Shown: piece after piece, positions 1 to 64,000 of the stretch
Position numbering within the stretch: the stretch's first letter is position 1
Layout of the letters: each line of letters begins with the position of its first letter
NCBI GenBank assembly: GCA_016196065.1
Contig: JACPYL010000010.1
Coordinates: forward strand, 248,001-312,000
Direction of reading: 5' to 3'
Source: Acidobacteriota bacterium
Lineage (GTDB): Bacteria; Acidobacteriota; Terriglobia; Terriglobales; Acidobacteriaceae
Length of the DNA: 64,000 bases
Translations under genes and position numbers: made by a program
Notes under the pieces: generated by a model
What the model was told of the DNA's origin: nothing
The model's input: only the letters and a program-made list of their open reading frames with translations
The model's database searches: none

Positions 1-1302
1 GCTGATAATCTGATCTGCTTCGAGCGCCAGAGTGTTCACGTCGCCGCGCCGGATCGCCGCACCGGCGAGTGCGCGATGAGCATCACCCAAATCCGGACGC
101 AGGCGAACTGCTTCGTGCCATTCTGCTTCCGCCTGAGTGGCGTTCCCCACCTGATCGAAAGCCATTCCCAGGTAGTGGTGTGCGATGGAGTTGCCAGGTT
201 CGTTCTTCAGAACGCCTTGCAACGTGGTGATCGCGGTACTCCCCTTGCCGGCGCGAATTTCAATCTGGCCCTTATAGATCTGGGCGTCGACATCGTCGGG
301 TGTTGCTTTCAGGATCTCGTCGTTCAGCTTACGGGCTTCGTCGAGCCGGTTCTTGAACGTCAGGAGTTGAACATAGAGCTTCTTGACCGCGATGTCCTTG
401 GGATGCTCTTGATACAGCGACGTATATTCCGTGATCGCCTGGTCGAGGCGGTTGTTGGCGAAATAGAAGTCGCCCAGCATCCGATAGCCTTCTGAGTTGT
501 CAGGAAAATCTTTTTTGGCCTGCCGGAGAAGATCTTCGGCCATGCTGAATTTGTTTTCCGCCAGCAGCAGGCGAGCGAGGGAGCCGCGCGGTTCCGGATC
601 CGAGGGCGCCTGTTGAATCGCCTGCTTGAACTGCTGCTCCGCTTCGGGGTAACGTCCGCGTAGCTGGTAGAAATTTCCGAGCGCAATCAGGTTGTTGGTG
701 GACTTCGAGTCCAGGCTGATGGCTTTCTTATAGCTCGCTTCGGCGGCATCCCATTGCTCGCCTCGTGCCTGCAGCAGAGCCATGTTGAGATAGGAATCCG
801 AGCGGTTAGGATCCATCTGGATCGCCTTCTGCATCGAAGCGAGCGCGCCGCCCATGTCATTCTTGGCGGTATCGTAGTTCGCAACTGCGATGTAGACCTC
901 AGGATTGTTGGGCTGCTTTTGCGTGAGCAGGTCGAGATGTTCTTTCGCCAAGTTGAGCTGGTGGTAGGCGATGAAGAGATTGGCCAGATCGAGATGGGCG
1001 GGGTAGAACTCCGGCTCAATCTCAAGAGTGCGCGTAAACTCCTGCGCTGCGTTGGGAACCTGATCCAGTTTCAGTTCCGTGAGAGCCAGTTTGTAGTGTG
1101 CGTCTGCGAAGCGGGCATCCACCTGGATGGCGTTCTCGAACTGGATAGCGGCTTCCCGATATTTGCCTTTTTCGTAGTAGCGATTGCCGCTCTCGAGGTA
1201 CTTCTGTTTCCGCACGTTCGGATCGCGCGAGCAACCGGTGAACATCGCCGCCAGGAAACAAGCAGCCAACACCCCACACCAAAGTCCTGATCGTTTTGCC
1301 AT
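1..1302 (-). CDS. TPR-repeat lipoprotein, C-terminus cut by window edge
   Basis: The frame is open from an ATG at 1302 to the left edge (434 codons, no stop seen). The N-terminus has a basic start, a hydrophobic stretch and a lipobox-like FTGC, with Cys near residue 24, so it is probably an envelope lipoprotein. The rest is a run of tetratricopeptide repeats about 34 residues apart, with typical A-x-x-x-Y/F and P-N/D-N/S-x-E/D positions (for example KQPNNPEVYIAVANYD). TPR lipoproteins of this form usually scaffold secretion, polysaccharide or pilus machines; no partner is visible because the downstream side lies outside the window. Large plus-strand frames across the region are antisense shadows. 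Function is not assigned beyond TPR scaffold. Confidence 0.82.
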   Translation of the reverse strand, partial: MAKRSGLWCGVLAACFLAAMFTGCSRDPNVRKQKYLESGNRYYEKGKYREAAIQFENAIQVDARFADAHYKLALTELKLDQVPNAAQEFTRTLEIEPEFYPAHLDLANLFIAYHQLNLAKEHLDLLTQKQPNNPEVYIAVANYDTAKNDMGGALASMQKAIQMDPNRSDSYLNMALLQARGEQWDAAEASYKKAISLDSKSTNNLIALGNFYQLRGRYPEAEQQFKQAIQQAPSDPEPRGSLARLLLAENKFSMAEDLLRQAKKDFPDNSEGYRMLGDFYFANNRLDQAITEYTSLYQEHPKDIAVKKLYVQLLTFKNRLDEARKLNDEILKATPDDVDAQIYKGQIEIRAGKGSTAITTLQGVLKNEPGNSIAHHYLGMAFDQVGNATQAEAEWHEAVRLRPDLGDAHRALAGAAIRRGDVNTLALEADQIIS

Positions 1303-1518
1303 TTTCAAGTCTCCGAACGCCCCGGTTTGCGCCAACATCTGTTTCTTATCAATCGCTGGTTACACAAAAGTACCCTTCCGGGCGCGGGCCGGAAAAGTTA
1401 CTGCCTTTATTATCGCAGACCCCGGAGGGGGTAACCGAATCGATTTGGGCAACGCTCGCGGACTAGCACTCCGGTAATCTGCCCCGATAGGTCCAATCGT
1501 GACATAGTTTTAGCGGCT

Positions 1519-1914
1519 ATGACACACTTCCCCCAAACCAACTCCAGCCGGCGCTCACCTCGCGTACAGCTCAACGGATCGGTGGCAGCTGCCATCCGGG
1601 CCGAAGGCGGTCAGCAGGCGCGCGCAAAACTTCAATCCATTTCCATTACCGGTGGACTGCTGCAAATGCCGGTAGAACTTTCGACCGGCGATTTCGTGGA
1701 GATCGCGTTTCACACTCGCACGGGCGCGATCCACGGGATGGCCGAGATGCTGCAACCGGTGCGCAAGTTTCAGAGCGCCTGCCTGCAGCCGTTCCGCTTC
1801 GTTGCACTCGGTGACGATGACCACCGCAAATTGCGAATGGCGCTCGACAGTGCTCTCGATCGCAGTTTCCTGGACCCAGTCTCCGATCAGCTGAAGACTC
1901 CACCGGGACTGTAA
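1519..1914 (+). CDS. PilZ-domain protein
   Basis: This 131-residue single-domain protein has an N-terminal RRSPR segment near residues 11-15, matching the RxxxR half of the c-di-GMP site of PilZ domains. A later SISITGGLL segment stands where PilZ proteins carry the [D/N]xSxxG motif; the exact D/N is not present, so ligand binding is uncertain. The family acts as c-di-GMP receptors controlling motility, exopolysaccharide or pili. The gene stands alone, divergent from the TPR lipoprotein with about 215 bases between them that should hold both promoters. The ATG at 1519 follows 'cggct' with no strong Shine-Dalgarno sequence. Confidence 0.66.
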   Translation: MTHFPQTNSSRRSPRVQLNGSVAAAIRAEGGQQARAKLQSISITGGLLQMPVELSTGDFVEIAFHTRTGAIHGMAEMLQPVRKFQSACLQPFRFVALGDDDHRKLRMALDSALDRSFLDPVSDQLKTPPGL

Positions 1915-1952
1915 GGGCTGATACCGGCGATCCGGCTCGCTATACTGGAATC

Positions 1953-2040
1953 GTCGTTAGTCGGCAGTCGTTCGTCGTGTGCGATCTGTGCTCGCGCAAC
2001 TGAGCCGATCGCCAACGACCAGCGACCTGCGACCCACGAT
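1953..2040. repeat. Heptad-periodic inverted repeat array A
   Basis: Left arm 1953-1980 is four 7-base units beginning GTCG (GTCGTTA, then GTCGGCA, and so on). Right arm 2013-2040 is four units whose reverse complements also start GTCG (from CAACGAC and CAGCGAC). The two arms can pair imperfectly over a 32-base centre. It lies 15 bases before the tsaE start. Confidence 0.7.
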
Positions 2041-2054
2041 CAGTACCGACTCCA

Positions 2055-2486
2055 GTGACCGCCCAGACCACGCACACGCACTCTGCCGAGGAGACAATCG
2101 CTTTCGGGCGATCGCTTGCCGCAAAACTGACGGCGCCTTCTCTAGTACTGCTGCGCGGAGATCTTGGCGCGGGCAAGACGACACTCGTGAAGGGAATCGC
2201 CGAAGGGTTCGGAGCGGCGAGCGCCGACGATGTCACCAGCCCCACTTTTACCCTGGTCCACGAATACCGCGGCGAGCGAGCGAACCTTTATCACATCGAT
2301 CTTTACCGGATCGATACCGAACGCGAATTGGAAACGCTGGGCCTCGACGATCTGGCCGGGCCGGAAAGCATCCTGTTGGTGGAGTGGGGAGAGAAGTTTC
2401 CGCGCCTGGTCGGTGAACGGAATGTCGAAATTGCGTTGGAGCGAGTCGGGGAAAACGAACGGCGGATCCAGATTACCGGTTTGTAG
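2055..2486 (+). CDS. tsaE: tRNA threonylcarbamoyladenosine biosynthesis ATPase TsaE
   Basis: This 143-residue protein has the full TsaE (YjeE) signature: Walker A GDLGAGKTT near residues 35-43, the SPTFTLVHEY block, the H-x-DLYR block and VEWGEK near the C-terminus. With TsaB, TsaC and TsaD it makes the t6A37 modification of ANN-decoding tRNAs; TsaE hydrolyses ATP to turn over the TsaBD complex. It acts in the cytoplasm and is normally essential. Translation starts at GTG 2055. Length fits the family (about 140-160). It is not next to tsaB or tsaD here. A heptad repeat array sits immediately upstream, so its transcript leader may be structured. Confidence 0.95.
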   Translation: MTAQTTHTHSAEETIAFGRSLAAKLTAPSLVLLRGDLGAGKTTLVKGIAEGFGAASADDVTSPTFTLVHEYRGERANLYHIDLYRIDTERELETLGLDDLAGPESILLVEWGEKFPRLVGERNVEIALERVGENERRIQITGL

Positions 2487-2698
2487 ACACGTCGCGGATG
2501 ACGATAGCACGGGGGCAAGCGACCGGGGCACTCCACTCCCGCACGATCGAAAACAGTATCCCGGCGGCGAAGATGGCGAATACGATTCGGTCGCGCATGC
2601 TGTTGTTATGATGACTGGAGAGTGGTGACTGCGCAAGCGATCGAGCGAAGGGTAAACCGGTACGTTCCTTTTGCCCGCTCGCGCATCTAAATCAGGTG

Positions 2699-2923
2699 AT
2701 GACACAACTGGAACCAGGCACGATTCGAAAAACTACGCTGGACGACCTGGAAGTCGGACTGATCTGCGCCGACCGAGACGGCAACCGGGTGCGTATTGAC
2801 CGTGTGGATCCAATAGCGGGAACGATCGCTTACCACTTTCTTAACGACGAGCTTCGCGTGCAGGAAGGTGTCCGCGAGGAGGCCATCGCGGATTTTCTGA
2901 GTGAGAGTTGGTATCTGGCGTGA
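2699..2923 (+). CDS. Small hypothetical protein
   Basis: This is a 74-residue soluble, acidic protein without transmembrane segment or cysteine. I do not recognise a family. The composition is protein-like (DDLEVGLICADRDGNRVRID near the middle), and it may be a small beta-rich domain. Two in-frame starts exist, GTG at 2696 and ATG at 2699; the ATG is preferred only because it is the commoner codon, and AGGTG directly abuts it, so the ribosome site is not convincing. About 210 bases separate it from tsaE, with nothing identifiable in between. It converges on fabI, and a small heptad array starts at its stop codon. Confidence 0.5.
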   Translation: MTQLEPGTIRKTTLDDLEVGLICADRDGNRVRIDRVDPIAGTIAYHFLNDELRVQEGVREEAIADFLSESWYLA

Positions 2924-2968
2924 GATTGCAGAGGTACCTCTTCAATCTGCCCTCTAACCTCTGCAATG
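2922..2968. repeat. Heptad-periodic inverted repeat array B
   Basis: A short left arm (GATTGCAGAGG, from 2924) faces a right arm of 7-base steps from 2937 (CCTCTTC, AATCTGC, and so on). It starts inside the TGA stop of the small gene on its left and ends just short of the fabI stop, so it fills the whole convergent gap. It could act as a two-way transcription end, but there is no T tract. Confidence 0.55.
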
Positions 2969-2971
2969 CTT

Positions 2972-3742
2972 TTAGAATCCCATAATGTTGTAGCCGCAAT
3001 CCACGTAGATCACTTCACCGGTAATACCCGAACTGGCGTCCGAAGCCAGAAATACACCTGTACCGCCTACCTCATTCACATCCACGTTGCGCTGTAGCGG
3101 AGCGCGCTCGGCGTGGGACTTCAGCATGTCTCCCAAGCCTGAAATGCCTCGTGCAGCAAGGGTTTTGATTGGGCCGGCTGAAATTGCGTTGACGCGGATC
3201 TTCCTTCTACCCAGATCTTGCGCCAGGTAGCGCACCGTGCACTCCAACGCGGCTTTTGCTACGCCCATCACGTTGTAGTGCGGGACAACTTTCTCTGCGC
3301 CGTAGTAGGTCATGGTGATGATGCTGCCGCCTTCTTCCATGAGCGGCGCAGCAGCGCGAGACACCGCAATCAGCGAATAGACGCTGACGTCGTGCGCGAT
3401 CCGGAATCCTTCGCGCGTGGTCTGCGAAAAATCCCCCTTCAATTCCTCAGCGGGGGCGTAGGCGACGCTGTGTACGATCACATGAAGCTTGCCGTAACGA
3501 GCTTTGAGTTTCTCGAACAGGCGGGCGATTTCTTCGTCGCTGGAAACATCGCACATGAAGCCTTCCGCGCCGGGCAAGGAAAGAATCAGGTCGCGCGCTT
3601 CCTGTTCCAGACGCTCGTTCTGGTAGGTGATCGCAATGTTGGCGCCGGCAGCATGCAGTCCCTGGGCGATGGCCCAGGCGATGGAACGTTTGTTGGCAAC
3701 TCCGAAGACGACGGCGGTGCGGCCCTTCAAGTCCTCGAACAT
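2972..3742 (-). CDS. fabI: Enoyl-[acyl-carrier-protein] reductase (NADH), FabI
   Basis: FabI reduces trans-2-enoyl-ACP to acyl-ACP in the last step of the fatty-acid elongation cycle, in the cytoplasm as a tetramer. The 256-residue length is usual. It is a short-chain dehydrogenase variant: the N-terminal nucleotide site FGVANKRSIAWAIAQ is the FabI form, HSVAYAP lies in the middle, and the catalytic Tyr-x6-Lys is Y-NVMGVA-K near residues 156-163. The C-terminal GEVIYVDCGYNIMG is also typical. The ATG at 3742 follows AGGAG at good spacing (CAGGAGCTTTCACC). The MFS gene lies upstream on the same strand, 129 bases away, with REP palindromes between, so co-transcription is unsure. Confidence 0.96.
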   Translation of the reverse strand: MFEDLKGRTAVVFGVANKRSIAWAIAQGLHAAGANIAITYQNERLEQEARDLILSLPGAEGFMCDVSSDEEIARLFEKLKARYGKLHVIVHSVAYAPAEELKGDFSQTTREGFRIAHDVSVYSLIAVSRAAAPLMEEGGSIITMTYYGAEKVVPHYNVMGVAKAALECTVRYLAQDLGRRKIRVNAISAGPIKTLAARGISGLGDMLKSHAERAPLQRNVDVNEVGGTGVFLASDASSGITGEVIYVDCGYNIMGF

Positions 3743-3790
3743 GGTGAAAGCTCCTGTGAAAGTTAGGACAAAAGAATATCAGCATCTGCA

Positions 3791-3812
3791 GAGACGCGGC
3801 TTGCCGCGTCTC
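3791..3812. repeat. REP-like palindrome copy 1
   Basis: Perfect 10-base arms GAGACGCGGC and GCCGCGTCTC around TT. It is the same design as the palindromes flanking the transposase at 5.2-5.9 kb, with a G-to-C change matched by its complement in the other arm, so pairing is conserved. Confidence 0.8.
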
Positions 3813-3851
3813 GGTTGGCAGGGGCCGCGCAGCAGATGTGGTGTGCACGCT

Positions 3852-3872
3852 GAGACGGGGCAAGCCCGTCCC
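3852..3872. repeat. REP-like palindrome copy 2, decayed
   Basis: GAGACGGGG, then CAAGCCCGTCCC. It is an imperfect copy of the flanking palindromes in the opposite orientation to copy 1, about 40 bases away. Copies 1 and 2 form a facing pair, as in a REPIN. It touches the stop codon of the MFS gene. Confidence 0.62.
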
Positions 3873-5119
3873 TACGGTATGGTTTCGGTGACTGCCTGCG
3901 CGGATCTCATCGGCCACAGCGCGCTGCCGAAGGCGAGCGCGTAGACTGCGGCGATCAATCCGAAGCCGGCGGCCAAGCTGACGCGCGACGAGACCCATCC
4001 CACCGTGATGCCGAGAACGATTTGCAGCATGGTGCCGAAAAAATAGAATGTGTTTTGTACGCGTCCCATGAAGTGCGACGGCACTTGCTTCATCAGGCTG
4101 GTATTCATCGCGACGCCGCTCAGTCCGCGTGCCGATCCCATCAAACCGTAGAGCAGGACGGCCAACGAAAGCCACGGCGAATACGGGGACAGTGCCATGG
4201 CAATGGTCAGGATCGCCATAGAGACTGCGATCGAGCCACGTGAGCCGAGCTTCTTGATCGCTGCCGGCGCATAGAGTGCGCTCAGGAATGCGCCCACGCC
4301 CCAGCCGCCATTCAACCATCCGTAACCTTTTGCTCCGGCGTGAAAGACGTTGTCGCTCAAGGGCGGTGTGACTACGACTCCGGTCATCATCGCGCCCAGA
4401 AATAGCGCCCAACTTGTGCCCAAAAAAATTACGCTGCGATGATCGCGAAGAAACACCAGACCTTCGCTCATTTCACGAACAAAGCGCTGGATGGCCGTTT
4501 CCGCGGCTTCAAGATCGTGCTTCAATTCCTGCGCGCGAGGCACGACACGTCCCTGGCGCACCGCGAAATAGCAGAGGAACGACACGACGTAGGTGCTGAC
4601 GTCGATCATCAGGACGCCGCCGAGGCCGATGTGCTCGTAGACGAATCCAACGATGGCGCCGGCGATCATCCAGCCGCCCTGGACGCCAGCGAGCAGCAGA
4701 GTGTTCGAAGCCACGAACTCGCCTTCGGGCGTCAGTTCCTGGATCAGTGCCGTGATGGTCGGCCAGAACATCCAGAAGCCGGCCGCAACCAGCGTGTTCA
4801 TCAGATAGAGCTGCCAGACCTGTACGTGGCCGCGATAGGCGAGCACGGCCACGACGAGAATGATGAGGGCGCGTCCGGCGTCGAGCCACATAACCAGGCG
4901 GCGCCGGTCTTCGCGATCGATGATGACGCCGGTGAAGGGCAGCATCACCATGGCCGGCAAAGTTTGCAGGACAGCAAAGGTCCCTAGCGCCATTTCAGAG
5001 TGAGTACGTTGCAGAACCGTCCAGGCGACGGCGGCGGAGTTCATCCCGCTGCCCAGCATGGAGATCACGTTGGCCGCAAAAACAAATCGCAGCCCGCGTT
5101 TCTGCAAAATTGCACGCAT
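3872..5119 (-). CDS. MFS transporter, enterobactin-exporter (EntS/MFS_3) type
   Basis: This 415-residue integral membrane protein has about 10-12 hydrophobic helices. The N-terminus (residues 10-35, FVFAANVISMLGSGMNSAAVAW) and the loop DREDRRRLVMWLDAGRA between helices 2 and 3 match the MFS_3/EntS-like group, whose members export siderophores, drugs or small metabolites by proton antiport. A hydrophilic loop of about 35 residues follows helix 6. No neighbour hints at the substrate. The ATG at 5119 is the first start in the frame; 'AGATTCAAAAG' upstream is a weak ribosome site. The gene may be read with fabI, although two palindromes lie between. Confidence 0.8.
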   Translation of the reverse strand: MRAILQKRGLRFVFAANVISMLGSGMNSAAVAWTVLQRTHSEMALGTFAVLQTLPAMVMLPFTGVIIDREDRRRLVMWLDAGRALIILVVAVLAYRGHVQVWQLYLMNTLVAAGFWMFWPTITALIQELTPEGEFVASNTLLLAGVQGGWMIAGAIVGFVYEHIGLGGVLMIDVSTYVVSFLCYFAVRQGRVVPRAQELKHDLEAAETAIQRFVREMSEGLVFLRDHRSVIFLGTSWALFLGAMMTGVVVTPPLSDNVFHAGAKGYGWLNGGWGVGAFLSALYAPAAIKKLGSRGSIAVSMAILTIAMALSPYSPWLSLAVLLYGLMGSARGLSGVAMNTSLMKQVPSHFMGRVQNTFYFFGTMLQIVLGITVGWVSSRVSLAAGFGLIAAVYALAFGSALWPMRSAQAVTETIP

Positions 5120-5174
5120 CTTTTGAATCTAACATGGGGCTTGCAGAGTTCATGGGTTGCAGCGTTCGGATCGT

Positions 5175-5203
5175 CGTGTAGAGACGGGGCTTGCCCCGTC
5201 TCC
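5175..5203. repeat. Left flanking REP palindrome of the RAYT gene
   Basis: The hairpin arms are 5181-5190 and 5193-5202, with a TT loop. It lies 12 bases past the stop of the transposase and is an exact inverted copy of 5852-5880. Confidence 0.85.
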
Positions 5204-5215
5204 CGGCTGCGCCAG

Positions 5216-5755
5216 TCAGCCGGCCAGTCGAATATTGTCGGGGTCTTGTCCCCAATTCTCCGGGTTTCTCCGAATGTATTCTCTAACGGCAGTGACAGCC
5301 GCATTCGAACCGAGAATGCGATCATGAAATCGAGACTGCCACTCGAAACTCCGAATTCCATCCTGATAGCAATGTCGAGTGACAGCCGATTTGTAACCTC
5401 CGACGATCGTCGCAAGACTCGGGCGTCCATGAGGCCCAGCGTTGACGAATTCGGCTATTGCGGATTCGGGTGAGTAACGATGGAGTCCGCCAATCACGAT
5501 AAGCGCATGAACGTGGTTGGGCATAACCACCGCGCAATCAATCAAAACGTCGGAATAGTGTGTGGCCGCGACGGAGAGTTCATGCTCTGCAATCGTGCGG
5601 GCTTCAGACAGGACGATGTGGTCATCCACCAGCGAGCCTAGCGTGTATTTCTTCCCTTTCGTGCAAAGGGTCACGAAATACCAACCCGGATTGCGGTAGT
5701 CCCAGTTCGTTAGACGAGTAGTTTCAACTCGGTATTGTTTCTGGAATAGAGTCAC
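5216..5755 (-). CDS. REP-associated tyrosine transposase (Y1_Tnp/HUH)
   Basis: This 179-residue single-domain HUH nuclease has the His pair in VVMPNHVHALI (His81 and His83) and the catalytic Tyr at about residue 160 in REYIRRNPENW. It also has the family N-terminal block GWYFVTLCTKGKKYTLG. RAYTs cut and join single-stranded REP hairpins and are thought to spread REP/REPIN sequences; they are normally single-copy and vertically inherited. All key residues are present and the frame is intact, so it may be active. Perfect inverted REPs flank the gene. The ATG at 5755 is the best start visible and no strong ribosome site is seen. Confidence 0.92.
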   Translation of the reverse strand: MTLFQKQYRVETTRLTNWDYRNPGWYFVTLCTKGKKYTLGSLVDDHIVLSEARTIAEHELSVAATHYSDVLIDCAVVMPNHVHALIVIGGLHRYSPESAIAEFVNAGPHGRPSLATIVGGYKSAVTRHCYQDGIRSFEWQSRFHDRILGSNAAVTAVREYIRRNPENWGQDPDNIRLAG

Positions 5756-5851
5756 GACAGCAAATCGTATGGCCTACAAGAATGAAGAAACGGTGATTTG
5801 AATCACCGACGATGGGGTTGATTTCCTCGAGCTGCATTCACATGTGCCAGC

Positions 5852-5880
5852 GGAGACGGGGCAAGCCCCGTCTCTACACG
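5852..5880. repeat. Right flanking REP palindrome of the RAYT gene
   Basis: Arms 5853-5862 and 5865-5874 with an AA loop. It is the exact reverse complement of 5175-5203, so the TT/AA loop shows the two flanking copies are inverted. It is 40 bases from the stop of the DUF4097 gene. Confidence 0.85.
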
Positions 5881-5920
5881 GCGTGTCCGGTGAAATCAGA
5901 ACGTTGTTTTAGGTGGGATC

Positions 5921-7411
5921 CTAATTCTCGGTCTCGACCGGTGCTGCCTTCGGTGCTGGCAATGCTTTCGTTGCCTTCGTCGGTTTCGACGGCGCTCCTG
6001 GAACGTCGGGAGGCGCAGGCGGAGTGACGGCTACGTTGCCTTTGCGAATCTCGACAGTGCCGTGCTCGTTGTTGATCACGAGGTTCGGACCGTTGCTTCC
6101 GATTGAACCGGTGGCGCTGGCCTGGGTTTCCCCGTTGGTGATTTGCAGTTCGCTGAAGTCGCTGGAAATCTCGCCGCCTCGCGAACGCGCTTCGACTCTC
6201 ACGGCAGTATTCGGCGCGAGTGTTACTTGAATGTCGCCTTTGCGGTTTTCGATCTGAATGTTGCCCGCTTTGTGGACGCCGACTTCGACCGTCCCATTGT
6301 CATCCTGCAGACGCAGGTCACCGGACAATCCGTCCAGGCTGATGTCTTTCGAGCGAGTAATCAGACGCACGGGGCCAGTCATCGAATCGGCGCGCAGGTC
6401 GCCGGAATCGAGATCAAGGCGGCCGTCGAGCCGCGAGAATTCCATGTCGGTGCGAGCCGACTTGAAGCCCACGGTCTTTGAGATTCGTACCAGGCGCACG
6501 CTCTCCTGAAATTCGCCGTTCAAGTGAGCCATGCCATCCACATCTTCGACCGCGACTTCATTGCCATGGCCGGAGATGGTGACATCGCCTTTCACGTGCG
6601 AGACGCGTGAGGAGCCGCCTTCCATATCGATCGTGACGTTGCCGGTGTGGTCGCTGACGTTGACTTCGCCGTGTTGATGATTGATGGCGGCATTGCCAGT
6701 CACACCGGTAATGGCAACGTCTCCGCGCCGGCTGGTGATTACCAATTCCACATTGCGCGGGATATAGACGTCCATGTCCGTCGTGACGCCCTTGTCCCCC
6801 GCTCCCTGGGTGTTGGCATTGAGGGTGACGATCTTGTCGTTAACGGTAATTTCGGGCTTGGTCTTGGTGTTATAGCTGTCGGCGTCGTACTGCTTTTCCG
6901 CGCGAACTTTCTTGCGAACGGAGACCTTCAGCGTGTGGCTGTCATTGGCTACGTTGATGGTTACGCCGCCACGTTCGTTATTGATGCGCAGCGTTCCACC
7001 GGCAGGGAACTCCTTGCTCAGTTCGTCGCTGTAATCGTAGGACGTTCCTCCGAAGAAATCTTGGAGGTCCTGGTCGTCACCGATCTGGATTTGGTCCTTG
7101 ATGTTCGGCCACACCCGCAGAAACTGCGTCGCCGCAATTCCGGACATGACAATGAACAGGCACAGGAACACGCCGCCAGCGCCGATCCCGCGAGCCGGCT
7201 GGCCCGATCCCTTGGCTTGCTCGTGCTCAATCAGCTTGATTACACCCCACAGAATCAGTACCGCTGGCCAGTATCGGCCGTAGTACGTGAGAAACGAGGA
7301 GAGATTCAATACGCCCAACGTGACCAGCAGGAACAACAATCCCACCAGGATCAGAACGACGGGCCCTGCAATCGAGCGCGCGGGCCGCGGATTGATGACC
7401 GGGCTAGCCAC
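5921..7411 (-). CDS. DUF4097-type protein with N-terminal membrane segments
   Basis: This 496-residue protein is the last gene of the sigma-factor operon. Residues about 15-60 form two hydrophobic helices with YWPAVLILWG between, like the LiaI/LiaF-type DUF5668 membrane module, and a further helix lies at about 76-95. Residues about 125-460 form a repetitive beta-solenoid-like DUF4097 region with short strand repeats (GDVAITGVTGNAAINHQHG and similar), probably outside the membrane. The tail is a Pro/Ala/Lys-rich linker. DUF4097 proteins often accompany envelope-stress sigma systems; their ligand is unknown. The start is GTG at 7411, eight bases inside the preceding gene, which implies translational coupling. 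Confidence 0.82.
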   Translation of the reverse strand: MASPVINPRPARSIAGPVVLILVGLLFLLVTLGVLNLSSFLTYYGRYWPAVLILWGVIKLIEHEQAKGSGQPARGIGAGGVFLCLFIVMSGIAATQFLRVWPNIKDQIQIGDDQDLQDFFGGTSYDYSDELSKEFPAGGTLRINNERGGVTINVANDSHTLKVSVRKKVRAEKQYDADSYNTKTKPEITVNDKIVTLNANTQGAGDKGVTTDMDVYIPRNVELVITSRRGDVAITGVTGNAAINHQHGEVNVSDHTGNVTIDMEGGSSRVSHVKGDVTISGHGNEVAVEDVDGMAHLNGEFQESVRLVRISKTVGFKSARTDMEFSRLDGRLDLDSGDLRADSMTGPVRLITRSKDISLDGLSGDLRLQDDNGTVEVGVHKAGNIQIENRKGDIQVTLAPNTAVRVEARSRGGEISSDFSELQITNGETQASATGSIGSNGPNLVINNEHGTVEIRKGNVAVTPPAPPDVPGAPSKPTKATKALPAPKAAPVETEN

Positions 7412-8351
7412 GGTTCACCTCCTCAGAAACGGGTGGTGCAGGCTGGTTCATCACCGGAGGCGGTGGGCCGCCCGGATCCATGGGACCCACGTTTCCGTGA
7501 GATCCACCCAGCAATTTCACTGCACCGATGACCAGCAAGATGATGGGCCAAGTACGGTGGAACGGTGCGACGTCCACATTCTGGAGCAGGAACAGGATTC
7601 CCAAGACCAGCAGGATCGCGGGCGCCATCATGCGGCCGGATCTGCGCCGGGGATCGACCCCGGGTGCATTCGCATGCGCAAGTAATCCCATGTTTCTTGC
7701 AAAGAGCCAACCGCCAAGGACGATCAAGATAATGGGCCAGAAGCGGTCGGCGCCAAAATCGCCAATCGTGTTCAGGAGAAAGAGCACGCCCAGAGCGATG
7801 AGGACAACTGCCCCGGTTGGAATCTTGCTGGCATCAATTTTCGAGCCGCCAGAAACCATGTCGGACAGGCCCAGCGGATCGGGAGCTTCCATGCCCGCTT
7901 GAATGGCTTTTGCGGAACGCACGGCGTCGAAGATCTGGTAAAAAACAAAAAATGCAATACCCAGTCCAAACACGGTATCCCACGAGCCGGCATGTTCCGA
8001 TCCGTAGACCAGGAACATGAAGATCACGAGGTGGGCCAAGCCCTTGGCATATTGTCCGTTGTAAACGGCACCGATGCCGAGCGGGATCGCGCCCAGGATT
8101 CCAGCCAGGGCCGGGTTCGGTCCCGAACCTGAAGTCGCAGGCGTGGCGGGAGCGAATCCCGGTGGCGGCGCCGCAGCTCCCGGAGCAAAGGCAGCGGCAG
8201 TGGGGGGCACGGTGCCCGCCATTTTCGCGCCCAGGCAATCTTCGCAATAGATCACGCCTTTGACTGGACGTGTGCAGTTCGCGCACAGTGCTTTTCCACA
8301 TGTACGGCAATAGGCCACCGCTGACGCATCAGCATGATTGGCGCAGTTCAT
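7404..8351 (-). CDS. B-box zinc-finger membrane protein with DUF5668-like helices
   Basis: In this 315-residue protein, residues 1-45 form a B-box-type zinc finger (CANH, CRTCGKALCANC, CEDC). A Pro/Ala-rich linker runs to about residue 80. Three hydrophobic segments follow around 83-155, including the short GAVYNGQYAKGLAH motif seen in TM2-like proteins, then two LiaI-like helix pairs (FWPIILIVLGGWLF, TWPIILLVIGAVKLL). It probably senses or organises the membrane under control of the adjacent sigma factor; this is inference. The start ATG overlaps the anti-sigma stop by four bases, and its own end overlaps the DUF4097 gene. Confidence 0.8.
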   Translation of the reverse strand: MNCANHADASAVAYCRTCGKALCANCTRPVKGVIYCEDCLGAKMAGTVPPTAAAFAPGAAAPPPGFAPATPATSGSGPNPALAGILGAIPLGIGAVYNGQYAKGLAHLVIFMFLVYGSEHAGSWDTVFGLGIAFFVFYQIFDAVRSAKAIQAGMEAPDPLGLSDMVSGGSKIDASKIPTGAVVLIALGVLFLLNTIGDFGADRFWPIILIVLGGWLFARNMGLLAHANAPGVDPRRRSGRMMAPAILLVLGILFLLQNVDVAPFHRTWPIILLVIGAVKLLGGSHGNVGPMDPGGPPPPVMNQPAPPVSEEVNRG

Positions 8352-9100
8352 ACGATCCTCCTGTTCGTGGTCACCTTCACGGCAGGTGGCAGTTCCTGCA
8401 AGTCCGCTAATACCGGTTGATTTTCGCCCCGGGAATAGTTGCGTTCCTGTTTCTGGTCTGGTTGTCCACTTGTGTCGTTGTTGTTCTTGCGGTTCTGGTT
8501 TGGTTTCGCGGGTTCAGCTTCCGCCGGAGTTGTCGACCGTTTGAACTCGCGCACCCTGGATTCGATTTCGTAAACGAAACGAATGTTCTCGTAAAACTTC
8601 ACTACTTTGCCTTGCGTGGTGTAATACGACCGCTTGATGGCGGAAGGCCGCACGTCGATCTTCGCCATGTCAGACGGCTTCACGCCCGCTGCACTCAAGG
8701 CCAGCGAGAATGAAAAGAAAATCATTCCGAACGACATCACGAAGCGCGGCTGCCGAACGAATGTCGACGTCGGCGTGATGATCGAATCCCACCACTGCCG
8801 GACGCGTTCGCCCGTGCTGCGACGTTCTGGCGAGTTGACCAACAAACGCGCACTCGAAATTCCGCTGGTCGACGCCAGAATATTGTGGAGAAGGTGAACC
8901 GGCGGTTCGACTTCTTCGAGCGACTTCAGCAACTGCTGCCCGACCAGAGCGTCAGCGAGGAGAGGTCCGCAAAGCTTGCAGATCCTTCCATGCGCTTCGA
9001 AGCTCTGCTTTTGAGAGCCGCTCAGCTGGCCGTCGAGCGCTTCGCTGAGGAGGGCCTCAAACTGGCTGCACTCGATCCCGTGTTTGGTTTCGCCTGGCAT
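8348..9100 (-). CDS. Anti-sigma factor with zinc-binding (ZAS) domain
   Basis: This 250-residue protein has an N-terminal zinc anti-sigma motif H-GRI-C-KL-C (His37, Cys41, Cys44) with an upstream Cys11 as possible fourth ligand. A single hydrophobic helix is at about 119-139, followed by an outside domain of about 110 residues that is rich in Asn, Gln, Lys and Pro at its end (PNQNRKNNNDTSGQ). The family holds its partner ECF sigma factor at the membrane until a signal releases it. The start overlaps the sigma-factor stop by one base (TGATG), so the two are translated together. The low-complexity tail is odd, and the sensory ligand is unknown. Confidence 0.85.
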   Translation of the reverse strand: MPGETKHGIECSQFEALLSEALDGQLSGSQKQSFEAHGRICKLCGPLLADALVGQQLLKSLEEVEPPVHLLHNILASTSGISSARLLVNSPERRSTGERVRQWWDSIITPTSTFVRQPRFVMSFGMIFFSFSLALSAAGVKPSDMAKIDVRPSAIKRSYYTTQGKVVKFYENIRFVYEIESRVREFKRSTTPAEAEPAKPNQNRKNNNDTSGQPDQKQERNYSRGENQPVLADLQELPPAVKVTTNRRIV

Positions 9101-9699
9101 CAGATCACCTGCCTGTATGTACGTTGAAGTAGGCGTGCAAGTTCCGCTCGCCCCCGATTAATTCTTGACTTCACGGTCCCTTCCGGGACCTTTAAAGCGC
9201 CTGCAATTTCTTTGTAATCCATATCTTGCAGATCCCGCAGGATCACGGCCTCGCGCAGCTCCGGAGACAGCTTCTGGAGGGCCTGGTGGACCGCTTCCTT
9301 CGTTTCCCGGCTTTGGACCTGCTCATGGGCTGATTTCGAGGGGTCCGCAATCTGCGCGGAGAGCGGCTGGGCGTCCTCGTGCTCGGAAGGAGCCGTATCC
9401 AGCGAGTCTGTCATCCGGTCTTGCTTGGTCTTGCGGAAGTGGTCGACCAGCAGGTTGCGGGTTACGGTCGTAACCCAGGTCATGAACGCGCCCTTGCTCG
9501 CGTCATAGGAGCCAAGGGTGCGATACATCTTGATGAATACTTCCTGGGTCAGATCCTGGGCGTCGTCGGAGGTCCCTGCGAAGCGGTAGCAGATGTTGTA
9601 GATGCGCCGGTGGTGGCGCTGAACGATGTCCTCCCAGGCAGCCGAGTCGCCGGCAATGCAGCGACGGACCAGCAATCCGACGACCTGAGCCTCGTCCAC
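9100..9699 (-). CDS. ECF (sigma-70 family group 4) RNA polymerase sigma factor
   Basis: This is a 199-residue protein from GTG 9699. Region 2 (YNICYRFAGTSDDAQDLTQEVF) and the WVTTVTRNLLVDHFRK segment bind core polymerase and the -10 box. Region 4 (LSPELREAVILRDLQDMDYKEIAGAL then EGTVKSRINRGR) binds the -35 box. An upstream in-frame GTG at 9777 would add 26 residues, but GGAG at 9708-9711 has good spacing to 9699, and the putative -10 box is only 7 bases from 9777. It heads the operon with its anti-sigma factor and two membrane/envelope proteins, so it probably runs an envelope response and its own transcription. Confidence 0.92.
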   Translation of the reverse strand: MDEAQVVGLLVRRCIAGDSAAWEDIVQRHHRRIYNICYRFAGTSDDAQDLTQEVFIKMYRTLGSYDASKGAFMTWVTTVTRNLLVDHFRKTKQDRMTDSLDTAPSEHEDAQPLSAQIADPSKSAHEQVQSRETKEAVHQALQKLSPELREAVILRDLQDMDYKEIAGALKVPEGTVKSRINRGRAELARLLQRTYRQVI

Positions 9700-9783
9700 C
9701 CGATACGCTCCGGAACTCCTGGTACGTCCTGTAAACCGCGCGTTGACGCCGAAGGTCGCTGTCTGGCTTAACAACACACTACA

Positions 9784-9811
9784 GGTACGTCTGTACGGAA
9801 CAGGAAGTTCC
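9784..9811 (-). promoter_or_regulatory. ECF-type promoter upstream of the sigma-factor operon
   Basis: On the minus strand GGAACTT (9811-9805) is followed after 15 bases by CGTACC (9789-9784). The GGAAC -35 element and a CGT-containing -10 element are the usual form for ECF sigma factors, which suggests autoregulation. The expected start of transcription, near 9776, leaves a leader of roughly 77 bases before GTG 9699. Confidence 0.55.
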
Positions 9812-9918
9812 CTTGAATCATGAAGCTAGCGATTGTAGCAGTGAGGGCAAGGGATGCGGCAAAGAAAGGGGGCGGCGGAGAAGATCAGTGCAAGAAAATC
9901 GACGTGTGACGCAAGCCT

Positions 9919-9955
9919 AAAAAACCGGAGCGCAAATCCCCTATTCGCGCTCCGG
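9919..9955 (-). terminator. Intrinsic terminator of the VCBS-repeat gene
   Basis: Read on the minus strand, the perfect 9-base stem CCGGAGCGC / GCGCTCCGG with a 13-base loop is followed by six T. It lies about 105 bases past the stop of the VCBS gene and before the sigma-factor operon. Confidence 0.85.
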
Positions 9956-10059
9956 TACCATCAGCCAGGAGACCCGGCTTTGGTGAACTGATGCGGTCAA
10001 GTCGGCGCGGCCCATCGAAAGCTGTTCCGATGGGCCGTGCAGATGGCGAAACTGGTTTT

Positions 10060-12720
10060 CTACTTGCCAGTGCCGTTGAGTTGCACGATCTGCGTACCCA
10101 CTCCGTCCTTGATGGACATGGTCGCGCTTCGCGCCCCCGTGACCGTGGGCAGGAATGTCACCGTGATGGTGCAGTCCCAGCCTGCCTTGCGGCTCGATCC
10201 GCAAGCTGACTTCGCGGTGAAGTTGCCCGGATCGGCGCCCCCAACCGTGACACTGTTGATCGCCAGCGACGTCTTCTGGTTATTGGTGAGAATCACAGCG
10301 TCGGCCTTCTTCGCGCCGACGGTGACCGATCCGTAGTTCACGTTGAGCGGCGAGACGCTGACCGGTTGCGTGCTGTTCAGCATGACGGAAATGAAGCTGG
10401 GGACGTTCGTGTTGACGAGTGCGACGTCCGGCATGCCGTCGCCGTTGAAATCGGCAACAACGGCGCTGGTGGCTGCCCGTCCGGTATAAAAATTCTGGGC
10501 AGTGGTGAACGTGCCGTCGCCATTTCCCTGGAGAATCGCCGGGCCCGCGGGCTGGTTGTTGCCGACGACGTAGGGAATGATTACGTCGAGCTTTCCATCT
10601 CCATTGAGATCGACCACGACCGGGACTTGAGGTGCGCTCATCGATAGACAATTCAGTGTGCCCGGCGTAAACGTCCCGTTGCCATTCCCCTTCAGGAACG
10701 CGTAGCCGAGATTGTTGTTGGTGCAGCCGTTGGCGCCCGTAGTGACGAGCACGTCGGCCTTTCCGTCCTTGTTGAAATCCGCGGCGGCCAGCGTGATTGG
10801 AAAATATGGCGTGGCGGTTTGGATGGGTGCGCCAAATGTCCCATTGCCATTCCCCGGCAGGACGAAGACGTCGCTGACATTGCCCTTGGTCGCCACTGCG
10901 ATGTCCATCTTGTCGTCGCCGTTGAAGTCGGCGAAGGCGACAACGTTAGGGGTTGGATTGATGGAGTGAATGCTGGTGATCAGCGTTCCTGAGTTGTAGG
11001 TGCCGTTGCCTTTATTCAGCAGAACGCTGAACGTGCCGTCTGCATTTTCCGTGACGATGTCCAGTTTGCCATCGCCGTTCAAGTCAGCCAGATGAACGAC
11101 CTCCTCCTGCGTGGTTGCGCCGGTGGAATAGTAGACAGCTTTCTTGAATTTGCCTGTCCCCAATCCAAGCATCACGGCTACGGTGTTGAGTTGGCATCCG
11201 CCGCCGCCGTTTCCGTTGAGCGTCGCAACCAGGTCGGCTTTGCCGTCACCGTTCACGTCGCCGGTGGCAACTGACCAGACGAAATTCGCGGTGCAGGTGC
11301 TGGCGGTCGCGAAGGTTGTCGTTCCGGGCGCGCCATTGGAACTGCCGAGGTTGATCCCGATTTTTCCGGCGGCGCTCCCGGCCAGGGACTGCGCGATATC
11401 CGGCAAACCGTCGCCGTTGAAATCCGCGGTCACGAGGTTGCCGGCTTGATTGATGCCGGTGAAGTTGTAAAGCTGGCTGGTCTGGAAACTGCCATCGCCG
11501 CGGCCGAGCGACACCGTGATCGTATCGAGGCCGTTGCTCTCCAGCAGATCGAGCGTGCCGTCGCCGTTGAAATCGCCCATCGCGACGAGAAAATTGCTGC
11601 AATCGTTGCAGGCTTGTAGCGGGTAAGCGGGTCCGGCGGTGAACTTGCCTTTGGCTTTGCCGAAAAACGTGAACACGTTGCCAAATCCATCGGGAACAAT
11701 GATGTCGAGTTTCTTGTCGTTGTTGATGTCCGCCAGCACAATGTTGTTGGTGGGGTTGAGACTCACGGTACCGAGCGTTCCATTGACTGCGAACGTACCG
11801 CTCCCCTGATTGAGATAGACAATGGCACTGACACTACTGCCCGTGATGACCACATCTGGTTTCTTGTCGCCGTTCACGTCGCCGATGGCGATGTCGTTGG
11901 CGGCAAAGACACCTGCGATTCCAACAGGATAGTAGGTAGGTGTTCCAAATGTGCCGTTGCCGTTGTTCAGTAGAATGGTCATCCCGCCACCCGTGGTGGC
12001 GTTTGTATTGAGAGCGAGATCAGGTTTGTTATCGCCATTCAGATCGCCGACCGCCAGTCCGCCACAGTTGATGATGCTGCCGCCGCAAACTGCGGTGTAG
12101 GCCACGGGCGGCTGAAGGCTGCCATCGCCTTTGCCCAGAAAAACAAACACGCCGTTCTCCGGAGTCATCGCGACGAGATCGAGCTTGCCGTCGCCGTTTA
12201 CGTCGCTGGCCACAATGCTGTTCGGTCCTGGATTGAACGTGCTGCTGGCGGGCGCCGAATACGTCGCACTGAACGTTAGGCTGCCGGCGCCATTCCCCAG
12301 AAAAATATGAACCTCTGAGTTGGCGCTAATTTCACTGACCGCCCACACGGCTACGTCGAGCTGGTGGTCACCGTTAAAGTCGCCTACTGCGATCGCCTCG
12401 GGAAAAATATTGGGTGCCGCGATGTTGAGAGTGATCGGCGTTTGGAACGTGCCGTCCCCTTTCCCCAACATCACGTTGAGATTGGAACCGGTATCGAGGT
12501 TGACCACATCTAGCTTGCCGTCGCCGTTGAAGTCTCCGGTGGCGACCGCGATGGTTGAGGGGCAACAATTCGGCGTCGCAGCGAAAGTTGTGGGCGACGG
12601 GAATGCGATGGGAAGAGTTTGTGCCTGCGCCAGAACTCCGGCGCACATCACGATAGCAGCGATGCTGATTGTCCTGGTCAGCACGCGCAAATACTTGGTC
12701 TGCAGATCATTCGAAGTCAT
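10060..12720 (-). CDS. Secreted VCBS/FG-GAP repeat protein
   Basis: This 886-residue protein has a signal peptide (hydrophobic residues 16-32, cleavage likely after AQA). About a dozen repeats of 55-65 residues follow, each with a calcium-binding loop of the DFNGDGKLD type (first at about 67-75, also DLNGDNKPD, DVNGDGKAD, DFNKDGKAD). These build a seven-bladed or longer beta-propeller like integrin alpha chains. The last 110 residues form a separate Ig-like 'choice-of-anchor' domain (SVSPLNVNYGSVTVGAKK, then CTITVTFLPTVTG). It is probably an extracellular adhesion or carbohydrate-binding protein; no catalytic motif is seen. It is transcribed alone and ends at the terminator at 9919-9955. Confidence 0.88.
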   Translation of the reverse strand: MTSNDLQTKYLRVLTRTISIAAIVMCAGVLAQAQTLPIAFPSPTTFAATPNCCPSTIAVATGDFNGDGKLDVVNLDTGSNLNVMLGKGDGTFQTPITLNIAAPNIFPEAIAVGDFNGDHQLDVAVWAVSEISANSEVHIFLGNGAGSLTFSATYSAPASSTFNPGPNSIVASDVNGDGKLDLVAMTPENGVFVFLGKGDGSLQPPVAYTAVCGGSIINCGGLAVGDLNGDNKPDLALNTNATTGGGMTILLNNGNGTFGTPTYYPVGIAGVFAANDIAIGDVNGDKKPDVVITGSSVSAIVYLNQGSGTFAVNGTLGTVSLNPTNNIVLADINNDKKLDIIVPDGFGNVFTFFGKAKGKFTAGPAYPLQACNDCSNFLVAMGDFNGDGTLDLLESNGLDTITVSLGRGDGSFQTSQLYNFTGINQAGNLVTADFNGDGLPDIAQSLAGSAAGKIGINLGSSNGAPGTTTFATASTCTANFVWSVATGDVNGDGKADLVATLNGNGGGGCQLNTVAVMLGLGTGKFKKAVYYSTGATTQEEVVHLADLNGDGKLDIVTENADGTFSVLLNKGNGTYNSGTLITSIHSINPTPNVVAFADFNGDDKMDIAVATKGNVSDVFVLPGNGNGTFGAPIQTATPYFPITLAAADFNKDGKADVLVTTGANGCTNNNLGYAFLKGNGNGTFTPGTLNCLSMSAPQVPVVVDLNGDGKLDVIIPYVVGNNQPAGPAILQGNGDGTFTTAQNFYTGRAATSAVVADFNGDGMPDVALVNTNVPSFISVMLNSTQPVSVSPLNVNYGSVTVGAKKADAVILTNNQKTSLAINSVTVGGADPGNFTAKSACGSSRKAGWDCTITVTFLPTVTGARSATMSIKDGVGTQIVQLNGTGK

Positions 12721-12994
12721 TTCTTGTTGTCTCCTGGGATTGGCTGCATTGCAGATCGTTGTTCAAGGGGGACCTGCGTCCAAATCTGCGGAGACTTTCA
12801 CTTGTCCCGGTGCGCCCGGTCAATGGGCGGAGGATAGCGGCAAGTTGGCATGTGTATAGCGGGATAAGCCACGTCCTCGCAGTGAGTTAACCGAACTTAT
12901 TAACTGAAAAATGGATCGCCATAGCACCTGACAAAAGCTCATTTACGGTGATAACCCCTGTGTTAAACTTCCGTCTCCCCCTCTATCTAGCTTT

Positions 12995-14869
12995 ATGGGT
13001 TCTCTACAGGTCCCTCCAGTTCTCGTTCGCTTCGGTGTGTTTGAAGCCGACCTCCGCGCCGGAGAGCTGCGGAGGAACGGCGTCCGGGTAAGGCTGCAAG
13101 ACCTGCCTTTTCGAGTTCTAACCCTGCTGGTGAGCCGTCCCGGTGAAGTGATTACGCGCGAGGAGTTCCGTCAGGCACTCTGGCCGCCCGATGTCTTTGT
13201 GGACTTTGAGCAAAGCATCAGCAGCGCGGTCATGCGGCTGCGCGACGCACTCAACGACTCGGCCGACAATCCGATTTTCATTCAGACCATCGAACGCCGC
13301 GGCTACCGCTGGATTGGCCCCATACAAAGCCACACCATGGACCCGGTCGTGCCGGATCAGGCACCACCGGCGGCGCAGATGAAAGAGAGTCTCAATTCTG
13401 TCGCACGCGATGCGATGGGATCGACGCCGCCCGCCCAGCAAAGCAACACCAAAACGCGCCGGCGTCTGATAGCGGCTGCAATCCTCGCCCTATTAGTCGT
13501 GGCCGGATTCCTGCTGTGGCGGTGGCAGCGCCCAGCTCCGATTTCGTCGATCGCTGTGTTGCCCTTCGACAACCTCAGCGCTCCATCATTCAACGACGCT
13601 TTCAGCGACGGATTGACCGACGAAATCGCTGCCTCCGTTTCGCATCTGGACGGCGTCCGCGTGGCCGGGCGCCGCTCCGCCTATGTGTTCAAAGGCAAGC
13701 ATGACGATCTGCGCGAGATTGGTTCCCGCTTAAATGTTGAAGCTGTAGTGGAAGGCAGTGTCCAGCGCGCCGCCGATCGCACGCATGTCACCGTGGAACT
13801 GAATCGTACGCGCGATGGATTCACGATCTGGAGCCAAACCTACGACGGCACCACCAGCGACTGGATGCAGATCGAATCGCAAATTGCCGGCTCGATTGCA
13901 CGGGCGCTGGCGCGGAAGATTTCTCCGACCACCCCGGCGTCTCACGACCCCGAAGCACACGCTTTGTACCTGGAGGCGCGCTATCAGTGGAATCAGCGAA
14001 ACTATCCCGCCGAACTCAAGAGCGTGGACCTGCTGCAGCAAGCGATCGCGCGCGATCCGAACTACGCGCTGGCTTGGGCAGGACTCGCCGATTCTCTGAT
14101 TGCCATCGGGGATGTGGAAGAGGTTGATCCCGCCGCCTATTTACCGCGCGCCCGCGATGCGGCCCTCAAGGCTCTGCAACTGGATTCATCGCTCGCCGAA
14201 CCGCACGCCGCGCTGGGGATGGTTGCCGCCCATTACGACTACGACTGGCCCACCGCTGAGCGCGAATACAAGAAGGCGTTTGAGTTGAATCCCAACTACG
14301 CCAGCGCGCACCAGTACTACGCTCTGGGCCTGATGGCTCATGGCCGCTTTGCCGAAGCCGAAGCGCAGCTCGATACGGCCCGCCGCCTCGATCCGCTGGC
14401 GCTCATTGTGGACGTCGATCTCGCTCTGCTGCGCAAGTTCCAACGCAATTTCGATGCCGTGATTGACGTTTCGAAAAGCATCCTGCAACGCGATCCCAAC
14501 TACCATCTCGGCTACAGCATGCTGACCACGGGATATCTCTGCGAACGCCGCTGGGATGACTGGCGTGCAGCCGACGCGAAAGTTCCCCAGGGAGAGTTCC
14601 TGCGCGCCATAGCGAATGGACACCGCGATGAAATCGATCGTGCCTTTCGCAAGTTGACCGACGAAGCCAAGGCCGGCGGTCGTCGGCCTTATGATGTTGG
14701 GCACTACGGACTGATGAAGGGAGACCGGTCCATGGCTCTCGACTGGCTGGAAAAGTCGTACCAGCACCACGACTACTGGATGCTGTTCATCAACGTCGAT
14801 CCAGAGTATGACCCGATCCGATCCGAGCCGCGCTTCCAGGCGATCTTGCACCGTCTTGGGGTTGGTTAG
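12995..14869 (+). CDS. Membrane-anchored winged-helix regulator with FlgO-like and TPR domains
   Basis: This 624-residue protein carries an OmpR/CadC-type winged helix at residues about 10-108 (GEVITREEFRQALWP, then IQTIERRGYRWIG). A linker leads to one transmembrane helix at 156-177 (LIAAAILALLVVAGFLLW). An outside domain at about 183-295 (SSIAVLPFDNLSA, then GRRSAYVFKGK) resembles the FlgO/TolB-N-like module of adenylate-cyclase-type TPR proteins, and TPR repeats follow to the end. The plan is that of CadC-like one-component sensors, which bind DNA while tethered in the membrane. Such genes are greatly expanded in Acidobacteriota. The signal and targets are unknown. It is divergent from the VCBS gene with about 275 bases between. 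Confidence 0.85.
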   Translation: MGSLQVPPVLVRFGVFEADLRAGELRRNGVRVRLQDLPFRVLTLLVSRPGEVITREEFRQALWPPDVFVDFEQSISSAVMRLRDALNDSADNPIFIQTIERRGYRWIGPIQSHTMDPVVPDQAPPAAQMKESLNSVARDAMGSTPPAQQSNTKTRRRLIAAAILALLVVAGFLLWRWQRPAPISSIAVLPFDNLSAPSFNDAFSDGLTDEIAASVSHLDGVRVAGRRSAYVFKGKHDDLREIGSRLNVEAVVEGSVQRAADRTHVTVELNRTRDGFTIWSQTYDGTTSDWMQIESQIAGSIARALARKISPTTPASHDPEAHALYLEARYQWNQRNYPAELKSVDLLQQAIARDPNYALAWAGLADSLIAIGDVEEVDPAAYLPRARDAALKALQLDSSLAEPHAALGMVAAHYDYDWPTAEREYKKAFELNPNYASAHQYYALGLMAHGRFAEAEAQLDTARRLDPLALIVDVDLALLRKFQRNFDAVIDVSKSILQRDPNYHLGYSMLTTGYLCERRWDDWRAADAKVPQGEFLRAIANGHRDEIDRAFRKLTDEAKAGGRRPYDVGHYGLMKGDRSMALDWLEKSYQHHDYWMLFINVDPEYDPIRSEPRFQAILHRLGVG

Positions 14870-14880
14870 CCGGGACAGCG

Positions 14881-15915
14881 CTACATAAACCTCACTTTTA
14901 CATCCGGCCCTTTATCCAGGTGGATGCTTTCAATGAAACGCACCTTGCCCGTCTTCAGAGTCAAAATGACCGACGATGTGCGTTCGCCTTCGCCAAAGAA
15001 ACGAACGCCTTTCAGAAGCGCGCCTTCGGTTACTCCAGTTGCGGCGAAGATCAATTGTTTGCCAGGAGCAAGATCTTCCGCTTCGTAGATGCGATTTTTG
15101 TCTTTGATCCCCATCTTGGTGATGCGTTCCTCAAGTTCGGGCTTGTTGATGACGAGCCGTCCCTGCATGTAACCGTTCAGGCAGCGGATCGCGGCTGCCG
15201 TGATCACGCCTTCAGGAGCGCCGCCTGATCCCATCACCGCGTGCACACCCGTTCCGATGACAGCGGCCGCGATCCCGGCCGACAAGTCGCCATCGCCGAT
15301 CAGCTTGATGCGTGCCCCGGCTTTGCGAATGTCTGCAATGAGCTTTTCATGGCGTGGACGGTCGAGCACCATGATCACCAGGTCATCGACCCCGCGATGC
15401 AGGCGCCGAGCGATATTCTTCAGGTTGTCACCCACCGGAGCATCGAGTTCGATTGCATTCTTGCAGGACGGGCCGACCACAATCTTTTCCATGTAACAAT
15501 CAGGCGCGTGCAGCAGGCCGCCTTTTTCGGAGGCGGCGAGAACGGTGATGGATCCGGGTGCACCAGTGGCGCACAGATTGGTTCCTTCCAGGGGATCGAC
15601 TGCAATATCGACATCGGGGACGTCGCGTCCGTCGGGAAACTTGCCGCCCACTTGTTCGCCGATGTAGAGCATGGGCGCTTCATCGCGCTCGCCTTCACCG
15701 ATCACAATGGTGCCGCGCATCGGAATCGTATCCATGACCTTGCGCATGGTCTCGGTGGCGACTTGATCGCTGAGCGGGCGGTCTCCCTGGCCCATGGTGC
15801 GCGCCGAAGCAATCGCGGCGTTTTCCACCACGCGCAGAAATTCCAGCGCCAGATCGCTCTCCATGTTCTCCCCGAAACTCTTCGGGTGCATTACAGAACG
15901 ATTTTCACTTGCCAT
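14881..15915 (-). CDS. glpX: Fructose-1,6-bisphosphatase class II (GlpX)
   Basis: GlpX hydrolyses fructose 1,6-bisphosphate to fructose 6-phosphate in gluconeogenesis (some homologues also act on sedoheptulose 1,7-bisphosphate) with divalent metal. The sequence has the metal/phosphate motifs [12 protein letters not shown] and DPLEGTNL, and further on [12 protein letters not shown], and [15 protein letters not shown]. Length is 344 residues from the ATG at 15915, chosen over one ten codons upstream because GGAGG at 15921-15925 is ideally spaced to it. It stands alone and converges with the winged-helix gene; only 11 bases separate their stops. Confidence 0.95.
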
Positions 15916-16190
15916 GACTACCTCCGAATAAAACTGCGATTCCATGAGGCCTGAGACTGCGGCTCCCGACTATAAACCAACCCGGCGAAACCGGGAAGGA
16001 GAGGGAGCATGCTTGATTACTCCTGAGAATTGATCGCCGAAGATTCGCGGTGCGGGCCAACACAACTTCTTGTGCTTGTTCTATTCGGAAATATTTTGAA
16101 CGCAGCGCTCACGGATGCTCCCGTTCTTTTCGCTGGCTCGTCTCAATGCGAACGACTGCACGTGCAGCAGCCGTCGTCTTGGAACGAAAC

Positions 16191-16264
16191 GTTCGCAACA
16201 GAGCTTGCGGGCGTTGTTTGCAAACACGCTCACCAGCACTGTTCGGGAGCGCTGTTCGCAAACA
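16191..16264. promoter_or_regulatory. Three iterated GTTYGCAAACA-like sites
   Basis: The 360 bases between glpX and the next gene hold GTTCGCAACA at 16191, GTTTGCAAACA at 16216 and GTTCGCAAACA at 16254. The middle copy is embedded in a near-palindrome (GCGTTGTTTGCAAACACGC, 16211-16229), and the last directly precedes and overlaps the ribosome site of the gene at 16276. They look like operator sites for a repressor, which is not identified. The remainder of the gap shows no gene. Confidence 0.42.
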
Positions 16265-16275
16265 AGGAGTGTCCT

Positions 16276-16821
16276 ATGTTGGCGTGGCAGCGGACGACTT
16301 GGTTGTTGCTTCTGACGAGTTCCCTGGTGCGAGCGCAGTTGGCGATCGAGAATCCTAAGCATCTCAATGTGCCGGAGTCGCAAGCCCATGCTCTGTTTGT
16401 GACCACCACCCGGGTGATGGAAAAAGAGTTCAACGCTCCCGGAGCGCTCGAAAACAAATTCCATATGAAGCTCGTGATCGGAGAGAAACCCGAACGCTTC
16501 ACCATCGATGATGTTGCCGGGAATGGAACGCTCTATCTGGAGCGCTGGAACGAATTCAAGTTCACCACCGTGACGATGCGGCTGGCGATCCAGCAACTTC
16601 TGGTTCCGGAACGCCAGCAGAGGATGCTGGACGTGATTGTCCGCCGCGCCCATGAAATCGCTCCCGTGTCGGCGTCCGAACTCCACGACGAAAAAATCAT
16701 GCTGCCGCAGCCGCCGGCGCAGGGCGGCTGCCTGGGACAAATGACAAATGCAGCAGTTGCCGGGATACCCTGTAAACCCGGGCAGGGTTTTCCCCAAAAC
16801 GGTCCCATGAGGTTACGCTGA
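16276..16821 (+). CDS. Secreted hypothetical protein
   Basis: This 181-residue protein has a signal peptide of about 18 residues (MLAWQRTTWLLLLTSSLVRA). The mature part is mixed alpha/beta with a peptidase-like arrangement of no clear family (VMEKEFNAPGALENKFHMKL, ending GGCLGQ and a Pro/Gly-rich tail). I do not recognise it. The ATG at 16276 is chosen because AAGGAG (16264-16269) precedes it and a signal peptide follows; a longer frame from 16030 is not protein-like in its first 80 residues. The gene at 16846 follows after 24 bases and may share the transcript. The GTTYGCAAACA sites upstream suggest regulated expression. Confidence 0.66.
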   Translation: MLAWQRTTWLLLLTSSLVRAQLAIENPKHLNVPESQAHALFVTTTRVMEKEFNAPGALENKFHMKLVIGEKPERFTIDDVAGNGTLYLERWNEFKFTTVTMRLAIQQLLVPERQQRMLDVIVRRAHEIAPVSASELHDEKIMLPQPPAQGGCLGQMTNAAVAGIPCKPGQGFPQNGPMRLR

Positions 16822-16845
16822 CGGCGGCTCTGCTAATCTTTCTGG

Positions 16846-17241
16846 ATGCCTGACCGCACCGAGCCCACTTATATTTTTTCCGACCAGCAGGTCGCCGAAA
16901 AGAGCGCGATCGCGCGCAAGTTCCTCGACATCCGCACCCACTTGAATGAGCACGTCGACAAGGCGGACAACTTTCTCGTCAAACGCTTTTACAACCTCGA
17001 TCACAATACCTATCTGGAAGGCGCGCTGTCGGCGAAGAGCAAGGAGTTGATGGGACTAGCGGCCTCAGCGGTCCTGCGCTGCGACGACTGCATCAGCTAC
17101 CACATCATCCAGTCGTATCGGCTGGGCGCGACGCGCGCGGAACAGGAAGAAACCATCAACGTGGCACTGGTGGTCGGCGGCAGCATCGTGGTCCCGCATC
17201 TGCGGAGGGCGTATGAACTGTTGTCGGAGTTGTACGTTTAG
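16846..17241 (+). CDS. Carboxymuconolactone decarboxylase/AhpD-family protein
   Basis: This 131-residue protein carries the AhpD-like redox motif Cys-Asp-Asp-Cys-x3-His in CDDCISYH, at about residues 79-86, with an upstream helical region and a C-terminal helix. The family includes gamma-carboxymuconolactone decarboxylases and alkylhydroperoxidase-like thiol enzymes; the CxxC-x3-H form points to the peroxidase-like branch. No catabolic operon surrounds it, so a protocatechuate role is unlikely. It lies 24 bases after the secreted hypothetical gene on the same strand. Confidence 0.85.
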   Translation: MPDRTEPTYIFSDQQVAEKSAIARKFLDIRTHLNEHVDKADNFLVKRFYNLDHNTYLEGALSAKSKELMGLAASAVLRCDDCISYHIIQSYRLGATRAEQEETINVALVVGGSIVVPHLRRAYELLSELYV

Positions 17242-17250
17242 AACATGTGG

Positions 17251-17270
17251 GGCGGGCGCCCCCGCCCGCC
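17251..17270. repeat. GC-rich palindrome
   Basis: GGCGGGCG and CGCCCGCC arms of 8 bases around CCCC, 9 bases after the preceding stop. There is no T tract, so it is either a dispersed repeat or a weak transcription end. Confidence 0.5.
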
Positions 17271-17364
17271 TGCATGCAGCGGAAATGCTGCGGCCCCTGA
17301 CCAAACTCATTCAGCTAGTCTGTTCCGCCCTGGATAACTGTGTTTCTGCTCGCCGATGGCTCCG

Positions 17365-18546
17365 CTAGAACGCGTCAATCCCCGTCACATTGGCCCCAAT
17401 GATCAGCGTGTGAATGTCGTGCGTGCCTTCGTAGGTCTTCACGCTTTCCAGGTTCATCAGATGCCGCATGATCGGATAATCGTCGGCCACGCCGTTCGCG
17501 CCGAGAATGTCGCGGGACATGCGGGCGCACTCGAGGGCCATCCAGACGTTGTTCCGCTTCGCCATCGAGATGTGCTGGTGCTCGACTTTGCCGGAGTCTT
17601 TCAATCGTCCCACTTGCAAGCAGAGCAATTGCGCTTTGGTAATCTCGCTGATCATCCACGCGAGTTTTTCCTGGATGAGTTGGTGTGAGGCGATCGGTTG
17701 ATCGCGGAACTGTTTGCGCAGCAACGCGTATTGCAGCGCGCAGTCGTAGCAAGACATGGCTGCGCCGATCGCTCCCCAGGAAATTCCGTAGCGCGCCTGG
17801 TTCAGGCACATCAGCGGAGATTTCAAGCCGCCTGATTTCGGCAGCAGGTTCGATTCTGGAATTCGAACGTCTTGCAGCGACAGTCCCGATGTGACCGATG
17901 CGCGCAGTGACCACTTGCCATGAATGTCGTCAGCCTTGAACCCGGGACGGTCGGTTTCGACGAGGAAGCCCCGGACTTTGTCGCCTTCATCTTCCACTTT
18001 CGCCCAGATCACGGCGACATCGGCGATCGAACCCGAGGTGATCCACATCTTCTCGCCGTTCAGTACGTACTCTTTGCCCACTTTCTTGGCGCGGGTGCGC
18101 ATGCCGCCGGGATTCGATCCGAAGCCGGGCTCGGTGAGTCCGAAGCAGCCCAGCTTTTCGCCTTTCTGCATGGCGGGCAGCCAGGTGTTTTTCTGTTCGT
18201 CAGTTCCGAACGCGTAGATGGGATACATCACCAGCGCCGATTGCACGCTCACGAACGAACGCACGCCGGAGTCTCCGCGTTCCAGTTCCTGTGTGACCAG
18301 TCCGTATTCGACGTTCGACATGCCGGCGCAGCCGTAGCCTTCAAGCGACGCGCCAAAGAATCCGAGATCCGCCATGGGCTTGACCAGTTCGCGCGGAAAG
18401 CGCCCGGCACGGTTGCACTCTTCGATAATCGGGACGAGATTGTCTTCAATGAACTTGCGCGCCGTATCGCGGACGAGCCGCTCGTCGTCGCTGAGTAACG
18501 TATCGAACCCGATAAAATCGACACCACGGAACTTGATGGCTGGCAT
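17365..18546 (-). CDS. Acyl-CoA dehydrogenase, glutaryl-CoA dehydrogenase-like
   Basis: This 393-residue flavoprotein fits the glutaryl-CoA dehydrogenase (GCDH) branch. RSFVSVQSALVMYPIYAFGT carries the substrate Arg of that group, CFGLTEPGFGSNPGGM and MWITSGSIADVAVIWAK are the FAD sites, and the catalytic Glu lies in TYEGTHDIH near residue 373. GCDH oxidises and decarboxylates glutaryl-CoA to crotonyl-CoA in lysine and tryptophan breakdown, passing electrons to ETF. The ATG at 18546 follows GGGAG. It is not next to other catabolic genes, so substrate specificity is inferred only from sequence. Confidence 0.88.
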   Translation of the reverse strand: MPAIKFRGVDFIGFDTLLSDDERLVRDTARKFIEDNLVPIIEECNRAGRFPRELVKPMADLGFFGASLEGYGCAGMSNVEYGLVTQELERGDSGVRSFVSVQSALVMYPIYAFGTDEQKNTWLPAMQKGEKLGCFGLTEPGFGSNPGGMRTRAKKVGKEYVLNGEKMWITSGSIADVAVIWAKVEDEGDKVRGFLVETDRPGFKADDIHGKWSLRASVTSGLSLQDVRIPESNLLPKSGGLKSPLMCLNQARYGISWGAIGAAMSCYDCALQYALLRKQFRDQPIASHQLIQEKLAWMISEITKAQLLCLQVGRLKDSGKVEHQHISMAKRNNVWMALECARMSRDILGANGVADDYPIMRHLMNLESVKTYEGTHDIHTLIIGANVTGIDAF

Positions 18547-18643
18547 GAAAAGTCACACTCCCTGGAAGTCAGCAAAATAGAAATGGCAAACTAGTTAGGC
18601 TAGCAGAGCGCGCGGGAAGTCAGCAATTCGGGGAGCGTTGCGT

Positions 18644-19129
18644 TCATTTGCTGATCTTCGGGAACCAGCGCGGCACGGTGGCGCAATACCGTTCGTATTC
18701 CTCGCCGAACTGCCTTCGCAGTGTGGGTTCTTCGTAGAGCAGCACGAACACGTGGAAGCACACTCCCAGGCAAAGCAAGTAGGTCGCGATGGAACGCGAA
18801 TGGAACAGCCATGCCTGTCCGCCGACGATGAGCAGGACTCCGATGTACATCGGGTTCCGGATGTAGTGGTGCAGTCCGCGCACGACCAGCGCTTTCGTCG
18901 GTGCGATGGGCGCTGGAGTTCCTCCACCGATGAGCGCGAATCCCCAGAATGCGGTGTAAAGATAGATTGCAATGCCCACAACAATGAGGCCGATCGCCGC
19001 CCATTCCTCAGGGCCACCCACCGGGAGGGCCTTCCGCCTCAGCACCCACGGTACATAGGCGGCGACAGTTCCCGGTACGACCACGGTGAAGAGCAGCGTC
19101 TTCAGCAACGGCGCGACGGACTTGTTCAT
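18644..19129 (-). CDS. Isoprenylcysteine carboxyl methyltransferase-like membrane protein
   Basis: This 161-residue protein has four or five hydrophobic helices and the C-terminal SAM/substrate region YIRNPMYIGVLL, then EEPTLRRQFGEEYERYCATVPRWFP. This is the signature of the ICMT/PEMT (NnrU-like) family of integral membrane methyltransferases. The bacterial substrate is usually unknown; phospholipids or small lipids are possible. It ends about 97 bases before the acyl-CoA dehydrogenase start on the same strand and may be read ahead of it. The ATG at 19129 has no strong ribosome site. Confidence 0.82.
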   Translation of the reverse strand: MNKSVAPLLKTLLFTVVVPGTVAAYVPWVLRRKALPVGGPEEWAAIGLIVVGIAIYLYTAFWGFALIGGGTPAPIAPTKALVVRGLHHYIRNPMYIGVLLIVGGQAWLFHSRSIATYLLCLGVCFHVFVLLYEEPTLRRQFGEEYERYCATVPRWFPKISK

Positions 19130-19206
19130 GACCGCCCATTGTTCGCTCGAATTGAGCGATGGGTCAATCCCTTCCTGTGCGCGGACCCTGTGCTAGCATT
19201 TCCGCC

Positions 19207-20187
19207 ATGCGAAGTCCTATGATCGCGCTCTCTTTCATTCTTGCTTCCCTGGTTGTTTCCAACGCGCAGGCCGTCCGGCAGCCTGCGAACCTCTACTACA
19301 TGCAGGAAGGGTTTGTGGACAGCCACGGCGCCCTGATCTACTACAAGTCCATCGGACACGGCGCGCCGCTCATGATCGTGCATGGCGGTCCGGGCGCGAC
19401 GCATGAATATCTTCTGCCCTATCTTTTGCCGTTGATGCGCACCAGTCGCCTCATCTTCATCGACGAGCGCGGCTCTGGACGATCGTCAAAGCTCGAAGAC
19501 ACCAAACAGTACACGATCGGCAACATGGTCGAGGACGTTGAGAATGTGCGCAAGGCGCTCGGCCTCGGCAGGATTAGCCTGCTCGGACATTCCTACGGTG
19601 GAGCGCTGGCCCAGGCCTATGCGCTGAAGTATCAGCAGAATCTCTCGCACCTGATTCTCGCCAGCACGTTCGCCAGCACGAAAGAACTCAACGAAGCGCT
19701 GGCCAAGATCAAGTCTGAGATGGATCCGAAAGATCTGGAGCGAGTGAATGCGCTCGAGGCGGCGGGTCTGTTCGGCAAAGGCGAACAGTGGGAGCACGGA
19801 CGCTATCCGGAAGAATACGCAAAGCTGGCGTGGGGCAAGGGATATCTTCCCTACATCTACCAGGCGCATCCCGACCCGAACGATGATCCGGTCGCGTCGA
19901 ACAACACGGCTTGGGATGTCTATCGCGAGATGTGGGGTTCGCACGGCGAGTTCGTCGTCGATGGCAATCTTTCGGAAGTGGAATACGTCGACAAGCTGTC
20001 GCAAATTAAGGTTCCCACTCTGATCATCGTCGGCGATCACGATGAGAGTGATCCGAAGATGTCGCGCGAGATGCACGAGAAGATTGCCGGATCGCAACTC
20101 GTCATCCTTCCCAACAGCGGACACATGACCTTCGTTGACCAGCCGGAACAGTTCCTGAAAGCGGTGCGCGACTTTGTAAGCCACTAG
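19207..20187 (+). CDS. Secreted proline iminopeptidase-like alpha/beta hydrolase
   Basis: This 326-residue serine hydrolase has a signal peptide (MRSPMIALSFILASLVVSNAQA). The HGGPG oxyanion motif, the nucleophile elbow GHSYGG, an Asp in GDHDESDP and the His in NSGHMTF complete the triad. HGGPG with GHSYGG and the cap region is typical of the S33 prolyl aminopeptidase/tricorn-interacting F1 group, which cleave N-terminal residues of short peptides. Export makes a periplasmic or outside scavenging role likely. The start ATG 19207 is chosen over upstream in-frame starts because it opens the signal peptide. Confidence 0.86.
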   Translation: MRSPMIALSFILASLVVSNAQAVRQPANLYYMQEGFVDSHGALIYYKSIGHGAPLMIVHGGPGATHEYLLPYLLPLMRTSRLIFIDERGSGRSSKLEDTKQYTIGNMVEDVENVRKALGLGRISLLGHSYGGALAQAYALKYQQNLSHLILASTFASTKELNEALAKIKSEMDPKDLERVNALEAAGLFGKGEQWEHGRYPEEYAKLAWGKGYLPYIYQAHPDPNDDPVASNNTAWDVYREMWGSHGEFVVDGNLSEVEYVDKLSQIKVPTLIIVGDHDESDPKMSREMHEKIAGSQLVILPNSGHMTFVDQPEQFLKAVRDFVSH

Positions 20188-20288
20188 GATCTCAGTCGGT
20201 GTACCCAGGGGCTTCACAGGGCGATAATTTTTTCGATGATCCGGCGCAAGCGCTGTATTCTTTTGACAGAGTCATCGAAAGCAAAGTC

Positions 20289-20777
20289 ATGAATGACATC
20301 GGCCGTTTGTTTCAGGCCTTCCTCGCGCCCGCCCTGCTGGTTTCCGCGACCGCGCTCCTCATTCTTTCCATCAACGTTCGACTGATGGGATTGGTCAGTC
20401 GTTTACGGCAATACGTGCATGCCAAATACGATGCGACCAAGTCGAACCGCACGGAGGCGGTTGCCGCTTATACATCGCAGATCGAGTCCATCGAGCGGCG
20501 GGCGGGATTGATTCGCCGCTGCTTTCTTCTGGCACTGATTTCCTTGGCGGGATCGATCTGCTCGTGTCTCCTGCTTGGGTTGGGGTTGTATGAAATGAAG
20601 GCTGCCTGGGTGGCAGCCATGGTGTTCGCGGGATCCCTGACGTGCCTCCTGGCGTCGGCGGTGTACTACATCCGGGAAGTAATGGTGTCGCTGAGTTCCG
20701 TCCGCGATGAAGCGCGCGATCTGCTCTTCATGGATCTCGGGTCCCCGCCAGAAAACAGCGGGCCCGATACGCCATAG
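20289..20777 (+). CDS. DUF2721 family membrane protein
   Basis: This 162-residue protein has a hydrophobic N-terminus (AFLAPALLVSATALLILSIN), the motif NVRLMGLVSRLRQ, a basic central helix, and two more hydrophobic segments (CFLLALISLAGSICSCLLLGLGL and a following one). The pattern of one helix, a positively charged loop of about 50 residues and two helices fits DUF2721, a widespread family of unknown function. The start is set at ATG 20289, where the hydrophobic segment begins; upstream in-frame starts give a non-hydrophobic extension. About 100 bases separate it from the peptidase gene on the same strand. Confidence 0.75.
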   Translation: MNDIGRLFQAFLAPALLVSATALLILSINVRLMGLVSRLRQYVHAKYDATKSNRTEAVAAYTSQIESIERRAGLIRRCFLLALISLAGSICSCLLLGLGLYEMKAAWVAAMVFAGSLTCLLASAVYYIREVMVSLSSVRDEARDLLFMDLGSPPENSGPDTP

Positions 20778-20795
20778 TCCCATCCCCAGCAGCGC

Positions 20796-22001
20796 TTAGT
20801 AGGTGAACGACTGAAGCTGCGTCACGGCCGGGTCGGGGCCATCCACATACCCGGTTCGATTCGTTGGATTGATCGCAATGTGCGTCCGAACCACGTTGCC
20901 GGCATTCGAGAAATTGAAGCCGTCCAGCGATTCCACCAGGTTTCCCTTGATGTCATAAACCTGAATGCTGCTGCCAGGACCCGTGCTCGATACAGATTGA
21001 GCGACCAGAAAAAGTTTGTGGATGGGATCAAACTGCACGTCGGTTCCACTTTGCAGTTGGCCAGTTGCTCCGGGGAGCACTACAGCGAATCCGTTCTTTT
21101 TCTTGAGATCGTAAAACTCCACTCGGAAATCTACTTCGGTCGTGGTGCAGGCGATGCCATCTTCGGAATCGACGGCGAGCCCATTGATGAACCCCTGCCG
21201 AAACGGAGGTGGGCCGGGTACTCCGAGGAACGTATTCACCTTTCCAGTGGTCAGGTTCACCAGTGCGATGACCGGTGCCGGACCTCCCACCGCTCCGTCG
21301 GAAGCTGCTACCACGGCGCGGTTGTGCTTGCTGTCGTAGGCTACCGACGGACTGTTTGAGAAGAAGAATGGGTTGTCGGGCAAGGCGATCTGAGGCCCAA
21401 AAGTATTCGCCGCCACGTCGGAACCAAGTACGAACGTATGGTCGTCGCCGCCATTTTGGAAATACAGAAAAGCAGTCTTGCTGGTGCCCTGCAGGCGGCT
21501 CACGGAAAGCATGATGTCGTCCTTGGTCAGCGGCGGCGTCCATGTCCCGGTAAATTTCTTCGAACTCAGCGGATCGAGGACGGAATAGATGCGCGAGTCC
21601 ACGAAGATGTCTTTGACGTGCTCGCGCTCGACCAGCCCGATTCCGTTGCCCACAATTCCGAGAGTGATGAAATCGTCCTTCCCTTGGATCTTCTTGACCA
21701 CGCGGAGAATCTTCCCGGTGGACTGATCGAAGGTCTCGACGGCTGCCAGCAGCTTTCCGGTGGGCAAGAAGAAGGCCTCCGTCAGAATTCCTTCAGTGCC
21801 GTTCTGATCAATATCAAATCCGAAAATCTGCCCGCCAAACATGCTTTGCACGATGACGCTGCCCGGCCCAACGCCGCTCGCATGTTGTTGGGACGGTGCG
21901 GGTGCAGATTGCTGTCCCCAAGTGAGGGAACTCATCGCGCAGGCCAGGGCCAAGGTAAGTGATAAGGAAAATGATGAAGGTCGACGGTCGAAGAAACGCA
22001 T
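20796..22001 (-). CDS. Secreted beta-propeller-like protein
   Basis: This 401-residue protein has a signal peptide (residues 1-30, FSLSLTLALACAMSSLTWG, cleavage near GQQ). The body repeats motifs of the type NSPSVAYDSKHNRAVVAASD and QSGTDVQFDPIHKLFLVAQS, as in NHL- or YVTN-like seven-bladed propellers, and no catalytic motif is seen. Function is unknown; such proteins often bind surfaces or ligands. The start ATG 22001 is chosen because AAGGAG lies 7-8 bases upstream and the signal peptide follows; the frame extends further upstream without a credible start. The gene converges with the DUF2721 gene. Confidence 0.72.
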   Translation of the reverse strand: MRFFDRRPSSFSLSLTLALACAMSSLTWGQQSAPAPSQQHASGVGPGSVIVQSMFGGQIFGFDIDQNGTEGILTEAFFLPTGKLLAAVETFDQSTGKILRVVKKIQGKDDFITLGIVGNGIGLVEREHVKDIFVDSRIYSVLDPLSSKKFTGTWTPPLTKDDIMLSVSRLQGTSKTAFLYFQNGGDDHTFVLGSDVAANTFGPQIALPDNPFFFSNSPSVAYDSKHNRAVVAASDGAVGGPAPVIALVNLTTGKVNTFLGVPGPPPFRQGFINGLAVDSEDGIACTTTEVDFRVEFYDLKKKNGFAVVLPGATGQLQSGTDVQFDPIHKLFLVAQSVSSTGPGSSIQVYDIKGNLVESLDGFNFSNAGNVVRTHIAINPTNRTGYVDGPDPAVTQLQSFTY

Positions 22002-22612
22002 CGAGAAACTCCTTAGATATAACGAGGGATCGGGCATCGAACCCGCAAGACAGGTACTGAACAGCACCAGCAAACTACCCGAGCGATCGTCCACTGGTGT
22101 CATGTTTTCGTCAAGAGTTTGTAAAAAGCAAGGCTGGAACGGCGCCTGCAACCATTGCGAAGAGTCTTCGCCGCGCAAGCCCACCAAAGGATTTCATGGG
22201 CTATCGTCCCGAGCTACCATCCTGGGTTACCGTCCCGGAGGGACGTTCGAAAATAGCCCGCCAGTTTACTGGCGGGTACAAATCCCATAGCGGTTTGAGT
22301 GCCGGAGGCACGGATGAAACTCTTGCCCGGCACCGCGTGCTCCGTCGTCCCTCTGGCACTGTCCGTTCTAAGTCAAAAATCTAACCCGGCGTTGAAACGC
22401 CGGGCTATTGTCGACCGGGGCTGCTTCTGAAACTGACCTGACGCCCGCAATCGTGTAAAATCATCGAGGCGAGTACAACGCACGGCTATCCGCGTGTGCC
22501 AATCCAGCCGTTCAATCCGGCCGATTAATCAGGCAAAGTCTGGTTACTCCCGCAAATTCCAGGTAGAACCCCGGCCTCGGCCGATGGGTACATTCCTGTC
22601 AGGAGACTTGAA
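22002..22612. other. Intergenic region, 611 bases, no gene
   Basis: Beyond the ribosome site of the propeller gene (near 22008-22015) it contains the cluster of short palindromes at 22231-22404 and the AGGAG (22601-22605) of the small zinc-ribbon gene. I see no open reading frame of credible composition, no tRNA and no riboswitch-like pattern. Confidence 0.6.
22231..22404. repeat. Cluster of short palindromic repeats
   Basis: There are at least four hairpins in 175 bases: CGTCC/GGACG (22231-22245), CCCGCCAG/CTGGCGGG around TTTA (22257-22276), GTGCC/GGCAC (22299-22311), and CCCGGCGTT/AACGCCGGG (22385-22404). The arms are different sequences, so they are not copies of one unit. The arrangement is like the REP clusters of other bacteria and differs from the GAGACGGGGC family. 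Confidence 0.6.
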
Positions 22613-22789
22613 ATGAAGATCGCAAAAACAGCTGACCGCAAGAAGGTCATGGACACTTCGAAATCGACCGCCTGCCCCAAGTGTGGCAAGGATACCCGCA
22701 TCGTAAAGCGCGTGAAAGACCGTGAACGCGGCGTGCCGGGCGGAGTCTACATTTCGTGCTCGGGCTGCGAGTTTTTTGAGAAGTTGTAG
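22613..22789 (+). CDS. Small zinc-ribbon protein
   Basis: This 58-residue basic protein has two Cys pairs, CPKCG (Cys21, Cys24) and CSGC (Cys49, Cys52), 24 residues apart, which should form one zinc ribbon. The start ATG 22613 follows AGGAG (22601-22605) at 7-base spacing, and the stop is TAG at 22787-22789. Zinc-ribbon peptides of this size bind nucleic acid or protein partners, and no more specific family is evident. It is tail-to-tail with the sugar-binding-like gene. Confidence 0.78.
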   Translation: MKIAKTADRKKVMDTSKSTACPKCGKDTRIVKRVKDRERGVPGGVYISCSGCEFFEKL

Positions 22790-22815
22790 GAAGACAACTC
22801 CCGGTTCCCCGATGC

Positions 22816-23925
22816 TCAATTCTCAGTAAGAGAAGCGGCCTGTTTGGCGCGTGGCGGACTTTCCCTTTTTTCTGGTGTCAGTCCCGTCGAAATCGGCCGG
22901 AGCGAGTCCAGACTGGGGAACGATTGTGCGGGCACCCGGTGCTGATCGGGTGGCTGAATTTTCGACTGAAGAGCATTGACGGCGATATCCAGCGCTGCGC
23001 CCGCCACGGCAGGCACGATCACGGTGGCGGTCAATAGACCCGATCCGACCCAGGATTGCCCCGTCTTCGGAAGACCGTCGACTCCAAGAAATAGCAAGTC
23101 AGACCACGGATACACCTCGTGAGCTGACTTCACGTCCTCAAACGCCCGTCTGGCGCCGATGGCAATGGAGTCGTTCTGGCCCACCACAGCATGGATTGCC
23201 TGCTGGCGCGACGTCGACAGCTTCAGCCACGACGCAACAGCGTTGTGGCCACCCTCTTCCGTCCAATTCGAGCTCTTGAGAATCTTCAAATCGATGTTGT
23301 TCGATCGCGCCTGCTGCATGCCGGCCATGCGCTGCTGTGCCGCCAGACTGCTTGACGGACCCTGTATGTACAGCGCAGATCCACCTTGAGGAAGGATCGC
23401 TGCCAGCTGGCGAGCCTGAATCTGTCCAACCTCGGTGTGATCGGAACTCACGGCAAAACTAGGGACTGCTGATTTTCGGCGCAAGCTCGCCAGCGAAGCA
23501 GCGTCGCGATTGAGAACGACCCACGCAATCCCCGCATTTACGGCTGCGTTTCCGACTTGCGGAAACTCCGTTCCACCGGCTGGTTCAACCAAGATTCCTG
23601 ATAAGGTCGACTTGTATTTGTGAATGATGTCGAGCAGTTGCGAACTCTGCGTGACCGAGTCGTTGTCGGCATACAGAATTTCCAGGTCGACGTCGAGATG
23701 CAAGGCAGCTGCTTCGGCTGCTCGGGCTTGCTCGCGTTGGTAGTCGTTTTCGCGGGTAATCAGGGACAGAACAAACTTGAATTTGCTCAAGCAATCCAAA
23801 TCGTCTTGCCCGGCGGTGGAGATTCTCTCCCCAGCACTGACTCCTCGGGGCGGCACAAACCCGAACGGGGACAGCCGCACGAATCGATTCCGCCTGAATG
23901 TAGCCCGGCCTACCGACAGGGTCAA
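22816..23925 (-). CDS. Periplasmic-binding-protein-like (Peripla_BP_4/LacI-type ligand domain) protein
   Basis: This 369-residue frame has its two-lobed sugar-binding-protein fold starting at about residue 49 (KFKFVLSLITRENDYQREQA). Recognisable parts are ILYADNDSVTQSSQLLDIIH, the hinge segment GILVEPAGGTE, WVVLNRDA and VVGQNDSIAIGARRA. Such domains belong to ABC sugar importers (RbsB-like) or LacI-type regulators. Here there is neither a clear signal peptide nor a helix-turn-helix, and no ABC genes are adjacent, so it may be a cytosolic or regulatory orphan. The start (TTG 23925, Arg-rich first 45 residues) is uncertain and the true one may lie inside. It is 53 bases after pyrF on the same strand. 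Confidence 0.65.
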   Translation of the reverse strand: MTLSVGRATFRRNRFVRLSPFGFVPPRGVSAGERISTAGQDDLDCLSKFKFVLSLITRENDYQREQARAAEAAALHLDVDLEILYADNDSVTQSSQLLDIIHKYKSTLSGILVEPAGGTEFPQVGNAAVNAGIAWVVLNRDAASLASLRRKSAVPSFAVSSDHTEVGQIQARQLAAILPQGGSALYIQGPSSSLAAQQRMAGMQQARSNNIDLKILKSSNWTEEGGHNAVASWLKLSTSRQQAIHAVVGQNDSIAIGARRAFEDVKSAHEVYPWSDLLFLGVDGLPKTGQSWVGSGLLTATVIVPAVAGAALDIAVNALQSKIQPPDQHRVPAQSFPSLDSLRPISTGLTPEKRESPPRAKQAASLTEN

Positions 23926-23978
23926 GGTATCGGAGATACACCGTAGTATCGGACCGTTCGCCGGACCGGTGGAAGAGC

Positions 23979-24680
23979 CTAGCTGGCGATCTGACTGAGA
24001 ACCGCTCTCGCCTCAGCTGCCGGATCGGCGGCCTCCGTGATGGGGCGTCCGACGACGATCTGGGTTGCGCCGGCGGCGATTGCCTCCGCGGGGGTCACGA
24101 CTCTCGCCTGATCATCCTTCCCGCTGCCGGCAGGGCGCACGCCGGGCGTGACGATCACGAAATCCTGGCCCAGTTCCTCACGCAGAGCAGCAGCCTCGTG
24201 AGCCGAGGCGACAACTCCTCCACATCCGCTCGACAGAGCCAACGCTGCAAGCCGCAGGACCTGGCCGACGACCGTTCCGCGAATTCCGATCGTGTTCAAT
24301 TCGTTTTCATCGAGGCTGGTGAGCACCGTGACCGCAAGAATGAGCGGATTGCTCGCCTGGGCGGCAGCAGCCTGGGATGCTGCTCGCAGCATCGGGCCTC
24401 CGCCTGAGGCATGGACTGTCATCATGCTGACCCCCAGCTGCGCTGCTTCCCGGACAGCGCCGCCGACGGTGTTCGGAATGTCGTGATATTTCAGGTCCAG
24501 GAAGACGCGTCGTCCTGAACTCACCAGCTCGCGGACGATCGCCGGGCCTTCCGCGGTGTAGAGCTGCATTCCGACTTTGTAAGTCGAGGCAGAATCGCCC
24601 ACGGCCGCCACGATCTTCCGGGCGGCCGCAGCCGATGAGACATCCAGGGCAACAATCAGACGCTCACGCGGGTCTGTCAT
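23979..24680 (-). CDS. pyrF: Orotidine-5'-phosphate decarboxylase
   Basis: PyrF converts orotidine 5'-monophosphate to UMP, the last step of de novo pyrimidine synthesis, in the cytoplasm as a dimer. The 233 residues include IVALDVSS at the N-terminus, the catalytic block FLDLKYHDIPNTV (Asp-x-Lys-x-x-Asp), TVHASGG, VTPGVRP and the phosphate-loop VVGRPIT. Length fits the bacterial group. It follows rlpA after 21 bases on the same strand, a likely operon, although the two functions are unrelated. Confidence 0.96.
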   Translation of the reverse strand: MTDPRERLIVALDVSSAAAARKIVAAVGDSASTYKVGMQLYTAEGPAIVRELVSSGRRVFLDLKYHDIPNTVGGAVREAAQLGVSMMTVHASGGGPMLRAASQAAAAQASNPLILAVTVLTSLDENELNTIGIRGTVVGQVLRLAALALSSGCGGVVASAHEAAALREELGQDFVIVTPGVRPAGSGKDDQARVVTPAEAIAAGATQIVVGRPITEAADPAAEARAVLSQIAS

Positions 24681-24701
24681 CGCTCCTGAGTTTATAGGGT
24701 T

Positions 24702-25211
24702 TTACTGCAGGCTGGCTACAGTTTGCAGCCGCGCCACGGCAACGGGCTTCACCAGGTCCAGGCGGACCTTCTGAATGCCCCGTCCCTCGAAGCCGAGGAC
24801 CCGGGCGGTGTTATACGACACGTCAATGATGCGGCCCTCTACAACCGGACCACGGTCGTTAATGCGTACCACGACCGCTCGTCCGTTGCGCAGGTTGGTG
24901 ACCCGCACGAACGAACCCAGTGGCAATGTCGGATGAGCAGCTGTCATAGCCTGCATGTCGAAGGGTTCTCCGCTGGCTGTTGCTTTCCCCTGGAAATAAT
25001 CTCCGTACCAGGAGGCGGTTCCCACTTCGTATGGACTGTTCTTGATTGGTTTGGATCGCCGGCTGACGGGTTGGATCACCGTCGGCTTGTTTGCTACCTT
25101 GGCGGCTTCCGAGCTGTTTGGCCCGGATGCGGCTCCGGCTCCCAGGCTGGCAACCGATAAAAGCACTGCCAGACTTTCGGCTAAACGTCGTCGCATTCGT
25201 TTACCTCGCAT
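24702..25211 (-). CDS. rlpA: RlpA-like septal lytic transglycosylase
   Basis: This 169-residue protein starts with a signal-type segment (RRRLAESLAVLLSVASLGAGA) and a Ser/Lys/Pro linker. The double-psi beta-barrel domain is at residues about 62-157: ASWYGDYFQGKATASGE, then MTAAHPTLPLGS and VRINDRGP, and R-x-IDVSYNTAR. These are the conserved and catalytic motifs of RlpA, which cleaves naked glycan strands at the septum. There is no SPOR domain, so it is a short form. It is first in the pair with pyrF. The AT-rich stretch upstream (25250-25560) probably contains its promoter. Confidence 0.9.
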   Translation of the reverse strand: MRGKRMRRRLAESLAVLLSVASLGAGAASGPNSSEAAKVANKPTVIQPVSRRSKPIKNSPYEVGTASWYGDYFQGKATASGEPFDMQAMTAAHPTLPLGSFVRVTNLRNGRAVVVRINDRGPVVEGRIIDVSYNTARVLGFEGRGIQKVRLDLVKPVAVARLQTVASLQ

Positions 25212-25249
25212 CTCTAAAGTCGTTCGCTATAGCTTCGTACCCCTCGAGT

Positions 25250-25560
25250 TGATCTCGTAATGCTACCGACCATGGGAACGCCATGTCAACCGGAAAATCC
25301 CTGTAGTGAATTAACTAAGTGGTAATTAATCAATGACTTAACCGCATGAAAAATTGACCATTTCCCCCTATGTGATTGAAACTTAACACTACGGTTCATT
25401 AACTAAACAGTAAATAAGCCATGTCCAGTCTCCCAAGAAATCTTTCAAGTGGTTTTGGAATGACAGACTTAAGCAGATATTTGATGTAACATAATTAAAA
25501 ACATATACTTACAAATTTGAAATATTACTAAATAGTAATCAAATAAATGGCTTATCAGTT
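25250..25560. other. AT-rich intergenic island with iterated motifs
   Basis: This is about 310 bases of visibly AT-rich DNA in a GC-rich neighbourhood, between rlpA and thiD (divergent). It has no credible reading frame. Three similar motifs, AACTAAGTGGTAA (25313), AACTAAACAGTAA (25401) and TACTAAATAGTAA (25527), share ACTAA-N3-GTAA. The inverted pair ATAAGCCAT (25414-25422) and ATGGCTTAT (25547-25555) brackets the middle. It could be promoter/operator DNA, a nucleoid-protein site, or transferred sequence. Confidence 0.5.
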
Positions 25561-25601
25561 AATTCCTGTATCACTCCCGATTGCGGCAGGCAGTTGGAGC
25601 A

Positions 25602-25623
25602 GAGACGTGGCCTGCCGCGTCTC
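25602..25623. repeat. REP-like palindrome copy 3
   Basis: GAGACGTGGC and GCCGCGTCTC around CT. One arm position is a T-G wobble; otherwise it has the GAGACGGGGC-family form found beside the RAYT gene. It lies about 125 bases before the thiD start. Confidence 0.72.
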
Positions 25624-25749
25624 CGACAAAGGCTGCGTCGGCGGAGGTAGGGAAGCGAGGTAAGTGCCGCCTCAGCTATGAAGTTTGGCGAGACTGGTAG
25701 CCCGAAGTGGCGTTCCCATGCGCGACATTTCGGTTTAGAGTGGACCTTC

Positions 25750-26610
25750 ATGGCCGGAACTCCGCCGATTGTTCTCACCATCGCTGGTTTTGATCCCTCG
25801 TCCGGAGCCGGGATCACGGCCGACATTAAGACGATTGCGGCGCATGAGTGCTTCGGCGTCGCCTGCATTACAGCCCTGACCGTGCAATCGACGCAGGGGG
25901 TCAGGAGGATCGAGCCGGTCGCGCCCAACGATATCGCCGCGACCCTCGACGAACTCGTTTCAGATCTGGAAATTGCGGCGGTTCACATCGGAATGCTGGG
26001 GACCGTGGATGTGGTCCGGACGGTGGTGGAGTTTCTAAGCCGCCAGCGGCTGCCGCATGTGGTGCTCGACCCGATTCTCAAGTCCAGTTCTGGCGCCGAA
26101 TTGCTGGATGCCCCGGGATTGCGGCTGCTCATCGAAAAGCTGATCCCGCTGGTCGAGGTGATTACACCGAACCTGGCCGAAACCAGCGTCCTGACCGGGC
26201 TCCCAGTCGCAAATCTGGACGACATGCGAATCGCGGCCGCGAAACTCCACGAGATGGGAGCGGTCAATGTCGCGCTGACCGGTGGCGACCTGGAAAAGGC
26301 TACCGACTTGTTGAGCTTTACAACCAACGGGAGAGTTGAGCAGGAAGTCTTCAAGTCGGAGAGATTGCGGTCGAATTCCACTCACGGCACGGGTTGCGCC
26401 TTCTCAACTTCCCTTGCATGCCATCTGGCACAGGAGCGGGGATTGCCGGAAGCCGTGCTGTTGTCGAAAGCGTACGTCGCGGCGGCGATTGCGCAAGCAT
26501 ATCCGATTGGCAAAGGCGTAGGTCCACTCAATCATCTGTTCCGGATGAACCGCCAGCGGAGAGTGAGTGCGCCCGTCCACGAGGCGGAATCGGCGCATTC
26601 CAGGAACTGA
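25750..26610 (+). CDS. thiD: Hydroxymethylpyrimidine/phosphomethylpyrimidine kinase
   Basis: ThiD phosphorylates 4-amino-5-hydroxymethyl-2-methylpyrimidine twice to HMP-PP for thiamine synthesis. The 286-residue protein has the ribokinase-like motifs IAGFDPSSGAGITADIKT (substrate site), VLDPILKSSSGA, ITPNLAETSVLTG and, near the C-terminus, the catalytic HGTGCAFS with anion hole. The extension after LNHLFRMN is not conserved. The ATG at 25750 begins the domain exactly; an upstream in-frame ATG at 25678 adds 24 residues without domain match. No TPP riboswitch pattern is visible upstream, and no other thiamine gene is close. Confidence 0.93.
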   Translation: MAGTPPIVLTIAGFDPSSGAGITADIKTIAAHECFGVACITALTVQSTQGVRRIEPVAPNDIAATLDELVSDLEIAAVHIGMLGTVDVVRTVVEFLSRQRLPHVVLDPILKSSSGAELLDAPGLRLLIEKLIPLVEVITPNLAETSVLTGLPVANLDDMRIAAAKLHEMGAVNVALTGGDLEKATDLLSFTTNGRVEQEVFKSERLRSNSTHGTGCAFSTSLACHLAQERGLPEAVLLSKAYVAAAIAQAYPIGKGVGPLNHLFRMNRQRRVSAPVHEAESAHSRN

Positions 26611-26634
26611 AGAGGCGAGGTCTGGGGAGGGGCT

Positions 26635-27069
26635 TTACGAAGCCTTCTTCAACAGGCAGCCTGCGACAAAGGCTGCGACAGCACCCAACAGCCACTCGAT
26701 CCGCCACAATTGCACGGCCTGCCAGTCGATCATGGTCCGGGTGCTGAACACGATCCCGACTCCCAAAGCTCCCAAGAGGCAAAGAACTCCAATCGCAAAG
26801 GCCACGAAAGGAGCAATGGAGAGGCCCAGGTTCTCACCCAGTTCGAACAACTCGGCGGACAGGGCGCTGTTCTTCAAACGAGAGATGGCACTGGGATGGA
26901 GGTCGGCTCGTCCCGAGCCACAGGCATGACAGAAACGGGAGTCGACAATAAACTCGGCTCCGCAGCGTTCACAGGCGTCCACCAGATCCGTATGCCCAGT
27001 GGTTGTGGTCGCCGCCGGCATGGGCGGACGCCAAAACTCGTGCTGGGTGGATTGTGCTGCTTCTGCCAT
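26635..27069 (-). CDS. Zinc-ribbon membrane protein
   Basis: This 144-residue protein has an N-terminal segment with a zinc ribbon (CERCGAEF, then CHACGSGR, at about residues 33-55). A stretch of about 30 residues follows, then two hydrophobic helices (APFVAFAIGVLCLLGALGVGIVF and IEWLLGAVAAFVAGCLL). The plan, a cytosolic metal-binding head on a membrane hairpin, recurs in at least three other proteins of this window (7404, 28662 and 34850). Function is unknown. Start ATG 27069 follows GAGGGTGTT. It converges with thiD; only 24 bases separate the stops. Confidence 0.7.
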   Translation of the reverse strand: MAEAAQSTQHEFWRPPMPAATTTTGHTDLVDACERCGAEFIVDSRFCHACGSGRADLHPSAISRLKNSALSAELFELGENLGLSIAPFVAFAIGVLCLLGALGVGIVFSTRTMIDWQAVQLWRIEWLLGAVAAFVAGCLLKKAS

Positions 27070-27256
27070 AACACCCTCTTTCCCCAAACTGACTTTCGCA
27101 ACCCAATCGCCAAAGGAAACCACTGTAAACAAGCTGTTTATCGGCTGATCTTCGGCAAAACTACAGTCCACCCCGGCAAGAATTACGCGATCTAACGCGA
27201 ATTTCCCATTGTGGGGGGATATATAAGGCTTGCGCAGTACCCGCCTTGATTCTCAT

Positions 27257-27351
27257 CGAACCCGTAACCAGCACCCGGTCGCTGGTAGCCAGCCAACGCG
27301 ATCTCAACCCTACCCAACTGGCTGCCGGTACTGGGTACTCGATACTGCCTT
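27257..27351. repeat. Heptad-periodic inverted repeat array C
   Basis: Left arm 27257-27290 (CGAACCC, GTAACCA, and so on) and right arm 27318-27351 (CTGGCTG, CCGGTAC, TGGGTAC) keep 7-base steps. They are inverted copies in outline (CTGG and GTA blocks against CCAG and TAC). The array occupies the leader of the TPR gene, ending 22 bases before its GTG. Confidence 0.55.
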
Positions 27352-27372
27352 TCTCGGGTAGACTAGAAAGTC

Positions 27373-28587
27373 GTGGATCGATTCCATCCCCCGGGCCGCC
27401 CGGCCCTTCTGGCAGTGCTGCTGTTCGTTCTGGCTGAAGTTTGCACCCCCGCCGATTCTGCCCCGGTCACCGTCTATCGTCCTTCGGACCCGCAAAATCA
27501 GGTTGCGTTCGATCGCCTGTATAACCTCGACTATGACGCAGCCATCCAGAACTTCGAGAAGGTACTGGCCCGGCATCCCAACGACCCGTTCGCGGTGAAT
27601 CACTTGCTCTCGGCGGTGCTGGTGCGGGAGTTGTATCGGATCGGCGCGATGAATACTGGCGAGTACTCGAATGACAGTTTCGTCGGCCAGGTTCACCGTC
27701 CGCCAGACCCGGCGCAGAAAGAACGCATCAAGCAGCTGGCGCAGCAAGCGGAGAAGCTCGAAGAGGCGGAACTCTCCCACAATCCGAATAACGTCGACAT
27801 GATCTACGCTCGCGGTGTGACCCGCGCGCAGTTTGCAGCCTATACCGGATTGATCGAGCGCGCCTGGTTTTCTTCTCTGCGCAATGCGGTGGGTGCCCGC
27901 CATGACCATGAGCGCGTGCTCGAACTCTCGCCACAGAATCAGGATGCCAAGCTGGTCGTGGGCACGCACAACTACATCATGGGAAGTCTGCCGCTGGCGG
28001 TGAAAGTAGCGGTGGCGATGGTCGGTCTGAGCGGAGACAAAGAAAAGGGCATCCGGCAGTTGTCCGAAGCCACGCACGCCAATGGCGAAACCAGTGTGGA
28101 TGCCGGAGTCCTGTTGATGCTCTTCTTGCGCCGGGAGCATCGCTATGCGGAAGCGCTCGAAATAGCGCGTTCGATCACTCCCCGGTATCCGAGGAACTTT
28201 CTGCTGTCGTTGGAGGAAGGCAATCTGCTGCGCGCAATGGGCAAGAACCGCGAGGCCGACGACCAATATCGCCGCGTCTGGCAGAACGGACGCGATGGCA
28301 AGTACGGCAACCTGCATTACGAAATCGCCGCGATCGGACTCGGTGACTTGTTGCGGAGCGAAAGAAACGATGCGGCGGCGGCGACCGCCTACGAAATGGT
28401 AAGCGACGTCCAGGCGCCGGATCCGGAGTTGCTCCAAAGAGCGAACTTGAATGCCGGAGAGATGTACGACCAACTCCAGAAACGCGACTTGGCGATGAAA
28501 AAATACCAGGCTGTAGTGGCCACGAACTCTGCAACCGGTGAAGCCGAAAAAGCGCGCCGCCGGATGAAAGACGCATATCGGGAGTAG
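27373..28587 (+). CDS. Secreted TPR-repeat protein
   Basis: This 404-residue protein starts at GTG 27373 with a signal-like segment (RPALLAVLLFVLAEVCTPADS). Scattered tetratricopeptide-like pairs follow: YDAAIQNFEKVLARHPNDPF near residue 60, then YAEALEIARSITPRYPRN and QLQKRDLAMKKYQAVVATN near the end. Between them is a longer helical block containing GTHNYIMGSLPLAVKV. TPR proteins of this type are scaffolds; no enzyme motif is seen. The next gene, encoding PspC, begins 74 bases on. Confidence 0.78.
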   Translation: MDRFHPPGRPALLAVLLFVLAEVCTPADSAPVTVYRPSDPQNQVAFDRLYNLDYDAAIQNFEKVLARHPNDPFAVNHLLSAVLVRELYRIGAMNTGEYSNDSFVGQVHRPPDPAQKERIKQLAQQAEKLEEAELSHNPNNVDMIYARGVTRAQFAAYTGLIERAWFSSLRNAVGARHDHERVLELSPQNQDAKLVVGTHNYIMGSLPLAVKVAVAMVGLSGDKEKGIRQLSEATHANGETSVDAGVLLMLFLRREHRYAEALEIARSITPRYPRNFLLSLEEGNLLRAMGKNREADDQYRRVWQNGRDGKYGNLHYEIAAIGLGDLLRSERNDAAAATAYEMVSDVQAPDPELLQRANLNAGEMYDQLQKRDLAMKKYQAVVATNSATGEAEKARRRMKDAYRE

Positions 28588-28661
28588 CGCCGCCAGACAG
28601 GTTGCCGCCGCTACGAAACTTTCCACCCACAATCTCCGTATCACTGAATGGGGAGGTGTCT

Positions 28662-28982
28662 ATGTACTGCAACGCCTGTGGCAAGCCGATCGCCGATGAC
28701 GCCCGTTTCTGTGCCTACTGCGGCACCGTCCTGGGACAAATGCCGGCACCAAAGAAGATGATGCGACCGCGTGCCAATCGATCGGTTGCAGGTGTCTGCG
28801 CCGCCGTCGGGCACTATCTCGACCTCGATGTCACGGTCGTCCGGGTTGTGTGGGCCCTGATCGTTGTCATGTCCGGAATTTTTCCGGGAGTGATCGCCTA
28901 CGCGATCGCGTGGGTTGTGATTCCGGAAGAGCCGCTGTTCCTTCCGGCAGCGAACGTTGGGCAGCCCATCACCCACGGGTAG
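28662..28982 (+). CDS. Zinc-ribbon plus PspC-domain membrane protein
   Basis: This 106-residue protein begins with a zinc ribbon (MYCNACGKPI, then FCAYCGTVLG). Its PspC domain spans about residues 36-92, with RSVAGVCAAVGHYLDLDVTVVRVVWAL followed by the hydrophobic helix VVMSGIFPGVIAYAIAWVVIPEEP. PspC proteins relate to phage-shock or envelope stress; the zinc-ribbon fusion suggests a redox or metal input. The start ATG 28662 is chosen for GGGGAGG at 28650-28655; a longer frame from 28602 adds only a non-conserved tail. Confidence 0.85.
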   Translation: MYCNACGKPIADDARFCAYCGTVLGQMPAPKKMMRPRANRSVAGVCAAVGHYLDLDVTVVRVVWALIVVMSGIFPGVIAYAIAWVVIPEEPLFLPAANVGQPITHG

Positions 28983-29011
28983 GCGCTTTCAATCGCCCGT
29001 TCTTAAGGTTC

Positions 29012-29086
29012 TGTCATCCCGAGCGAAGCGAGGGATCTGCAGTCCTCCCCGCAAGATGCAGATCCCTCGCTGCGCTCGGGATGACA
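29012..29086. repeat. Long inverted repeat of the TGTCATCC family
   Basis: Two 30-base arms (29012-29041 and 29057-29086) beginning TGTCATCCCGAGCG are inverted copies with one mismatch, around a 15-base loop. They would make a long hairpin, between the PspC gene and the hydrolase gene. Shorter copies are at 32645 and 34472. Confidence 0.82.
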
Positions 29087-29156
29087 TTTCTGAAACTCGG
29101 ACAGTCTCTGAAATCTGATTCGTTTCCCTAATGTTGCGTCGGCGTAAACTCGCTGC

Positions 29157-29960
29157 ATGCCCCGCTTCCGATCCGATGATGCCGAACTCTCCTACGAAAT
29201 CGTCGGGAACGGCCCGCCCGTTGTTTTGCTCCATCCGTTTCCAGTCCATCACGAATTCTGGAATCCAATTGTGCCGACGCTCAGGTCGCGATACCGGCTG
29301 ATAATGCCGAACCTCCGCGGACACGGCGATTCCGATATCGGACAACGGCCAGCCTTGATGGAAAAACATGCCCGCGATCTGGATCGATTGTTGGGCGAGG
29401 CAGGCGAAAGCAAAGCGACCTTCATCGGCGTCTCCATCGGCGGATACATTCTGTTCGAATTCTGGCGGCGATTTCGAAACCGGGTGAACGCGCTGGCGAT
29501 CTGCGATAGTCGTCCGCAGGCCGACACGGCCGAGGCTCGCGCGAATCGCCTGAAAGCGGCGTCCGACGTGCTTGAGAAGGGAACTGGCCCGTTCATCGAA
29601 GGCATGATCCCGAAATTGATGGGCCGCACGACCCTTGGCAACCGTCCTGATCTGGTCGACGGCGCTCGCCGCATGATGACGAAGATGTCGCCGGACGATA
29701 TCAACCTGGTACAGCGCGGAATGGCCGAGCGTGTCGATTCGGTGGCGGACCTGAAATCGATCTCTGTGCCAACGCTGATCCTGATTGGAGAAGAAGACAC
29801 CCTCTCCACTCCTGCAGACGGTGAGTTGATGCGCCAGCATATTTCTGGAAGCCAGTTGAAAATTATTCCGAAGGCGGGACACTATGCGCCTTGGGAGCAA
29901 CCGGAAGCGGTCGGAGTGGTGCTGAGACAGTTTCTGGATGGAGCCAGAGGCAGTGTCTAG
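29157..29960 (+). CDS. Alpha/beta-fold hydrolase
   Basis: This 267-residue hydrolase has the nucleophile in IGVSIGGY (Ser near residue 93), an N-terminal oxyanion segment VLLHPFPVHHEFW, a LRGHGDSD segment, an acidic residue in LIGEEDTLS and the His in KAGHYAPWEQPEA. It has no signal peptide, so it is cytosolic. Homologues include esterases, haloperoxidase-like enzymes and 3-oxoadipate enol-lactonases; PLHPFP-type openings do not decide between them. Start ATG 29157 is 71 bases after the long inverted repeat. Confidence 0.85.
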   Translation: MPRFRSDDAELSYEIVGNGPPVVLLHPFPVHHEFWNPIVPTLRSRYRLIMPNLRGHGDSDIGQRPALMEKHARDLDRLLGEAGESKATFIGVSIGGYILFEFWRRFRNRVNALAICDSRPQADTAEARANRLKAASDVLEKGTGPFIEGMIPKLMGRTTLGNRPDLVDGARRMMTKMSPDDINLVQRGMAERVDSVADLKSISVPTLILIGEEDTLSTPADGELMRQHISGSQLKIIPKAGHYAPWEQPEAVGVVLRQFLDGARGSV

Positions 29961-30016
29961 TACATGTGTCTCACGTCACAGAATTACGTGATGCGCCTCT
30001 GCTACTATCCCTCAAC

Positions 30017-30418
30017 ATGCTGCACACCTTCCTCGTCCCCGAGAAGACGATCGTTTCCGCCAAGGGAGACGGTTCGGCCGTTGAACTCAAGGTCGCCACT
30101 GGCCGTGTTTTTCTGCTGGCTCTTGCAATTACCAATGTTGTGGAACAAGAGTCGATCGACGTCAGCATTTACGGATCAGCGGACGGAGTGGCATGGGATC
30201 CCAAACCCCTGCTGACATTTTCGCAACAGTTTTATCTCGCGGAAGTGCCGCGCTTACTCGATCTGACGGCGCAACCTGACGTGAAGTTGATTCGCGCACA
30301 CTGGGAAGTCGCGCGCTGGGGACGCCACGGTGAGCCGGCGATGTTCGAATTCCAGGTCAGCTTGCGCGAGGTTCCGGCCGAGATGCTGGCGGAAGCAGTC
30401 GGCCGTCGGCCTGCCTAG
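30017..30418 (+). CDS. Hypothetical protein
   Basis: This 133-residue protein is probably beta-rich (VELKVATGRVFLLALAITNV, then SIDVSIYGSADGVAWDPKP), without Cys, signal peptide or membrane segment. I do not recognise it; the pattern resembles small bacterial beta-sandwich domains. The ATG at 30017 is chosen because the frame upstream overlaps the hydrolase gene and is not protein-like. It sits 57 bases after the hydrolase and 44 before aroA, all on the same strand, so it may be co-transcribed with them. Confidence 0.58.
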   Translation: MLHTFLVPEKTIVSAKGDGSAVELKVATGRVFLLALAITNVVEQESIDVSIYGSADGVAWDPKPLLTFSQQFYLAEVPRLLDLTAQPDVKLIRAHWEVARWGRHGEPAMFEFQVSLREVPAEMLAEAVGRRPA

Positions 30419-30462
30419 GGCAGCCCACCTCGGATCAAATTTCTCCGATATATTTGAAGTGA

Positions 30463-31755
30463 ATGACTGATCGTTCCAGCGCAAGTGTGCGTCCGGCAAG
30501 CGGTGTGCAGGGCGTGGTTCGTATTCCCGGGGACAAATCCGTTTCCCATCGCTATGCGATGCTGTCCGCGATCGCAGACGGCACCAGCCGTTTTCATAAT
30601 TTTTCTGCCGCACAGGATTGTTTCAACACGCTCGGCTGCATGCGCGCTCTGGGCCGTGATTGGAAGCGAGCGGACGACGGCGCGATCGAAGTCCAAGGCC
30701 TCGGGACGCGACTCGCGGCGCCCAGTGAACGGCTCGACTGCGGCAACTCCGGTTCGACGATCCGAATGTTGAGCGGGATTCTCGCTGGACAGCCGTTCAC
30801 AAGCGAAATGTTTGGAGACGCGTCCTTATCGGGTCGACCCATGAAGCGCATCATGACGCCGCTCACGCAGATGGGCGCCCGCATCGAATCGCTCGAGGGT
30901 GGACGGCCTCCGCTGAAAATTCATGGCGGGGCACTGAAGGCAATCCATTACAAGCCCGAAGTCGCAAGCGCGCAGGTGAAAACGTGTGTCCTGTTTGCTG
31001 GACTGTTCGCCGATGGAGAAACGATTGTCGAAGAGCCGATTCGAACGCGCGATCATGGCGAGCTGGCGTTGCGCGCATTCGGCGTGGAAGTTGCCCGCAG
31101 CGGAACCGTCTCGCGGATTCGCGGCGGACAGAAACTCACCGCCATCGAAGCACACGTCCCGGGAGATCTTTCGAGCGTCGCATTTTTTCTTTGTGCGGCC
31201 GCGCTCTATCCTGATTCGCACATCACACTGCCGGGAATCCTGATGAACCCGACGCGCGCCCGACTGCTCGATATCCTGATCAACATGGGATTGAGAATTT
31301 CCGTCGCGCATCTCGAAGAACATCACGGCGAACTTATCGGAGCGATCGAAGCGCAAGGCGGAACATGGAAGGGCGGCACGATCACCGGTGCCGACACAGC
31401 CGCACTGATCGATGAAATCCCAGTACTGGCAGCCACTGCGCCGTATTCCGAGAATGGACTCGAAGTACGCGACGGCAAAGAATTGCGAGTAAAGGAATCC
31501 GACCGCATATCAGCCGTGGCGACGAATCTGCGCAAGATGGGTGCCGAAGTGGAAGAGCGGCCCGACGGGTTGCGTATCCCCGGACGGCAGAAGTTGCACG
31601 GTGCGGAACTCGACTCGTTCCACGATCATCGCATCGCGATGGCGTTTGCAATCGCAGCGCTCCGCGCCGAAGGTGAAACGGTGATTCACGGAGCGGAGGC
31701 TGCGGGAGTATCGTATCCGGCGTTTTTTGAAGACCTGAAGGCGCTGACGCAGTAG
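30463..31755 (+). CDS. aroA: 3-phosphoshikimate 1-carboxyvinyltransferase (EPSP synthase)
   Basis: AroA joins phosphoenolpyruvate to shikimate 3-phosphate to give EPSP, the sixth shikimate-pathway step. At 430 residues it has the N-terminal PGDKSVSHRYAML, the LDCGNSGSTIRMLSGILAGQ loop, DGKELRVKESDRI and the C-terminal DHRIAMAFAIAAL. The sequence motifs match the class II-like (glyphosate-tolerant) group rather than the E. coli class, judging from DGKELRVKESDR and the LSGILAGQ region; this split is an inference. Overlapping antisense frames are shadows. The stop codon touches a heptad array. Confidence 0.95.
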   Translation: MTDRSSASVRPASGVQGVVRIPGDKSVSHRYAMLSAIADGTSRFHNFSAAQDCFNTLGCMRALGRDWKRADDGAIEVQGLGTRLAAPSERLDCGNSGSTIRMLSGILAGQPFTSEMFGDASLSGRPMKRIMTPLTQMGARIESLEGGRPPLKIHGGALKAIHYKPEVASAQVKTCVLFAGLFADGETIVEEPIRTRDHGELALRAFGVEVARSGTVSRIRGGQKLTAIEAHVPGDLSSVAFFLCAAALYPDSHITLPGILMNPTRARLLDILINMGLRISVAHLEEHHGELIGAIEAQGGTWKGGTITGADTAALIDEIPVLAATAPYSENGLEVRDGKELRVKESDRISAVATNLRKMGAEVEERPDGLRIPGRQKLHGAELDSFHDHRIAMAFAIAALRAEGETVIHGAEAAGVSYPAFFEDLKALTQ

Positions 31756-31861
31756 GCTGCGAGCTGCGAGCTACGAGCGACGAGCTACGAAAAAGGTCAA
31801 GCAAAAGCTGGGAAGACTAAGGTTGTGGGGGGCGCGAAGCCCGAAGCCCGCAGCTCGAAGC
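31756..31861. repeat. Heptad-periodic inverted repeat array D
   Basis: Directly after the aroA stop, the left arm at 31756-31790 is five units (GCTGCGA, GCTGCGA, then others ending in CGA). The right arm at 31832-31861 has the units GCGCGAA, GCCCGAA and so on, reverse complements of the same type. The array ends 14 bases before the methyltransferase start. Confidence 0.78.
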
Positions 31862-31875
31862 AGTATCAATCAAAT

Positions 31876-32625
31876 ATGACATCCGACAAACAAACCCCCG
31901 ATGATCGCCTGCAACAGGAATTCAACCGCTGGGCTGACGAAGGAGAAGGCGCGAAGATGGAGCGCCATCATCTCGACATCACACAGAAAACCTTGCGCCT
32001 GATGGATCTTCGACCGGGCGAGCGCGTGCTTGATCTCGGTTGTGGCTCCGGATGGGCGACGCGATTGCTGGCCCGCATGGTCGGCGAAGGTCCACAGGGA
32101 TTTGGACAAGTCATCGGCATCGATATTGCCGACGAGATGGTGCGGCAGGCGCGGGCCGAGTCCAGAGACTTTGAAAACATTATGTTCGCGGTAGGCTCGG
32201 CGGCGCAGATTCCGTGGGAAGAAAATTTCTTCGATAAAGTGTTGTCGGTCGAGTCGTTTTATTACTATCCCGACCAGGAACGTGCGCTGGCCGAGCTATT
32301 TCGCGTGATGGCTCCGCGGGGACGGCTGTTTATCCTGATTAATCTCTATACGGATAATCCGTACTCACTGCAGTGGGTGCCGAAGCTTAAGGTGCCAGTG
32401 CATGTGCGCTCGGCGGAGGAGTATGTGGAATTGCTGAAGGCGCATGCGTTCGAAAATGTCGAGTATCGCCAGATTCCCGATGACACGCCGACGCCGGACA
32501 ATTACAAAACGACATCGTTCCACTCGCTCGATGACCTGAAGGCGTTTAAGCGTGTCGGGGCGTTACTGCTGATGGCATCGAAGCCTGATGTGCGCAATCC
32601 GGGGCCGGCGTACACGATTTACTAG
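31876..32625 (+). CDS. Class I SAM-dependent methyltransferase
   Basis: This 249-residue protein carries the SAM-binding motif I VLDLGCGSGWATRLLA (near residue 51), a following acidic strand VIGIDIADEMVRQARAE, AAQIPWEENFFDKVLSVESF (motif II region) and RVMAPRGRLFILIN. The fold is that of UbiE/Coq5-like or ArsM-like methyltransferases, but the substrate is not decided. It has no signal peptide. The start ATG 31876 is chosen because an upstream in-frame start would lie in the repeat array. The 3' end faces the DUF4097 gene. Confidence 0.85.
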   Translation: MTSDKQTPDDRLQQEFNRWADEGEGAKMERHHLDITQKTLRLMDLRPGERVLDLGCGSGWATRLLARMVGEGPQGFGQVIGIDIADEMVRQARAESRDFENIMFAVGSAAQIPWEENFFDKVLSVESFYYYPDQERALAELFRVMAPRGRLFILINLYTDNPYSLQWVPKLKVPVHVRSAEEYVELLKAHAFENVEYRQIPDDTPTPDNYKTTSFHSLDDLKAFKRVGALLLMASKPDVRNPGPAYTIY

Positions 32626-32644
32626 CGGGACGCTGCTAGAGACA

Positions 32645-32673
32645 GCAGATCCCTCGCTCCGCTCGGGATGACA
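32645..32673. repeat. Single-arm copy of the TGTCATCC family
   Basis: A 29-base copy, read in reverse orientation (GCAGATCCCTCGCT...GGGATGACA), matching the right arm of the 29012 repeat, without a left arm. It sits in the convergent gap between the methyltransferase and DUF4097 genes. Confidence 0.75.
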
Positions 32674-32701
32674 GAATCTCTACACAGCATCACAAGCTGT
32701 T

Positions 32702-33574
32702 CTAGATTTCGTCATCGTCATCGTCGTGGTTATTCTTCCGCTCCAGGCTCTTGGCTGGGCTTAGTGGACGATTGTCGTTCGCATGCAGGATTGCGATGTG
32801 GCCATTCACGTTGGAAAGTTTCACGTGCGTGCCACCTCCGCCGAGTTCGCCGCGAAGGCTGTTTCCCACCATGTGGCGCGATACCGGCAGTCCAAAATCG
32901 TTGGAGATCCCACCGGACACTGTGTTGGCCTCGACGTCCGCGTGCGCGTCCGAGGGTAGAGTCAGGCGCATACCACCGTTTACCGCCGAGAGTTCCAGTT
33001 GCGAGGATGGCATGCGGCTCATGCTGGCGTCGAGTTCGCCGTTGACGGTGTTGAGATCGGCGCGGCCTTCCAGATTGTGAGCCACGAGGCGTCCATTCAC
33101 GCACGAGGCGTGCACATCACCGGCAACATCCTGGATGTCGAGCGAGCCGTTGACTAGCTTGATTTCATCGAGCCGTGCATGGCGCGGAACTACCAGCGTG
33201 TACTCGACGCTGGCCGGGTTGTCGTGTCGGTCGTTCCAGAAATTATTGTCATGATTGGGATACTTCGTGTGGATGACAAGGTCGTTCGCACTGGCATTGA
33301 TTTCAATGCGCGCCTCGGCGAGGTGTTCCTTGGTCCATGCGTGCTTGACGGCGTCGAGCTTCACTTCGTTGCGGTCCCAGCTCGTAATGTGCACGTTGCC
33401 ATTGATGTTATCGAGCTCAATGCGTCCGTCCGCGGACAACTGGTAGACCTGGTGAAATTCCTCGGTGAGTGGGCCCTGGTCGGATGCTTGTCCGACCGCC
33501 GCGAAAAGAAGCAGGACAGAAAGTGCACCCGATGTTGCGCCCAGCCAGGTTGCAAGTCTCGATTGCCGATGCAT
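32702..33574 (-). CDS. Secreted DUF4097-family protein
   Basis: This 290-residue protein has a signal peptide (TSGALSVLLLFAAVGQAS). The middle is a run of short beta-strand repeats (NINGNVHITSW, LVNGSLDIQDVAGDVHASCVNG, AVNGGMRLTLP) typical of DUF4097 right-handed beta-solenoid-like proteins. The end is a basic then acidic low-complexity tail (KNNHDDDDDEI). It is a second copy of the fold found in the sigma operon at 5921 but is not linked to a sigma factor. The ATG at 33574 is the first start in frame; the opposite end converges with the methyltransferase gene. Confidence 0.78.
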   Translation of the reverse strand: MHRQSRLATWLGATSGALSVLLLFAAVGQASDQGPLTEEFHQVYQLSADGRIELDNINGNVHITSWDRNEVKLDAVKHAWTKEHLAEARIEINASANDLVIHTKYPNHDNNFWNDRHDNPASVEYTLVVPRHARLDEIKLVNGSLDIQDVAGDVHASCVNGRLVAHNLEGRADLNTVNGELDASMSRMPSSQLELSAVNGGMRLTLPSDAHADVEANTVSGGISNDFGLPVSRHMVGNSLRGELGGGGTHVKLSNVNGHIAILHANDNRPLSPAKSLERKNNHDDDDDEI

Positions 33575-33630
33575 GAAGGCCTCCAGTTGTCATGTTAGAC
33601 GAGGCGCGTTGGATTTGGTGAGTGGACGGC

Positions 33631-33748
33631 GCGAGCATTGAGCCTTCGAGCGGCGACCAGGCTGAAGCCTTTTGTTTCAATCGGTTACGAATCTGCGGGA
33701 TTCGCTCCCAGGTTGCTCGGAGCCCGTAGCTCGCAACTCGAAGCTACC
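33631..33748. repeat. Heptad-periodic inverted repeat array E (weak)
   Basis: A right arm from 33721 has 7-base steps (AGCCCGT, AGCTCGC and so on). A less regular left arm at 33631-33651 reads GCGAGC, TTGAGCC. The array lies in the divergent gap between the DUF4097 gene and nuoB. Confidence 0.45.
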
Positions 33749-33806
33749 GAACCCTGTGACCCGCATCACAGCGCGAGGTGCGCAAGCCAAGTAGCCTTTT
33801 CTTACC

Positions 33807-34367
33807 ATGAGCTGGCTTCAGAACCGATTCGAAAAGAATTTCATGATCACGTCGGTGGACTACGTCTTCAACTGGGCGCGCAAGTCGGCGCTCTGGCCGA
33901 TGACGTTTGGCCTGGCGTGCTGTGCCATCGAGATGATTGCCTCATCCACGTCGCGATTTGATATCGCGCGCTTCGGTTCCGAAGTATTTCGTCCCAGCCC
34001 TCGGCAGTCAGACTTGATGATCGTGTCGGGAACCGTGTCGCTGAAGATGGCGCCGGTTGTAAAGCGAATCTACGATCAGATGCCGGAACCGAAGTGGGTG
34101 ATTTCGATGGGCGCGTGCGCGTCGGTCGGCGGCCCGTTTAATACCTATTCGGTATTGCAGGGAGTGGATCGGATCGTGCCGGTGGATGTATACGTTCTGG
34201 GTTGTCCGCCGCGTCCGGAGAATCTGTTTTACGGGTTGCTGAAGTTGCAGGACAAGATCGATACCATGACGCTCGCCAAGAAGCCCACCGAAGTCCGCTT
34301 GCAGCCCGACATGATGGACGATTTCAAGCGGCAAGTCATGATCGCGCAAACGATGCAGCCGAAATAG
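33807..34367 (+). CDS. nuoB: NADH-quinone oxidoreductase subunit B (NuoB)
   Basis: NuoB is the complex I subunit that carries the N2 [4Fe-4S] cluster next to the quinone site. The 186 residues contain the cluster Cys in GLACCAIEM, in MGACAS and in LGCPPRPE, all conserved. Length is normal. Unlike the usual nuoA-N operon, no other nuo gene is near; it is followed by a heptad array and a Rieske protein. The gene may be a second, separately located copy, or the operon may be split. The ATG at 33807 has no strong ribosome site; it begins the conserved region with [11 protein letters not shown]. Confidence 0.95.
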
Positions 34368-34372
34368 TGGCA

Positions 34373-34421
34373 GCTGCTAGGCGCTGGCTCCTAGCTTGTG
34401 GCTCTTAGCTGTTGGCTCTTG
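34373..34421. repeat. Heptad-periodic array F, single arm
   Basis: Seven units with strict 7-base steps from 34373 (GCTGCTA, GGCGCTG, GCTCCTA and so on, mostly GCTNNTR). It starts 6 bases after the nuoB stop. No clear opposite arm is visible. Confidence 0.75.
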
Positions 34422-34471
34422 GCCATCCGATATACGCCCGTCGTGGTCCAACCGTCTTCCCTTATACTGTT

Positions 34472-34515
34472 TGTCATCCTGACCCTGAGCTTGTCGAAGG
34501 GGAAGGACCTGCTTT
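34472..34515. repeat. Variant of the TGTCATCC repeat family
   Basis: TGTCATCCTGACCC, then TTGTCGAAGG and GGACCTGC. It shares the family end TGTCATCC and a GGAY-CTGC end with the repeats at 29012 and 32645. It lies just upstream of the Rieske gene start. Confidence 0.55.
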
Positions 34516-34537
34516 CCCTTGCGTTCCCCAAATCCTC

Positions 34538-34840
34538 ATGGCCTTCACCAGACTCGCTTCCCAATCCGAACTCCCCGGCGTGAACGAAGTAAAGGAATTT
34601 TCCTGCGGCGGCAAGATGATCTGTGTCTCCAATGTAAACGGCGAAATCGGCGCCATGGATAACACCTGCCTGCATCGTGGAGGACCCTTGGGAGAGGGTG
34701 TGGTCGAAAACGGAAAAGTGATTTGTCCGTGGCACGGCTGGGCCTGGGATCCGAAAACCGGCGAGGCGCAGGCACCGGGAGCGAAGATTGCGGTGTATCC
34801 GGTGAAGATTGAGGATGGAGTTGTGCTGATTGAGGTTTGA
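34538..34840 (+). CDS. Rieske [2Fe-2S] ferredoxin
   Basis: This 100-residue single-domain Rieske protein has the two cluster motifs C-L-H-R-G-G-P-L (Cys-x-His) and C-P-W-H-G-W (Cys-x2-His), separated by about 16 residues. It resembles NirD-like or aromatic-dioxygenase ferredoxins, which deliver electrons to an oxygenase or reductase. No partner enzyme is adjacent. The ATG at 34538 begins the domain; an upstream frame from 34412 would read through the repeat and is not protein-like. Confidence 0.9.
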   Translation: MAFTRLASQSELPGVNEVKEFSCGGKMICVSNVNGEIGAMDNTCLHRGGPLGEGVVENGKVICPWHGWAWDPKTGEAQAPGAKIAVYPVKIEDGVVLIEV

Positions 34841-34849
34841 TAGACACCG

Positions 34850-35389
34850 ATGAAGGGATTCTCTAAAATCCAGGCATACTCAGTTCTGGTGCTCTCTGGG
34901 ATCGGCGTTTTGGTCTCCATTAGCCTTTATATCTTAGGAGTGACGCGTATCTACGAGTTCCCCGCAAAGGACAAGCAGTCTCTGTTTGTCGGTATTTTCG
35001 TGGTTTGGCTTTCAACGGTGACAACTGCGAATCGACTTACCAAGGATTTCAGACCTAAGGATTTTTGCAAAGCAGCTCTGCGTGGCTGCCCGCCTTGGAT
35101 GAGAATCGGATTGTGGGTTGTCATAGGGGGCGCGTTCGCCGTCTTGTTTTTGCCAACTCTCACGGGAATGGGCTCGGGTGATTCCCGCCATGCATTCATA
35201 TTGTTTCCAATATTCTTCTACGTGACTTCGTTTTGCGTGACGTACTCGCTGATCAATGTTGAAAGCGACAATTCAATGCCTCGCTGTCTAAACGGGCATG
35301 CACTCTCGCCGCTAACGAAGTTTTGTGACGAATGTGGCGCATCTGCTGCAACCGAGACCAGTATCGCAATTCAATCTCGTCTACCCTAG
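34850..35389 (+). CDS. Membrane protein with C-terminal zinc ribbon
   Basis: This 179-residue protein has four hydrophobic segments (about residues 9-30, 45-60, 86-105 and 115-135) and, after residue 143, a zinc-binding tail: C-LNGHALSPLTKF-C-DE-C. The ribbon is of the one-Cys, one-His, CxxC type. Function is unknown. Its end overlaps the start of the converging DUF1501 gene's end by nine bases (35381-35389). It is 9 bases after the Rieske gene on the same strand, so the two may be co-transcribed. Confidence 0.68.
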   Translation: MKGFSKIQAYSVLVLSGIGVLVSISLYILGVTRIYEFPAKDKQSLFVGIFVVWLSTVTTANRLTKDFRPKDFCKAALRGCPPWMRIGLWVVIGGAFAVLFLPTLTGMGSGDSRHAFILFPIFFYVTSFCVTYSLINVESDNSMPRCLNGHALSPLTKFCDECGASAATETSIAIQSRLP

Positions 35390-36625
35390 CAATCTCAGAG
35401 AATCTCCTCGCTGAGACTCAAAGCCCGGGAAAACAGTCTTCAGATCGTTGTTACCCAGATACCGCGACACGACTTCCCCCAGCACCGCGCGGAAGTCAGT
35501 CGTCACCGCCAGATCCCGTCCTTCGTAAAGTTGCGATTGATTCAGCCCCGGCCAGCGGCCGTAGACTTTGCCGCCCTTCACCGGGCCGCCTAAAACGAAC
35601 ATGGCGTTGGCGTGGCCGTGGTCGGTGCCGCGGTTGCCGTTTTCTTTGGCGGTGCGGCCGAATTCGGACATGGTGACGATGACGGTATCTTCGGCGAGGT
35701 CGCCGAGATCGGTCCAGAGCGCAGAGATCGATTGCGAGAATTCGGTGAGGACGTTCGCGATCTGTCCCTGGGTGCTGCCCTCGTTGACGTGGTGATCCCA
35801 TCCGCCGATGTCGGCGAAGGCAACTTGCACGCCGAGATTCGCTTTGATGAGTTGCGCGAGTTGTTTCAGGCTTTCGCCAAACCGTCCGCGCGGATAATTG
35901 GCGGCCGCGTTGGGCGTGTACTTGGACGGGTCGGCGGCTTTCAGCATTTTGACCGCGTCGAACGTCTCCTGTCCGGTGCCGTGCAGTGTGGTGTCGACGG
36001 AGTTCGCGTACATGGCTTCGAATGTATTCGCGATCGGAGCCGTTTTTGGATTGTGTCCGCCGACCGAGAAATCATTCAGGTTGTTGATGGCGACGGCAGT
36101 TTCTTTCCCGGCCAGAATGCGCGGCAGGGAAGGGCCGAGCGCGATGGCGCGAAAGGCCGCTTTGTCCGCGGGCATGTCGTTGTTATGCAGCGCACGGTTG
36201 AGCCAGCCATCTTCCGTAGCTTTCATGCCAGGCGTGCCTGACTCCATGTAATCCTGCGCGTCGAAGTGCGAGCGTGTTGGATCGGGAGATCCGGCCGCGT
36301 GCACGATGGCCAGATGTCCTTGCTTCCATAGCGGCTGGAATGACGACATCGACGGATGCAAGCCGAAGAGTCCGTCGAGGTCGAGCACCGACTTTCGGGG
36401 AATGTTGATGGTCGGGCGCGCGGCATAGTACGCAGACTCGCCATGCGGCACGACGATGTTGAGGCCGTCGGCGGCACCGCGCTGGAAAAGCACCACCAGG
36501 CGCTTGGGCCGCGATCCCGGTTCGGCAGCGCCGAACGCAGCGCGCGTGAGAAAACTCGGCAACGCCGCTGTCCCGACCGCCGCCAGTGCGCTATTGCGAA
36601 CGAAAACTCTGCGAGTGATGGGCAT
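35381..36625 (-). CDS. DUF1501 family protein with Tat-type signal (copy 1)
   Basis: This 414-residue DUF1501 protein has a twin-arginine-type signal (TRRVFVRNSALAAVGTAALP). The sulfatase/alkaline-phosphatase-like fold is visible in VVLFQRGAADGLNIVVPHGE, SHFDAQDYMESG and GGWDHHVNEGS, and in VIVTMSEFGRTAKENGNRGTDHGHANAMFV. DUF1501 proteins are secreted, of unknown substrate, and are usually paired with a DUF1800 protein. Here the DUF1800 gene ends 136 bases upstream of it on the same strand, with heptad array G in the gap. Confidence 0.9.
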   Translation of the reverse strand: MPITRRVFVRNSALAAVGTAALPSFLTRAAFGAAEPGSRPKRLVVLFQRGAADGLNIVVPHGESAYYAARPTINIPRKSVLDLDGLFGLHPSMSSFQPLWKQGHLAIVHAAGSPDPTRSHFDAQDYMESGTPGMKATEDGWLNRALHNNDMPADKAAFRAIALGPSLPRILAGKETAVAINNLNDFSVGGHNPKTAPIANTFEAMYANSVDTTLHGTGQETFDAVKMLKAADPSKYTPNAAANYPRGRFGESLKQLAQLIKANLGVQVAFADIGGWDHHVNEGSTQGQIANVLTEFSQSISALWTDLGDLAEDTVIVTMSEFGRTAKENGNRGTDHGHANAMFVLGGPVKGGKVYGRWPGLNQSQLYEGRDLAVTTDFRAVLGEVVSRYLGNNDLKTVFPGFESQRGDSLRLLG

Positions 36626-36632
36626 GGAAGAA

Positions 36633-36765
36633 GCTCCTGGCTTCTAGCTACTGGCTGCTAGCAAGCCGGACCTGAAATAGGCTCCTAGCTGCTCGCAAAC
36701 TCGTACGTTCCTGGTCGAAAACAAGGAGGTTGCCAGAAGCTAGTAGCTAGAGGCTAGCAGCTATC
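36633..36765. repeat. Heptad-periodic inverted repeat array G
   Basis: Left arm 36633-36660 is four units (GCTCCTG, GCTTCTA and so on, GCTNCTR). Right arm 36733-36765 (CCAGAAG, CTAGTAG and so on) gives the same type on the other strand. A further two units lie at 36681-36694. The right arm includes the TAG stop of the DUF1800 gene (36761-36763). Confidence 0.8.
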
Positions 36766-38779
36766 TTCTCTGAAACTCCGGCGATCCCAAAATCAATCCC
36801 GTGATTGCTGCCACGTTCGGCGGACGCTTTACATCGTCCAGTTTTTGCTGGCTGATCTTCGGATCGTCCAACTGCTGGCTGATCGTATCGTGCGTTTGTT
36901 TGGAGACGTCTCCGGCGAGCAACGAATTTTCGAGCGCCGCCAGCGTCTGCTGCGCGTCTTGAGCGGCGGGCGCCAGATGCGTTGTATCCACGGCGACGCC
37001 GCGCACTTTTCCGGCGGCCATGCCTAACGCAAAATTCATGCGGCCCAATAGTGCCGAAGAATTCACCCACGCATCGGATTTCATCGAATAGCCCGTCGGC
37101 GGCTGCATGGCGTACGGAGCCATGCCCATAGTGTTGAGTGTCCCGAGTACAGCGCGGGGATCATCCACTTGCGCTCCGCTTGCTCGTACCGCTGAGACTA
37201 CAAATTCGAGGGGCGTCTTTACTTTGGCGCGGTAGGCTTCGGGTGTCCAGAATTCTTCGGAAGCAAACATCGTGCGCAGTACTTCACGAATGTCGCCGTG
37301 TTTCTTGAGGAAGGTCTGCGCCATGCGATCGACCAGCGTGGGCGGAGGGTCGTCGGCGACGAAGCGCATGGCAAGTTTCTGCGAGATGAAATGCGCGGTC
37401 TTTGGATTCCGCGCGAGCATGCGCAAGACTTCCAGTCCTTCTTTTTCGCCGTTCTCCTTGATCTTGTGTCCGAGCACCATTTTCGTGCCGGGCTCGTGCA
37501 TGCGCGGATCGAAGTGGAAACCAGCACCGTTCTTGGGCTGCTCGATGGTCCAACCGGTAAACACTTTTGCTACTTCGGTGACGTCCTGCTGGGAATAGCC
37601 GCCGTTCACGCTGAGCGTGTGCAGTTCCATCAACTCGCGGCCGTAATTCTCGTTCAGGCCGCTAGCTGTCTTGGCTTTCCCTTTCGCAGGACGAGCCCCG
37701 GGGCGGTGATCGTGACTTCTTTTGCGATTGCGCGGAGCGATACCCAAGCCCACTTCCGAATCGGGTCCGACGCTCAGCCAGTTATCGAGATAGAACAACA
37801 TTGCCGGACTCTGTGCGGTCGCGACCAGCAGGTCTTCAAATTTTCCCAGCGCATGCGGACGAATCACGTCGCGTTCGTAGCTGGTGAGCAGAATCCTGTC
37901 GGAGCCTTTGTTGATGAAGATATTGAAGTGGTTGAACCAGAAGTCGGTCATGACTTCGTCGAGCTGGCGTTCGCTATAGACGGCACGCAGCAACTTCGCC
38001 TGCGTCAGTTCACCGATGACGACGCGCTCGGGGTTCTCCAAGGCCATCAGCGTCTCTTTTTGCTGCGGCGTCATGCCTTCCATCAGGGCGTCGGCTTTCT
38101 GGCCATTCATGTCAGACGCAAGCGCGAGTTGTTCGTCGGCCGGCAGCTGGAGAATTTCTTTGAGGCGTTGATCAGCCGGCATGGCGAGCAATTCCTGAAT
38201 CTTGCGCCGGGCCGCGCGCCGGTTTTCCTGGCGATCGTCACTGGGAGGCTCGGCCTGCATGTCGGATATCGGCTTCTCTCCATCCGCGGAAGCCATCGAA
38301 GGATCGGCGGCCGAATTCCTGCTGGCGCCGGTTGTTTCTTCCTTTCGATCCTTCCTGTTTTCGTAGCGCTGCAACTGTGCTTCATAGACGGCGCGCTTGG
38401 CCGGATCATTCGGCAAATCGGCCCGGCCATTGGCCACCTGCCGGATCACCTGGTTGGGAGGAAAGTTTTCGACCAGCTCGCGAGTGTTCATCCGCAACGT
38501 TCGGAAAGGAGCGAGGCGGGCTTGCAGGGCTGTGTCGTCGATTCTTTCGGGATGGAGTTGCGCATCAATCCATTTATCGACGCCGATTTGAGTGACCCGT
38601 TGTACGTCTCCGGGACGAGGTCCGAATGTCAGGCGATTCAAGGCGTGGACGGCGCGCTTCTGTTCGTCCATGGCCCCGGCGTTTGTGGCTTTTCGCTTGG
38701 CGTCGAGTTGGGATGCCAGACCCGCAATCAGCAGGAGTCCGGTAGCGACGGCGAGATGGCAGTCGCGAAGCATTCCCAT
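36761..38779 (-). CDS. DUF1800 family secreted protein (copy 1)
   Basis: This 672-residue DUF1800 protein has a signal peptide (LAVATGLLLIAGLASQLDA). The domain opens with LNRLTFGPRPGDVQRVTQIG, has DFWFNHFNIFINKG and, later, GRELMELHTLSVNGGYSQQDVTEVAKVFTGW. An insertion of about 100 residues (rich in Gln, Arg, Ala, Asp) lies after residue 140. The family is secreted, of unknown function, and is always found next to DUF1501, as here. The stop codon lies inside the heptad array. Confidence 0.9.
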   Translation of the reverse strand: MGMLRDCHLAVATGLLLIAGLASQLDAKRKATNAGAMDEQKRAVHALNRLTFGPRPGDVQRVTQIGVDKWIDAQLHPERIDDTALQARLAPFRTLRMNTRELVENFPPNQVIRQVANGRADLPNDPAKRAVYEAQLQRYENRKDRKEETTGASRNSAADPSMASADGEKPISDMQAEPPSDDRQENRRAARRKIQELLAMPADQRLKEILQLPADEQLALASDMNGQKADALMEGMTPQQKETLMALENPERVVIGELTQAKLLRAVYSERQLDEVMTDFWFNHFNIFINKGSDRILLTSYERDVIRPHALGKFEDLLVATAQSPAMLFYLDNWLSVGPDSEVGLGIAPRNRKRSHDHRPGARPAKGKAKTASGLNENYGRELMELHTLSVNGGYSQQDVTEVAKVFTGWTIEQPKNGAGFHFDPRMHEPGTKMVLGHKIKENGEKEGLEVLRMLARNPKTAHFISQKLAMRFVADDPPPTLVDRMAQTFLKKHGDIREVLRTMFASEEFWTPEAYRAKVKTPLEFVVSAVRASGAQVDDPRAVLGTLNTMGMAPYAMQPPTGYSMKSDAWVNSSALLGRMNFALGMAAGKVRGVAVDTTHLAPAAQDAQQTLAALENSLLAGDVSKQTHDTISQQLDDPKISQQKLDDVKRPPNVAAITGLILGSPEFQRR

Positions 38780-38829
38780 ACTTCTCGATTGAACCCAGTT
38801 TACGGAAAGAAGTTGCAGGTTGGATGCGG

Positions 38830-38945
38830 GCTGCGAGCTAAGAGCTTCGGGCTTGAGGCTTCGGGCTTGAGGTTTCGGGATGCGGGCCCCGAGCTTGGCA
38901 GGAAATGTTTGAGCAGTTTCAAGCTCGTAGCTCGTAGCTTCTTCT
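38830..38945. repeat. Heptad-periodic inverted repeat array H
   Basis: Ten consecutive 7-base units from 38830 to 38899, starting GCTGCGA and GCTAAGA, mostly GCTNNRR. A short opposite arm at 38922-38942 is AGCTCGT repeated, then AGCTTCT, and runs into the stop codon of the PilZ gene (38945-38947). It is the longest array in the window. Confidence 0.82.
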
Positions 38946-39631
38946 TAGCGCTTCAGTTGCGCAACGTACGCATTGCCGCTTTGTCCTTTGCGGGCAGCGC
39001 TTTCGATGAACTTGAGGAATTCACGCAGATGTTCTTTCTCCATCAATTCCGCTTCGGAGAATTTCACGCGCACGCCAAACGAGGGCGCGCTACGTGTGAC
39101 GATCCCATTGAGGATGACGCCCTTGACCCAGATTTTTCCGTTGGCGACCCACAACCCAATCCCCACGGTTCGACCGGGAGGAATCGGTGTGGCGGTTTCG
39201 ACGAAGCAACCGCCTCGGCCCACGTTGGAAAGATTGCCCCACACGGGCCCTTCCAGTCCTTCGATGTGCAGTTCGACCGCGATAAAGCATTTCACGCGCG
39301 CAAACCGGCGACGATCCTGCGCGGTTTGTGCGCCAAACAATTCGGGTTCAAAAGGAGGCGTGTCGTCGATCGGTTGCGGATGAGGCATGGGCGCCGACTT
39401 AACTGCAGCGGCGGGCGGTGCACCGTTTGCGCTCGCGACCGCGGCACGAGCCTTGACCGCTGAGTCCTTGATTTCGCGCATCGCCGTGAGCAGAGCCTGC
39501 TCACGCTTCTCGGGAGACACCTCGCGGTAGGTCTGCAAGAGTTTGCCGAGGTGGCTAACCAGATCAGGATCGGTCAACAGACGAGTCCAATCCGATCCTT
39601 TTGCGGGCGATTCTTTTGTCGAATCCTTCAT
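38945..39631 (-). CDS. PilZ-domain protein, long form
   Basis: In this 228-residue protein the N-terminal 100 residues form a helical region (DLVSHLGKLLQTYREV) of no known domain. The PilZ domain spans about residues 105-215: RRFARVKCFIAVELHIEG contains the R-x3-R c-di-GMP half-site (RRFAR) and LSNVGRGGCFVETATPIPPG the [D/N]xSxxG-like half-site, though with N-V-G. It probably reads c-di-GMP. It lies between the two DUF1800/DUF1501 pairs. The ATG at 39631 is the first start; array H abuts its stop. Confidence 0.78.
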   Translation of the reverse strand: MKDSTKESPAKGSDWTRLLTDPDLVSHLGKLLQTYREVSPEKREQALLTAMREIKDSAVKARAAVASANGAPPAAAVKSAPMPHPQPIDDTPPFEPELFGAQTAQDRRRFARVKCFIAVELHIEGLEGPVWGNLSNVGRGGCFVETATPIPPGRTVGIGLWVANGKIWVKGVILNGIVTRSAPSFGVRVKFSEAELMEKEHLREFLKFIESAARKGQSGNAYVAQLKR

Positions 39632-40191
39632 GCGGAACGGCTTACCTCACGCACTATGAGCGTAAAAATAGGACGCGCTTGCTTCTCTAAGATGTGACGG
39701 CGGGTGCTGGTTACGCAAGTGACTAAGGTCACTCGGCGGCATTCCCTGGAGTGCAAAGGCACCAGGAAATTGTGTTGCAAACCCGCAATCCATCAGTGGC
39801 TCGTGGGCGGTTTACCGTTGATGGACGATCAGAATCCAGAATCGCTGGGGCGCGCAAGAGCCTAATGCATCGTCTCCTTGATTTCACGCGACGGGCAACT
39901 TTCCTGACTCGTGACACAGTCGAATGTGCACGGAAGAAAATACGCGAGCACCGAGAAATCGCTGCGTGCCGTTGCGACTCCATGAGTGGCCAGATGTCTG
40001 CCGCCATGTGTCCGTAATCCGATTTGCGTGGTGACCGTGCGGACCTCGACCGCGCGCCCACATCGCAACTTCTTTACCTGACCGTACGCTGTACTTTCGA
40101 GTGCACCTCTGGGACGTATCTCAAAAATCTGTTCGCACATATGCTTGGCCTCAATTCCGGTCAGAGTTTCTGACTGCTTGGGGTGGAACCG
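39632..40191. other. Intergenic region, 560 bases, no gene
   Basis: Between the divergent PilZ and DUF1800-copy-2 genes. I see a small hairpin GTGAC-TAAG-GTCAC at 39719-39732 and a 7-base tandem pair CAGAATC near 39830-39845. No convincing reading frame is present: minus-strand frames here are short and low in quality. No tRNA or riboswitch-like pattern is visible. Confidence 0.5.
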
Positions 40192-42927
40192 ATGCTCAGC
40201 ATAATCGCGAAGAAGCGAATCCAACTCGGACTGGCTCTTCTTGTTGGTCTGAGCGCGGCGCTCACAGGTTGCGGAATTATCGGAGGCGATCACTCCAGCA
40301 ACAGTGTCGTCGTCTCGCCGTCGAGTGCTGAAGTTCGCGCCGGTGACACTCTGCAATTCAGCGCACAGGTAAACGGCGGTGGAAACGCGCCGACAGCGGG
40401 CTCAGCCCCTACCGGTGGTCCCGGGCCCGATGGCCACCGCAAGAATTTCATGGGCAAAGTCCAGGCGCAGTCGAATGCAGATGCCCAGGTGCAGTGGTCA
40501 GTCAATGGAATTGCCGGCGGCAATGCGACGGTCGGAACAATCAGCGATGCAGGTTTGTATACGGCACCAGCCGCGCTCCCCGACCCAACATCCGTGCAAG
40601 TCACCGCGACGAACGTTGCCGATATGACATCCGGTGACGCGGCGGTCACGCTCGAGAATCCAGTGCCGGCCGTGCAAAGCGTGCAGCCGGATCCCGTCAA
40701 CGTGGGCGCCGTTACTTTGACCGTCAACGGTTCGAAGTTTGTAAAAGGCGCGCAAGTTTTCTGGAAGAGCACCGCGCTGACCACGACATTTGTTTCCGCA
40801 AGCAAGCTCACTGCGACCGGGACTGCCGCTCAGTCTGATATCGGCAAAGTGCCGATCACGGTGAAGAATCCGGATCCCGGGGCGGTTACTTCGAAGACTG
40901 CTTACTCGCTGACGGTGAATGCCCCGCTCAACATCCAGGTGAAAGTAACGCCGGCAACGGCGCAGGTTCGAACCGGCGTGAAGCAACAATTTTCTGCGAC
41001 GGTCACCGGGACCAGCAATACAGCGGTGACGTGGTCAGTGAGCGGCGTTGCCGGCGGAAACGCGACGCTCGGCATGGTGGATACGGGTGGCATGTACACG
41101 GCACCGGCGAGTGTTCCGAATTCAAATCCAGTGAGTGTAACTGCGACCAGTGTCGCCGATAGCCGCGCCGCCGCATCCGGCGCGGCTACCATTTTCAATC
41201 CCGTTCCCGTGCTGACGGCCGTTGCTCCCACTACCGTCAATGTCGGCAATTTCACGTTGACGGCAACCGGTTCGAAATTCGTCAACGGGGCAGTGGTTGT
41301 TTTCGGTGGACAATTTCTCACGACAACGTTCAATAACTCCACGCAACTCACCGCCTCCGGAACCGCTACGGACCAGCAAGTGGGCACGGTGCAGGTGACG
41401 GTGCAGAATCCGAATCCGGGTTCGGCGAATTCGAACGCGCTCCCGGTACAAGTTTCCGCGCAAGGCAATCAGGTGACGGCCGCTGCTGCCGCGCGGTTCC
41501 TTGAACAATCGAGTTGGGGACCAACCCAGCAGACGATCGCGCAAGTCCAGGGCGCCGGTTTCAAAGGCTTCCTGACACAGCAATTCAGTGCGCCGGCTGT
41601 TTCCTACAAGACGCCTGGTCCGAACGACGATCTGCGTTTCGTGCAGAAACAGTTTTTCGTGAACGCCGCGCAGGGGCAGGATCAGCTGCGCCAGCGCGTT
41701 GCCTTCGCCCTGAACGAGATCATGGTGGTGTCGGCGCGCAAGATCGGCGATCCAAGCGCCTTCTCGTTGTGGATGAACATGATGCAGACCGATTCCTTCG
41801 GGAATTTCTCGACGTTGTTGAAGGACGTCACGCTGAGTCCGGCGATGGGCAACTATCTCGACATGGCCAACAACGACGGCTGCAACGGATGTTCGCCCAA
41901 TGAAAATTACGCCCGCGAAGTGATGCAGCTGTTCACCATCGGGCTCGTGCAGCTCAATCCGGACGGCACGCCCCAGACCGATGGCTCGGGCAATCCAATC
42001 CCAACTTACTCGCAGGACACCATCGAAGGATTTGCGCACACCTTCACGGGCTGGTCGTATCCGCCCCAGCCGGGAAAGAGTCCGCAGTTCTACTCCGACC
42101 GCTACTACAGCGGCCCGATGCTTCCTTTCGACAACCATCACGACAAAGGAGCCAAGCTGCTATTGAACGGCGTCAGCCTGTCGGCAGGCGGAACCGCGCA
42201 AGCTGACCTCGATGCCGCGCTCGCGAATATTTTCAATCATCCGAACGTGGGACCGTTCATCTCGAAGCAGCTGATCCAGAAGCTGGTGATGAGCAACCCG
42301 AGCCCGGACTATGTGTCGCGTGTTGCGCAGGTGTTCAACGACAACGGCAGCGGAGTGCGTGGAGACATGAAGGCAGTGATCAGCGCGATCCTGCTCGATC
42401 CCGAAGCGCGCCGCGGTGACGATCCCGCACAGGTGCAGTCTAGCGACGGCCATTTGAAGGAGCCGTTGCTCCAAATGATTAGCGTCATGCGGGCACTGAA
42501 CGCGACTACCGATGGCGACAACCTCATGTACTACGGCAGCGACATGCGCCAGGAACCGTTCAACTCGACGACCGTATTCAATTTCTATCCGCCAAACTAC
42601 GTGATTCCGGGCACGCAGCTGCTGGGACCGGAATTCAAGATCCTGAATACCAGCACGACGATTTCACGCATCAACTTCGTGAATGACATCGTGTACGGCA
42701 GCGTGGGGCAGAACACGAAGACAGATATTTCCAGTTACGTTGCGGTTGCGGGCGACGTCAACAAACTACTCGACCTGGTGTCGAGCGTCATGCTGCATGG
42801 CCAGATGTCCGATAGCATGCGCAGCACGCTGGTCAGCACCATTACACCGATTACCGACACAAAACGCCGAGCGAAGGCGGCTCTTTACCTGGTGGGCAGT
42901 TCGTCCCAGGCGCAAGTGCAACATTGA
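40192..42927 (+). CDS. DUF1800 lipoprotein with Ig-like repeats (copy 2)
   Basis: This 911-residue protein carries a lipoprotein signal (LGLALLVGLSAALTGC, lipobox LTGC). Residues about 40-425 are Big/IPT-like beta domains (SPSSAEVRAGDTLQFSA, then TVNGSKFVKGAQVFWKS and TATGSKFVNGAVVVFGG). From about residue 430 it is the DUF1800 domain: RFLEQSSWGPTQQTIAQVQ, then FALNEIMVVSARKI and ENYAREVMQLFTIGL, FTGWSYPP. Start ATG 40192 fits the signal and is preceded by GGGGTGG; an in-frame GTG at 40183 is an alternative. It is 35 bases from the DUF1501 gene and should be one operon with it. Confidence 0.9.
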   Translation: MLSIIAKKRIQLGLALLVGLSAALTGCGIIGGDHSSNSVVVSPSSAEVRAGDTLQFSAQVNGGGNAPTAGSAPTGGPGPDGHRKNFMGKVQAQSNADAQVQWSVNGIAGGNATVGTISDAGLYTAPAALPDPTSVQVTATNVADMTSGDAAVTLENPVPAVQSVQPDPVNVGAVTLTVNGSKFVKGAQVFWKSTALTTTFVSASKLTATGTAAQSDIGKVPITVKNPDPGAVTSKTAYSLTVNAPLNIQVKVTPATAQVRTGVKQQFSATVTGTSNTAVTWSVSGVAGGNATLGMVDTGGMYTAPASVPNSNPVSVTATSVADSRAAASGAATIFNPVPVLTAVAPTTVNVGNFTLTATGSKFVNGAVVVFGGQFLTTTFNNSTQLTASGTATDQQVGTVQVTVQNPNPGSANSNALPVQVSAQGNQVTAAAAARFLEQSSWGPTQQTIAQVQGAGFKGFLTQQFSAPAVSYKTPGPNDDLRFVQKQFFVNAAQGQDQLRQRVAFALNEIMVVSARKIGDPSAFSLWMNMMQTDSFGNFSTLLKDVTLSPAMGNYLDMANNDGCNGCSPNENYAREVMQLFTIGLVQLNPDGTPQTDGSGNPIPTYSQDTIEGFAHTFTGWSYPPQPGKSPQFYSDRYYSGPMLPFDNHHDKGAKLLLNGVSLSAGGTAQADLDAALANIFNHPNVGPFISKQLIQKLVMSNPSPDYVSRVAQVFNDNGSGVRGDMKAVISAILLDPEARRGDDPAQVQSSDGHLKEPLLQMISVMRALNATTDGDNLMYYGSDMRQEPFNSTTVFNFYPPNYVIPGTQLLGPEFKILNTSTTISRINFVNDIVYGSVGQNTKTDISSYVAVAGDVNKLLDLVSSVMLHGQMSDSMRSTLVSTITPITDTKRRAKAALYLVGSSSQAQVQH

Positions 42928-42962
42928 TTTGAAAACTGACGCCATCGGCACACGGAGGAACC

Positions 42963-44354
42963 ATGCCCCGACGAATGTCACGACGAGATTTTCTGCATAA
43001 GACTTGCTGTGTGGCCACGGCAGGCGTAGCCGCGGCCAGCTTCAGTCGGCTCGGCCTCATTAATGCCATGGCCCAGACCGGCTCGGACTACAAGGCGCTG
43101 GTCTGCGTCTTCCTGTTTGGCGGCAATGATGCCAACAATCTGATCGTGCCCCTCAGCAGCAGCGACTATGCCAACTACGCCAAGGTCCGAGCGGGCCTCG
43201 CGCTCGCGCAGGGCAATCTCCTGCCGGTCACACCCCCAAGCATTGGTTCGCCGTTCGGCTTCCACCCGAAGCTCGCGGAACTGCGAAACCTGTTTAATTC
43301 GGGGCAAGTCGCGCTGCTCACCAACGTCGGCACGCTGATTCGTCCGACGACGCGCGACCAGTATTTACGCGGCCAGGTCGCGGTTCCCGAGAATCTTTAC
43401 TCGCACTCCGACCAGCAGCAGCAGATGCAGACGGCCACACTCGACAAGTTTGCCGAGGTCGGTTGGGGCGGACGTTTGGCGGACAAGATCCAATCGCAAT
43501 TCGGCGGAAATTTTCCTGTCGTAATTTCGCTGGCGGGCAGCAACGTATTTGCGGAAGGGCTTGTCGTCCGGCCGATTGAATCCAGCGGTGACCCGACGCG
43601 CCTGCTCTCCGGCTTCAACGGATCGGGCGAAGACAACGCACGTCTCGCCGCGCTGCAAAACCTGCTGACATTCGATACGGGTCTGTCGTTGATCCAGTCT
43701 TCGAGTACGATCACGTCCAACGCGGTGCAGGACAGCCAGACGCTTGCCGCCGCGCTGGCGCAGGGCACGCCGCTCGCGACTCCATTTCCACAAACCAACC
43801 TCGGCAATCAGTTGAAGCAGGTCGCACAGATTATTCAAGTGCGGTCGGCCCTGGGGTTGTCACGCCAGATATTTTTCGTCTCGATCGACGGCTTCGACAC
43901 TCACGAGGGCCAGCTGGCACAGCAGGACAGCCTTTTCCAGAATCTCAGCCAGTCGATGAATGCGTTCTACCAGGCGACCGTGGAAATGAGTGTGCCGCAG
44001 CAGGTGACGAGTTTCACGATGTCCGATTTCAGCCGCACGTTCTCGCCGGACAGCACGGCTGGCACCGATCACGCGTGGGGCAGTCATCACATGATCGCGG
44101 GAGGCGCCGTGGCGGGCGGAGACTTCTACGGCAAGTTCCCAACGCAGGTGTTGAGTGGACCCGACGATGCCACCGATGAAGGACGATGGATTCCGACGAC
44201 ATCGCTTGATCAGTATGGAGCGACGCTGGCACAGTGGTTTGGAGTCGCCCCGTCGGACTTGCCGTCGATCTTTCCGAATCTGCCGAACTTCACGAACCCA
44301 ACGTTGGGCTTTATCGGGACAGGAGCGCGGCAGTCAAAGCGAACGAAGGCGTGA
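42963..44354 (+). CDS. DUF1501 family protein with Tat-type signal (copy 2)
   Basis: In this 463-residue protein the signal is RRMSRRDFLHKTCCVATAGVAAASF, with the Tat motif S-R-R-D-F. The DUF1501 fold is seen in VCVFLFGGNDANNLIVPLSS, FFVSIDGFDTHEGQ, and FTMSDFSRTFSPDSTAGTDHAWGSHH. Homologous to copy 1 (35381) but with an extra glycine-rich insertion. It follows DUF1800 copy 2 by 35 bases, so it is co-transcribed with it. Such pairs are found in many Planctomycetota, Acidobacteriota and Proteobacteria. Confidence 0.92.
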   Translation: MPRRMSRRDFLHKTCCVATAGVAAASFSRLGLINAMAQTGSDYKALVCVFLFGGNDANNLIVPLSSSDYANYAKVRAGLALAQGNLLPVTPPSIGSPFGFHPKLAELRNLFNSGQVALLTNVGTLIRPTTRDQYLRGQVAVPENLYSHSDQQQQMQTATLDKFAEVGWGGRLADKIQSQFGGNFPVVISLAGSNVFAEGLVVRPIESSGDPTRLLSGFNGSGEDNARLAALQNLLTFDTGLSLIQSSSTITSNAVQDSQTLAAALAQGTPLATPFPQTNLGNQLKQVAQIIQVRSALGLSRQIFFVSIDGFDTHEGQLAQQDSLFQNLSQSMNAFYQATVEMSVPQQVTSFTMSDFSRTFSPDSTAGTDHAWGSHHMIAGGAVAGGDFYGKFPTQVLSGPDDATDEGRWIPTTSLDQYGATLAQWFGVAPSDLPSIFPNLPNFTNPTLGFIGTGARQSKRTKA

Positions 44355-44371
44355 GGCAAATGAAGTTTGGT

Positions 44372-44399
44372 GTAGAGACGGGGCTTGCCCCGTCTCTAC
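44372..44399. repeat. REP-like palindrome copy 4
   Basis: A fully palindromic GTAGAGACGGGGC-TT-GCCCCGTCTCTAC of 28 bases. It is the GAGACGGGGC family extended by GTA/TAC on both sides, and sits in the 57-base convergent gap between DUF1501 and AsmA. Confidence 0.85.
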
Positions 44400-44411
44400 G
44401 GATGGGTTCGC

Positions 44412-46046
44412 TTAGTTCTTCTTCTTTTTGCCAAATAATCCGGTGAGCGCATCGATCGGATTATTTTGATTGGGAGCGCCCGCTTTCACGCCGCCCAGCA
44501 AGCCCTTGAGTTGGCCGCCGACGATGCCTTTCACGTCCGGCACGAACGTCGGATTCGAGGTAGTGCCTTGAATCATGAATGGAATGCTGCCGGTGCCTTT
44601 GCCGCCAAGTCCAGCGATCTGCGTGAGGCCGGTCACCGCGCCACCAGTGAGATTGGCAGCCATGTTGAAGTTGAGCGCGCCACCCGGACTTACTGTACCG
44701 GCGCCGTTAACCGTACCCAGTGCGGGAATCACGAGGCTGATCTTGTCCAGTTTCGTTCCTTCGGGTGCTACGCGAACGTCTGAACTCAGGTTCTGAATGC
44801 TGGTGTCGTTGCCAGTTTGCTTTCCTGACAGCGCCGAGATGGCGGACATCTTCGATCCCAGGTTGAAGCCGGAGAGTTCTGAATTGCTTAACTTTACAGA
44901 GCCGGTGGTGACCAGCTTGTCGACTGGACCGACGGAATCCAGATCAAGCGAGAGCGTCCCGCCGTTCAATTGCGAACCGGGAGGAAGAACAACTCCAACT
45001 GCAGGAAGTACCGCTTCCAACTCATCCACTGGCATGTTCTGGCCAAGAAGTTTGGTGCGGATCGACGTTGCTTCACCGTGCGTGTCATACGTGCCCGTGA
45101 GTTTCGCCAGGGCTTTTCCCATGGCGACGTCGCCTCGCACAATGCGGCCAGCTTCGGTCTGGAGATTATGTTCGACTACGAACTGCACCTGGATGGGCCG
45201 GGCGGAAGGCGCGCCTTTCGGGGTCAATTTCAAGTTCGTGGTTTTCAACGTTCCGTCCGCCTTGACCGCATGGCCGTCGGATGCGACGGAGCCCTCAAAG
45301 TCAGCGAGTCCGCTAATGCCGGAGTTGGGATCGACCAGAGCCGATTGCGACATGTCCAGTTTCTTAATATCCAATTTCGCTTGCAACGGAGAAAGCGAGA
45401 CATCATTGGAATTGATTGGGCCGAGGGTGCCATCGAGTTTCAGGCTGCCGCCGCCGGGCAATGCGAGCGACACCGTGAGTGGGAAGGCGCTCGTCAAACT
45501 GAGATTGCGCACCAGGATGTCGACCTTGTCGTACACAATCGGCTTGCGCTTGGACGGAATCGATCCGAAAGAAATCTTCCCGTTGGTCAACTCGAGCTTG
45601 CCTACACTCAGATTGCTCGGGCTGGACGATTTTTCCGCGGGTTTGTTTTTTTCGCTGGAACTCGCGAGCGAAGAGAAATTCCACACGCCCGCCTGGTTGC
45701 GCAGGAGCGCGATTTCGGGTTCGCTAATTACGATCTCGGTGACGTTGAGTTGCTTGCTGAAGATGAGTGGCATCATTTCGAGGCCGACTTTCAGGGACTT
45801 CGCTTTGATGAATGGGGCATTGCTGAACTTGGGATCGTCCGCGATGGAGAGTTCATCCGCGCCGACTCCGCCGGAAAGGATACTCAGGCTGAGATTGCCG
45901 ACCTTGACCGGCCGCCCAAGGGCGTCCGTCAAGCGAGATTCGATCTGCGGACGGAAACTATTTACGTTAATAAGGAACGGCAGCGCAAGCGCGGCCACGA
46001 TCAGCACGACAACCACGACACCGATGATCTTGAGTGCGGTTTTCAC
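44412..46046 (-). CDS. AsmA-family protein
   Basis: This 544-residue protein begins with an inner-membrane anchor (KTALKIIGVVVVVLIVAALALPFLINV). The AsmA N-terminal domain follows, with SRLTDALGRPVKVGNLSLSILSGG, then FIKAKSLKVGLEMMPLI and ISEPEIALLRNQAGVWNF. Repetitive beta strands run to the AsmA_2 C-terminal region (GGALNFNMAANLTGG). Proteins of this family (AsmA, TamB, YhdP) form membrane-bridging beta-groove structures that carry phospholipid to the outer membrane. The start GTG 46046 is preferred because GGAGGAGG lies at good spacing upstream; it removes 13 residues from a longer frame. Confidence 0.9.
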   Translation of the reverse strand: MKTALKIIGVVVVVLIVAALALPFLINVNSFRPQIESRLTDALGRPVKVGNLSLSILSGGVGADELSIADDPKFSNAPFIKAKSLKVGLEMMPLIFSKQLNVTEIVISEPEIALLRNQAGVWNFSSLASSSEKNKPAEKSSSPSNLSVGKLELTNGKISFGSIPSKRKPIVYDKVDILVRNLSLTSAFPLTVSLALPGGGSLKLDGTLGPINSNDVSLSPLQAKLDIKKLDMSQSALVDPNSGISGLADFEGSVASDGHAVKADGTLKTTNLKLTPKGAPSARPIQVQFVVEHNLQTEAGRIVRGDVAMGKALAKLTGTYDTHGEATSIRTKLLGQNMPVDELEAVLPAVGVVLPPGSQLNGGTLSLDLDSVGPVDKLVTTGSVKLSNSELSGFNLGSKMSAISALSGKQTGNDTSIQNLSSDVRVAPEGTKLDKISLVIPALGTVNGAGTVSPGGALNFNMAANLTGGAVTGLTQIAGLGGKGTGSIPFMIQGTTSNPTFVPDVKGIVGGQLKGLLGGVKAGAPNQNNPIDALTGLFGKKKKN

Positions 46047-46128
46047 GATTATTCCTCCTCCGGGCGGGACAAAAACGGAGCACACTGCAGGAGCGGCAAA
46101 AATAACTTACAAGTCAAATTGCAAAATC

Positions 46129-46176
46129 ATTACCACCAAAGGCACCAAGGAATTCACGAAGGTTCACAAAGGAATT
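46129..46176. repeat. CACCAAGG-type degenerate repeat
   Basis: A run of near-copies about 10 bases apart: ACCACCAAAGG, CACCAAGGA, TTCACGAAGG, TTCACAAAGGA. It lies between asmA and the M20 gene. The pattern matches a dispersed intergenic repeat type seen in environmental bacteria and is unlike the heptad arrays. Confidence 0.55.
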
Positions 46177-46253
46177 GCAATGGACCCACCACCAAAAATC
46201 ACGCCCAGTTTAACAGAATCTCCACCGTTGTTAAGATAGCTGCGAGGCCCCAT

Positions 46254-47504
46254 TTGACGTCCCACTCAGCCGCTTCCGATTTGTATCCGTCAGTGCAGCA
46301 CGAGGTCGAGCGTCTGTCTGCATTGTCGGAGGTGCGTTCTGCGTTCGCATGGCTGCACGCCCATGAGTCGCGGCTGGCTGACTATCAGATGGAAGTGGCG
46401 CGAATCGCGGCACCCCCGTTTGGCGAGGCGGCTCGCAGTACGTGGCTTGCCGACCGTTTTCGCGAGATCGGACTGAGCGACGTTGAAGTCGACAAGGTGG
46501 GAAACGTTTTTGCGATCCATCCCGGATACGGTAGCCGTTACGTCGCGCTGAGCGCACATATCGACACCGTGTTTCCCGCGACAACCCCACTGAATATCCG
46601 GCAACAGGGAAGCAAGTTATTCGGGCCCGGGGTCTCCGACAACGGAGCGGGCATCGCGGCCATGCTCGGTATTGCCCATGCGCTACAGGCGGCGCGGATT
46701 CCGCACGCCCTGCCGTTTGTCTTTATCGGAAATGTTGGCGAGGAAGGCGAAGGCGACTTGCGCGGCATGCGGCACGTATTTGCGACGCCTCGCTGGGACA
46801 AGGCGATTGCCTACAGCGTGGTGGTGGACGGAGCCGGTTCCGACACCATCGTCGCGGAGGCGCTCGGCAGCCGGCGTTTTGAAGTAATCGTCCGCGGTCC
46901 GGGCGGGCACTCGTGGAGCGACTTTGGATCGCCCAATCCCATCATTGTGCTGGCTCGCACGATTGATTGCTTCAGCGAAACTCCGGTTCCCATGTCGCCC
47001 AAGACGACATTTAATGTGGGAGTGATCCGAGGCGGGACGTCGGTGAATTCCATTCCTGAATCCGCCAGCATGCGGGTCGATTTGCGTTCCACGTCCATGG
47101 CGGAGATCGACCGGCTTGAAGGCTCACTACGTCGCGCGCTCGAGCGGGCCGTCAAAATGGAAAACGAGGATGCATCGCAAAATGCCATGCGGAAACCGCA
47201 GGCAGTGCACAGTGAAGTGGTCGAGATCGGGAACCGGCCGGCGGGCGAACTTGCAACCGATGCACGGGTGTTCAAAGTCATTCGTGCGGTGGATGCGCAT
47301 CTCGGCAACACGGCTCAGGTGCAGCGTGCTTCCACGGACGCAAATATCCCGCTTTCATTGGGCCGCGAAGCCATCGCCATCGGCGGAGGCGGCGCGGGTG
47401 GCGGTGCGCACACGTTGCAAGAATGGTTCGACTGTAACGGAAGAGACCTTGGATTGAAACGCATCCTGCTTACAATGCTCACACTGGCCGGAAGTGGAGA
47501 ATAA
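46254..47504 (+). CDS. M20-family metallopeptidase (deacylase-like)
   Basis: This 416-residue protein belongs to family M20: metal ligands in ALSAHIDTVF (His, Asp), in FGPGVSDNGAGIAAML (Asp), in FIGNVGEEGEGDLRG (the catalytic Glu-Glu pair) and the C-terminal His in GGAHTLQEWF. The lid domain is at about residues 215-330, with PSMRVDLRS. Substrates may be peptides, acetyl amino acids or hydantoins. The start is a TTG at 46254, seven bases after GAGG; no better start is available in frame. Its stop overlaps the next start (TAATG), so the pair is translationally coupled. Confidence 0.85.
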   Translation: MTSHSAASDLYPSVQHEVERLSALSEVRSAFAWLHAHESRLADYQMEVARIAAPPFGEAARSTWLADRFREIGLSDVEVDKVGNVFAIHPGYGSRYVALSAHIDTVFPATTPLNIRQQGSKLFGPGVSDNGAGIAAMLGIAHALQAARIPHALPFVFIGNVGEEGEGDLRGMRHVFATPRWDKAIAYSVVVDGAGSDTIVAEALGSRRFEVIVRGPGGHSWSDFGSPNPIIVLARTIDCFSETPVPMSPKTTFNVGVIRGGTSVNSIPESASMRVDLRSTSMAEIDRLEGSLRRALERAVKMENEDASQNAMRKPQAVHSEVVEIGNRPAGELATDARVFKVIRAVDAHLGNTAQVQRASTDANIPLSLGREAIAIGGGGAGGGAHTLQEWFDCNGRDLGLKRILLTMLTLAGSGE

Positions 47505-49222
47505 TGCGAACTGTATTGATACTCGCCGCAAGCCTGGTCGTGAGCGTGTCCGCACAGAACGCGCCGGACAAGCCCAAGGCTGACATCATCTTCACGCACG
47601 GCAACGTTTATACGGGCAGCATGGATCCAACTTCCCTGGCCGCTACCCAGCGGGGGGACTCCGTGGCCATTCGCGGTGATCGCATTCTTGCGGTTGGATC
47701 TCGCGAGGAAGTTCTCAAGACCAAGGGGCCGGACACCAAGATCGTCGATCTGGCGGGCCACTTCGTGATGCCCGGATTCAATGACGCGCATGTCCATATG
47801 GCTCACGCCGGGCAAGAAAAGTCGAACGTGAATTTGCTCGGTACGAAGACTCTGGACGAATTCCGCAACCGCGTTCTCGCCGGAGTGGCGAAAGCCGCGC
47901 CCGGAGAATGGATCGTGGGCGGAGGATGGGACGAAACTCTCTGGCCGGTCAAGGTCATGCCCACGCGCTGGGACCTCGATGAGGTCGCGTCCGGCCACCC
48001 CATTTATCTGGATCGCGTGGATGGACACGTTGGAGTCGCCAGCACGCGCGCCCTGCAACTGGCCAGCATTACCGTAGCCAGCAAAGAACCTGCCGGAGGG
48101 AAGATCGATCGCGACGAAGCGGGAACGCCGAACGGAATTCTGCGGGAAACGGCGCGGGATGCGGTCCGGACAGTGATTCCCAAACCCAGCCACGACAAAC
48201 TACGGCAGGCGATTGAACTCGCTCTGGCCGATATGGCCAGCCACGGCGTTACATCCGCGCAGGACAACTCAAGTTGGGAAGATTTCAAGATTTACGAAGA
48301 GCTTGAAAAGGAAGGAAAGCTAACCGCGCGCATCTCAGAGTGGTTGCCGTTCAGCGACTCCCTGGAGAGCCTGAACCGCAAGCGCAGTTCTCATCCAGCC
48401 AATGACAACATGCTGCATACCGGCATGCTGAAAGGCATGATGGACGGCTCGCTGGGAGCGAAAACTGCTGCGTTGCTGGAGCCGTACAACGACGATCCCA
48501 AGAATTCGGGCCTGCCTCAATACGACGCCGCCAAGCTGAATGCGATGGCCTCGGAGCGCGTGCTCGCCGGCTACCAGTTGGGCTTTCATGCGATCGGGGA
48601 TCAAGCCGCGCAACTCTCCCTGGATGCTTTTGCGGATGCGCAGAAGTTCGCAAAAGAAAACAAGGTGAAGGGCGCCGACGGTGGAAATGACTATCGCCTG
48701 CGCATTGAGCATGCCCAGGTCACTTCGCCGCAGCAGATAGTGCGCTTCAAGGAACTGAAAGTAATCGCCTCCATGCAGCCCAGTCACCTGCTGACCGATA
48801 TGAACTGGGCGGAGTCGCGCCTGGGAACGAAACGGGCGGAACATTCTTATGCCTGGGCGGAATTCCTGAAGCGAGGAGTTGTGCTCGCTTTCGGAACAGA
48901 CTATCCCGTCGAACCGGTGACGCCCTTCCGTGGACTGTATGTGGCGGTGACCAGGCAGAACGAAAGCGGCAAGAAGACCTACTATCCCGAGCAGAAGATC
49001 AGCATCGAGCAAGCGATCGCCGCGTACACAATGGGGTCGGCATTCGCAGAGTTTGCCGAGAAACAAAAAGGCAAGCTGGAGCCTGGAATGCTCGCCGACT
49101 TCGTCGTTCTGGATCGCGATATCACGTCCGTGCCTGCAGCCAAGATTCTCGAAACGAAAGTTCTCCGCACGGTAGTGGGCGGCAAGACGGTCTTCGAAGC
49201 TGAAAAGACAGGTCAGAAGTAA
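47504..49222 (+). CDS. Secreted amidohydrolase (YtcJ/Amidohydro_3 family)
   Basis: This 572-residue protein has a short signal peptide (RTVLILAASLVVSVSA). The metal-dependent amidohydrolase core has the HxH motif in DAHVHM, later HAIGD (His), RIEHAQ (His) and FGTDYPVEP (Asp), all characteristic of the YtcJ-like branch. The large helical insertion near residue 300 is also typical. The family includes imidazolonepropionase-like and N-formimidoyl hydrolases; the true substrate here is unknown. Coupled to the M20 gene, so the two may act on the same peptide or acyl-amide outside the cytosol. Its stop codon is part of array I. Confidence 0.88.
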   Translation: MRTVLILAASLVVSVSAQNAPDKPKADIIFTHGNVYTGSMDPTSLAATQRGDSVAIRGDRILAVGSREEVLKTKGPDTKIVDLAGHFVMPGFNDAHVHMAHAGQEKSNVNLLGTKTLDEFRNRVLAGVAKAAPGEWIVGGGWDETLWPVKVMPTRWDLDEVASGHPIYLDRVDGHVGVASTRALQLASITVASKEPAGGKIDRDEAGTPNGILRETARDAVRTVIPKPSHDKLRQAIELALADMASHGVTSAQDNSSWEDFKIYEELEKEGKLTARISEWLPFSDSLESLNRKRSSHPANDNMLHTGMLKGMMDGSLGAKTAALLEPYNDDPKNSGLPQYDAAKLNAMASERVLAGYQLGFHAIGDQAAQLSLDAFADAQKFAKENKVKGADGGNDYRLRIEHAQVTSPQQIVRFKELKVIASMQPSHLLTDMNWAESRLGTKRAEHSYAWAEFLKRGVVLAFGTDYPVEPVTPFRGLYVAVTRQNESGKKTYYPEQKISIEQAIAAYTMGSAFAEFAEKQKGKLEPGMLADFVVLDRDITSVPAAKILETKVLRTVVGGKTVFEAEKTGQK

Positions 49223-49314
49223 GAAGTCAGATTGCAGAAGTACAATCCGGAGAGGCGACAGGCTTCCGGAATCTCGGAGTCCAGCTTCGTCAATTTCACT
49301 TTTCACTTCTGCAT
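49214..49314. repeat. Heptad-periodic inverted repeat array I
   Basis: Left arm 49214-49241 (CAGAAGT, AAGAAGT and others) includes the TAA stop of the amidohydrolase gene (49220-49222). Right arm 49291-49314 (CAATTTC, ACTTTTC, ACTTCTG) is the inverted counterpart. The array spans the gap before the small membrane gene, whose ATG is 7 bases on. Confidence 0.65.
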
Positions 49315-49320
49315 CCCTAT

Positions 49321-49632
49321 ATGACTTGGAAGGAACGGGAGCGGGCGTTTTACATCGGGGCTCCGCTGGCGGTCGTTCCGGCCTTGAGTTTCCTTCCTGC
49401 TGTCATGTTTCTGCTGGTTGTCCCCAGGATTGCCCATGCGCAACTGATCGCTTTCGTGCTGCTCCCAGTCCTTGGGGTGGCGGGCGGCCTGGGGCTCTGG
49501 AAGTTGGCGCTGGGAGCCGTGCAACGGCCGTTTGGGATCCTGAATGCCCTCAGTTTTGCTGCGATTTTTGTCATCCTTGTGATCGCCGGATATACGGGGC
49601 TATTCCTGGCGCTGATTACGGTTAAGTTCTAG
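49321..49632 (+). CDS. Small three-helix membrane protein
   Basis: This 103-residue protein consists largely of three hydrophobic helices (LAVVPALSFLPAVMFLLVV, LIAFVLLPVLGVAGGLGLW, AIFVILVIAGYTGLFLALI). The N-terminus is charged (MTWKERERAF). No family recognised. The ATG at 49321 is the only start before the first helix, and the reading in the other frame (49326) is non-hydrophobic, supporting this one. It could be a subunit of a transport or respiratory complex, but no neighbour supports it. Confidence 0.6.
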   Translation: MTWKERERAFYIGAPLAVVPALSFLPAVMFLLVVPRIAHAQLIAFVLLPVLGVAGGLGLWKLALGAVQRPFGILNALSFAAIFVILVIAGYTGLFLALITVKF

Positions 49633-49638
49633 AAAACA

Positions 49639-49724
49639 GTTCTCGGTTGCCGGTTCTCAGTTCTCAGTGAAAATCCAATCAACCGGGCATTTTCTGAGAA
49701 CTGGGAACTGGCAACTGAGAACTG
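49639..49724. repeat. Heptad-periodic inverted repeat array J
   Basis: Left arm 49639-49666 (GTTCTCG, GTTGCCG, then GTTCTCA twice). Right arm 49695-49722 (TGAGAAC, TGGGAAC, TGGCAAC, TGAGAAC). The arms can pair over a 28-base centre with very few mismatches: the best-paired array. It is upstream of the HtrA gene and begins 6 bases after the previous stop. Confidence 0.85.
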
Positions 49725-49834
49725 ATGTTAACGCGGAGAGGGTTTTGTGCGTCTAACCAACCAATACACTTCTACGGGGCACACTCTGTGCGAAGGTATA
49801 ATGCGTTAAGGCACGTATTTTCAGGAGGAAAGAA

Positions 49835-51424
49835 ATGGAATCGCGCGAAAGCGCCTTTTGGGTGCGCTTCAAGGCCAAGCGCTGGGCGTACACCCTCACG
49901 ATTTTGGCGACACTGACTGTCGGCATTCTGGTTGGAACGATTGTTTCGTCTGGGGTAAAAGGCAAAGAGGGGCAGACTGGGTCCGATGCCACTCCTTTGA
50001 CGATTCCCGCGGCGCAGCAGCATGCCAATGAGTTTTCGAAGATTTCCAAGCAACTCGAGCCGAGCGTCGTGAACATCAACACCGAATCGACGATCAAAAG
50101 CCCGAAGCGACGCGGACGCGCTCCGCAGGCCGATCCTGGAGATCAGGGTGGTGGCGGCGACGACAACGGCGGTTTCCAGGATTTCTTTGATAAATTTTTC
50201 GGCGGCCAGGGCGGAGCCGATGGTGGCAACGTTCGCCAGCGTTCACTCGGTTCAGGCGTGATTGTGGACCCCAAGGGATACATTGTCACGAACCGCCACG
50301 TGGTCGAAAAAGCCGATCGCATCCGCGTGAAGTTGCAGGATGAACCGCCTGCCGCGCCGGGCCATGATGCCAAGTTGATTGGCATGGACCAGGAAACGGA
50401 TCTGGCTGTGATCAAGATCGAAACCGATCGCCCTCTTCCCGTCGCAAAGCTCGGCAACTCCGACAGCATGGAAGTTGGCGACTGGGTGCTGGCAATCGGT
50501 AGTCCCTTTGGATTGCAGGAAACGGTGACTGCGGGAATCGTGTCCGCGAAGGGACGCAACATTGTCCCCAACCGCCAGTTCCAGTCGTTCATTCAGACCG
50601 ATGCTGCGATCAACCCGGGTAACTCCGGCGGCCCGCTTGTCAACATGAATGGTGAGGTGATCGGCATCAACACCGCGATCCTCACGGAAACCAGTTCCTA
50701 CGCAGGCGTTGGTTTCGCGATGCCCTCGAATACCGTGGCCCAGGTCTACAACCAGCTGGTTGGACCGGACCACCGCGTTTCGCGTGGTTCGATTGGTATC
50801 GAGTTCGCAGCGCAACCGAATCCGGCGATTGCTCGCATCTACGGATCGGGCGTGACCGTATCGAACGTGGTTGCCGGCAGTCCCGCGGAAACCGCTGGCC
50901 TCAAGATCGGCGACACGATTACTTCCGTCGACGGCAAAGAATTGAAGTCGGGCGACGAACTGGTGGCAGATATCGCCGCCCGCAAGCCTGGGACAAAGGC
51001 GAAGCTCAACTTTGTCCGCAACGGAAAGAAGCAGGACACCACCGTTACGATCGCAGACCGCTCCAAGCTTTTCGCTTCCCGCTTAGGCGATGAAGAGGAA
51101 GGGCAAGGCGCGGAAGAACCGAAGCCCAGCAAGACGGGAATTACGGTTCGCGCGATCACTCCGGAAATTGCGGATCGCCTGAACATTCCCGCCAACAAAG
51201 GCGTGGTCGTCCAGGACGTGAAGCAAGGGTCATTCGCCGAGGATGTCGGTTTGAACCGGGGCGATGTGATCCTCGAAGTGAACAAACAGCCTGTCAACAG
51301 TGCTGACGATTTCACGAATATCGAGTCGTCGATGAAGAGTGGACAGGATATGGTGTTCCTGGTTCGGCCGCGTGGTTCGCGGGCACAGGATGGAACGATC
51401 TTCCTGGCCGGAACACTTCCGTAA
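49835..51424 (+). CDS. HtrA/DegP-type periplasmic serine protease
   Basis: This 529-residue protein has an N-terminal anchor or signal (AYTLTILATLTVGILVGTIV). The trypsin-like domain is at residues about 125-310, with the catalytic His in TNRHVV, the Asp in DQETDLAVIK and the Ser in PGNSGGPL. Two PDZ domains follow, one near 340-400 (VSNVVAGSPAETAGLKIGD) and one near 440-520 (VVQDVKQGSFAEDVGLNRGD). A Gly/Asp-rich linker sits before the protease domain. It degrades or refolds misfolded envelope proteins. ATG 49835 follows AGGAGG. Array J lies upstream. The enzyme could be the sensor or executor of envelope stress. Confidence 0.95.
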   Translation: MESRESAFWVRFKAKRWAYTLTILATLTVGILVGTIVSSGVKGKEGQTGSDATPLTIPAAQQHANEFSKISKQLEPSVVNINTESTIKSPKRRGRAPQADPGDQGGGGDDNGGFQDFFDKFFGGQGGADGGNVRQRSLGSGVIVDPKGYIVTNRHVVEKADRIRVKLQDEPPAAPGHDAKLIGMDQETDLAVIKIETDRPLPVAKLGNSDSMEVGDWVLAIGSPFGLQETVTAGIVSAKGRNIVPNRQFQSFIQTDAAINPGNSGGPLVNMNGEVIGINTAILTETSSYAGVGFAMPSNTVAQVYNQLVGPDHRVSRGSIGIEFAAQPNPAIARIYGSGVTVSNVVAGSPAETAGLKIGDTITSVDGKELKSGDELVADIAARKPGTKAKLNFVRNGKKQDTTVTIADRSKLFASRLGDEEEGQGAEEPKPSKTGITVRAITPEIADRLNIPANKGVVVQDVKQGSFAEDVGLNRGDVILEVNKQPVNSADDFTNIESSMKSGQDMVFLVRPRGSRAQDGTIFLAGTLP

Positions 51425-51530
51425 CATTACGGCACACCGGCGAGACTGGCGCTGCACCCCCGGTTCGGGGCTATCATGCAGCTAGTTTCGCCGGTTGTCT
51501 TTTGGGCGGAATCGAGTAGTTGAAATTCAG

Positions 51531-52079
51531 ATGCCGACTTCTTCTTCAATCCGGAATGGGCTGATCACGCTTCTGTGCGGAGCCGTGGTTGCGTCCGCGC
51601 CATTGTCGTCGGCTACTACAACGAAGAAGAAATCGACCAAGACAGCCAGTCACTCTTCGACGAGCGCGAGCCATTCTACGGCGAAGTCATCCAGCCACAG
51701 GAAGCATTCGCGGACAAAAGCGAAAGGCAAGAGCGCAAGAACGCGGGGCCAGAAGGCGATTGAGTCGGAACGAGCGCAGAAGATTCAGGAAGCTCTGGTT
51801 CGCGAGCACTACATGGAAGGCGAGCCCTCCGGCAAATGGGACGATGCGACCCAAGCCGCGCTGCGGCGTTACCAGGCCGACCAGGGATGGCAATCGAAGT
51901 CCGTGCCAGACTCCCGCGCTCTCATTAAACTCGGCCTCGGTCCGAGTCATGATCACCTGCTGAATCCGGAAACCGCGATGACTACCAGTCCGGTTGCCGA
52001 TGCCAAAGCGCCGGCCAAGCACGCACCTGCCGATGCCACCGCACCCTCTAGCGACACCTCACCCCGTCCGCAGCATTGA
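51531..52079 (+). CDS. Secreted protein with peptidoglycan-binding-like domain
   Basis: This 182-residue protein has a signal peptide (LITLLCGAVVASAPLSSA) and a long Lys/Ser/Thr/His-rich linker (residues about 30-70). The peptidoglycan_binding_1-like domain is at about 80-130: IQEALVREHYMEGEPSGKWDDATQAALRRYQADQGW. The C-terminus is an Ala/Pro/Asp/Ser-rich tail. The domain typically binds murein. The start ATG 51531 is chosen at the head of the signal peptide; the upstream frame from 51495 is short and lacks support. Confidence 0.75.
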   Translation: MPTSSSIRNGLITLLCGAVVASAPLSSATTTKKKSTKTASHSSTSASHSTAKSSSHRKHSRTKAKGKSARTRGQKAIESERAQKIQEALVREHYMEGEPSGKWDDATQAALRRYQADQGWQSKSVPDSRALIKLGLGPSHDHLLNPETAMTTSPVADAKAPAKHAPADATAPSSDTSPRPQH

Positions 52080-52133
52080 GAATCGCAGGTCCGCGAGAAC
52101 TTCTTCCTGATTGTTAACCAACTTGTATTTTGA

Positions 52134-52868
52134 CTAGTCCAAGACCGGCCGTGGAGAGTAAGGGATGGGTTTTCCCGCAATGACTGCTGCGGGATTGCTC
52201 TCCACAAGGGCCGCCGCGTACTCGACTCCAACCAGTTCAGCCGCCAGATCGCGAGCTTCGGAAAGGATAGGAACCCGGCGCCTGGTGTCGTGTGCATCGG
52301 TGGCGAGGAAATGAACGGCCGAGCGATCCAGCAGCCAGCGTGCGATGATCTCCGGACGTTCGCCCCATGATCCGGTCAGCGCTGAGGCGGTGACTTGGAC
52401 CAGGCAGCCTTGCTCCGCCCACTCCAGGACGCGCTGCGGCGTCTGCTGCAGAATCGGGTTGCGTTCGGGATGGGTGAGGATCGGCCGCAGCCCACGATCG
52501 CCCAATCGGACAAAGCAATCCGCAATTTGCGCCGGAATACTGAAGTTGCTGAGTTCGATCAACAGGTAATTCGTATCGCCAATCGTGTAGTTGTGCGGCT
52601 GCTCCAGCGCGCGCTCCAGATTGTCGAAGGAAAGATGGAAGTCGCAACCCAGGCTCAGCTTTAACGTCGGCCCTATTTTGGCCTGGAGCTGTCCCAGAAT
52701 CGCCTGCAGATAGCTGCGGTCGTACGCGTAGCGATCGTTCGCGTGGGGCGTCGCCACCATGTGGGTAATGCCATCTGCCGCCGCCATGCGGCACATTTCC
52801 ATGGCGGCGTCCCAGGACTTGGGACCGTCGTCAACCTCGGGCAGGATGTGAGAGTGGATGTCGAACAC
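52134..52868 (-). CDS. CpsB/YwqE-type PHP-fold protein-tyrosine phosphatase
   Basis: This 244-residue protein has the metal-binding motifs of the CpsB/CapC family: DIHSHILPEVDDGP at the N-terminus (His-x-His), VATPHAND, LGCDFHLSF, LTHPERNP and ATDAHDTRRR. The Mn-dependent family dephosphorylates tyrosine kinases that control exopolysaccharide chain length. No capsule genes are adjacent, and the gene is divergent from the RiPP cassette. GTG 52868 is the start: GAGAGAGCAATC upstream and the motif begins at once, whereas the upstream frame adds a non-conserved sequence. Confidence 0.87.
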   Translation of the reverse strand: MFDIHSHILPEVDDGPKSWDAAMEMCRMAAADGITHMVATPHANDRYAYDRSYLQAILGQLQAKIGPTLKLSLGCDFHLSFDNLERALEQPHNYTIGDTNYLLIELSNFSIPAQIADCFVRLGDRGLRPILTHPERNPILQQTPQRVLEWAEQGCLVQVTASALTGSWGERPEIIARWLLDRSAVHFLATDAHDTRRRVPILSEARDLAAELVGVEYAAALVESNPAAVIAGKPIPYSPRPVLD

Positions 52869-53112
52869 GATTGCTCTCTCAATTCTAGAACAGAAATGCA
52901 CGATCGAGTTGGCCGGCGGCGCCGGCATCGAGTCACGGTCTGCAACAGGTGATCAAGACGCGAAGCGCACCGCTCGAAGCGCTTCCGATGTGTTGGGAAT
53001 CGCACATCTCCCTGTTATTGCAACTAGTTACTGATAAGACACCTTCCGCGATTCGCCGCTTGGCACCATCCACTCGTTCTGTGAAAGTAAACATTAGGGA
53101 TCTCTCACTTTC

Positions 53113-53433
53113 ATGGATATACAGCCGTTGGCGATTCCAGCAACTCAGTTGAGCGTGTACCGCCGCTCAAACGCGGTCGTGTCCCGGAAAATATCGGGTG
53201 AAACTCTGGTCGTTCCGATCCGAGGCAAGGTCGGGGATCTGGCCTCAATTTACAGCTTCAACGAATCAGGATCCGTGTTGTGGGCAGCGCTGGAAAAGCC
53301 CCGTTCGCTTGAGGAACTGGCTTCCGTTCTCTGTCAATCGTTCGATGTGGAACAGGGTGACGCCTGGCGGGATGCGGATGAGTTTGTGCAGGAAATGCAG
53401 GCAGCAGGATTGCTATCGGCCGTGGAGAGCTGA
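53113..53433 (+). CDS. PqqD-like RiPP recognition protein
   Basis: This 106-residue protein fits the PqqD superfamily: YRRSNAVVSRKISGETLVVPIRGK at residues 16-39 gives the winged RRE beta sheet, then IYSFNESGSVLWAAL and SLEELASVLCQSFDVE. Such proteins bind the leader of a ribosomal precursor and present it to a radical SAM enzyme, as PqqD does for PqqA and PqqE. The family is also known outside PQQ synthesis. This gene heads the cassette; the enzyme starts 142 bases downstream and the precursor follows. No pqqC or pqqE is present, so it is not a PQQ operon. AGGGA is 13 bases before the start. Confidence 0.85.
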   Translation: MDIQPLAIPATQLSVYRRSNAVVSRKISGETLVVPIRGKVGDLASIYSFNESGSVLWAALEKPRSLEELASVLCQSFDVEQGDAWRDADEFVQEMQAAGLLSAVES

Positions 53434-53461
53434 CTCCCTATTTGGGAGAGGGATCGTAACC

Positions 53462-53522
53462 GTCGTTGGTCGTTAGTCGCTAAGTGATTGCGATCTGCAG
53501 CTAGCGACTATCGACCGCCGAC
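53462..53522. repeat. Heptad-periodic inverted repeat array K, inside the RiPP operon
   Basis: Left arm 53462-53488 (GTCGTTG, GTCGTTA, GTCGCTA), right arm 53502-53522 (TAGCGAC, TATCGAC, CGCCGAC). The arms can form a hairpin of about 21 pairs with mismatches. It lies in the 142-base gap between the pqqD-like and radical SAM genes, 54 bases before the enzyme start, and could set their expression ratio. Confidence 0.75.
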
Positions 53523-53575
53523 ATTTTCAGGGGGAGTGGAATGGGGCCATCAGTTGGGCTGGGCAGAGGGCAGCG

Positions 53576-54838
53576 ATGAATACCCAGTCTTACGGAGCGT
53601 TCAGCCAGTCGCTTCATCAACGTTATTTCGGGGAGCGTGCGCCTCTCGAAGTATCGATTGAAGTGACGCGTCGCTGTCCCCTGGAATGCCAGCATTGCTA
53701 CAACAATCTGCCGATGGGTGATCTGGCTGCTCGCAATCGTGAACTCACCAAAGAAGAGCATTTTCAACTGATCGATCAACTGGTGGATGTCGGTGCCTTC
53801 TGGCTGCTGTATTCGGGTGGAGAAATATTTGCGCGCAATGACTTCCTCGAGATCTATACCTACGCGAAGCAAAAAGGATTCCTGATCACGCTCTTTACGA
53901 ATGGAATCCTGATCAATGAACGGATCGCCGACTATCTATTGGAATATCCGCCGTTCGCGATTGAGATCACTCTCTACGGACGCACCAAGAAGACGTACGA
54001 AGCGCTCACACAGATTCCAGGATCCTACGAGCGTTGCCTGCGCGGGATCGAGTTGCTGCGCGAGCGGGGATTGCCGTTGAAACTCAAAACCGTCCCCACC
54101 ACGATCAACAAGCACGAAGTCTTCGCGATGAAGCGCTTTGCCGAAGATGATCTGGGGTTGGAGTTCAAGTTTGATGCGCAGATCAATCCGCGGATTGATT
54201 GCTCGCAGAGTCCGCTGGCAGTGCGGCTTTCGCCGGAAGAAGTGGTTGCGCTCGACATGCACTCGCCGAAAGCGGCTGAGGAATACCGGACGCTGGTGGA
54301 AAAAGATCTGGCGCGTCCGCCGGCGCTGGCTGAGATCGACACCGTGTATTTCTGCGGCGGCGGGATGAAGTCGTTTGCCATCGATCCCTACGGGCGCATG
54401 AGCATCTGCGTAATTTCCCAGCAGGACACCTACGACATCCGTCAGGGAAGCGTGCGCGAAGGCTGGGAGAAATTCCTGCTGGCCGTGCGTACGCAGAAAC
54501 GGGCGCGTCCCACCAAGTGCGTGCAGTGCAAGATTCAGTCATTGTGCGGAATGTGTCCCGCGAATGGCGAACTTGAGAATGGCGACAAGGAGAGTCCGGT
54601 CGCGTTTCTTTGCGAAGCGGCTCATCTGCGCGCCGCCAGTCTTGGCCTGGAAACTCCGTCCCACGGCGATTGCGAATTTTGCACCGGAGCAGGAGAAGTG
54701 CGAGTCCGCGAAGCGGCGGCGCGAATCCGGTCGGCAGAAACGAACGTCGAGGATTGGATGGAATCGGTACCGGTTTTCCCGGTTCTCAACCAGGCTGCTC
54801 CCCGAACCGCCTGCAGTGGCTGCGGGACGGGACATTGA
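53576..54838 (+). CDS. Radical SAM/SPASM peptide-modifying enzyme
   Basis: This 420-residue protein has the radical SAM motif RRCPLECQHCYNN, with Cys34, Cys38 and Cys41 in the C-x3-C-x2-C [4Fe-4S] binding loop, followed by LLYSGGEIFARNDF (SAM-binding GGE). The C-terminal half is a SPASM domain with Cys260, Cys278, Cys315, Cys318, Cys324, Cys327 and Cys346. Four additional Cys (366, 369, 413 and 416) could bind a further site. SPASM enzymes make thioether (sactipeptide, ranthipeptide) or other C-C, C-S links in ribosomal peptides. Start ATG 53576 follows AGAGGG. Its product would be carried by the PqqD-like protein; its likely substrate, the peptide at 54852, lies 13 bases past its stop. Confidence 0.9.
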   Translation: MNTQSYGAFSQSLHQRYFGERAPLEVSIEVTRRCPLECQHCYNNLPMGDLAARNRELTKEEHFQLIDQLVDVGAFWLLYSGGEIFARNDFLEIYTYAKQKGFLITLFTNGILINERIADYLLEYPPFAIEITLYGRTKKTYEALTQIPGSYERCLRGIELLRERGLPLKLKTVPTTINKHEVFAMKRFAEDDLGLEFKFDAQINPRIDCSQSPLAVRLSPEEVVALDMHSPKAAEEYRTLVEKDLARPPALAEIDTVYFCGGGMKSFAIDPYGRMSICVISQQDTYDIRQGSVREGWEKFLLAVRTQKRARPTKCVQCKIQSLCGMCPANGELENGDKESPVAFLCEAAHLRAASLGLETPSHGDCEFCTGAGEVRVREAAARIRSAETNVEDWMESVPVFPVLNQAAPRTACSGCGTGH

Positions 54839-54851
54839 GGGCACGGATCGA

Positions 54852-55028
54852 ATGATGGAACTGAATCAAGAGCCCGGAATACCGAAGAAGCCCTACGAAC
54901 CACCTCGGGTGCTGGCGATCAACCTTCGCCCCGAAGAGGCGGTGCTGGGCAATTGCAAGATCGGTAGTTCGGCCGGGCCGGTGGCCGCGAGTTGCTCCAC
55001 CTTGCATTGCAGCACGATTGGATCTTGA
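54852..55028 (+). CDS. RiPP precursor peptide (58 residues)
   Basis: A 58-residue peptide; it has an N-terminal leader with KKPYEPPRVLAINLRPEEAV (residues 12-31), then Leu-Gly-Asn-Cys and a C-terminal core rich in Gly, Ser, Ala and Thr. Cys are at 35, 48 and 53; the last part is ASCSTLHCSTIGS. The KPY-x-x-P-x-V and LRPEEAVLG pattern is like leaders of PqqD-linked precursors, judged from memory, not from a search. GAGGG lies 10 bases before ATG 54852; a second ATG follows. It is followed by the P-loop gene after two bases. No double-Gly leader peptide is certain, though AVLGN could be one. Modification is not known. Confidence 0.82.
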   Translation: MMELNQEPGIPKKPYEPPRVLAINLRPEEAVLGNCKIGSSAGPVAASCSTLHCSTIGS

Positions 55029-55030
55029 AC

Positions 55031-55966
55031 ATGAGTCTTGCAGTCAACCATGGATGGATCGCAGACGGACTGGCCCCGAGTCTCCTGGCTCAGTATCGCA
55101 GCCGTTTCGCGGTGGCTGGGATCACGGTGAGCGTGCGCGGAGACACTCCGCAGTCGGTTGATCTAGGTCCGCAACTCCTGCCGTTTGCTTCCGAAAGTGA
55201 GCTTTCCGATATCGACTTACAGGTGGAGTGGAGCTCCACGATCGAGCCCGCTAGTGGGCGCGAACTGTTTCACTCCGGCTGCTTGTGGAGCGTCTACGAA
55301 TTCGGCGATGGCTTTCTGTTCGACTTCATCACGGAACGTCTTGGCCCCAGACCGTACAAACGATTGCTGGTCGACAGGAATTTTCAAACTGCGCGCGTCA
55401 TTCTCAATCAGGAATGCCTGACTTCGGAAGATGCCAGCCGTGCTTTGGAATACCCGCTGGACGAACTGTTGGTCACGCATCATTTGAGCCTGGGCCGTGG
55501 CGTCGAACTGCACGGCTGTGGCCTGGTTCGGGGGAACGGGGAATCGTTTCTCTTTGTCGGCCACTCGGGCGCCGGCAAGAGCACAACAGCTTGCTTGTGG
55601 ACGCAGCACGGTCCCACCGAAGTCCTGAGTGACGACCGCATCATCGTGCGGCGCGGCCCGACCGGAAATTTCATGATGCACGGCACCCCGTGGCATGGCG
55701 AGGCGGAATTTGCGTCTCCGAGTCGGGCTCCGTTGCGGCGAATCTTTCTTTTGGAGCATGGCCGCGAAAATCGAATCGAGCGGCTTTCGGCCAGCACTGC
55801 GGTTGGCGAATTGCTGGCGCGCAGCTTCACTCCCTTCTATCAATCGCGATTCGTGGATCCGGTGCTGGCGTTGCTCGAGGAATTGGTCGATACGCTGCCC
55901 TGCTACCGCTTCCAATTCGTTCCTCAACCGAGCGCAGTGGAGACAATCTGTGAGTTCCACGACTGA
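55031..55966 (+). CDS. HprK-like P-loop kinase-related protein
   Basis: In this 311-residue protein, residues 177-186 form the Walker A loop GHSGAGKSTT. LSDDRIIVRR (about 200-209) is the Walker B-like segment, and MHGTPWHGE resembles the HPr kinase C-terminal loop. The N-terminal half (about 60-150) is a separate domain with FGDGFLFDFITERLGP, probably a lid. Proteins of this type occur next to lasso, PqqD-linked and other RiPP genes; in one lasso system a homologue phosphorylates the peptide. Here it could phosphorylate the precursor. The ATG at 55031 lies two bases after the precursor stop; the next frame starts 17 bases before its stop. Confidence 0.82.
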   Translation: MSLAVNHGWIADGLAPSLLAQYRSRFAVAGITVSVRGDTPQSVDLGPQLLPFASESELSDIDLQVEWSSTIEPASGRELFHSGCLWSVYEFGDGFLFDFITERLGPRPYKRLLVDRNFQTARVILNQECLTSEDASRALEYPLDELLVTHHLSLGRGVELHGCGLVRGNGESFLFVGHSGAGKSTTACLWTQHGPTEVLSDDRIIVRRGPTGNFMMHGTPWHGEAEFASPSRAPLRRIFLLEHGRENRIERLSASTAVGELLARSFTPFYQSRFVDPVLALLEELVDTLPCYRFQFVPQPSAVETICEFHD

Positions 55967-58900
55967 GCAACGAGGCGATTCCGTATTGTTCGAGCAATTG
56001 AGCCGGGGACTGCTGTCCAGCGGCCATCATGTCCGTTTTCAGGCTCGAGGACGGAGTATGCTGCCTCTGATTCAGGATGGCGAAAATTTGCGTGTGGAAA
56101 GCGTACCGCCCAAGCGCCTTCGCGTCGGGGACATTGTGGTTGCAAAAACTCCACGCGGACTGCGCGCCCATCGCCTCATTTTCAAGGACCTCACCCGCGA
56201 TTGCTTCCTCACGCGCGGTGATGCCGGCCAGGAAAGTGATCCGCCAATTTCTGCGCAACACATTATTGGACGCGTTGTGCTCAGTACCCGGTCTCGCCTG
56301 CGAGCGCATCTTCACTTCTTAACCCAACGACTGATCAGGGAAGGGAGGCGCTGGCGCCGATCGCTGACACTGTTCGCGAGCGCCCTCGTACTCGTCGCCA
56401 GTTGCACCCTGCTGCAAGCGCAAGTCGTCTTCGATTCCGTTACCACGGGAGCAGCCCGGCCGAACACCGCGGGCAACACGAACATTACATTCGCTCATAA
56501 CACCGCCAACGTGGCCAACCGGCTGCTGGTGGTGGGCGTGTCGATGAATATCTCCGGCAACACCGGCGCGACCGTGACCGGCGTGACCTACAACGCCGTG
56601 GCGCTCACCAAGCTGGGTATTCACAACGATGCCGGCAACACGCGCAGGGTCGAAATCTGGTATCTGGTCGCACCCGCAGTTGGCAACCTGAATGTCATCG
56701 TCTCGGTGAACCTCCCGATTGCGGCACGCGTTGGTGTGACGGCGGGGGCCATGACATTTACTGGAGTGGATCAGACGCTCCCGCTCAGTGCGATGGTTTC
56801 GAACGACGGCGCGGCTGGAAATTTTTCTCAGCTTGATATTCCGAGCGGCACTAACCAGATCGTATTTGACACACTCGCGGCTGCGGCCACGTCCGCCATC
56901 ACCAAGGGTCCTTCGCAAACGCAACAGTGGAATCTGAACTCCACCAACAACGGCGCGTCCGACGTGCAAGGCTTTGGCAGCACCAACGTTGGGGCCGCCA
57001 GCGTTCCGATGTCTGAGACATTCAGTGCGGCGACGAACTGGTCGGTGGCGGGCGCTTCCGTGCAGCCTCTGCAGGCGGATGTTGGCGTCACGCTGGTTCA
57101 GAACGGCGCCGCCATGCTGGGCAACAATCTCACGTACACCATTACGGTTACCAACAACGGTCCAACAACGGCGACTGGTGTCACGCTCACGGACACACTC
57201 GCCGCCGGACTTGTACTAGTTTCCGCAACGCCCAGCCAGGGCAGTTGCTCGGGCACCGGTCCGATCAACTGCCCTCTCGGCTCGCTGGCCGGAGGCGCCA
57301 GTGCGACCGTGACCGTGGTGGCCAGTGCGGCGGCGATCGGTTTCTATGCCAATACCGCGTCGGTGACAGCGACGCAGCCCGATCTGAATACAGGGAACAA
57401 TTCCTATACCGCCGTGGGAGTCGTGCAGAGCAACACTTGCGCCAGTCCCGCCAATTTGGGGAATGGCGGAACCCTGGGCGGAGTGGTGAACACCTACTAT
57501 CCGGCGACGGCCAGTGTGACCGCGGGCACCGCCAATACGACGATTCCTGTGGGCACCGCGCGGGGCGCGGTGGCCACGATCGCAGCCGGAGACTTGCTGC
57601 TCGTAATGCAGATGCAAGACGCCAGCATCAACAGCACCAACACTGCCAGCTACGGCAACGGTGCAACCGGCGCAGGATTTACAACCATCAACAATGCGGG
57701 GAACTACGAGTTCGTCAAAGCAACCGGGCCGATCGCCGGTAGCGCGATTCCGATTGCCGGCAGCGGCGTCAACAGCGGATTGATCTACAGCTACACGATT
57801 GCTGCGGCCACCGGCACGAAGGGAAAGAGCACATTCCAGGTGATCCGCGTGCCGCAGTACGCCACGGCGTCACTCAGCAGCACCTTGACGGCTTCCGCGT
57901 GGGACGGGACAAGCGGCGGCGTGCTGGTACTTGACATCGCCGGAGCGCTCACTCTGAACAGCGCGACCGTCAGTGTGGATGGCTTGGGGTTCCGTGGCGC
58001 TGGCGCCCTGCAGCTAAACGGTGGCGTCGGCGGCGCGAACACTGACTATGTGCACACTTCCCCGGCAACCTATACGGGCACGGTTACTGCGGGTGTGGAC
58101 GGTGGCAAAGGTGAAGGCGCTGCTGGGACTCCGCTCTGGGTGCAGTCGGCAGGTTCTTTCCTGAGTACTGGAACGGACGGTTATCCGAACGGTGGTATGG
58201 CGCGCGGCGCGCCGGCCAATGCGGGCGGCGGTGGGACTGACGGCGATCAGGTCGTCAATCAGCAAAATGCGGGCGGTGGTGGCGCCGGCAATGGCGGAAT
58301 TGGCGGGTCCGGCGGCGACAGTTGGCAAAGCACCCTCGGCATCGGCGGCCTGGGCGGCGCTACATTCCCATCAACATTGAGCCGGATCAGCCTGGGCGGA
58401 GGTGGTGGCGGTGGCTCGCGCAATAACTCCGATGGCGACAATCAGGCAAGCAGCGGAGCCGCGGGCGGCGGCCTCATTCTCATTCGTGCGGGCAGCCTCA
58501 CCGGAACGGCCACGCTCACTGCAAACGGAGCCACTGCTTATGCCGGCACTCTCAATGATGCGGGCGGTGGTGGCGGCGCGGGCGGAACGGTGGTTGTCCT
58601 GTCTGCCGGGGGCGGCGAGGGTGGCCTTACCGTGCAGGCTCGCGGAGGAGTCGGTGGAAATTCCTGGACCGCGCAGGCGTTCGCACTCAATCAGCGTCAC
58701 GGACCTGGTGGCGGCGGCGGTGGCGGTGTAGTCTACCTGACCGGTGCTGGGTCGATCAGCGTAACCGGCGGACTCAATGGAATTACTTTGAATCCGGGCG
58801 TGGCTTACGGCGCGACCGCTGGCAGTAGCGGCATCGCCGTAACGAACGCACAAATTGCGCAGGGATCGGGCACGCAATCGGGCGCGGGCTGCATCCCGGA

Positions 58901-61900
58901 TATGGCCATCAGCAAGAGCCATGCGGGCAGCTTCGTTCGTGGCAGCGCGGTGACTTACTCGGTAGTGGTCAGCAACGTCGGCACCTTCGGCGCGAGCACC
59001 GGCCTGGTAACGGTGAACGATACGTTGCCTCTGGGCGTCGTTCCCAGTTCAGCCAGCGGCGCAGGATGGAGTTGCGCGGTTGCTCAGCAGACCGTTAGCT
59101 GCATCCGGGCGGACGCACTCGCCGCCGCCGCGGTCTATCCGACGATCACCATCAATGGAACAGTCAGCCAGTCGGCTCCGAACACTGTGGTCAACAGCGC
59201 GACGGTTTCCGGTGGTGGCGAACTCAATCTCCTGAACGACACGGCGACCGATGTTGCCGCTTCCGTCACGTCAGTCTCCGATCTGGTGGTCGCGAATTCT
59301 GGATCACCGAATCCGGTGATAGCGGGCAACAACATTACCTATACGCAAACGGTCACCAACAGCGGGCCGAGCGACGCAACCGGCGTTACGTTTGTTGAAA
59401 CGATCCCCGCGAACACGCTGTTGCAGACCATCACAGCTCCGGCGGGTTGGGTCTGCAGCAATCCTGGGCAAACCGGAACGATTGTTTGCACGAACGCGGA
59501 TCTGGCGCCTGGCACGCCCGCGGTCTTTACGATTGTCGTGAAAGTGAATGTCGGAACACCGAACGGAACGGTGATCACGGACACCGTAAGCGCAAGTTCA
59601 GGCGTTTCCGATCCGACAGCGACCAACAATTCTGCGACCGTCACCACGATCGTTGGCACGACGGCGCAAGCCGATCTTTCTATCACCAATGCGGCATCGC
59701 CCAATCCAGTAACTGTCGGCAACAACATCACCTATACGCAGGTGGTGACCAATACCGGATCGGCGGCGGCCACCACGGCGACGTACTTCGATACGGTGCC
59801 TGCCAATACGACGTTTCAAGCCTACACATTCCCGGTTGGATGGAGTTGCTCCACGCCGATTGTGGGCGGCACGGGCAATGTCACCTGCACCAATCCAAGT
59901 GTTGCGGCGGGCAGCACCGGCAATTTCCAACTGCAGGTGAAAGTGAATGTCGGCGTGGCGGGAGGAACCGTCATCACTGACACCGCTACGGTGGGTGCTG
60001 CGAACGATCCCAACGCGGGGAATAACAGCGCGACCGTCACCGACGTGGTCGCAACGGCGACGCAGGCCGACGTGACGTTGAGCACCACGACGACGCCATC
60101 GGGATCGGTGCTGTCCGGGGACAATCTCACTTACAACCAGGTGATCACTAACAACGGCCCGGCTACGGCCACGTCGTTGAGTTTCACCGAGGCCACGCCC
60201 GCCAACACCACGTTCCAGTCGGTAATACCGCCTGCTGGATGGACGTGCGTTACACCTGCGGTCGGGGCAACGGGCACGGTGACTTGCACGGCGGTCAGCC
60301 TGGCGGCGGGATCGGTTGCGAACATCAGCATGACGGTCAACGTGAACGCGGCGACAGCGAACAATACGACGCTCACGGCGACTTCCTCTGTCACATCGGC
60401 GACCAGCGATCCAAACGCCGCAAACAACACGACGACCGTAAACACCACTGCTCTAGCTGCAGTGAATTTGACGGTGACGAACTCCGGTGCGCCTTCTCCC
60501 ATCACGGCCGGTGCCAACATCACCTACACTCAAACAGTCGCCAATAAGGGACCGGGCAACGCTTCAACCGTAAGCTTCTCCCAGACCGTCCCAGCAAATT
60601 CTACGTTCGTTTCAGGCACGACTCCGCCAGGGTGGACTTGTACATTCCCCGCCGTGGGCGGCACGGGCAATATCAATTGCACGATTCCGACACTCGCTCC
60701 GGCTACGACAACGAACTTCCAGGTAGTCGTGAAAGTGAATGCGGGTACCCCGGCCGGCACGATTATCGCGGATACCGCTACCGTGACCACGACCACCCGG
60801 GACACTGTGCCCGGAGACAATTCCGTAACGGTCAACATCGCGGTCGGAACCGCCGGCCAAGCCGATCTCCGAGTGACGAACGCAGGCACGCCCGATCCGG
60901 TGACGGCTGGCAACAACATTACTTACACGCAAGTCGCGACCAACGGTGGTCCCGGCACTGCGACCGCTGCGACATTCACCGGGTCGACTCCTGCCAACAC
61001 AACATTCGTTTCGTTACCGACTCCTGCTGGATGGTCGTGTACTACTCCTGCTGTGGGCGGAACTGGCGCGATCACGTGCAACATTGGTTCGCTGGCCAAC
61101 GCGGCCACCGCCACATTCGTACTCACGGTGAAAGTGAACAGCAACACTCCCGTGGGGACCCTGATTACCGACACCGCCGCGATCAACTCGATCATCACGC
61201 CGGATCCAAATCCAGGCAACAACAGTGCCAGTTCCACCGTTGCAGTGGGGACCAGTGCGGATCTGTCGATCACGAATTCCGACACCCCTGATCCGGTGAT
61301 TGCCGGCAACAACATTACGTACACGCAAGTGCTCACCAATCCCGGCCCAAGCAACGCTGCGAATGTGACATTCAGCGAAACGATTCCAGCGAACACGAAT
61401 TTCCAGACATTTACTCCGCCTGTCGGTTGGGCCTGCAACACCATCCCGGTTGGCGGGACGGGAACGCTCACTTGCACGATTGCCAGCCTCGCGCCGGGGA
61501 CCACCAACTTCCCGGCTGCGGTTCAGGTCAATGCAGGTACGGCCGCGGGAACGACGATCACCGATACGGTCTCAGTCAGTTCCTCCACGGACACCAATAC
61601 GGCGAACAACACGGCCACCACGACCACGACGGTAGCGACTGCTGGGCAAGCCGATCTCGCAGTGACGAACACGCCCAGCGCCAGCAGCGTCCCGGCAGGC
61701 TCGAACATTACGTACACGCAGACGGTTACGAACAATGGGCCCGCGGCCTCCAACACTCTGACCTTCACGGAGACGATCCCCGCTAACACAACGTTCCAGT
61801 CCATAGCGGCGGGTGCATGGGCTTGCTCGACTCCAGCGGTCGGCGGCACGGGCACGGTCTCCTGCACGCTCGCTACGTTGGCTGCGGCTGCGAGTTCGCC

Positions 61901-64000
61901 CATCTCGCTGGTCGTGCAGGTGAACGCGAGCACGCCCTCGGGCACAGTTATTTCGGACACAGCATCGGTGAGCGCGGCGACAAGCGATCCGAATGGGAGC
62001 AACAACAGCGCGACTGCGACCGTCACAGTCGGCACTGGAACCAGCGCCGACGTCTCGATCACGAAGTCGGCATCCCCCAGTCCGGTGAATCAGGGCAATC
62101 TGCTGACCTACACGCTGATCGTTACCAACAACGGACCTGCCAGCGCGACCAACGTGACCGCCGTTGACGTGTTGCCGTCATCGCTGAAATTCATTTCGGC
62201 GACCACCAATGTCGGGAGTTGTTCGCAGGCAGCCAACACCGTCACCTGCCAGCTCTTGACGATGGCGAACGCGGCGACCGCCACCATCAGTATCGTGGTT
62301 ACGCCTCTGAGTTCGACGGTCGTAACCAACTCGGCGATGGTGACTGCCGATCAGACCGATGGTACTGCCGGAAACAATGTCGCTAGTGCGACCACGCTGG
62401 TCACGGCTCCCACAGGTATTCATCTGCAATCGTTGACCGCCGAGGCAACTTCCCAGGGCGTCGTAATGCGCTGGAAGACGGCGGGAGAACTGAACAATCT
62501 CGGCTTCAATGTGTATCGCGAGCAGGATGGCGAACGCGTGCGCCTGAATCCCACGCTGGTGGCGGGATCGGCTTTGATGATGCGCGGCTATCTGGAAAAA
62601 CATGCCGGTAAGAGCTACGTGTGGATCGATCCATCGGCCAGTCCGGGCAGTTCTTACTGGCTGGAAGATGTGGATCTCAATGGGGAGCGCACGTTCCACG
62701 GCCCGGTGACCGCGAGCCTGACAGGATTTTCGGCGCGCGCTGTTGCCTCGCCGACCATGAGTGAATTTGCATCGCGTACGGCGACCGCTGCTCCTGCGAG
62801 TCGAGTGGTCGAGAATGCGCAGAGACTGGGTGCGCCTGCACCCGGGCAGTCGGACCTGCAATTCGATCTGGCCGCGCATTTCGCGGTCAAGATCATGGTT
62901 GACCACGAAGGCTGGTACCGAGTTACGCAGCCCGAACTGGTCGCGGCAGGATGGAGTGGCAACGCTGATGCGAGCAAGCTGCGATTGTTCGCCGAGGCAG
63001 TGGAGCAGCCGATTCTGGTTACCGGCGCGGATAACGGACAATTTGGTTCGATGGCGGCGATCGAGTTCTACGCCACCGGCATGGACACGCCCTTCACGGG
63101 CACACGCGCCTACTGGCTGATTGCCGGAGACCAGGCTGGGTTGCGTGTCGGCAGCTTCAACGAATTGCCAAGTGGATCAAACTATCCGCAGCAGATTACG
63201 CAAACCGTGGAACTCCGCCAGCGCTCCACCTATTTCGCGGCGCTCATCAATTCTGCCGACAACAACTTCTTCGGCGCGCTGGTTTCGTCCACACCGATTG
63301 ATCAGGCGATTGCGACTCCGCATGTGTCGGCGAGCGGTAATTCGTCTCCGCGCTTCGAGCTGGTACTCCAGGGCGTTGGAGACGGCGTACCACACAACGT
63401 GAAGGTCGCACTGAATGGTCTCGACCTCGGACGCATAGCGTTCTCCGGACAGACGCAGGGCAAACTAGTCGTGAACCTGGCGCCAGGTTTGCTGCTGGAT
63501 TCAAATACGGTGACGCTCACCGCGCAGGACGGCGACAGCGATATCAGCCTGGTAGACCACATCACCATTACCTATCCACGCAGCGTCGCTGCGGACGACG
63601 ATCATCTCAGGCTTACGACGCGAGCCGGTACGCCGTTGCAGATTGCGAATTTCCAGGAAACGACGGTCCGCGTCTTCGACATCACGGCGGCCACAAAGCC
63701 CGTGGAATTGGCGACACGCATGGTGTCGGGTGGTGACGGTTCTTACGCGGTGCAGGTACAAGTGCCCTTCTCGCCTTCTGGCAAACATACGCTTCTTGCG
63801 CTCGGAGCGAGCCAGATCGCCAAGGCGGCGCAGTTGGTGGCGAACCAGCCATCGCAGTGGCACAGCCCGCAAGCGGGAGCCCAGGTCGTTGTGATAGCGC
63901 ATCCATCGCTTGCGGATGGGATTGCTCCGCTCGCCGATCTACGCCGTCAACAGGGCCGCACAGTCTCGGTCGTTCTTACAGACGACATCTATGACGAATT
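55950..64000 (+). CDS. Giant fusion: S26 peptidase-like domain, DUF11 repeats, start of a C25 peptidase (runs off the edge)
   Basis: One frame, open without a stop from GTG 55950 to the window end (2683 codons). GTG is preceded by GGAG and overlaps the kinase gene by 17 bases. Residues 1-112 resemble an S26 signal peptidase: GRSMLP (Ser36), AHRLI (His74) and GDAGQESD, the Ser-His type. Residues about 125-158 are basic then hydrophobic (SLTLFASALVLVASC), a signal-anchor or an internal secretory signal. Residues 159-375 are an adhesin-like beta domain, 376-490 a DUF11 domain, 494-975 a Gly-rich repeat, and then nine DUF11 repeats about 130 residues apart until about 2155. The end has a FnIII-like domain, then HPSLADGIAPLADLRRQQGR and DDIYDEF, the opening of a C25 (gingipain-like) domain. 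No internal ATG/GTG before the hydrophobic segment has a good ribosome site. Confidence 0.78.
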   Translation, partial: MSSTTEQRGDSVLFEQLSRGLLSSGHHVRFQARGRSMLPLIQDGENLRVESVPPKRLRVGDIVVAKTPRGLRAHRLIFKDLTRDCFLTRGDAGQESDPPISAQHIIGRVVLSTRSRLRAHLHFLTQRLIREGRRWRRSLTLFASALVLVASCTLLQAQVVFDSVTTGAARPNTAGNTNITFAHNTANVANRLLVVGVSMNISGNTGATVTGVTYNAVALTKLGIHNDAGNTRRVEIWYLVAPAVGNLNVIVSVNLPIAARVGVTAGAMTFTGVDQTLPLSAMVSNDGAAGNFSQLDIPSGTNQIVFDTLAAAATSAITKGPSQTQQWNLNSTNNGASDVQGFGSTNVGAASVPMSETFSAATNWSVAGASVQPLQADVGVTLVQNGAAMLGNNLTYTITVTNNGPTTATGVTLTDTLAAGLVLVSATPSQGSCSGTGPINCPLGSLAGGASATVTVVASAAAIGFYANTASVTATQPDLNTGNNSYTAVGVVQSNTCASPANLGNGGTLGGVVNTYYPATASVTAGTANTTIPVGTARGAVATIAAGDLLLVMQMQDASINSTNTASYGNGATGAGFTTINNAGNYEFVKATGPIAGSAIPIAGSGVNSGLIYSYTIAAATGTKGKSTFQVIRVPQYATASLSSTLTASAWDGTSGGVLVLDIAGALTLNSATVSVDGLGFRGAGALQLNGGVGGANTDYVHTSPATYTGTVTAGVDGGKGEGAAGTPLWVQSAGSFLSTGTDGYPNGGMARGAPANAGGGGTDGDQVVNQQNAGGGGAGNGGIGGSGGDSWQSTLGIGGLGGATFPSTLSRISLGGGGGGGSRNNSDGDNQASSGAAGGGLILIRAGSLTGTATLTANGATAYAGTLNDAGGGGGAGGTVVVLSAGGGEGGLTVQARGGVGGNSWTAQAFALNQRHGPGGGGGGGVVYLTGAGSISVTGGLNGITLNPGVAYGATAGSSGIAVTNAQIAQGSGTQSGAGCIPDMAISKSHAGSFVRGSAVTYSVVVSNVGTFGASTGLVTVNDTLPLGVVPSSASGAGWSCAVAQQTVSCIRADALAAAAVYPTITINGTVSQSAPNTVVNSATVSGGGELNLLNDTATDVAASVTSVSDLVVANSGSPNPVIAGNNITYTQTVTNSGPSDATGVTFVETIPANTLLQTITAPAGWVCSNPGQTGTIVCTNADLAPGTPAVFTIVVKVNVGTPNGTVITDTVSASSGVSDPTATNNSATVTTIVGTTAQADLSITNAASPNPVTVGNNITYTQVVTNTGSAAATTATYFDTVPANTTFQAYTFPVGWSCSTPIVGGTGNVTCTNPSVAAGSTGNFQLQVKVNVGVAGGTVITDTATVGAANDPNAGNNSATVTDVVATATQADVTLSTTTTPSGSVLSGDNLTYNQVITNNGPATATSLSFTEATPANTTFQSVIPPAGWTCVTPAVGATGTVTCTAVSLAAGSVANISMTVNVNAATANNTTLTATSSVTSATSDPNAANNTTTVNTTALAAVNLTVTNSGAPSPITAGANITYTQTVANKGPGNASTVSFSQTVPANSTFVSGTTPPGWTCTFPAVGGTGNINCTIPTLAPATTTNFQVVVKVNAGTPAGTIIADTATVTTTTRDTVPGDNSVTVNIAVGTAGQADLRVTNAGTPDPVTAGNNITYTQVATNGGPGTATAATFTGSTPANTTFVSLPTPAGWSCTTPAVGGTGAITCNIGSLANAATATFVLTVKVNSNTPVGTLITDTAAINSIITPDPNPGNNSASSTVAVGTSADLSITNSDTPDPVIAGNNITYTQVLTNPGPSNAANVTFSETIPANTNFQTFTPPVGWACNTIPVGGTGTLTCTIASLAPGTTNFPAAVQVNAGTAAGTTITDTVSVSSSTDTNTANNTATTTTTVATAGQADLAVTNTPSASSVPAGSNITYTQTVTNNGPAASNTLTFTETIPANTTFQSIAAGAWACSTPAVGGTGTVSCTLATLAAAASSPISLVVQVNASTPSGTVISDTASVSAATSDPNGSNNSATATVTVGTGTSADVSITKSASPSPVNQGNLLTYTLIVTNNGPASATNVTAVDVLPSSLKFISATTNVGSCSQAANTVTCQLLTMANAATATISIVVTPLSSTVVTNSAMVTADQTDGTAGNNVASATTLVTAPTGIHLQSLTAEATSQGVVMRWKTAGELNNLGFNVYREQDGERVRLNPTLVAGSALMMRGYLEKHAGKSYVWIDPSASPGSSYWLEDVDLNGERTFHGPVTASLTGFSARAVASPTMSEFASRTATAAPASRVVENAQRLGAPAPGQSDLQFDLAAHFAVKIMVDHEGWYRVTQPELVAAGWSGNADASKLRLFAEAVEQPILVTGADNGQFGSMAAIEFYATGMDTPFTGTRAYWLIAGDQAGLRVGSFNELPSGSNYPQQITQTVELRQRSTYFAALINSADNNFFGALVSSTPIDQAIATPHVSASGNSSPRFELVLQGVGDGVPHNVKVALNGLDLGRIAFSGQTQGKLVVNLAPGLLLDSNTVTLTAQDGDSDISLVDHITITYPRSVAADDDHLRLTTRAGTPLQIANFQETTVRVFDITAATKPVELATRMVSGGDGSYAVQVQVPFSPSGKHTLLALGASQIAKAAQLVANQPSQWHSPQAGAQVVVIAHPSLADGIAPLADLRRQQGRTVSVVLTDDIYDE

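Follow-up and report, generated by a model that had tools for sequence, protein, structure and literature searches.

The window, a stretch of 64,000 nucleotides of DNA from a soil bacterium of the Acidobacteriota, carries an operon of five tightly packed genes on the plus strand: a PqqD-type RiPP recognition element (RRE), a radical SAM/SPASM enzyme, a precursor peptide, an HprK-like kinase, and an S26-like protease domain. The RRE (106 aa; 53113..53433; PF05402, E 8e-13) is followed by the peptide-modifying enzyme (420 aa; 53576..54838; PF04055, E 5e-18), the precursor (54852 or 54855..55028; 58 or 57 residues, depending on which of two adjacent ATGs is used), and the kinase (311 aa; 55031..55966). 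The S26/S24-like domain (55950..56321) begins at a GTG at position 55950. The enzyme and precursor genes are separated by 13 bases, the precursor and kinase genes by 2 bases, and the kinase gene overlaps the S26 frame by 17 bases. A preliminary description, made from the sequence alone, had proposed these five elements with these spacings; all five are present and the spacings hold exactly.

The S26 domain forms the N-terminus of a single open frame of 2,991 codons, which extends past the window end and terminates at G000:C10:312925. It is followed by a hydrophobic signal/anchor segment (residues 139-155; 56364..56414), which lies within one long helix in the structure model, and by a QAQ-type signal-peptidase-like site recognized by eye. 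The part predicted to be exported (56415..64000 and onward) contains DUF11 repeats (E 1e-129), followed past the window end by a Peptidase_C25 domain (E 8e-86). An S26-like domain on a giant surface protein had been proposed; the C25 end could not have been seen within the window.

The same gene order is observed in about 40 related loci, mostly from Acidobacteriota, and relatives of the operon occur in Myxococcales and Desulfobacteraceae. The operon parts were traced by tblastn in a set of 45 loci, the window included. Neighbouring genes vary between these loci: beyond the operon itself, none is shared by more than 9 of the 45, and the few recurrent ones remain without identification. In a Pfam scan of the 8 genes adjoining the window operon, a CpsB/CapC gene was found and no ABC exporter was detected (two of the 8 had no match at all), as the preliminary description had stated.

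The precursor consists of a leader with the motifs YEPPRV and LRPEEAVLG-N-CK, a variable core with two Cys, and a C-terminal GS. Alignment A1, comprising 28 of the 41 precursors detected, has the invariant positions M1, Y14, P17, L24, E27, E28, A29, V30, L31, G32, C34, K35, C47, C52, and S57. The putative RRE-binding motif YxxPx[LVI] (Y14-V19; 54894..54911), known from lasso, LPP, and PQQ leaders (PMC13381572), has its Tyr and Pro invariant in 41/41 precursors. The three Cys are at positions 34, 47, and 52, the first coming after the conserved EEAVLG; the claim of three Cys near the C-terminus held for Cys47 and Cys52 and not for Cys34. The core is hypervariable between the fixed Cys, and apart from these only some Gly and the final Ser are constant. 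Ser57 (55023..55025) is the sole invariant Ser/Thr in the alignment. A [YW]xxP motif, at least three Cys, and a terminal Ser are found together in all 79 distinct precursor homologues.

Homologous operons lacking a conserved peptide would have refuted the preliminary description; the precursor was, however, detected by tblastn in 41 of the 45 loci. In three of the others (L066, L067, L080) the enzyme gene is cut by a contig end, and in the fourth (L064) a diverged precursor sits upstream of the PqqD gene. Over the 22 codons from Tyr to Lys, the 41 loci give pS 0.72 versus pN 0.16, which demonstrates purifying selection and, together with the tblastn detection, an occurrence beyond chance. A set of 28 scanned precursors did not match known families, the best NCBIfam (E 0.058) and Pfam (E 0.094) hits both being implausible. 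One mark of a RiPP operon, a genetically encoded peptide whose leader is conserved and whose core varies, lying beside a modifying enzyme, is present here; the other, modification of the precursor, is inferred. The proposed RiPP pathway is supported by the order of the genes, by the leader motif, and by the catalytic motifs.

Among solved chains, the RRE comes closest to TbiB1 (5v1u), an RRE of a lasso system, and to a lasso chain of the PqqD family (9x90). It was found by tblastn in 43/45 loci and additionally in L062, through its ORF and profile. In the radical SAM enzyme, Cys 34/38/41 are kept in all 41 aligned proteins (4 of the 45 loci were excluded as truncated), as are Cys 260, 278, 315, 318, 324, 327, and 346, which we take to be the SPASM pattern; a C-terminal tail has two additional Cys pairs (366, 369, 413, 416; 40/41). 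PqqE is its best match among solved structures. Of the 67 NCBIfam models that matched the enzyme, 25 were inspected, and all of these scored below their own cut-offs.

The kinase was assigned to the HprK/PEPCK fold from a structure model (pLDDT 91.8), for which Foldseek returned PEPCK as top matches and HprK/P lower in the list. Residues H161, G177, G180, G182, K183, D201, and D202 are kept in 39/39 kinases and agree with the motif given for BsfK, H-G-G-G-K-S-D-D (PMC10368454), so that the His, P-loop Lys, and Asp-Asp expected of an HprK-like RiPP kinase are all in place.

For the S26 domain, the match to TIGR02228 (archaeal-type signal peptidase I; E 4e-9) reached 36.5 bits and did not meet the cut-off of 51.85; the best match among solved sequences was SEC11C, and fold matches were modest, with LexA at the top. 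S36, H74, and D91 are kept in 36/36 domains and D97 in 35/36, which satisfies the Ser-His-Asp pattern of the SipW/SEC11 type. A spurious fusion to the giant protein is rejected, because in 32 of the 39 loci that gave an S26 match the frame runs on uninterrupted across such a segment; the 7 exceptions are contig ends (L031, L032), broken frames (L039, L042), and separate S26 genes (L059, L062, L064). The C25 domain passes the Pfam cut-off, matches PorU (6za2, E 1e-17) and gingipain R (E 1e-16), and retains the His and Cys motifs YLGHG and FDCL, which we take to be catalytic, as in gingipains.

The giant-protein gene is the sole C25 gene of its genome, and none was found in 14 control genomes. 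A survey of 298 genomes from the order gave 28 cassette carriers and 26 genomes with a strong C25 match, every one of the latter being a cassette carrier; the Fisher value for this association (2e-35) is overstated because the genomes are related. A further 7 genomes match C25 weakly (E 3e-23 to 4e-4) and have no strong match to the cassette radical SAM enzyme. In one of the 28 cassette carriers, G102, nothing matches C25; the S26 gene there is unfused and the next gene encodes GH116. S26 and C25 are fused in the class to which the window belongs, and elsewhere the C25 gene is mostly separate but adjacent. Outside the class, 19 loci were well covered, and 8 of them initially lacked C25. Among these, extension of L135 revealed a C25 gene and L166 proved to contain no cassette. 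In L142, L143, L145, and L163 the S26 domain is fused not to C25 but to a Poly_export/SLBB (polysaccharide-export) protein; these four examined loci belong to one family, from which two more genomes with precursor hits were not included. No C25 was found in the well-covered loci L131 and L148, and in L144 the S26 domain is fused to a GNAT domain. The conserved CK of the precursor is retained in cassettes without C25, and the idea that the Lys after the first Cys is simply a C25 cleavage site is therefore rejected.

The LPP family (Nat Commun 2026; PMC13381572), whose products are linear polyphosphorylated peptides, is the closest published relative; it combines an RRE, an HprK kinase, and a SipW-like peptidase. 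The operon shares with it the discrete RRE, the HprK-like kinase, the SipW-like Ser-His-Asp leader peptidase, the YxxPxV leader motif, and a conserved leader with variable core (PMC13381572); the combination of RRE, HprK kinase, SipW-like peptidase, and YxxP leader is thus complete. The preliminary description had recognized no characterised class in this combination, which holds only in part: the RRE, kinase, and peptidase are published as LPP, without a radical SAM enzyme, of which the LPP main text makes no mention (PMC13381572). LPP systems, known from Bacillota, moreover have an MsbA-like transporter and an NTP transferase (PMC13381572), whereas neither was found in the window operon or its 8 Pfam-scanned neighbours, nor identified among the recurring, unscanned genes of the other loci. 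The full LPP leader consensus YxxPxVLxHQxIxFETxxS with its Ser3 phosphosite is not met, as EEAVLG replaces FETxxS. The position equivalent to Ser3 (residue 19 from the leader Tyr) is Gly in 65/79 precursors and Ser in 2/79. The analogous LppS depends on S29, H68, and D93, and its cut falls after FET, at a distance of 16 residues from the Tyr of the leader (PMC13381572). By analogy with this spacing, the likely leader cut here is predicted after EEA (E27-A29; 54933..54941), i.e., at EEA/VLG. The 16th residue is Ala in 41/41 near loci and in 72/79 distinct precursors; in the other 7 it is Val (4), Ile (1), Glu (1), or Gln (1), so this geometry is not universal.

A second cassette in the same genome (L069) contains S26, HprK, PqqD, rSAM, NTP_transf_5, and ABC genes. 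It shares four protein types with the window operon and has a precursor-like KKPYQKPAFRYERVFETLALACGK...SS (by eye). It differs in an enzyme only 30% identical, in FET as in LPP, in its NTP transferase and ABC-transporter genes (the latter by eye), and in the absence of C25.

Phosphorylated lasso peptides (paeninodin/PadeK, ThcoK, SyanK, BsfK) likewise have a lasso-type RRE, the same kinase catalytic residues, and, except for the BsfK type, a conserved C-terminal Ser. The operon differs in having a radical SAM enzyme in place of cyclase/B2: neither an asparagine-synthetase-like macrolactam cyclase nor a B2 protease was found in the operon or its 8 scanned neighbours, and neither was noted as a recurring gene, although the 45 loci were not scanned for them as a whole. 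PadeK puts phosphate on the C-terminal Ser (PMC9266682), and by analogy Ser57 is the likely phosphosite. SynChlorMet cassettes contain two radical SAM enzymes, whereas this operon has one; there are weak matches of the kinase to the NCBIfam model ScmC (E 2e-5) and of the enzyme to ScmE (E 1e-21), all of them far short of the curated cut-offs. As in PorU and gingipains, the giant protein terminates in a C25 domain with its His and Cys motifs kept, but here this domain is fused to DUF11 repeats and an N-terminal S26 domain within a peptide operon.

We propose, with a probability of about 0.6, that the operon represents a RiPP class not described so far, the maturation of which is linked to a C25 protease that is exported. 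The gene order, the conservation of the precursor, the motifs, the fusion, and the linkage to C25 are established by observation. No reaction has been shown: the chemistry is inferred throughout, as are the point of cleavage, the phosphosite, the export, and the C25 role. In the cytoplasm, the RRE would bind the YxxPx[LVI] motif of the leader and make the precursor available to three enzymes. Of these, the radical SAM/SPASM enzyme would most likely crosslink the core through Cys; the loss of 2 Da per link suggested previously remains a prediction, as there are no product data. Like PadeK, the kinase would most likely phosphorylate the C-terminal Ser, which is invariant here, and the SipW-like S26 domain would strip the leader, most probably after EEA/VLG. 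This domain forms the N-terminal end of the giant exported protein and precedes its signal segment, so the peptide would be released at the site of C25 export. The C25 domain, once exported, would be a dedicated partner of the peptide, most likely processing or attaching it outside the cell. This mechanism leaves the passage of the peptide through the membrane unexplained.

In the open-access literature searched (titles and abstract starts), no paper on an rSAM/HprK/S26/C25 peptide system was found, and the words S26, S24, C25, C11, gingipain, and signal peptidase are absent from a 2023 review of RiPP leader proteases (PMC10885120). Radical SAM peptide chemistry, a kinase and leader protease of the LPP/lasso type, and an exported C25 protein were not found together in this literature.

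The strongest alternative, to which we give clearly less credence than an even chance, is a radical SAM-equipped branch of the LPP/phosphorylated-lasso systems tied to surface polysaccharide, C25 being one of several exported proteins attached to S26. The RRE, kinase, and SipW-like peptidase shared with LPP, whose operons are often in capsule loci (PMC13381572), speak for it, as do the Poly_export/SLBB and GNAT fusions and the CpsB/CapC neighbour. Against it, neighbour genes change between loci, and in the window's order the C25 link is tighter than any polysaccharide link noticed, although polysaccharide genes were not counted. An unlikely alternative makes the peptide a regulator of C25, either inhibitor or pro-factor, rather than its substrate, silencing the protease until export. 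The tight linkage of peptide operon and C25, the hypervariable core between fixed Cys, and the single precursor match per genome in 16/16 positive genomes of the class search favour this reading. However, some cassettes have no C25 nearby, two precursor matches occur in 4/39 positive genomes of the phylum search and in the Myxococcales genome, and a leader peptidase and kinase exceed the needs of a simple inhibitor. A secreted bacteriocin of the sactipeptide/ranthipeptide kind, activated by C25, would agree with the radical SAM/SPASM enzyme and Cys-bearing core (the product is unknown). It is improbable, since no candidate exporter or immunity gene recurs beyond 9/45 loci, the Cys spacing departs from SCIFF and subtilosin patterns, and the 25 inspected NCBIfam enzyme matches are all under cut-off. 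A peptide-derived redox cofactor like PQQ or mycofactocin, suggested by PqqD, the radical SAM/SPASM enzyme, a small peptide, a protease, and the PqqE match, is very improbable given the variable core and PqqE and mycofactocin models far under cut-off.

Returning to the C25-linked RiPP class, a bolder and less probable version is possible, in which the product is a crosslinked, C-terminally phosphorylated peptide of a distinct class, the S26 domain acts as a cytoplasmic head releasing it at the membrane, and C25 then processes or attaches it, so that one polypeptide would combine peptide maturation and protease export without an ABC exporter. That S26 precedes a signal segment and is fused to exported partners of two kinds suggests that peptide release and protein export are coupled in an unusual way. 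The roles of LPP and paeninodin are unknown according to the LPP authors (PMC13381572). If the proposal is true, the partner protein of this RiPP class could be predicted, and the biological role of the class would be testable by simple knock-outs.

The five adjacent plus-strand elements that the preliminary description assigned to a ribosomal peptide pathway (PqqD, radical SAM/SPASM enzyme, precursor, HprK-like kinase and S26-like gene; window 53113-56330) were all confirmed at their places, and the intergenic spacings held exactly. In Pfam and NCBIfam searches, the first gene matched PqqD (E 8e-13) and the second Radical_SAM (E 5e-18); the kinase gene gave weak HprK/ScmC-like P-loop matches (AAA_33, E 2e-4; ScmC, E 2e-5), and the S26-like domain matched TIGR02228, the archaeal-type signal peptidase I model, under that model's cut-off (E 4e-9) and an S24 model at 22.8 bits versus a cut-off of 23.3. 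No Pfam or NCBIfam model matched the window precursor, and 28 homologues scanned against the same collections gave no convincing match. A CpsB/CapC-type capsule gene lies upstream on the opposite strand (52134-52928, minus strand); capsule loci are also reported to hold operons for linear polyphosphorylated peptides, LPP (PMC13381572).

Strong matches to the radical SAM enzyme (E <= 1e-56) were found in 28 of 298 genomes of the order, and in 40 others of these 298 nothing closer than a paralogue, about 30% identical, turned up. Scanning genome contigs contributed a further 31 named loci; once duplicate contigs had been taken out by hand, the comparison set comprised 45 loci including the window. 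The same five-gene order, a search for which the preliminary description had proposed, was found again at every one of these loci with sufficient contig. The precursor was detected by tblastn at 41 of the 45; at L066, L067 and L080 the contig end truncates the enzyme gene, and L064 carries a diverged precursor upstream of PqqD instead. At L044 about 2 kb of extra sequence separates enzyme from precursor. Since the flanking genes vary, none beyond the operon recurring at more than 9/45 loci, the operon forms an independent unit.

Alignment of 28 of the 41 precursors revealed invariant M1, Y14, P17, L24, E27, E28, A29, V30, L31, G32, C34, K35, C47, C52 and S57, and over the Tyr-to-Lys stretch at 41 loci pS was 0.72 versus a pN of 0.16. 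A precursor profile (E <= 0.001) was positive in 16/299 genomes of the class, in 39/347 of the phylum and in all five genomes of loci L060, L062, L064, L065 and L067, mostly with one match per genome (two in 4 of the 39 phylum-search positives and in the Myxococcales genome). Among 79 distinct precursors, all end in Ser (66 in GS) and 78 carry the leader motif YxxP, the remaining one (L166) having WxxP; the boundary Cys, the first Cys, stands at residue 21 from Tyr/Trp and is followed by Lys in 77. Beyond it lie two Cys in 75 precursors and three or four in 4, and 16% of the remaining core residues are Ser. The weak profile hits include one without a cassette, L166, where a minus-strand peptide (9002-9139) bears WEKP and PEEAVLLACK and no PqqD, radical SAM, HprK or S26 match was found in the 18 kb stretch; it possibly represents another system using the same leader. 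At L148, which has multiple radical SAM matches, the precursor lacks Lys after the first Cys.

The three cluster Cys of the radical SAM enzyme (window 53576-54838), together with seven Cys that we take to be the SPASM pattern, are kept in 41/41 aligned enzymes, and 40 of these have two extra CxxC pairs (366/369, 413/416) in a C-terminal tail that lies past the SPASM region and ends CSGCGTGH in the window; the top solved match is PqqE. For the kinase model (pLDDT 91.8), PEPCK ranks first and HprK/P lower down. Its residues H161, G177, G180, G182, K183, D201 and D202 are present in 39/39 sequences, and the same catalytic residues are given for lasso kinases (PMC10368454). The S26 domain has S36, H74 and D91 in 36/36; SEC11 is its top solved sequence match, and Foldseek returned LexA and SpsB with modest scores.

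In the window's genome the S26 frame passes through a hydrophobic segment and goes on to encode DUF11 repeats and then a C25 (PorU/gingipain-type) peptidase domain, 2,991 codons in all. An S26 hit was obtained at 39 loci; at 32 of them the frame likewise stays open through such a segment, and contig ends soon cut some of these 32 short. Where a stop falls in the available sequence, C25 terminates 11 of 13 fused frames; no C25 was found within the stretch of L060, and L045 has one further along the same contig. The nearest solved chains to the C25 of the giant protein are PorU and gingipain R, and the His and Cys motifs were seen in 13/15 C25-positive proteins, the remaining two being truncated inside the domain. 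The giant gene is the single C25 gene of its genome, and none was found in 14 control genomes. Strong C25 matches occur in 26/298 genomes of the order, all 26 belonging to the 28 cassette genomes, with cassette and C25 on one contig in 20 and on different contigs in 6 (counted by eye). Of the other two cassette genomes, one (G249) has a contig that stops inside the giant gene and one (G102) gave no C25 match.

In loci from outside the class, C25 is mostly encoded by its own gene next to the cassette, either downstream of S26 (L133, L136-L139) or upstream of PqqD (L147, L150, L152, L167, L168). Among 40 loci fetched by precursor, 28 were well covered (9 in the class, 19 outside), and 20 of these have a same-strand C25 (9/9 and 11/19, respectively); L135 became the 21st once its stretch was extended. 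L150, L152 and L153 are duplicate contigs of L062, L064 and L063, respectively. At the four examined loci of one C25-less family (L142, L143, L145, L163), S26 is fused, ahead of the signal segment, to a Poly_export/SLBB polysaccharide-export protein, which we take to be Wza-type (the export domain of L143 is partial and under cut-off); in these four, it is a different exported partner of the same S26 domain. An S26-GNAT acetyltransferase fusion lies beside the same kind of precursor at L144:4621-5655. A second, paralogous cassette in the window's genome (L069:9400-15372; G000:C27) contains S26, HprK-like, PqqD, radical SAM/SPASM and NTP_transf_5 genes, two ABC-transporter genes (the latter identified by eye) and a precursor-like ORF (12150-12338, minus strand; ...VFETLALACGKVGSTTPQCQSSRKSS) bearing the FET of LPP leaders.

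In LPP, the RRE protein LppB binds YxxP, LppK phosphorylates Ser3, and LppS, with S29, H68 and D93, cleaves after FET, 16 residues from Tyr (PMC13381572); in paeninodin, the phosphate is on the C-terminal Ser (PMC9266682). Because the sixteenth residue from Tyr is Ala in 72/79 distinct precursors and the position equivalent to the LPP phosphosite is Gly in 65/79, we infer that the leader would be cut between EEA and VLG and that the phosphate would, by analogy with paeninodin, be placed on the C-terminal Ser. The radical SAM step, likewise inferred, would most likely crosslink the core Cys. On this inferred scheme the cassette works like both LPP and phosphorylated lasso systems. However, two features that define LPP are missing: the leader has no FETxxS motif, and neither an NTP transferase nor a transporter was seen in the window operon or among its eight Pfam-scanned neighbours. 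The cassette also has a radical SAM enzyme, a term absent by word search from the main text of the LPP paper (PMC13381572). The same RiPP class was not found described in the open-access literature searched, judged mostly at title and abstract level. The C25 domain may process or attach the peptide outside the cell, may be a protease regulated by the peptide, or may have a looser link to it. With its reactions inferred, the cassette appears to represent an undescribed RiPP class, kin to the LPP and phosphorylated lasso systems and unusually tied to an exported protease.
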